DNA of 21,262 bases from a virus. Location of the stretch: the IMG/VR virus record IMGVR_UViG_3300020371_000076, positions 1 to 21,262 of that record; one strand, 5' to 3'. How positions within the stretch are numbered: position 1 is the stretch's first letter; each line of letters opens with the position of its first letter. Positions 1-21,262 of this stretch are shown here, piece by piece. The notes under the pieces are model-generated. The model had not been told where the DNA came from. It was given only the letters and a program-made list of their open reading frames with translations, and ran no database searches. A program made the position numbers and the translations under genes.

Positions 1-265
1 CTTTTGAAGGAGAACTTCCTGTTACTAAATTATTAAATGGAGCTGAACCTGAACCTTCTACCTCTCCATAGGCAATTGAAAATTGTACTTCAGCATCAGA
101 TCTTACTGAACTAGTCTGAAAAACATCTAAAAAGAAATTAAATGAAGATGTAGCTGAAGATGTAAAAAAATTATTTAATGTAGGTACTCCTCCCGTCCAT
201 AAAGTAGAAGTTATGGAATCTGCGCTAACTACAAAATCACTGGCGTTTAAACTTACGAAGCTCAT
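1..265 (-). CDS. Phage structural protein, 3' end cut by window edge
   Basis: This is the last gene of the tail/baseplate block and is incomplete: only the first 88 codons lie in the window. The ATG at 265 follows the stop of the 219-aa gene by 11 bases and has no Shine-Dalgarno sequence. The protein begins MSFVSLNASDFVVSADSITS and continues with a Ser/Thr/Phe-rich stretch. I do not recognise a named domain, but the style and position fit a virion structural (tail or baseplate) protein read as part of the same late transcript. The function call rests on context; that it is a real gene rests on the clean open frame running off the edge and on the tight spacing. Confidence 0.7.
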   Translation of the reverse strand, partial: MSFVSLNASDFVVSADSITSTLWTGGVPTLNNFFTSSATSSFNFFLDVFQTSSVRSDAEVQFSIAYGEVEGSGSAPFNNLVTGSSPSK

Positions 266-276
266 ATTATATTATT

Positions 277-936
277 TTATGTAGTTACTTTAGTTATATT
301 CACAGGGATTGTTAAACGTGCTCCAGAATCTCTACCAGTAACAGTTAATATTGTATTTAAGGTAGTTGAAGTTCCAAATAATGTATTAACAGTTGTGGCT
401 GTTAAATTTAAAGTAGTACCTATTACTGTTCTGGAGACATTAGTTCCAATAGTACTAGTTGTATTTAAATCTGCAGCATCTGCCGTATTTACACCTACAC
501 CTTCAAAAGTTTGTAATGTTCTAGAATCCCCTATAGTAGCAGTATAACCACTTGCTTCAAATGTTGAATCGGTTCCTAGATAATTTAATGTTTGAGGTGT
601 TAATGATAGTGATGCACCTTGTTTCAGAGTAATAGTAGTAAATCCTAATTCTAAAACAGGTAACTTAGCAGTACCTCTAGGTAAAGTAAGCAATTTATAT
701 TTCATTATTTGTGTTTCATCCGGAAACGCCTCTATAACGGGCATATTTTCAATAGCTTCTCCATAAAAAGCGGAGCCAGATGGGTGATTAGGATTATATA
801 GTGTATAATCTATTTCATCATCAGCTAAAGAAAATTGTGTAATTTGAAAAGAGCCATCATTTCGTGCTAATAATTCACGTCCTTTTTTTGTTAGGATGGC
901 ATCTACAGTAACTGTAATATTGTTTAAGTATCCCAT
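277..936 (-). CDS. Virion structural protein, beta-rich (219 aa)
   Basis: The product is 219 residues. The N-terminal third (VDAILTKKGRELLARNDGSF, then ADDEIDYTLYNPNHPSG) looks like a conserved module of uncultured T4-like marine phage structural proteins, recalled from memory and not searched. The C-terminal half, from about residue 105, is Thr/Leu/Val-rich and resembles an Ig-like beta-sandwich (LTPQTLNYLGT, then repeated TTLNLTATTVNTL and TTLNTILTVTG). The gene follows the 1803-aa gene after a 41-base gap. That gap carries an ATATTTATA element ending 17 bases before the ATG, so the gene may have its own transcription start. A decoration, fibre-attachment or baseplate role is possible; which one is unknown. 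Confidence 0.8.
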   Translation of the reverse strand: MGYLNNITVTVDAILTKKGRELLARNDGSFQITQFSLADDEIDYTLYNPNHPSGSAFYGEAIENMPVIEAFPDETQIMKYKLLTLPRGTAKLPVLELGFTTITLKQGASLSLTPQTLNYLGTDSTFEASGYTATIGDSRTLQTFEGVGVNTADAADLNTTSTIGTNVSRTVIGTTLNLTATTVNTLFGTSTTLNTILTVTGRDSGARLTIPVNITKVTT

Positions 937-953
937 GGTTTATTCTTGTTATA

Positions 954-962
954 TATAAATAT
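954..962 (-). promoter_or_regulatory. ATATTTATA leader element before the 219-aa structural gene
   Basis: The coding strand reads ATATTTATA here, 17 bases before the ATG at 936. It lies in the only real gap (937-977) between the 1803-aa and 219-aa genes. The same 9-mer recurs upstream of four other genes that are not coupled to a predecessor. I infer a phage promoter core or initiation element; the sequence alone does not prove function. Confidence 0.35.
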
Positions 963-977
963 AGTATTTTTCTTTTT

Positions 978-3900
978 TTATGAAATTAAATTTTGTGATT
1001 TTAATTCTTTAACTATATTACCAGCTCTATCCTTTATAATTTTAGGTGTATCACTAGATAATATAATTCCGGAAGATGTTTTACCAGGTTGTTTAGGAAA
1101 ATCTAAAACTATGTTGGTTTCATCTTCTACTTTCTTTAAAATTACAAATCTTTTTATTTGTCTGGCATTATTACCATTAGCAGCCGTTGTAAAATCTTCA
1201 CAAGCTCTGGCTGGTATGTCTTTGTCAAATTCAATTGTTATTCTTCTAGTATTAGTTACTTCATCTCTAAGTACAGTATTTACTCTTTTTACTTGTCTTT
1301 CAAATTCTCTTGGAAATACTCCACTACCTGTACCAGCCGATCCCGCTTTTTTATCTACAAATCTAAAAATATCCCCTTCTTCAATAAAAAATTCTTCATC
1401 TACTACACCAAATGAATCGGATTGAGAAACATATATAGAAGATGATTGTTGGAAATTACCAAAATGGGTTGACATAGACACGGAAGCTGTTAAAATATTA
1501 AATGAACCCGTATTATTTCTTAGGAAAAATGCTCCTCCATTATCAGCATCTCCTCCATCAGTAATACTACCTGTTATACTGACTATAGGATCAGATGGAT
1601 AATAATAAGTTTGTTTTGGTACTGAATATTGGGCTGATTGTAATCCTATTTCTAATGATGCACTACCTATTAAAGGATTAGTATCAGAGGTTTGAAAAAC
1701 TCCTCCTAATGCAGAATCTGAGTATTCTAATAATGCATTAGTGGAATCTGTATTTTTAGGTACTACAGCAGAATTACTTACATAATAAACAGCTTTTATT
1801 ATAGCCGATTCTCCCAGGTCAACTGAAGAGGACTGTAATGGGGAAGTACCATTAAACGGATTCCATCTTAAATCATCAAATGAAGCAGAAGGATTTTTAG
1901 GAATTGTTAATTTTAACTCTAATTCTCCTTCTACATTAATTAATAAATCATTATCCCACCAAATAGAATCTCTATTTACAGGTGTATTTCTAGTTAAATT
2001 AATAGAAGGTGTTCCTGCTATAGATACAAAGTTACTTCCACTAACAACTTGAATGTTTCCTAATTCATAATTACCTATTTGTACATAATTACCTTCTAAA
2101 CTATCAGGTAAAGGTAAGATATCTCCTTGGTCTTCAGTTTCTATAGATCCCGTAGTAAATTTATATACTAAAGTACTACTTCCAGTAGGGTTTTGCAACA
2201 TAGGTAAATAACTAAACCCTCCAGCATATATTGGTTTTATACCATCTAAATATTTTTGTTCAGAAAATTCTATATTATTATCTAAAGATATATCTAATTG
2301 TTTCTTTTGATTAAATATATTTTGTACTTCAAATATAAATTCATTTTCCCTAGTTAATTCAACTACATTAGATCTTCCATCAATTAAATATTTTAAATAC
2401 ACATTTGCCCTTTCTGGAAATGCGGATCCTGTTTCTACAATTTCTGAAAAATAAGCAAATTTTAAAGAGTTTAAATCTATTGAGGGAGAAGATCCATATG
2501 ATTCATCTCCTTCATTATAAACGTTATATTCTTGAGATATTGTTTTAGAACCTAAATATCTAGGTCTTAAATATCTTTGTAAAGAATAATTACTATCTTG
2601 AATAGGTGCATCTAAAAAAGGACTATCAGCTTCAGTAATATCACCTATAGATCTACTAGTAATAAATCCTATATTTACAGGTGTTATAATATTAGTAGAA
2701 TAATCCACATCCATAAATTGATTAGATTTTCTTGCTTCAATAACATTATTTAATTCTGGGTTAAAAGGTATTAATGAAAATGATGCAGCTGTGGATGTAT
2801 CAGGACCTACTCTAAATAAACTTTTTTCTGTAACCATACTAGAAGTAGGTTGAGTATATGCTGTAAATTCACTTCCACTAAATTCTCCTGTTATTGGTTC
2901 TCTATTATCAGTAAAATTAAAAGTTACCCCCGATGCAGTAATAGTATTAGCCGAACTAGATGGGATTAAAATTTTTCCAGTATAGCTTGTATCTAGATTT
3001 TCATTCATTGGATTTGAACCAGTTATACTAGGTACAGTTAATGAACCACTAAAGTCTATAAATGTAAATGAAGGATCAAATCTTTTAGTTTTATTTCTTT
3101 CTAATAAATGAGATTTAATTAAAAATCCAGTTGATAATTCAGTTGAAGCAGGAACGAAATCCCTAATCATTTTAAATAATGAACTATCAAAATATGATAA
3201 TAATTGAACTATATCAGTAATATTTTGTTTTCTAAAGTATTTATCAAAATAGAATTTTTTAACATGATCTAGCCCATCATAGGATGATGATAAAGCTAAC
3301 TTAGGATCACCTATAAATTCATCTATGTTAAAATATCCTAACTGTTCTGTAATATCTTTATTTATGCTATCTTGTGGTGATATAGCTACTTCTACATCAT
3401 TTACATCAATAGTTTCTTGGTTAGGAGGGAAAGAAATATCTTGTATGGATACATAAGGTGATAAAGTTGAACCAGAAACTTGAGATGTATTTTTTATCCT
3501 AATTTTATCATCTACGGGATTATAAGCGCCTAAATTAGGTGATTCTACTAATGCAAAGTATTCCGTTGGTTGATAACTTGAACCGGTAAAATTCGTTATT
3601 ATTCCATAAGAAACAGTAGAAGAACCAGTACCTAAGAAGAAAGAAGCTGTAGGTACAAATGAACCAGTTATGGATGGATGTACTGAGGTTACTTTATTGT
3701 CTCCAAATGAACCTGATATTTGTAAATCATTTCCTAAGGGTAGTCTAAATATTAGATCAAACATTGATGAAGTAACTTCATTTGATCTTATAGAACGTGG
3801 ATCTAATACATGTTGATTAAAGGCAGATTCACTTAATATAGTTGACCACATTCTTGCCTCTTGGAAAGCACCATCAAATACTACTCCATCTGGTGATAAT

Positions 3901-6389
3901 ACATTATTGCTACCAGTACCTCCTAAATGTCCATCTAATACTAAATTTCCTGAACTATATCTAAAGTCATGCCAAGAACCATTATATGATGCAGATGTTG
4001 TTCCATTAATATGTAAACTTTGTGATGCTTGATATTTTATAAAAGTACCATCTTTACCATTATAATCAGTACTTTTTACTGTTAATGTATAATCTTGATT
4101 TGAACCACTATCAAATATAAAGACACTACTAGTTTCTCTGTTTAACTTTAATGACCACCAACTACCAGAGAAGAATGGGGCATAAATAGGTTCTGTTTTA
4201 GCATATCCTTGTGAACCTGATAAGAAAAATCTTAGTTCACCATATACTGAATATCTATCATTTAATACAGGACTTCCATATGAGGCATTAGAAGCCGAAG
4301 GATATAATAATTGTACTCCAAACTTAGTATCAGAATCCTGTCTTACTTGAAATAATGATTGACTATAGTAAGAAGAAGATGGGATACCATTTGATTTAAA
4401 TCTAAATTCTACTGTATCTGGAGTTGCACTAGCCGCTTTAGGTCCATTCCAAACACCTTCTATAATATTCCAATTTACATTTACTGATTGCCATTCATCA
4501 GAAAAATTAGTTACAAATGGTAACCATGGAATGTTTATTGTGCTAGATGATATAGATGATGTTAAATGTAATGGATTAGTATTTAACCCATAAGCAAACC
4601 TATCTATAACTTGATTTACAGTAGGAACATTTTTCTGATCTCCTCCATATTCATTTACTTTTAAAATTGTTTCAGGAATTCCAAAACAATTTATTAATGC
4701 TCTTAAACCTTGTCTAGTACCTCTAGTTTTTAATAAATAAGGTAAATTATTATATATTCTTTTATATACTTCTTTATTTAAATTATCTGTAGTATTAGCT
4801 TCATTAGATACAGAAACATATGTTTCTACTCTTTGAGAACCGGTATCGGGAGTAGCTGAACCAGAAGGTGATAGGCCTAATAAATCTTGGAATAGATTTT
4901 CATTAGTTCTATTAGAAGTATATAATTTAATACCTAAAGAACGTAAGGTATCCGCTACTAGGTCCTTTGAAATACCTTTATTTATTCTATTATCATTATC
5001 TTTTATATCTGTTAAAGCTCTAGTGTAAGTCCATAAGGTATCAAAATGTTGACCTAACATAGAGGATAATAATTCTAAATTACTATTTTGAGGATCCTCT
5101 TTTATATAAGCAGGAAGGGTATTCCAAATATAGTTTCTATTAGTATCATTATAAAGTGAGGCTGATAGTATTTGACCTCCAAAAAAGTCACTATTTTCAT
5201 CTTCTGATCCGTACCAAACTGAAGCGGATACAGAATCTACTCCCCAATTAGTATAAGGTGCTACTGTAGAGCCGGATTTAGGCCATGATTTTGATCCAGA
5301 AGTATAATAAAGAAAATATTCATACCCATCAAATTGTCTAATGATAGTATCAATATTATTTTGTAAAGTTACTTTGGAGGATGATATATGGCTTTGATCT
5401 GTTAAGGGACCTAATCCTTTAAAAGAATCTAAATCACTTTGATATCCTTCAATTAATCTTAATTTTTCTTTAAAATTTTCTAATCTTTGATAAGCGGAAG
5501 AAAAATGGACAAAATTATTGTAATCTTCATAATCTATATTTATATTTACGCTTTTTTCTTCTAATATAGATTTTATTTGTTGTAAAGAAGAAGTTAATGG
5601 ACTATCTAAAATTTCACTTACATTAAGATATTTTGTAGTTACATTAGTTTGTAAATTTAAATCTACATTAGTATTAGGTCCCCTTAATAAAGTAATTTCT
5701 TCTTCTTCTTCATCAGGTAATATGTTTATATCTACTTTATAAGTAAATGGATCTGATATTTGTTCTGAAAGCCATAAAGTATCTTTTTCTCCCAGATTAT
5801 CGGGAAGTGCTTCATATAATTTTATATAAACACTAGGTTCGGTAGTTAAATCAGTATCTAATAAAGTATTAACTCCTAATATTGTATTATTATCACCAAA
5901 ATTTAAAAGAAAATCGGAATAAAAACTTTTATTAGCTTTTGAATTTATATAATTAAAATAAGATGTACTTAATGCATCGTATGATAATTCATTTGTGACT
6001 ATTCTAAGTTCTGTTCTATCATCAGAAATATCCTTAATAAAAAATCTTCTTTGTTCATTACTTAGAAGTATATTTCTATATGGATAATAAGTTAAATTAA
6101 AAGTACCTGCTTCAAAACCTAAATTTTTAACATCTTCCTCTGGGTCAATAATTATTTTATTAAATAAACTTGAAGAAGGATCAGTTAATTGGGTTTGAAA
6201 ATTATTAAAATCATAAGAAGAGGTTAGAAGTAATCCTCCACCATCAAAAACATGTAACTCAATTACATCTTGTGGAGCACCATAATCTCTATTTAATGAA
6301 AATGTATTAAATAAATTTTCATCTTTAGGAGAATAATTTTGGTTAATAAATTCTGCCGAACCAGTAGATATTACGGTTATTTCTTCCAT
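978..6389 (-). CDS. Giant baseplate/tail protein with LamG-like domain (1803 aa)
   Basis: This 1803-residue protein is the largest in the window. Its ATG shares one base with the stop of the 116-aa gene (TAATG). Around residues 545-585 is a segment starting NNLPYLLKTRGTRQGLRALI. Around 1060-1100 is LLSYFDSSLFKMIRDFVP followed by FLIKSHLLERNK. I recall both as recurring in large structural proteins of Bacteroidota phages. About residues 630-840 look like a LamG/concanavalin-type beta-sandwich (WNIIEGVW, NGSWHDFRYSS, DGAFQEARMWSTILSESAF). The tripeptide SGS or TGS occurs about 24 times along the chain, consistent with beta-turn-rich repeats. Position downstream of gp25 and gp6 suggests a baseplate wedge or fibre-attachment component, in the slot where T4 has gp7, but I see no proof of homology to gp7. 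The LamG-like part could bind surface glycans. Confidence 0.85.
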   Translation of the reverse strand: MEEITVISTGSAEFINQNYSPKDENLFNTFSLNRDYGAPQDVIELHVFDGGGLLLTSSYDFNNFQTQLTDPSSSLFNKIIIDPEEDVKNLGFEAGTFNLTYYPYRNILLSNEQRRFFIKDISDDRTELRIVTNELSYDALSTSYFNYINSKANKSFYSDFLLNFGDNNTILGVNTLLDTDLTTEPSVYIKLYEALPDNLGEKDTLWLSEQISDPFTYKVDINILPDEEEEEITLLRGPNTNVDLNLQTNVTTKYLNVSEILDSPLTSSLQQIKSILEEKSVNINIDYEDYNNFVHFSSAYQRLENFKEKLRLIEGYQSDLDSFKGLGPLTDQSHISSSKVTLQNNIDTIIRQFDGYEYFLYYTSGSKSWPKSGSTVAPYTNWGVDSVSASVWYGSEDENSDFFGGQILSASLYNDTNRNYIWNTLPAYIKEDPQNSNLELLSSMLGQHFDTLWTYTRALTDIKDNDNRINKGISKDLVADTLRSLGIKLYTSNRTNENLFQDLLGLSPSGSATPDTGSQRVETYVSVSNEANTTDNLNKEVYKRIYNNLPYLLKTRGTRQGLRALINCFGIPETILKVNEYGGDQKNVPTVNQVIDRFAYGLNTNPLHLTSSISSSTINIPWLPFVTNFSDEWQSVNVNWNIIEGVWNGPKAASATPDTVEFRFKSNGIPSSSYYSQSLFQVRQDSDTKFGVQLLYPSASNASYGSPVLNDRYSVYGELRFFLSGSQGYAKTEPIYAPFFSGSWWSLKLNRETSSVFIFDSGSNQDYTLTVKSTDYNGKDGTFIKYQASQSLHINGTTSASYNGSWHDFRYSSGNLVLDGHLGGTGSNNVLSPDGVVFDGAFQEARMWSTILSESAFNQHVLDPRSIRSNEVTSSMFDLIFRLPLGNDLQISGSFGDNKVTSVHPSITGSFVPTASFFLGTGSSTVSYGIITNFTGSSYQPTEYFALVESPNLGAYNPVDDKIRIKNTSQVSGSTLSPYVSIQDISFPPNQETIDVNDVEVAISPQDSINKDITEQLGYFNIDEFIGDPKLALSSSYDGLDHVKKFYFDKYFRKQNITDIVQLLSYFDSSLFKMIRDFVPASTELSTGFLIKSHLLERNKTKRFDPSFTFIDFSGSLTVPSITGSNPMNENLDTSYTGKILIPSSSANTITASGVTFNFTDNREPITGEFSGSEFTAYTQPTSSMVTEKSLFRVGPDTSTAASFSLIPFNPELNNVIEARKSNQFMDVDYSTNIITPVNIGFITSRSIGDITEADSPFLDAPIQDSNYSLQRYLRPRYLGSKTISQEYNVYNEGDESYGSSPSIDLNSLKFAYFSEIVETGSAFPERANVYLKYLIDGRSNVVELTRENEFIFEVQNIFNQKKQLDISLDNNIEFSEQKYLDGIKPIYAGGFSYLPMLQNPTGSSTLVYKFTTGSIETEDQGDILPLPDSLEGNYVQIGNYELGNIQVVSGSNFVSIAGTPSINLTRNTPVNRDSIWWDNDLLINVEGELELKLTIPKNPSASFDDLRWNPFNGTSPLQSSSVDLGESAIIKAVYYVSNSAVVPKNTDSTNALLEYSDSALGGVFQTSDTNPLIGSASLEIGLQSAQYSVPKQTYYYPSDPIVSITGSITDGGDADNGGAFFLRNNTGSFNILTASVSMSTHFGNFQQSSSIYVSQSDSFGVVDEEFFIEEGDIFRFVDKKAGSAGTGSGVFPREFERQVKRVNTVLRDEVTNTRRITIEFDKDIPARACEDFTTAANGNNARQIKRFVILKKVEDETNIVLDFPKQPGKTSSGIILSSDTPKIIKDRAGNIVKELKSQNLIS

Positions 6390-6739
6390 TATACATTAGC
6401 TGATAAATTCACAATTTCTTGTTGTGCTGTAAGTAATTGTAATCTTAGATCTGATATTTCGTTTAATAAAGCTTCAATTTCCGAAGATTGACCAGCAACC
6501 CCTATATATGAAGAACTTCTATCCACTAAAGCGGTATGAGAAGCATTAGCTCCAGTTCTGGGGATTTGGAAGAATAGTCTATCATATTCTTCAAAAAATT
6601 CAGCTACTGTCATAGGTTCCGGTATAGCTAGTGGAGCATCCTCCACAGTTACTAATTCTGAAAATTCTGTATTTACAATTTTAGGGTAAGTAACCTTACC
6701 ATAAACTTCTTTATTAAATTGTACTTCTTCTTTTGCCAT
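6389..6739 (-). CDS. Small coiled-coil protein in baseplate operon (116 aa)
   Basis: The product is 116 residues. The first 30 are soluble and lack a signal. A Pro/Glu-rich linker (APLAIPEPMTVAEFFEEYDR) follows. The last 30 residues (SSEIEALLNEISDLRLQLLT onward) form a clear heptad-style amphipathic helix, probably a coiled coil. Both ends are one-base TAATG junctions, with the 372-aa gene before and the 1803-aa gene after, so it is almost certainly made in step with them. No family is recognised. A baseplate linker, trimerisation factor or assembly chaperone for the giant neighbour would fit, but this is inference. Confidence 0.75.
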   Translation of the reverse strand: MAKEEVQFNKEVYGKVTYPKIVNTEFSELVTVEDAPLAIPEPMTVAEFFEEYDRLFFQIPRTGANASHTALVDRSSSYIGVAGQSSEIEALLNEISDLRLQLLTAQQEIVNLSANV

Positions 6740-7857
6740 TATCTAACAACTTTAAAATAATTACCTTTATCTTCAATTATAAGAGTTTCACCTTCAACTA
6801 TTGTTTTAATCATTAATTGATAATATCTTTCTGGTTCTAAACCATCCATATGTACTGTGAAATAATTACTACCACTATCAGCACTTATTTTAGTATATGA
6901 AGTATCAAAATCAATTACCATTTGATCTGTTTTAATATCCTTTAACCCCCAATATGAGGATGAGGTTAATGCTTTTGCATTTAAATAAACTGAACTGGAT
7001 TGGAAGGTTCTAGCAGGGAATTTATCTCTTACTTTAACTCTAAATTTATATACCCCACTATCTTCAAATTCTTGTTTTAAATTAGTAAACCCAAGTACAA
7101 AATCACTAGATGTTACTGCTGTTAAAGGTGTATCATATGAACTATCATCCCATTTAAATTCTAATTCAGGTGGGTATATGGTATGAGTATCCATAGAAAA
7201 ATATTGTTTTTCAACATATTCATCAACAAATTCATTTTCATCACCTAATTTTAAAATAAACCCATCATTTGAAAAACTAGCTGCTGTCCATAATTTTATA
7301 GTATTAGTTACATCTAGGGAAATATCTTTATCACTAGTATATGTAAATGATTGTGATGCCTCAGGATTAATCGTAGTTGAACCTGTATACCAATTTCCTC
7401 CTCCTATAGCTGTTCCATATGATGCTGTTACAAAATTAGGAAAACCACTAGCAGTCCAAGCATTTGAACCTGATGCTCCTCTAAATCCCCAACAACATCC
7501 ATCTTCAGTTTTAGGACTATCACTAGTTTTTCCTGTACCCATATCCCATGCTCCTGAAATAGGGTAAGCATATATTTCATAATCTAGGGGAGCATTTTCA
7601 GCGTTTGCTAGATATAATTTTAAACTAGCAGAGTATTCCGAAGCTCCTATTTTATCTGCTATAGTACCACTAATTTCAGTTTGACTAAATTGTACTAAAG
7701 AACGAGCTACAGCCGGTAAGTCTCCGGCTGCGGATGAATTTATATTTAAACCATTATAATTAGAAATGTCTAATATTTCATCTCTACCAGTATTTTGAGC
7801 CGGATATTGGGATAATATAGTGGTGTCTTTTTCCGAAAATAATTTATATACTGCCAT
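6739..7857 (-). CDS. Baseplate-associated protein with DNRLRE-like domain (372 aa)
   Basis: The product is 372 residues. The N-terminal part (about 1-110) has the pattern of the DNRLRE carbohydrate-binding-like fold: a start like KDTTILSQYPAQNTGRDEIL, then ARSLVQFSQTEI, then ASLKLYLANAENAPLDYEIY followed by a W-containing strand. A GCCWGFRG segment with adjacent cysteines lies at about 120-127. The C-terminal part (about 230-372) is beta-rich, ending in a fibronectin-type-III-like strand (GLEPERYYQLMIKT). The ATG at 7857 has an A-rich leader (AACAAACTAAAAAA) and no Shine-Dalgarno sequence. The gene lies 4 bases after gp6 and is coupled by TAATG to the 116-aa gene. I infer an outer baseplate or fibre-network protein in the place where T4 has gp7/gp8. 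Confidence 0.8.
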   Translation of the reverse strand: MAVYKLFSEKDTTILSQYPAQNTGRDEILDISNYNGLNINSSAAGDLPAVARSLVQFSQTEISGTIADKIGASEYSASLKLYLANAENAPLDYEIYAYPISGAWDMGTGKTSDSPKTEDGCCWGFRGASGSNAWTASGFPNFVTASYGTAIGGGNWYTGSTTINPEASQSFTYTSDKDISLDVTNTIKLWTAASFSNDGFILKLGDENEFVDEYVEKQYFSMDTHTIYPPELEFKWDDSSYDTPLTAVTSSDFVLGFTNLKQEFEDSGVYKFRVKVRDKFPARTFQSSSVYLNAKALTSSSYWGLKDIKTDQMVIDFDTSYTKISADSGSNYFTVHMDGLEPERYYQLMIKTIVEGETLIIEDKGNYFKVVR

Positions 7858-7861
7858 TTTT

Positions 7862-9730
7862 TTAGTTTGTTACTACTTTACCTTGAATATCTATAAGTGG
7901 AAATTTAACTTCAAAAATAGAAGGATCTATACAAGGATATAATACTTCATTTATAGTAGCTCCTTTTATATCATAAGCAAATTGAGAATATCCACCACTT
8001 TCTCCTACTTTATTTACTATTTCTAATTTTTTAACTGTTTGTACTCCATCTACTTGGTCAATTACATTTCTAACATTATTAATTAAAATAGGTTGATTAA
8101 TTTGCATTTTATCTGTATCAAAAAATGATGTTAGTTCTGTTATTATATTATTTAATACTAGACTATTATTATAGTTAGGCAATAAAATTACATCAAAATT
8201 TATACCTATATTAATAACAAAAGCATCTTTTATAGTAACAGCATCTGTTAGCATCCTATATTCCGCTAAATAAGTTTTTAAGTTTTGTTTTAAAGCCGGA
8301 TCACAATTAGTTAATTTTCCTCCTGAATCTTTTGATAAAATATGTAAACATAATGCATTAACATTTTCTTCATCATAAACAGATATTCTATCTGAAATTT
8401 GTTCATTTTGTTGTGTTATATAAGCTTTATATACTACTCCAAATTGTGAAGGTAAAGACATAGCTCTTATAACATAATCATCTTTTGTTACTGTTCTTAA
8501 CTGAGATGGGTATTGAGAAATAGTATTTAACCTAATGTCTTCATTAGTATCGCCATCTCCTCCCCCTACAGCAGGGCTTGGATTATTAAATGCTAAAGAA
8601 TCCGTTACTGTATCTTGTAATGTAGAATCTAAATTAGCACCAAAAAATGAAGTACTACCAGAATCAAAAGTTGTAATAGTATTAGCTGGTACATTAGCGG
8701 AGGCTCCTCCTCCTACTAAATAGTTTACAGTTAATGTAGTATTGGAGGGGGCTACCCCATAAGCTTTAGTAAATAAAAAATTAGAAGGATCAAATGCTGT
8801 AGTTAATTTATCCACACCATATGGTAATCCTAAACCTATATTATCTGGATTAGGAATTATAGTTTCATCTGGTCCAGAAGAAATACCTGATCCAAATTGT
8901 AGTTGTAATTTATTATCTGTTTTATATCTAGCAATATATCTATAAGGTACTTTTCTTAATTTTAATAAGAAAGGTGTTGTATCACCATACTGAGCAAAAT
9001 TAGGGTCATTTTGAGCTATATTTTGTTGTGGATCAAAAATAGTTTCTTGGGCTAAATAATTTACAGGATAATAAAGTCTACCATCTGAATCAGTTACTTG
9101 AGTTGTTTTTATAATATTAGTATCTTCTAATTCTATAGTAGGAAACTTTTCAGGAGCACCAAATGTAAAAGTAGTTTGTCTAAATTCTCCAGATACTGCT
9201 CTTTTAGTTTTCTTTAATAAATAAAAATTAGGATTATCATCTGAATCTATAGAGTAAACTGATACATCAGTAGGATCTGAACTACTAGATACAGAAAAAT
9301 CTATTTTATCTTCTATATAAAATTTTTCATTTCCCGATCTTAATTGTGACCCCTCCTGAATAATTAAGGAATAGTTGTAGTCTGGTTCTACTAATCCAGA
9401 GGTAATAGTTGAGGGGACTAATTGAAATACTTCTATTTCGGCTGTAGCTGCATTAGTTACTTGTGGAAAGTAACCATTATTATAAGCTAAGGATAATAAG
9501 TTATTTCTTTGTTTGGCAAATTCTATAAAATTTTCTTGAACTTGACTATCAGCATAAAATGAAAGTACATCACCTACATATGAGGCCATTTCTACTAACA
9601 TTAATCCAGCTGAATTTTCTGAAAAATCATTATAGGTATTAGGATAATAAATTTCTGCAAATTCTAACAATTTTTGTTTGAATCCATCAAAATCTTTATT
9701 TAAATATTGTACTTGTTTAGACTCCGCCAT
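7862..9730 (-). CDS. gp6: Baseplate wedge protein, gp6/baseplate-J family
   Basis: The product is 622 residues, close to T4 gp6 (660). The N-terminus has the family signature: YLNKDFDGFKQKLLEFAEIY, then YPNTYNDFSENSAGLMLVEM, then ASYVGDVLSFYADSQVQENF (residues about 9-68). In T4, gp6 dimers join neighbouring wedges and form the inner baseplate ring that opens on contraction. The ATG lies inside the end of gp25 with a 14-base overlap, giving the gp25-gp6 order also found in T4 and many contractile systems. The rest of the chain contains segments typical of baseplate-J domains, including a Gly-rich GGGDGDTNEDIRLNTISQYP near residues 385-405. No truncation is seen. This is one of the most secure assignments in the window. 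Confidence 0.9.
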   Translation of the reverse strand: MAESKQVQYLNKDFDGFKQKLLEFAEIYYPNTYNDFSENSAGLMLVEMASYVGDVLSFYADSQVQENFIEFAKQRNNLLSLAYNNGYFPQVTNAATAEIEVFQLVPSTITSGLVEPDYNYSLIIQEGSQLRSGNEKFYIEDKIDFSVSSSSDPTDVSVYSIDSDDNPNFYLLKKTKRAVSGEFRQTTFTFGAPEKFPTIELEDTNIIKTTQVTDSDGRLYYPVNYLAQETIFDPQQNIAQNDPNFAQYGDTTPFLLKLRKVPYRYIARYKTDNKLQLQFGSGISSGPDETIIPNPDNIGLGLPYGVDKLTTAFDPSNFLFTKAYGVAPSNTTLTVNYLVGGGASANVPANTITTFDSGSTSFFGANLDSTLQDTVTDSLAFNNPSPAVGGGDGDTNEDIRLNTISQYPSQLRTVTKDDYVIRAMSLPSQFGVVYKAYITQQNEQISDRISVYDEENVNALCLHILSKDSGGKLTNCDPALKQNLKTYLAEYRMLTDAVTIKDAFVINIGINFDVILLPNYNNSLVLNNIITELTSFFDTDKMQINQPILINNVRNVIDQVDGVQTVKKLEIVNKVGESGGYSQFAYDIKGATINEVLYPCIDPSIFEVKFPLIDIQGKVVTN

Positions 9731-10139
9731 TGTTTATATTTATTTGAATTTCGTCTTCAATATTAGTGTTAATTACGGAATAATTAAGGTTTATAATTAC
9801 TTTTGATTCTTCTTGAACGAAATCTATTGTTAAATCATTAATTTGAACATTAGGAAAAAATTCATTAACTCCTCCTATTATTAAGTTTTCCATATCACCC
9901 CTTAAATCATCCGTTAAAGGTTGAAACATTAGTTCTCTTAATCCAGAACCAAATCCGGGATTTAATACTCTTTCTCTTTTACCAGTTAAAAGAAAATTTA
10001 GTAAATTAGATTTTATGGCATCTTGAGTAGTAAATGTAGTATTAATACCTGTAGCACCATCAAAAGGTATTTTTATACCTACTCCAGTACTAGGTTTTAA
10101 ATCTAAAATATCTACATTTCTAAATAAGTAATCAGCCAT
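9717..10139 (-). CDS. gp25: Baseplate wedge protein gp25 (GPW/gp25 family)
   Basis: The product is 140 residues, against 132 for T4 gp25. The family core is visible: a helix AIKSNLLNFLLTGKRERVLN (residues 41-60) followed by PGFGSGLRELMFQPLTDDLR. This is the LLTxxGER...P.FG signature of the GPW/gp25 family. The protein helps form the trifurcation core of each wedge with gp6 and nucleates sheath assembly at the inner baseplate. The ATG shares one base with the stop of the 152-aa gene (TAATG), and the 3' end overlaps gp6 by 14 bases. Despite its historical 'lysozyme-like' label in some databases, I see no lysozyme catalytic motif. Confidence 0.9.
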   Translation of the reverse strand: MADYLFRNVDILDLKPSTGVGIKIPFDGATGINTTFTTQDAIKSNLLNFLLTGKRERVLNPGFGSGLRELMFQPLTDDLRGDMENLIIGGVNEFFPNVQINDLTIDFVQEESKVIINLNYSVINTNIEDEIQININNGGV

Positions 10140-10597
10140 TATAATTTACCTTTATCTTTTAAATTACTCATTAATCCAGAAAAATCTGGTACAGAATCAA
10201 TACTTACTTGATTGATATCTGAAGTTTTTTGTCCCGCTACCATATCATTAACTGAATCTACTACTTTAGTTTCTTGTCCGGGCATTCCACCTTGATATGA
10301 AACTGCATCTTTAGCCGTCATACTCCCCATATTTCTCCAACCTCCTTCAGCATGTGTTTGGTTTAATACATCTGAAAGTGCTCCTACTCCTTCAAATAAA
10401 GGTTTTGTAGGTTTATTTTGTGATTTAGGTTCTTCTATAATATCGGATAGTGTAGATTTTTTATTTTTTACTTCTACAACCGGCTTTTTTACTGTTTTAG
10501 TTTCAGTTATAGGAGTTTGCATAATTAATGAAAGTTCTTCTTTAATTACTGTTCTTACCTCTTCTCTAATTACTTTTCTAAAAGCTTCTAATTTCAT
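10139..10597 (-). CDS. Unknown protein with charged N-terminal helix (152 aa)
   Basis: The first 25 residues form a strongly amphipathic charged helix (MKLEAFRKVIREEVRTVIKE). I recall this type as common at the N-termini of small T4-like marine phage proteins. A Lys/Pro-rich, probably disordered segment follows (about 30-70). The C-terminal half is Gly/Asp/Ser-rich with no recognisable fold (GGWRNMGSMTAKDAVSYQGG). The gene starts a coupled run into gp25 and gp6. It has a 36-base upstream gap containing an ATATTTATA element that ends 3 bases before the ATG. A baseplate assembly or scaffold-like role is possible from context only. No other ATG lies before residue 26, so the start is fairly secure. 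Confidence 0.7.
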   Translation of the reverse strand: MKLEAFRKVIREEVRTVIKEELSLIMQTPITETKTVKKPVVEVKNKKSTLSDIIEEPKSQNKPTKPLFEGVGALSDVLNQTHAEGGWRNMGSMTAKDAVSYQGGMPGQETKVVDSVNDMVAGQKTSDINQVSIDSVPDFSGLMSNLKDKGKL

Positions 10598-10600
10598 GAT

Positions 10601-10609
10601 TATAAATAT
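10601..10609 (-). promoter_or_regulatory. ATATTTATA leader element before the 152-aa gene
   Basis: The coding strand reads ATATTTATA ending 3 bases before the ATG at 10597, within the 36-base gap 10598-10633. It matches the 9-mer found at four other gene starts. At this spacing a promoter would put the transcript start at or inside the ATG, so a translation-initiation role is equally possible. Confidence 0.3.
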
Positions 10610-10633
10610 TTATTTAATGTATTTTTCATTCGT

Positions 10634-10852
10634 TTAATTTTTCTCCAATTTTTTTTCAATATCTTTTAATCTTTTTTCAATATTAGGATATTTTTGATAA
10701 AATTTTTCTTCCTGTTTAATTAGATCAATATTAAGATGTTTTTCTAACCAAGCATCTATTTTTAATAATTGTGAATTGAAGCTACTTAAAATTCTAGCAG
10801 ATGCCAACCTAACAATTACGAATTTAATTATTTGTAATATAAGTGAAATCAT
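10634..10852 (-). CDS. Small protein with hydrophobic N-terminus and coiled coil (72 aa)
   Basis: The product is 72 residues. The first 15-20 (MISLILQIIKFVIVRLASAR) form a hydrophobic or amphipathic helix with interspersed Lys/Arg. The last 35 residues are a highly charged helix ending KRLKDIEKKLEKN, probably a coiled coil. The ATG shares one base with the stop of the 1032-aa gene (TAATG). No family is recognised. The N-terminal helix could pair with the hydrophobic middle of the 1032-aa neighbour or with a membrane; nothing in the sequence decides between these. Confidence 0.65.
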   Translation of the reverse strand: MISLILQIIKFVIVRLASARILSSFNSQLLKIDAWLEKHLNIDLIKQEEKFYQKYPNIEKRLKDIEKKLEKN

Positions 10853-13800
10853 TATCCTCTTTTTTTCTTTTCAAAATTATCATTTTTAAATGCCAATTTT
10901 TTTCTAATATCGATTTTTCCATCTTCATCAACCTTAATTTCATATTTGTCTCTTATACCTTCACCTGATAAACCAGCATCAATTTCGGATTGAGTATATT
11001 TATTTCTTCTAAGTAATTCTATCCATTTTGGAATTTCTTTTAATTCAATTTTAGTAACAAATGGTTCAAATTCAGGTTTAGGTTTACCACTAGTTCTAAA
11101 TTTAGCACCCTTACCTCTAGCATTACCTGTAGATGTTTGTTGTTGAGCTGCTACTAATTGATTAAAGTCTACTCTAGCTTGTGCTCTTATACCTCTGTAC
11201 CATTCTTGAGTTTTATCCTTAACTTCCTCTATTCTATCAGGATTAGGATCTACTCCACTTAATATTTCACCTCTTAATTTTTGAACTAATTCTTCCTCAG
11301 ACATATTTTGAACACCTGGGTCTCTTAATATGTTAGATAATTGAGATGTAGTAGCTCTATTTATCGTACTTAAGTTATTAGCTAATGATTTTAGTTCTGG
11401 AGTAGATTCTACAAATGCATCTATACCAGCTTGAGCTACTCCCTCTACCCTAATAGGTTGACTAGGCGATCCACCATCAGTTTTTCCTCGAGAAGGTATT
11501 TTAAGATCTCTATTAGATTCAAAAGGTTGATTACCTATTCTTGACTTAACTGGTTTACCAGGTTTATCAGGGATACTAGCTGCAGCCTTATTATTTTTCT
11601 GAGCTCTTAAATTGTTTATAGCTACAGGGTTAGCTCCAGTACCTTCTGCTATATCAATAGCATCATCATCTGAAATAGTATTGGCTTGAGGGTCCGAGGT
11701 ATTAATTCCTATTACACCTTCTTGAATTAATTGATCTATTTGAAATTTAACTTCATTTACTATTTGTGATAAATTATCTGAAAAGGTTAAATCTGTGGAG
11801 ACTACTAATGATTCGGCAGAATCTAAAGCTATACCTCTTCTTCTTGTAACAATTTGAGTATTTAAATCATCATCATCTATTTCTTCTTGAATTTTAATAG
11901 TATATCCTTTATATTTTTCTGCAAAATTTCCAAATCTATCTGTTGGATCTATTTCTTTTATTGCATTTCTTCTTTCTTCAGCTATTCTATCTGCTTCATT
12001 TAACATTGAAGCTTGTGAATTTCTAAATTTATCAAAAGTATAAAATCGTAAATTTCTATTTCTAAAATCTTGCCCTAATGTACTATTAAATCTAACCCCG
12101 GTAGATAATGAAGTTAAATTAGCAAAAAATATTAGATTACCATCTTCATCAAATCCTATAATAGAATCACTTAAAAACATAATTTCACCCCCAGGGGTTT
12201 GTATAAAAGGACCTGTACCATATGGTCTTACATTTTCACCGGCTGCTGGACCTAAACCACCACCTGGTGAATTTGGATCGTCCGGATAGAAGTCTTCATC
12301 AGGAGCTGCTTGAGTTAATCCTCTTAGGGAATCTCTAACTAATGATACTGCTGATGTCATACTAGCTTCCATACCATTACCTTTAAGAGCACCACAACTA
12401 CCTAATTTGGCCGCTAATTTAGTTAATTCCTCTATTACTATTTTTAAGGCATATTTTGTAAATTGTAAGCCGTCTATTACACCTTGTAAAAATTCAGAGT
12501 AAATGGCTAGATATTCTATTACTTCACCAATAGCACCCTCTACATTTTCAATTTTTTCAGTAAATGTAGTAATAACACCTACAGGTAGGAACATAGCTGG
12601 GAGTACCTTCACCACTAATTTTACTACTTTTAATACTACCTTGAATACCTTTAAAATAGTCATTACTACTTTAATAATACCATTTATAGTTTTTAGTAAA
12701 ACTAATATCATACTCACTACCCCTTGAATAACTCTTACAAAATCTCTTATAAATGTTATAAATTTAGATATTTCCTGAAAAGGAATAACATCCCTTAAAA
12801 TACTATTAACATTTTCAATAACATCTTTATAACCACTAACTATAGAATTCTCTAAATTTAAAATGGGTTCTAATCTCCTATTAAATTCTGCAAATAATCT
12901 AGAACCCTCTAATACTTGTCTAGTGGTATATCCTCCACTTAAAAATTGAGATGCATCATCTACTTCATCCCCCAATTGAGCGGATGCAGTACCTACACCA
13001 TCAAAAAAATTCTGAAGTTTAATAGCTAATTCTCTAATTTTACTTAATCCAGGAAATTTAGGGGGGATATCTTTAAGATCATTTACTATATCCTGAAAGC
13101 CTATTTCTCTAAGAAGATCGGCTGCATCACTTAATTCGCCAGCTAATGCCTGTATATCAGGGTTTTGTTCTTTAGTAAATGTAGCATTAAAATTTATAAA
13201 AGTTAATACATTTCCTTGTTTATCTTTAGGTGGAGATGAAGTTGAGGCTGTATCTATTGAAATTGTATAATTATTGGCTCCTATAACAAATCTTTGACCT
13301 CTTTCGTCAGATTGAATTTCCGGAAGTGTTTCAACAGTTCCCGTCATATGAGCTACGGTTTTAGGATCTGTAGTTCTTAATGTAATAACTGTTCCATTAT
13401 TTATAGCATAAGGTTTATTATTTTTTCTAGGTGGTAAAGTAATAGTAACTTTTTCACTTCTGGATATTGGAACTGCTTGAGAAGTAGTTACTCCTGTAAC
13501 TTCAGTTTCCCCAGGTGTTAAACTAAAATTTCTAATTACATTAAAAACTTCTCTTAACTTTCCCTGAACATTTTCAAATTTTTCTAATAATTGTCCTGCT
13601 CCGGTTCCTTCCCCTCCTAAGTCTTGTAATTGTTGGTCTTTTCTTTGTATAGATTTAATTCCCTGATCTATAGCAAAAGAAGCCGGGTTACATAATTCAA
13701 AAGAATTAAGAGATTTTAACATAGAAATCATAGTCATAACACTAGGATCCTTGAAAAAATCAATGTCCTTTAATAATTCGGCTCTTTTTTTGCCACCCTC

Positions 13801-13950
13801 AAATAAAGTTTCCTGTCTTTTAGCTACATCAATTTGTTTAGACCCTATTAGAATTTGACTATTAGTTTTTTTTAAGGTTATAAGAAATTTATCAGTAGAT
13901 TTCTTAGCCTTTTTTATCATATTCTGTATTTTCCCGTAAGGTCCTGCCAT
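10852..13950 (-). CDS. Large tail/baseplate hub protein with hydrophobic middle (1032 aa)
   Basis: The product is 1032 residues. The N-terminus is Lys-rich and helical (KIQNMIKKAKKSTDKFLITL). A beta-rich insert lies at about 170-250. A long hydrophobic, Val/Ile/Leu/Lys-rich helical stretch spans about 395-465 (FVRVIQGVVSMILVLLKTIN, then VFKVVLKVVKLVVKVLPAMF). The second half is polar, helical and low-complexity, ending in a basic tail. Hydrophobic segments inside a long helical tail protein are known from tape-measure proteins, which contact the host membrane at injection. The gene's place between spike and gp25 instead suggests a hub component. It is coupled by TAATG at both ends. I favour a hub or tape-measure-like structural protein at low certainty; that it is a real gene is not in doubt. 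Confidence 0.8.
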   Translation of the reverse strand: MAGPYGKIQNMIKKAKKSTDKFLITLKKTNSQILIGSKQIDVAKRQETLFEGGKKRAELLKDIDFFKDPSVMTMISMLKSLNSFELCNPASFAIDQGIKSIQRKDQQLQDLGGEGTGAGQLLEKFENVQGKLREVFNVIRNFSLTPGETEVTGVTTSQAVPISRSEKVTITLPPRKNNKPYAINNGTVITLRTTDPKTVAHMTGTVETLPEIQSDERGQRFVIGANNYTISIDTASTSSPPKDKQGNVLTFINFNATFTKEQNPDIQALAGELSDAADLLREIGFQDIVNDLKDIPPKFPGLSKIRELAIKLQNFFDGVGTASAQLGDEVDDASQFLSGGYTTRQVLEGSRLFAEFNRRLEPILNLENSIVSGYKDVIENVNSILRDVIPFQEISKFITFIRDFVRVIQGVVSMILVLLKTINGIIKVVMTILKVFKVVLKVVKLVVKVLPAMFLPVGVITTFTEKIENVEGAIGEVIEYLAIYSEFLQGVIDGLQFTKYALKIVIEELTKLAAKLGSCGALKGNGMEASMTSAVSLVRDSLRGLTQAAPDEDFYPDDPNSPGGGLGPAAGENVRPYGTGPFIQTPGGEIMFLSDSIIGFDEDGNLIFFANLTSLSTGVRFNSTLGQDFRNRNLRFYTFDKFRNSQASMLNEADRIAEERRNAIKEIDPTDRFGNFAEKYKGYTIKIQEEIDDDDLNTQIVTRRRGIALDSAESLVVSTDLTFSDNLSQIVNEVKFQIDQLIQEGVIGINTSDPQANTISDDDAIDIAEGTGANPVAINNLRAQKNNKAAASIPDKPGKPVKSRIGNQPFESNRDLKIPSRGKTDGGSPSQPIRVEGVAQAGIDAFVESTPELKSLANNLSTINRATTSQLSNILRDPGVQNMSEEELVQKLRGEILSGVDPNPDRIEEVKDKTQEWYRGIRAQARVDFNQLVAAQQQTSTGNARGKGAKFRTSGKPKPEFEPFVTKIELKEIPKWIELLRRNKYTQSEIDAGLSGEGIRDKYEIKVDEDGKIDIRKKLAFKNDNFEKKKRG

Positions 13951-14636
13951 TATTTAGTAAAATTTTGTTTGGATAATAAGCTTGTCCTAAGACTATCCAT
14001 TTGTTTTGCTGCACTTTGCAGGTCCTCCGCTGCTATTTCACACCCAAGTATTTTTCTACCTGCTGCATCTTCAGCATTTTTTAAACCATTGGCCGCATTT
14101 TGTAATCCTATATTAAGAAGGGTAATAATTTGGTTTAAAACATTACCTTTTACTAAGGGTTCTTCCGAAGCATCTCCTATACCCAGTTTTATTTTACCAG
14201 CATTTACAATAAATCCTCCATCAGTATCTATATTTATACTACCAGGAGCACCTAAAGAGATAGATTTTTTAGAATTTAAAAGTATAAAATCACTATTTGC
14301 ATTTAAATGCAATCTACCTGAATTTAATATTATTTGTTTTCCACGGTATGGATATTCTGGTTTAAAAGGAACGGATGGTAAATCTAGACCAGATATGGAG
14401 TTTCCATCTATTGTTTCGGTTCTAGGGGCATTAGGGGAAGATGGATTAGGTATTGAATCTAAATTAGCACTCTTCATAGCAGAACTTATTTGTGTTTCTG
14501 CTTTTCTTAATGCTTTTTTGGCTTTCTTTTTCTTTTTCTTTATTCCAAAAAGAGCATAACTTATCCCCTCGGGTATATCAAAAAGATATTGGGATAATTC
14601 AATTATTATATTATATATTTCTAATATAAATTCCAT
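13950..14636 (-). CDS. Tail spike tip protein, beta-helix (228 aa)
   Basis: The product is 228 residues. Residues 1-30 are hydrophobic (MEFILEIYNIIIELSQYLFD). A run of six lysines follows at 33-38, within a strongly basic helix. Residues about 98-154 are a ladder of short beta-strands (KQIILNSGRLHLNANSDFIL, then KSISLGAPGSINIDTDGGFI). This is the pattern of trimeric beta-helical spike tips such as the C-terminal domain of T4 gp5. EPLVKGNVLNQI, typical of the end of such domains, follows at about 159-170, and a helical tail closes the protein. The ATG shares one base with the stop of the OB-fold gene, so hub and spike appear to be a coupled pair. I see no lysozyme domain. Confidence 0.75.
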   Translation of the reverse strand: MEFILEIYNIIIELSQYLFDIPEGISYALFGIKKKKKKAKKALRKAETQISSAMKSANLDSIPNPSSPNAPRTETIDGNSISGLDLPSVPFKPEYPYRGKQIILNSGRLHLNANSDFILLNSKKSISLGAPGSINIDTDGGFIVNAGKIKLGIGDASEEPLVKGNVLNQIITLLNIGLQNAANGLKNAEDAAGRKILGCEIAAEDLQSAAKQMDSLRTSLLSKQNFTK

Positions 14637-15724
14637 TATAAACCTCCTTCAAATTCTTCTCTAGGTACATCACCTACTGATCTATCTACACTTAAATTTC
14701 TATTTGCTTCTTGGGGAGATAAGGCTGCCGGTTTTGTTACATCACCTTTAGGTTCCTGATTTATTGAATCTGTAACTACAGTTACTGCATCGGCATCTTT
14801 ATTAGATGTGAATTCATCTCCTAATTCCTCAGTTAGTTTTTGGAATTCTTTAGTAGTATCTTCAGGTGGGGTTATATCTACACCATATGATGTAAGTTTA
14901 GAATAAGCTATTTCTATAGGTATGTTTTGTGTAGAAGTTAAATATATAGATGAATCATCATCATTTATATCTTCAAATGTAGGATCATATACTTCAGCAG
15001 CTATAGCTTCTTTTTTTTGCCCATTTCTTAATATAGTAATGGGATCTCCTACTCTACCATTTTTGCTCCATGGGTTTTGTGGACTAACCTTAAAATTAGA
15101 AAAATCTCCTCTATATCTACTAGTAGAACCAAATCTTAAAGAATTACCAAATTTACCTTCAAGTAAAAAATCTCCTTCCTGGGGGTATAAATTTCTTATT
15201 TTACCTTGCTCTTTAAAAACATCACCTAATACAGGTCCTTTTGTTTTATTGCTAGGAGTATTAGGCATTCCTGCTTGTATTTCAGCATTAGTATTAGTAT
15301 TAGTACTATCATTACCTTCGGAAGCTTGAGAAGGAAAAGTATTAGTTTCTATACTATTCCACACTGGGATAGCAGGAGTATAATAATACTGTTCAAGTTC
15401 TTTAGTATTTCTATCAGGTCCTAAAGTTACATATACTATATCATTTACTAATGGCAATATCTTCATGGAAGCATTCATGGGTAAGGCCATAGTAACATTT
15501 GAAGTTTTAGAATTAGGTGTGGGTTGATTTAAAAATTCAAATTTAATAGCCCCTAATCCCCAATATTCATCCATTTGTTGAAATAACGAAGTAGTTCGTT
15601 TTTCTGGTTTAATATTTACTTCAGTTACTCTAACAGGTATTAAACCTGGTTTAGAGGGGGTTATGTCTGGAGGAGTTCTATTTAAAGTTCCTACACTTTT
15701 ACTAAAATCAAGTGGTCCTGACAT
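14636..15724 (-). CDS. Spike-hub protein with gp5-type OB fold (362 aa)
   Basis: The product is 362 residues. About 28-122 form an OB-fold-like domain (LIPVRVTEVNIKPE, LPMNASMKILPLVNDIVYVT, then YYTPAIPVWN). About 181-236 hold PQEGDFLLEGKFGNSLRFGS followed by NPWSKNGRVGDPITILRNGQ, which I recall as a conserved signature of gp5-like proteins in T4-like and Bacteroidota phages. The C-terminal third is acidic, Thr/Asp-rich and probably disordered. The start at 15724 overlaps the 122-aa gene by 17 bases, and the stop is coupled by TAATG to the beta-helical spike gene. The pair probably does together what T4 gp5 does in one chain, but without the lysozyme part. Confidence 0.75.
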   Translation of the reverse strand: MSGPLDFSKSVGTLNRTPPDITPSKPGLIPVRVTEVNIKPEKRTTSLFQQMDEYWGLGAIKFEFLNQPTPNSKTSNVTMALPMNASMKILPLVNDIVYVTLGPDRNTKELEQYYYTPAIPVWNSIETNTFPSQASEGNDSTNTNTNAEIQAGMPNTPSNKTKGPVLGDVFKEQGKIRNLYPQEGDFLLEGKFGNSLRFGSTSRYRGDFSNFKVSPQNPWSKNGRVGDPITILRNGQKKEAIAAEVYDPTFEDINDDDSSIYLTSTQNIPIEIAYSKLTSYGVDITPPEDTTKEFQKLTEELGDEFTSNKDADAVTVVTDSINQEPKGDVTKPAALSPQEANRNLSVDRSVGDVPREEFEGGL

Positions 15725-16076
15725 TATCTACAATTGTTTTTTCTGTTTTTTTATCTAATTCTTGCAATGAGCTAAATAACATTTCTTTATCTTCTTCAGA
15801 AAGTAATTCATCACCATCTGCTATTTTACTATTCATAGCACGTTGTACTATACCTGCCATTTTAATTAATGCATCATCATTTTTAATTGCTAGTTCCATA
15901 TATTCCTTTATTAAAGGAACAATCATAGTAGCTTCACCTGGTGATGTAATTAATGGTTTTAAACCCTCTATTAAAGAACGTAGTTGTGTTTCTTTATCTT
16001 TTTGATTAGTGTGAATTTCTTTTAAAAGATCAGAAAAGTTTTTCTTTCCAAATAATTTTACTTGTGAAAAATCCAT
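15708..16076 (-). CDS. Helical protein opening the tail operon (122 aa)
   Basis: The product is 122 residues, predicted almost all helical and without membrane segments. It is charged at both ends (FSDLLKEIHTNQKDKETQLR at the start, LQELDKKTEKTIVDNVRTT at the end). No family is recognised. It is the first gene of the structural block. It lies 39 bases after the sigma-factor gene, with an ATATTTATA element 15 bases before its ATG, and its last 17 bases overlap the OB-fold spike-hub gene. A tail-assembly chaperone or a small baseplate component is plausible from position, but this is inference. Confidence 0.75.
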   Translation of the reverse strand: MDFSQVKLFGKKNFSDLLKEIHTNQKDKETQLRSLIEGLKPLITSPGEATMIVPLIKEYMELAIKNDDALIKMAGIVQRAMNSKIADGDELLSEEDKEMLFSSLQELDKKTEKTIVDNVRTT

Positions 16077-16091
16077 AGTCTATACTTTGGA

Positions 16092-16100
16092 TATAAATAT
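16092..16100 (-). promoter_or_regulatory. ATATTTATA element between sigma gene and tail operon
   Basis: The coding strand reads CTATATTTATATCC here, 15 bases before the ATG at 16076. It sits in the 39-base gap between the probable late sigma factor and the first structural gene. Of the repeated elements this one is best placed to act as a late promoter for the tail operon. Whether it is read in this orientation or as TATAAATA on the other strand cannot be decided from the sequence. Confidence 0.4.
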
Positions 16101-16115
16101 AGATGTACTAAAAGT

Positions 16116-16922
16116 TTAGAATGCCATACTAACAGTCCCATGTTCAATGTATTGAGCCATTAGTTTTTTATATATTTTTTTCATTCGTTTTAGTACTTTA
16201 GTAATTTGTGGAGTACTTTGATCAGTCATCTCACGAATGTAAATGTATATAGCTTTTTTATTGAATAATTCTATATGTTCTCTTCTTCTAAATAAAGATA
16301 ATATTGCATCAGCTGTTCTAGCATCTTCATGTTTAGGAAAATGATCAAATAAATGTATATCAAAATATTGAATTAAGTATTCTATAAATTCAGTAGCTTC
16401 ATCTTTTGGTTTATCTATAGATTGATTATTAACTAAATCTACTAATATAGATTGATCGTTATCAACAGCGTCTACTTCTGCTCTTTGTTTTAATTTTTTA
16501 TAATTATTATTATTATAAAGTATTAAATAACGTTTAGCAATAGTACCAAAATAAGAAAATGCCTTACCTTTATCTTGTTTATATAAGTGTAATTTTTCTA
16601 AAAGAAAGGCAGTTACTTCATGTTGTAATTCCCCTATAGTATCTACTTCAGTATAGTAGAATTTAAAAGTGTGAATAATATTTTCTGTTAATTTATGAAA
16701 TGCATACCAAATACGATCGTTATATATTTGATTGCGTTTTTTTTCATCAGTTTCTTTTAGATACTCAAGAATAGCCTCCTCAGTATCAGCAGTAAAATAT
16801 TGGTTTTTAGTTTTAGGTCTCCTTTTTCTTAATGTACCTTTTTTAGTATACATTGGACCCTCGTCTCGCTTAGGTGGAGTTAGAATGTTCCCCTGGAGCT
16901 TTTCATCAATAGGTAGGTTCAT
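16116..16922 (-). CDS. Probable late-transcription sigma factor (T4 gp55-like)
   Basis: The product is 268 residues, against 185 for T4 gp55. Residues about 62-147 resemble sigma region 2: ELQHEVTAFLLEKLHLYKQD, then KGKAFSYFGTIAKRYLILYN, then a basic NNNNYKKLKQR. This parallels the T4 gp55 order of a helix, a Y/F-rich PHAYITQACF-like strip and a basic patch. Residues about 205-258 look like an extra helix-turn-helix (KKAIYIYIREMTDQSTPQIT, then KVLKRMKKIYKKL) similar to sigma region 4; T4 gp55 lacks this. The basic N-terminus (KKGTLRKRRPKTKN) may bind DNA. The ATG overlaps the previous stop as ATGA. Its place directly before the tail operon fits a role in directing host RNA polymerase to late promoters. 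An ordinary phage sigma of another lineage is the alternative. Confidence 0.7.
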   Translation of the reverse strand: MNLPIDEKLQGNILTPPKRDEGPMYTKKGTLRKRRPKTKNQYFTADTEEAILEYLKETDEKKRNQIYNDRIWYAFHKLTENIIHTFKFYYTEVDTIGELQHEVTAFLLEKLHLYKQDKGKAFSYFGTIAKRYLILYNNNNYKKLKQRAEVDAVDNDQSILVDLVNNQSIDKPKDEATEFIEYLIQYFDIHLFDHFPKHEDARTADAILSLFRRREHIELFNKKAIYIYIREMTDQSTPQITKVLKRMKKIYKKLMAQYIEHGTVSMAF

Positions 16923-17203
16923 TTATTTATATTATACTCGTTTATAAGTTCCTGAATCTCTTTAATTCCGGAAAAAAACCATCCTATCTCATCATCTGAT
17001 TGGAAAATTTGTTTTGAATCGATCTCTTTAATTTTACGATCCGATTCGGACATTATAGTCGTAATATTTTCTATATAATTGTCCCTTTTAAGGATTTCAT
17101 CTTCAAGTTTTTCATTTTTTCTCATTAAATTCCAAATGATATAAAAAATGACCCCAAAAACAAGGACACCAACGTTGATTAAAATAATGGTAATTGTATC
17201 CAT
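16919..17203 (-). CDS. Membrane-anchored coiled-coil protein (94 aa)
   Basis: The product is 94 residues. Residues about 3-26 form one strong membrane helix (TITIILINVGVLVFGVIFYI). A charged helical segment (about 28-65, RKNEKLEDEILKRDNYIENI) is probably a coiled coil. Acidic residues lie before the helix and Arg/Lys just after it, so the positive-inside rule places the C-terminal part in the cytoplasm. The gene is coupled to both neighbours: TAATG with the HD gene and ATGA with the sigma gene. No family is recognised. A membrane-tethered partner of the sigma factor or of replication or assembly complexes is conceivable, but unproven. Confidence 0.75.
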   Translation of the reverse strand: MDTITIILINVGVLVFGVIFYIIWNLMRKNEKLEDEILKRDNYIENITTIMSESDRKIKEIDSKQIFQSDDEIGWFFSGIKEIQELINEYNINK

Positions 17204-17958
17204 TAGAGATTCTTTACTAAATTCATTAAATTATCTTTTCCAGAACCTATTTTATCTAAGTTAGTATTAACTCGATCTTGTTTTGAAACTTTTTGTTTTG
17301 GTTGTTCTTTACCGAACTTACCATTCCATTCTCGTTCAAACTCTATTCTTGCTGCCATAAGGTCAGCCTGGTGTAAAACATAAGGGAGTGAAGTACGTGG
17401 TTTAGTTTCGGGCATAAATCCTTTTAAATAAGGACTATTAGCATCATCATATAAACCATCGTGTGTTTTTATAGCAATATATTCATTAGTAGTTAATTGA
17501 ATTCCTGCTTGTTGAAGTAAAAACAATGAACGATCGGGAACTGTCATATACTCATTTTTAGTATTAAAAGTATACATTTCCCCTAAATTTTTCTTTCTCC
17601 ATTCATCTGTAGATGGAAAAACAGAAACCTCTTCAAGTGAACCTATTTTTCCTAAATCATGGTTTAAAGCGGAGACAAACAACTCCTCCTCAGTAAAAGT
17701 ATCTGCCATTCCCATTTCCGACCATACAGCATGTAGCTTGAATGCAGCCGTAATAACACGAACTACGTGTTCAACATAACCACCGGGAAAACAATTATGA
17801 TACGCTTTTTTATGTGAAGCTGGGAGTAGAGCAATACGATCATCTAAACTATTATAAAAGTCTAGAAATTTCTGCTTTCTATCACCCGTTACGTATTTTT
17901 CTATACCCTTAATGAGAACATCATAGTTCTCCTTAATTTGCTCCGCTGTTAAAACCAT
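17203..17958 (-). CDS. HD-domain metal-dependent phosphohydrolase (251 aa)
   Basis: The product is 251 residues. The HD-superfamily metal ligands are in order: H54/H64 in AYHNCFPGGYVEHVVRV, the HD doublet H100-D101 in ALNHDLGKIG, H166 in KTHDG, and H196 with D199 in LHQADLMAARIEFEREW. The PGG-(x)2-EH and NHDLGK motifs resemble the YhaM/TraI-like branch of HD hydrolases, though no OB domain precedes them here. Such enzymes cleave phosphoester bonds in nucleotides or nucleic acids; the substrate is unknown. The C-terminal 40 residues are Lys-rich and probably disordered. The start lies 3 bases after the glutaredoxin gene, and the stop forms a TAATG junction with the 94-aa gene. Roles in nucleotide metabolism or in countering nucleotide-based defence are both possible. 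Confidence 0.85.
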   Translation of the reverse strand: MVLTAEQIKENYDVLIKGIEKYVTGDRKQKFLDFYNSLDDRIALLPASHKKAYHNCFPGGYVEHVVRVITAAFKLHAVWSEMGMADTFTEEELFVSALNHDLGKIGSLEEVSVFPSTDEWRKKNLGEMYTFNTKNEYMTVPDRSLFLLQQAGIQLTTNEYIAIKTHDGLYDDANSPYLKGFMPETKPRTSLPYVLHQADLMAARIEFEREWNGKFGKEQPKQKVSKQDRVNTNLDKIGSGKDNLMNLVKNL

Positions 17959-17961
17959 AGA

Positions 17962-18303
17962 TTAAACTTGTATTTCATAATAATATTGTAAGAGGATCTC
18001 AAGAGCTTCCTCAATTGAGTTAAATATACGAATGCGACTTAGTTTCTCCAAATTTGTTTCTGAAATTATGTAAGTATATTCTTCTGGTGCTTTTTTAATG
18101 CATATAATTGGATAATATTCCGTTCCAAGTTTTGATTCTAGGTAATCACCAACAGCTTCATTTTGTTCAACATCAATATTAGTAAATGGGATTCTGAGTT
18201 CTTGGAGTGTACCTTTGAGTGCTTGACAGTATTTACAATCGGAAATTGTATATAACGTTATTTCCCCTACCCCCTTTTTTCCTATTTTCTCTAAAACCCC
18301 CAT
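17962..18303 (-). CDS. Glutaredoxin-like protein (113 aa)
   Basis: The product is 113 residues with a glutaredoxin fold. A first strand EITLYT (residues 14-19) is followed by the dithiol site C23-K-Y-C26 at the start of the next helix. IPFTNIDVEQ follows, and then YYPIICI with the conserved cis-proline at about P65. Phage glutaredoxins usually supply electrons to ribonucleotide reductase (T4 nrdC is the model), but no reductase gene is in this window. The gene leads the operon glutaredoxin, HD hydrolase, 94-aa membrane protein, sigma factor. An ATATTTATA element ends 2 bases before the ATG. The first 13 residues are extra relative to the fold, but no later ATG is available. Confidence 0.85.
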   Translation of the reverse strand: MGVLEKIGKKGVGEITLYTISDCKYCQALKGTLQELRIPFTNIDVEQNEAVGDYLESKLGTEYYPIICIKKAPEEYTYIISETNLEKLSRIRIFNSIEEALEILLQYYYEIQV

Positions 18304-18305
18304 TT

Positions 18306-18314
18306 TATAAATAT
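18306..18314 (-). promoter_or_regulatory. ATATTTATA leader element before the glutaredoxin gene
   Basis: The coding strand reads ATATTTATA ending 2 bases before the ATG at 18303. It lies in the 63-base gap 18304-18366 that separates this operon from the 95-aa gene. The rest of the gap shows no obvious Bacteroidota TAnnTTTG promoter box and no strong terminator. Confidence 0.3.
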
Positions 18315-18366
18315 TAAATTTCTAAACTCTCCGTATTTAGAAGCTACGAACAATTTTTGGCTTTTC

Positions 18367-18654
18367 CTAGTTTTCTTCGAGAATTTTTTTCCATTTATTT
18401 ACTTGATCAATTCCTTTTTTGTATTTATTTTCTTTAAACATAGGTAAAAGATCTTCATCAAAGGTTTTTATAAGTTCTTTTTTATCTTTTTCTTCTATAT
18501 TAGCAGAAATATACTTGCCTCTTGAATCTTTAATAAATAAAGGTTCAAAAGGAGATAAGGCAACTTCAAGTAAACCTTCTTTAGTTTTACTAAAATTCTC
18601 ATGAACAAATTCTAATTCATTTAAGAATCCTTCTAGCATGTTTTTTGCATCCAT
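18367..18654 (-). CDS. Hypothetical helical protein (95 aa)
   Basis: The product is 95 residues, soluble, charged and probably helical throughout, starting MDAKNMLEGFLNELEFVHEN and ending KGIDQVNKWKKILEEN. No motif or family is recognised. It stands alone, with an 86-base gap upstream and a 63-base gap downstream, so it may have its own promoter. The ATG follows an A/T-rich leader (GATTTTAAAAAT) without a Shine-Dalgarno sequence. The codon usage, rich in A/T at third positions, matches the surrounding phage genes, which supports it being real. Confidence 0.65.
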   Translation of the reverse strand: MDAKNMLEGFLNELEFVHENFSKTKEGLLEVALSPFEPLFIKDSRGKYISANIEEKDKKELIKTFDEDLLPMFKENKYKKGIDQVNKWKKILEEN

Positions 18655-18676
18655 ATTTTTAAAATCTATTTAATTT

Positions 18677-18742
18677 GACTCAGCCAGACTCCTTATTGAA
18701 AGGTTACTCTAGAATGAGTATATCCGATAATACATATATACT
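18677..18742 (-). other. Weak overlapping inverted repeats in the 86-base gap
   Basis: This lies between the 193-aa lipoprotein gene and the 95-aa gene. AGTATAT at 18717-18723 pairs with ATATACT at 18736-18742 (7 bp, 12-base loop). TACTC at 18705-18709 pairs with GAGTA at 18716-18720 (5 bp, 6-base loop). The two share bases 18717-18720, so they cannot form together. A direct repeat GACTC recurs at 18677-18681 and 18687-18691. The stems are AT-rich and no T-run follows on the coding strand, so this is not a convincing terminator. Confidence 0.2.
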
Positions 18743-19322
18743 ATTTAGGGCGTAAAACAACGAATAAAGTGTCTCTAACGAAATATTCATCATCAAATGT
18801 CACGTCCATATAAATTGATATAGTATCGCGCCGTTTTACGGCTGTTTTGTGAATCGGTCCAACAGTTTGTTTAGTGTAGAGATCCAACTCTTTTGGTTCA
18901 TAGCCTTGTACTTTACCATTAAAGACTCTAGGACGGTCAAACCTAACACGGTTAGAACTAACATAAGGAATGTTATCAACAAAATTAGTGTTAGTCCCAT
19001 CATTATAGCCGTCAGGAGTAGAAAAGGAGGCCCAAATATTATACTCGCCATTATAGCGGTAGCGCTCGGGCATTTTATTTGCCTCGGCGTAGAGTAAGAA
19101 GTACGTATCTGATTCGAGCGAGTCAATATATACTTCTTGGTATTGTTTTTCTTTGACGATGAACGCCTTTGGTATGAATCTTTCTTTATCATAATTTAAA
19201 TATTCGGAGTGGTCAACCCAGTTGAGGGGTTCTGGAGTACAACTAGTGGCAAAACCTAAACACGTCAATGCTACGAGTATCCAATATAATACCCATTCTC
19301 CTGTTTTTGTTTTATTTTTCAT
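18741..19322 (-). CDS. Phage-encoded lipoprotein, unknown function (193 aa)
   Basis: The product is 193 residues with a lipoprotein signal peptide. The n-region is basic (MKNKTKTGEW), the h-region is hydrophobic (VLYWILVALTCLGFA), and the lipobox is ATSC with the modified cysteine at residue 28. The mature part is beta-rich and ends in two strong strand-like segments (DTISIYMDVTFDDEYFVRD and TLFVVLRPK). I see no surface-export acidic signal directly after the cysteine. The start follows the stop of the 153-aa gene by one base (TAATATG). Third-position and overall GC look higher than in neighbouring genes, which suggests a separate origin. Lipoproteins carried by phages can block receptors against superinfection (T5 Llp is a known case); that role here is only a hypothesis. 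Confidence 0.75.
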   Translation of the reverse strand: MKNKTKTGEWVLYWILVALTCLGFATSCTPEPLNWVDHSEYLNYDKERFIPKAFIVKEKQYQEVYIDSLESDTYFLLYAEANKMPERYRYNGEYNIWASFSTPDGYNDGTNTNFVDNIPYVSSNRVRFDRPRVFNGKVQGYEPKELDLYTKQTVGPIHKTAVKRRDTISIYMDVTFDDEYFVRDTLFVVLRPK

Positions 19323-19323
19323 A

Positions 19324-19785
19324 TTAGGAAATTTTAAATATCATGTTTAATCTCTTAGCTCCCATAAAACCATAAGTTTTTAGTTTTGAATGTAAATCAA
19401 ATTCTAAATCTTTATTCCATTGATCTACTAATTCCTTAGTAAATCCTTTTCTTTTACCTTTAGCGAATTTAACAATTTGTTCTGCTAAATCCATATTCTT
19501 AGGTAATGGAATATCCTCATGGTCATAATTTCCTATATATTTAGATGATAAACCTTCTCCATCTCCTTTTTTAACACCATTTGTAACGTCCCTAGCATCT
19601 GATATATGTGAGCTATTTAGATAATCATTTAGATGCCCAAAATATATTTCATCTTTTTTCTGAGTAACCATATTAGTTACTTTCATATATCTTTTTCCTT
19701 TATCTGTTTCTATTAAAACCTTTAAATTGGGTTTTAAATAAGGTATATCAAATCTATCTGTCTTAAAATTTTTCATATTATGCAT
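19324..19785 (-). CDS. Hypothetical protein (153 aa)
   Basis: The product is 153 residues, basic and soluble, and starts MHNMKNFKTDRFDIPYLKPN. A beta-rich N-terminal part (NLKVLIETDKGKRYMKVTNM) is followed by a Lys-rich middle (KFAKGKRKGFTKELVDQW). No family is recognised. Two starts are possible. The first ATG at 19785 overlaps the upstream gene by 8 bases. The fourth codon (ATG at 19776) lies one base after the upstream stop, the same TAATATG layout used by the next gene. I slightly favour the second start, which gives 150 residues. Nucleic-acid binding is possible from the charge but is not shown. Confidence 0.65.
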   Translation of the reverse strand: MHNMKNFKTDRFDIPYLKPNLKVLIETDKGKRYMKVTNMVTQKKDEIYFGHLNDYLNSSHISDARDVTNGVKKGDGEGLSSKYIGNYDHEDIPLPKNMDLAEQIVKFAKGKRKGFTKELVDQWNKDLEFDLHSKLKTYGFMGAKRLNMIFKIS

Positions 19786-19993
19786 GTGCTAAATTTTGAT
19801 CTAAAGTCCATTCTAACATTGCCTCAAAATTGGCATCCGGATCACCTAATTCATTCCATTCAAATAAAAATGAATCCGCAATCGCTAATATTCTATCATT
19901 TGATAGTTCGGGAAAAACTCTACCTTGTTGTTGTTGGGTACTAATCATACCCAACAACTCTTGTACTACATAATCTTGATTCATATATCTCAT
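19778..19993 (-). CDS. Small acidic hypothetical protein (71 aa)
   Basis: The product is 71 residues and acidic (LFEWNELGDPDANFEAMLEW), with a run of four glutamines near residue 20. No motif is recognised. The ATG at 19993 lies 2 bases after the stop of the 85-aa gene; a second ATG four codons in is also possible. The acidic, compact, helical character is reminiscent of small phage proteins that bind host enzymes or mimic DNA, but nothing specific supports that. Confidence 0.65.
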   Translation of the reverse strand: MRYMNQDYVVQELLGMISTQQQQGRVFPELSNDRILAIADSFLFEWNELGDPDANFEAMLEWTLDQNLAHA

Positions 19994-19995
19994 AA

Positions 19996-20253
19996 TTAAA
20001 TAGCTTCAATTAAACCTAATGATGCTTTAACTTTTCCACCATTTTCATTTCTTAATATATAAGTTTTTCTATTGATTTTTTCAACAATATATTCTTTACC
20101 TATACATTTTCTATGATTGATTCTTACTTTAGAACCTACTCTGATATCTTCGTGAGATTCAATTAATTTATCTTGAATTACATACTTAATTTGAGCCTGT
20201 AATCCTCTTAATTCTTCAATACTTAATTTTCTTAATTCTGAATGTTTAATCAT
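19996..20253 (-). CDS. Small protein with SH3/KOW-like barrel (85 aa)
   Basis: The product is 85 residues. The N-terminal 35 residues form a charged helix (LRKLSIEELRGLQAQIKYVI). The C-terminal 45 residues look like a small SH3/KOW-type beta-barrel (DIRVGSKVRINHRKCIGKEY, then VEKINRKTYILRNENGGKVK). Such barrels often bind RNA, DNA or ribosomal partners, so a regulatory role is plausible but not shown. The leader contains TATAAATA on the coding strand 15 bases before the ATG and a near copy of the repeated leader element 24 bases before it. It leads a tight three-gene run with the 71-aa and 153-aa genes. Confidence 0.65.
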   Translation of the reverse strand: MIKHSELRKLSIEELRGLQAQIKYVIQDKLIESHEDIRVGSKVRINHRKCIGKEYIVEKINRKTYILRNENGGKVKASLGLIEAI

Positions 20254-20263
20254 AACCTTTTAT

Positions 20264-20323
20264 TTATTTATTTATACCATAAATATACGAACAGTATCTT
20301 GGGACTCCAAGCCTCCTGTGCAT
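20264..20323 (-). CDS. Possible 19-aa peptide (MHRRLGVPRYCSYIYGINK)
   Basis: The ATG at 20323 shares its A with the stop of the 56-aa membrane protein (TAATG), the junction type used throughout this window. The frame is only 19 codons and ends in TAA at 20264, ten bases before the 85-aa gene. The peptide is basic and Tyr-rich. It also overlaps the near copy of the leader motif, so it may simply be untranslated leader. Low certainty. Confidence 0.2.
   Translation of the reverse strand: MHRRLGVPRYCSYIYGINK
20269..20276 (-). promoter_or_regulatory. TATAAATA, T4-late-promoter-like box before the 85-aa gene
   Basis: The coding strand reads TATAAATA exactly, the core of T4 late promoters, ending 15 bases before the ATG at 20253. 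It sits in the short gap between the small-membrane-protein cassette and the 85-aa gene. Eight-base AT-only matches are expected by chance in DNA this AT-rich, so placement is the main support. Confidence 0.3.
20278..20286 (-). promoter_or_regulatory. Near copy (ATATTTATG) of the repeated leader element
   Basis: The coding strand reads GTATATTTATGG, one mismatch from the ATATTTATA element seen at five other leaders, 24 bases before the ATG at 20253. Immediately downstream is a TATAAATA box, so this leader carries both orientations of the core. Confidence 0.25.
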
Positions 20324-20493
20324 TACTTCCAAGGAATCATAGTCATTCCTATTTGATTCAATATAATTTCTAATATAATAAAAAACACACCACCCGCTAT
20401 TAATTGCCATGCTAACCACTTCCAACCTGTTAGTGATAAAGCCCATTTTCGTATTGGTGATTTTTTAGCTAAATTATATAAATACTTTTTCAT
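20323..20493 (-). CDS. Small membrane protein, one transmembrane helix (56 aa)
   Basis: The product is 56 residues. The N-terminal 26 are strongly basic and Trp-containing (KKYLYNLAKKSPIRKWALSL). One membrane helix follows at about 27-48 (LAWQLIAGGVFFIILEIILN), with a short tail ending in PWK. The positive-inside rule predicts N-in and C-out, leaving only about 8 residues outside. That is too short for an inner-membrane spanin. An upstream ATG in frame (20547) would overlap the lipoprotein gene. The ATG at 20493 lies 4 bases after the lipoprotein stop and gives the natural packing, so I chose it. The stop shares a base with a downstream ATG. Confidence 0.65.
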   Translation of the reverse strand: MKKYLYNLAKKSPIRKWALSLTGWKWLAWQLIAGGVFFIILEIILNQIGMTMIPWK

Positions 20494-20497
20494 AAAT

Positions 20498-20668
20498 TTA
20501 ATTTGTTTGATATTCTGGACAATCTGACCAAAATACATAAGTATCAATTGTGACTCCGCTTTGGTTTTTAACTTCTTTAAGTACTATGTGGCAATGTTCT
20601 TCTGCTAAATTATCACTATAACACCCAAAAATACTGAATAAAAATACAAATATTAATAATAACCTCAT
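20498..20668 (-). CDS. Small lipoprotein (56 aa)
   Basis: The product is 56 residues, beginning MRLLLIFVFLFSIFGC, a short lipoprotein signal with lipobox IFGC and modified cysteine at 16. The mature peptide is about 41 residues and contains two further cysteines (26 and 50) that could form a disulfide. It is polar (DNLAEEHCHIVLKEVKNQSG). It starts 2 bases after the stop of the 27-aa peptide and ends 4 bases before the 56-aa membrane protein, so it sits inside a packed cassette. Small phage lipoproteins are often outer-membrane spanins (Rz1-like) or superinfection-exclusion proteins. It is not proline-rich like Rz1, so neither role is established. Confidence 0.6.
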   Translation of the reverse strand: MRLLLIFVFLFSIFGCYSDNLAEEHCHIVLKEVKNQSGVTIDTYVFWSDCPEYQTN

Positions 20669-20670
20669 AA

Positions 20671-20754
20671 TTACTTACTTTGTACCCAAGATACAAAACA
20701 GAAAAGCAACCAACAACCAGCTAACGATAAAATTACGTAATCCTCACTTACCAT
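20671..20754 (-). CDS. Membrane micropeptide (27 aa)
   Basis: The frame is 27 codons: an acidic start (MVSEDY), then one membrane helix (VILSLAGCWLLFCFVSWV) and a short QSK tail. Its ATG lies inside the end of the 91-aa gene (11-base overlap), and its stop is 2 bases before the lipoprotein ATG. The frame fills the space between two real genes exactly and encodes a membrane helix, which supports translation despite its size. Acidic N-terminus and Lys at the C-terminus suggest N-out, C-in. Function unknown; antiholin-like or accessory membrane peptides are possible. Confidence 0.45.
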   Translation of the reverse strand: MVSEDYVILSLAGCWLLFCFVSWVQSK

Positions 20755-21019
20755 CCTCTAATCTTAAAACCGTATATATAATAATTGCAACTAACCCATG
20801 TAAAAATATCTTAGGGGTAGCAAGGGGGAAAGGGATAGATTGATTGAATACACCTGCTATATAGAGCCAAACAGCAAATACATTAATACCAATTACAACT
20901 TGTCCAAATAATTTAACATCTGGTTTAAAATATCTCATTAATCCATAGAAGATACCAAAGAATACTAAAAATTGTGCGGTACTATAAAGAAATGTTATCA
21001 TATCTGCAATTATCTGCAT
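20744..21019 (-). CDS. Three-helix membrane protein, holin-like topology (91 aa)
   Basis: The product is 91 residues with three membrane helices at about 8-27 (ITFLYSTAQFLVFFGIFYGL), 37-57 (LFGQVVIGINVFAVWLYIAG) and 70-86 (KIFLHGLVAIIIYTVLRL). The first loop is basic (RYFKPDVK), and the second is short and uncharged apart from one Lys at its end. The positive-inside rule gives N-out, C-in, the topology of class I holins such as lambda S. That is suggestive only, since no endolysin lies in the window. Two starts are possible. The ATG at 21019 overlaps the end of the ATATTTATA element. The seventh-codon ATG at 21001 would put the element 17 bases upstream, the same spacing as at the 219-aa gene. 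The gene heads the small-membrane-protein cassette. Confidence 0.7.
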   Translation of the reverse strand: MQIIADMITFLYSTAQFLVFFGIFYGLMRYFKPDVKLFGQVVIGINVFAVWLYIAGVFNQSIPFPLATPKIFLHGLVAIIIYTVLRLEDGK

Positions 21020-21027
21020 ATAAATAT
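21019..21027 (-). promoter_or_regulatory. ATATTTATA leader element before the membrane-protein cassette
   Basis: The coding strand reads GTATATATTTATATG. The element touches the first ATG of the 91-aa gene and lies 17 bases before its seventh-codon ATG at 21001. It is in the 55-base gap between the basic 56-aa gene and the cassette. A promoter here would fit translation from the second ATG better. Confidence 0.35.
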
Positions 21028-21074
21028 ATACTCTTGTCGATATGAAAAATCTTTTTTAAGAAGAGGTTGCGGAT

Positions 21075-21245
21075 CTAATCCTCTTTGTTGAAATCCCTAA
21101 AACGGGCCTTGCCCTTGCGAGAATATGTCTTTTTACTACGAAAAGGAGGTGGAACTCGCAATGCTGCATTCCATAGTTCTCGCTCAAGTTGAACCCGAGA
21201 TAATAAGGGGGTATCCTTTAATTTTTTCTGCTTTTTCCCTGGCAT
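21075..21245 (-). CDS. Small basic protein (56 aa)
   Basis: The product is 56 residues, rich in Lys and Arg from end to end: MPGKKQKKLK at the start, then LLSRVQLERELWNAALRVPP, then FRSKKTYSRKGKARFRDF. It ends in TAG. No membrane helix or known motif is visible; the charge suggests nucleic-acid or ribosome binding, which is an inference. The GC content is noticeably higher than in the cassette downstream. The ATG at 21245 follows an A/T-rich leader (TATGGAATAAATT) without a Shine-Dalgarno sequence. The 17 bases beyond it to the window edge hold nothing I can interpret. Confidence 0.6.
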   Translation of the reverse strand: MPGKKQKKLKDTPLLSRVQLERELWNAALRVPPPFRSKKTYSRKGKARFRDFNKED

Positions 21246-21262
21246 AATTTATTCCATATTTT

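Follow-up and report, generated by a model that had tools for sequence, protein, structure and literature searches.

Genes and repeated elements of the window

The window, that is the whole stretch of viral DNA analysed here, spans 21,262 bases, and every one of its genes lies on the minus strand. It carries gp25-like (9717-10139) and gp6-like (7862-9730) baseplate genes, a glutaredoxin gene, and a gene at 16116-16922 for a sigma-like protein of 268 amino acids. A viral collection holds 346 relatives of this protein. The closest cultured phage is Flavobacterium phage immuto, whose sigma-like protein is 42% identical and which shares the sigma neighbourhood with the window: a phosphohydrolase gene, the sigma gene, and the baseplate run. 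These phages belong to a large group of T4-type viruses, the hosts of which are probably flavobacteria.

The original prediction listed five copies of the word ATATTTATA on the coding (minus) strand, each within about 17 bases of the start of a gene not coupled to its predecessor. All five positions are exact, and the copies stand 17, 3, 15, 2 and 0 bases from the called ATG, the last being an overlap. Three of them are assigned to a late class: the copy at 954-962, 17 bases before gene 277-936, a virion-block gene orthologous to immuto 90688; that at 10601-10609, 3 bases before gene 10139-10597, which heads the baseplate run upstream of the gp25-like gene; and that at 16092-16100, in the gap after the sigma gene and 15 bases before gene 15708-16076, the first after sigma. 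The copy at 18306-18314, 2 bases before the glutaredoxin gene (17962-18303), is the weakest member of the set. The fifth, at 21019-21027, is overlapped by the called start, which is probably misplaced, as in a comparison of three sequences one relative (L011) lacks this first ATG and the conserved start corresponds to the ATG at 21001-20999, about 17-18 bases downstream of the element. Of the two proposed groups of spacings, 15-17 and 0-3 bases, the 0-base site would then belong to the first.

Two more copies of ATATTTATA (5536 and 14230) lie on the other strand within genes. The total of seven on both strands is mildly unusual (2.97 +/- 1.65 in shuffled sequence, with 4 of 100 shuffles reaching 7). 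The placement of the copies is not due to chance, all five on the coding strand falling inside the 404 of 21,262 bases (1.9%) that make up the non-coding DNA just upstream of starts. The 8-base core TATTTATA has, as claimed, a single further coding-strand copy at 20477-20484; it falls in codons 4-6 of a 56-amino-acid ORF (20323-20493, beginning MKKYLYNLAKKSPIRKW), which is a better fit than the mechanically called ORF 20264-20446 that overlaps it and likely encodes a small membrane protein. The core in the opposite orientation had been described as scattered inside genes, but this does not hold for every copy: one is intergenic (20269-20276), and another, at 16924-16931 within the end of the gene preceding sigma, reads in sense as the T4-type word TATAAATA and is separated from the sigma ATG by 1 base.

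Two classes of upstream element in the relatives

Enrichment of the element near gene starts is clearly positive in the relatives, where it marks virion genes and not all genes. The labels 'late' and 'other' came from blastp against immuto's annotated virion blocks, without use of the motif, so that 'late' is defined by gene function. An initial motif model mixed two kinds of site and suggested TTCGTATATTTA for all of them; the finding of a TTG at a 20-base spacer, arranged as in the sigmaA promoter of Bacteroidota, called for a division into two classes, which the split by gene function achieved. A de novo search of 113 non-redundant late-gene upstream regions returned exactly ATATTTATA, at about 74 sites, with no strongly conserved block or column further upstream, whereas the same search on the other genes returned TTCG-TATATTTA. 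The core TATTTATA precedes 53 of 113 late but 19 of 144 other genes (P = 2e-9), and TTG-N20-TAnnTTT shows the reverse preference (4/113 versus 30/144, P = 3e-5). The T4 consensus TATAAATA in sense orientation stays at background in both sets (6/113 and 8/144, P = 1). Roughly one in two uncoupled late genes is without an exact core. Retraining the model on reverse-complemented sequences merely reversed the motif and was uninformative as a control.

The census of whole genomes agrees with this picture. Copies of ATATTTATA that are in sense, non-coding and at most 50 nt upstream of a start make up 14 of 17 in immuto, and 21/25, 21/33 and 9/11 in three further genomes (G001, G002 and G003), in a compartment that comprises 2-3% of those genomes; for the three large relatives (immuto, G001 and G002) together the figure is 56 of 75. 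In immuto, late sites precede the terminase, portal, sheath, tail tube, hub and tape-measure genes, and several lie directly behind a terminator-like hairpin with a T-run. The top words upstream of uncoupled genes in sigma-bearing contigs are ATATTTATA and TATATTTA, both of them strand-specific.

Alignments of orthologs show that the position of the element is retained while the flanking sequence changes. TATTTAT is found upstream of 12 of 13 genes orthologous to the one behind the element at 954, down to about 43% protein identity, and in all 36 orthologs at the 10601 site, mostly 3-4 bases from the ATG (in immuto at 81525). The element at 16092 is present in 81 of 83 orthologs, in many of them followed by ATCCAAA, with its immuto counterpart at 78906. 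That at 18306 is the least conserved, being absent from about half of the orthologous glutaredoxin genes. Coupled genes have no element at the orthologous place, and sites at which coupling has been lost (L068, L084 and L086, before the 6739 ortholog) do have one. Upstream of the glutaredoxin gene a stretch of the form TTACCTT-n-TACGG is conserved in most relatives (window 18304-18366 and orthologs); a conserved hairpin was suspected before this gene, but no consensus RNA structure was found among the orthologs.

The genes outside the late set use a promoter of another kind, TTG-N20-TTCGTATATTTA. Among 152 TATATTTA sites close to starts, 49 have a TTG at a spacer of exactly 20 bases, against a background of about 3, and this fixed spacing argues that the TATATTTA class is a real promoter. 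Its example in the window is TATATTTATG at 20278-20287 (minus strand), upstream of gene 19996-20253 and preceded by TTCG, with a TTG, the -33-type box, at 20308-20310 (minus strand) exactly 20 bases from TATATTTA. The near copy of the late word reported at 20278-20286 does therefore exist, but as a member of this early class. In immuto, 15-20 small early-region genes (NC_055915.1, 60-77 kb; L088) have a near-identical promoter and leader, TTG-N20-TATATTTAGGTATCAATAATTAAAACA, conserved up to the ATG.

Promoters of the Bacteroidota sigma factor sigmaA (sigmaABfr) have been described as -33 TTTG / -7 TAnnTTTG (PMC6847099, PMC9723704). Judged by sequence, the early class is a variant of this host promoter: it has the same two-box layout, with A at -5 where hosts have G (TTG-N19-21-TAnnTTTA occurs 77 times versus 2.8 expected). 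The late class departs further, having no -33 box, no fixed T at -12, and A in place of G at -5. In 169 upstream regions from 16 AT-rich flavobacterial loci, TATTTATA occurs 2 times (3.6 expected) and TAnnTTTG 59 times (11 expected), whereas in the phages TATTTATA occurs 90 times (9.4 expected) and TAnnTTTG 20 times (15.8 expected). The late element, enriched in the phages and not in flavobacterial upstream regions, is thus not a host promoter word.

The distribution of the two classes among other phages is uneven. Flavobacterium phage FCL-2 has no excess of either, and the 50 kb read of Cellulophaga phi4:1 holds the TTG-N20 class only. In the 50 kb read (90-140 kb) of L132, a 484-kb uncultured phage (LR756508.1) whose sigma is 40% identical, neither motif was found, hinting that the motif changes with the sigma factor.

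The sigma-like protein and the T4 late system

In the predicted structure of the 268-residue protein, residues 44-147 match region 2 of many sigma factors, including SigB (Z 9.7, rmsd 2.5 over 90 residues) and the sigmaE region 2 bound to -10 DNA (Z 9.3, rmsd 2.8 over 93). As matches of a helical domain at Z 9 to 10, they give moderate support to a sigma region 2 fold. At the sequence level, Sigma70_r2 (Pfam, best E 0.0015) and a phage sigma profile are weakly matched in 7 of 17 relatives, and searches of PDB sequences and profiles with the protein itself returned no matches. A profile comparison with T4 gp55 gave a weak match confined to region 2 (hhalign E 0.11), and the PHROG assignments differ (phrog_1740, weak, versus phrog_234 for T4), so that on sequence grounds the similarity to gp55 is too weak for a claim of family membership. 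At the C-terminus, where sigma factors of the gp55 family have a clamp-binding tail, 100 residues make up a conserved helical domain without a clear structural relative; its identification with sigma region 4 was considered and is unsupported, the best match (Z 5.4) being to unrelated helical proteins. A search for the clamp family PF02916 gave zero matches anywhere, controls included. The immuto ortholog, KNV73_gp118 (NC_055915.1, 78174-78872), is annotated as hypothetical and merits the label of putative late sigma factor.

The T4 late promoter, TATAAATA, is read by gp55-RNA polymerase together with gp33 and the gp45 clamp (PMC2988020). Like it, the element described here is a lone conserved 8-bp AT box before virion genes, without a -35 box, in T4-type phages that encode their own sigma-like protein. 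Six of eight letters of TATTTATA are identical to the T4 box on the same strand, the central AA being replaced by TT (TAT-AA-ATA, TAT-TT-ATA). There are also differences, in that a conserved A precedes the core in these phages, and the sigma-like protein is longer than gp55 and only weakly matched by its profile. The original prediction described the core as the reverse complement of the T4 late promoter, which is correct as letters but misleading; given the sense of the element relative to its genes, the same-strand change of AA to TT is the economical description and no reversed promoter is needed. The reverse-complement reading as such is rejected, as sense TATAAATA is at background in these phages. 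T4 itself, passed through the same pipeline, gave its known TATAAATA in sense in 12 of 24 cases. The element would work like a T4-type late promoter, but its consensus makes it a variant and not a full member. In silico analysis of late-gene upstream regions has likewise yielded versions of the T4 late box peculiar to particular phage groups, in the cyanophage S-PM2 (NATAAATA; PMC2984593) and in Aeh1 (a/gC at -13/-12; PMC2988020); these differ in the first position or the first two, whereas the variant of the flavobacterial phages differs at the middle two. No earlier description of the motif was found in the open-access literature searched.

A probable late promoter and its alternatives

Taken together, the evidence makes it highly probable that ATATTTATA, with its core TATTTATA, is a -10-type late promoter box of T4-type Bacteroidota phages, probably read by the phage sigma-like protein. 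Of the two readings offered at the outset, a late promoter served by the adjacent sigma factor is the one favoured by the enrichment in relatives and the specificity for virion genes. The choice of reader draws on the co-occurrence of protein and element, on the word being absent from promoters of the host, and on the T4 precedent; the genes behind the element, classed as late by function, would presumably be expressed late. Host RNA polymerase would first transcribe the early genes from TTG-N20 promoters; the sigma-like protein, which resembles gp55 in phage type and presumed role, would then direct the host polymerase to ATATTTATA, with RNA starting a few bases downstream. At late promoters of the T4 type, the transcript begins about one helical turn beyond the box. 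As ATATTTA is common to the late core and the early class, one polymerase might read both. The late sites as a whole lie 3-39 bases from the ATG, most of them at 14-23, and most would yield short leaders of roughly 5-20 nt. Two of the window's sites are too close to the ATG for a leadered mRNA, and sites 2-3 bases away would give nearly leaderless messages; for the conserved 3-base site this would apply if RNA starts 4-5 bases past the box, as in F. johnsoniae.

The possibility that the host sigmaA holoenzyme reads ATATTTATA as a loose -7 box, leaving the phage protein some other role, would account for the late core having A-11 to T-6 in common with TAnnTTTG (PMC6847099, PMC9723704) and is favoured by the little -33 signal in F. 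johnsoniae promoters and by the few late sites (4 of 113) that do have TTG-N20. It is nonetheless unlikely, as host and phage upstream regions show opposite preferences for TAnnTTTG and TATTTATA, and the late class neither conserves T-12 nor retains G-5. An AT-rich translation-initiation signal in the mRNA, the other reading put forward at the outset, is less probable still. The proximity of the element to starts, including the two window sites 2-3 bases from the ATG of which one is kept in 36 of 36 orthologs, speaks for it, as does the use by flavobacteria of A-rich contexts in place of Shine-Dalgarno sequences, which they lack (PMC6847099). Such a signal would be difficult to reconcile with the wide spread of distances to the ATG, with the lack of enrichment at flavobacterial starts, with the element separating late from other genes, or with coupled genes being without it (TATATTTAT occurs at 54 uncoupled versus 1 coupled genes); moreover, a -33 box at fixed spacing, such as the related class has, belongs to the anatomy of a promoter. 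It is very unlikely, finally, that the element is an operator or a terminator-linked AT tract without promoter function, although the 10601 site contains an inverted repeat, ATAAATATTTAT, and AT-rich spacers are common in these genomes: across 319 upstream regions TATATTTA occurs 54 times in sense and 2 times as its reverse complement, and the reverse complement of the core, TATAAATA, is at background.

The late-promoter reading can be extended to a phage-private two-tier code, in which the early class mimics the host promoter with G-5 changed to A, and the late ATATTTATA is read by a highly diverged sigma factor with an unrelated C-terminal domain, in part producing nearly leaderless mRNAs. 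This fuller scheme is put forward tentatively, with a chance of being right a little under even; if true, it would mean that the late-transcription system has diverged in parallel with the unusual promoter grammar of the host. What lies at its base is a real, conserved element, very probably a late promoter, whose consensus is new while the kind of system is known, the sigma-like protein being its presumed specificity factor. For Bacteroidota phages of this large and little-studied group it provides a concrete late-promoter consensus. It also points to a role for a protein that carries the annotation 'hypothetical' in the cultured relative immuto, makes late operons callable from sequence in hundreds of metagenomic contigs, and illustrates the way in which a late system of the T4 type may be adjusted where the promoters of a phylum differ from those of E. 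coli.

A separate observation concerns 'Microcystis phage Mel-JY01' (PP395634.1; L127-L130), which has TTG-N20-TAnnTTT promoters of the Bacteroidota type (7 versus 0.4 expected) as well as copies of ATATTTATA, and whose sigma and baseplate proteins are closest to those of flavobacterial phages. The cyanobacterial host given for it may therefore be an error, and the phage perhaps infects a Bacteroidota companion in the culture instead.
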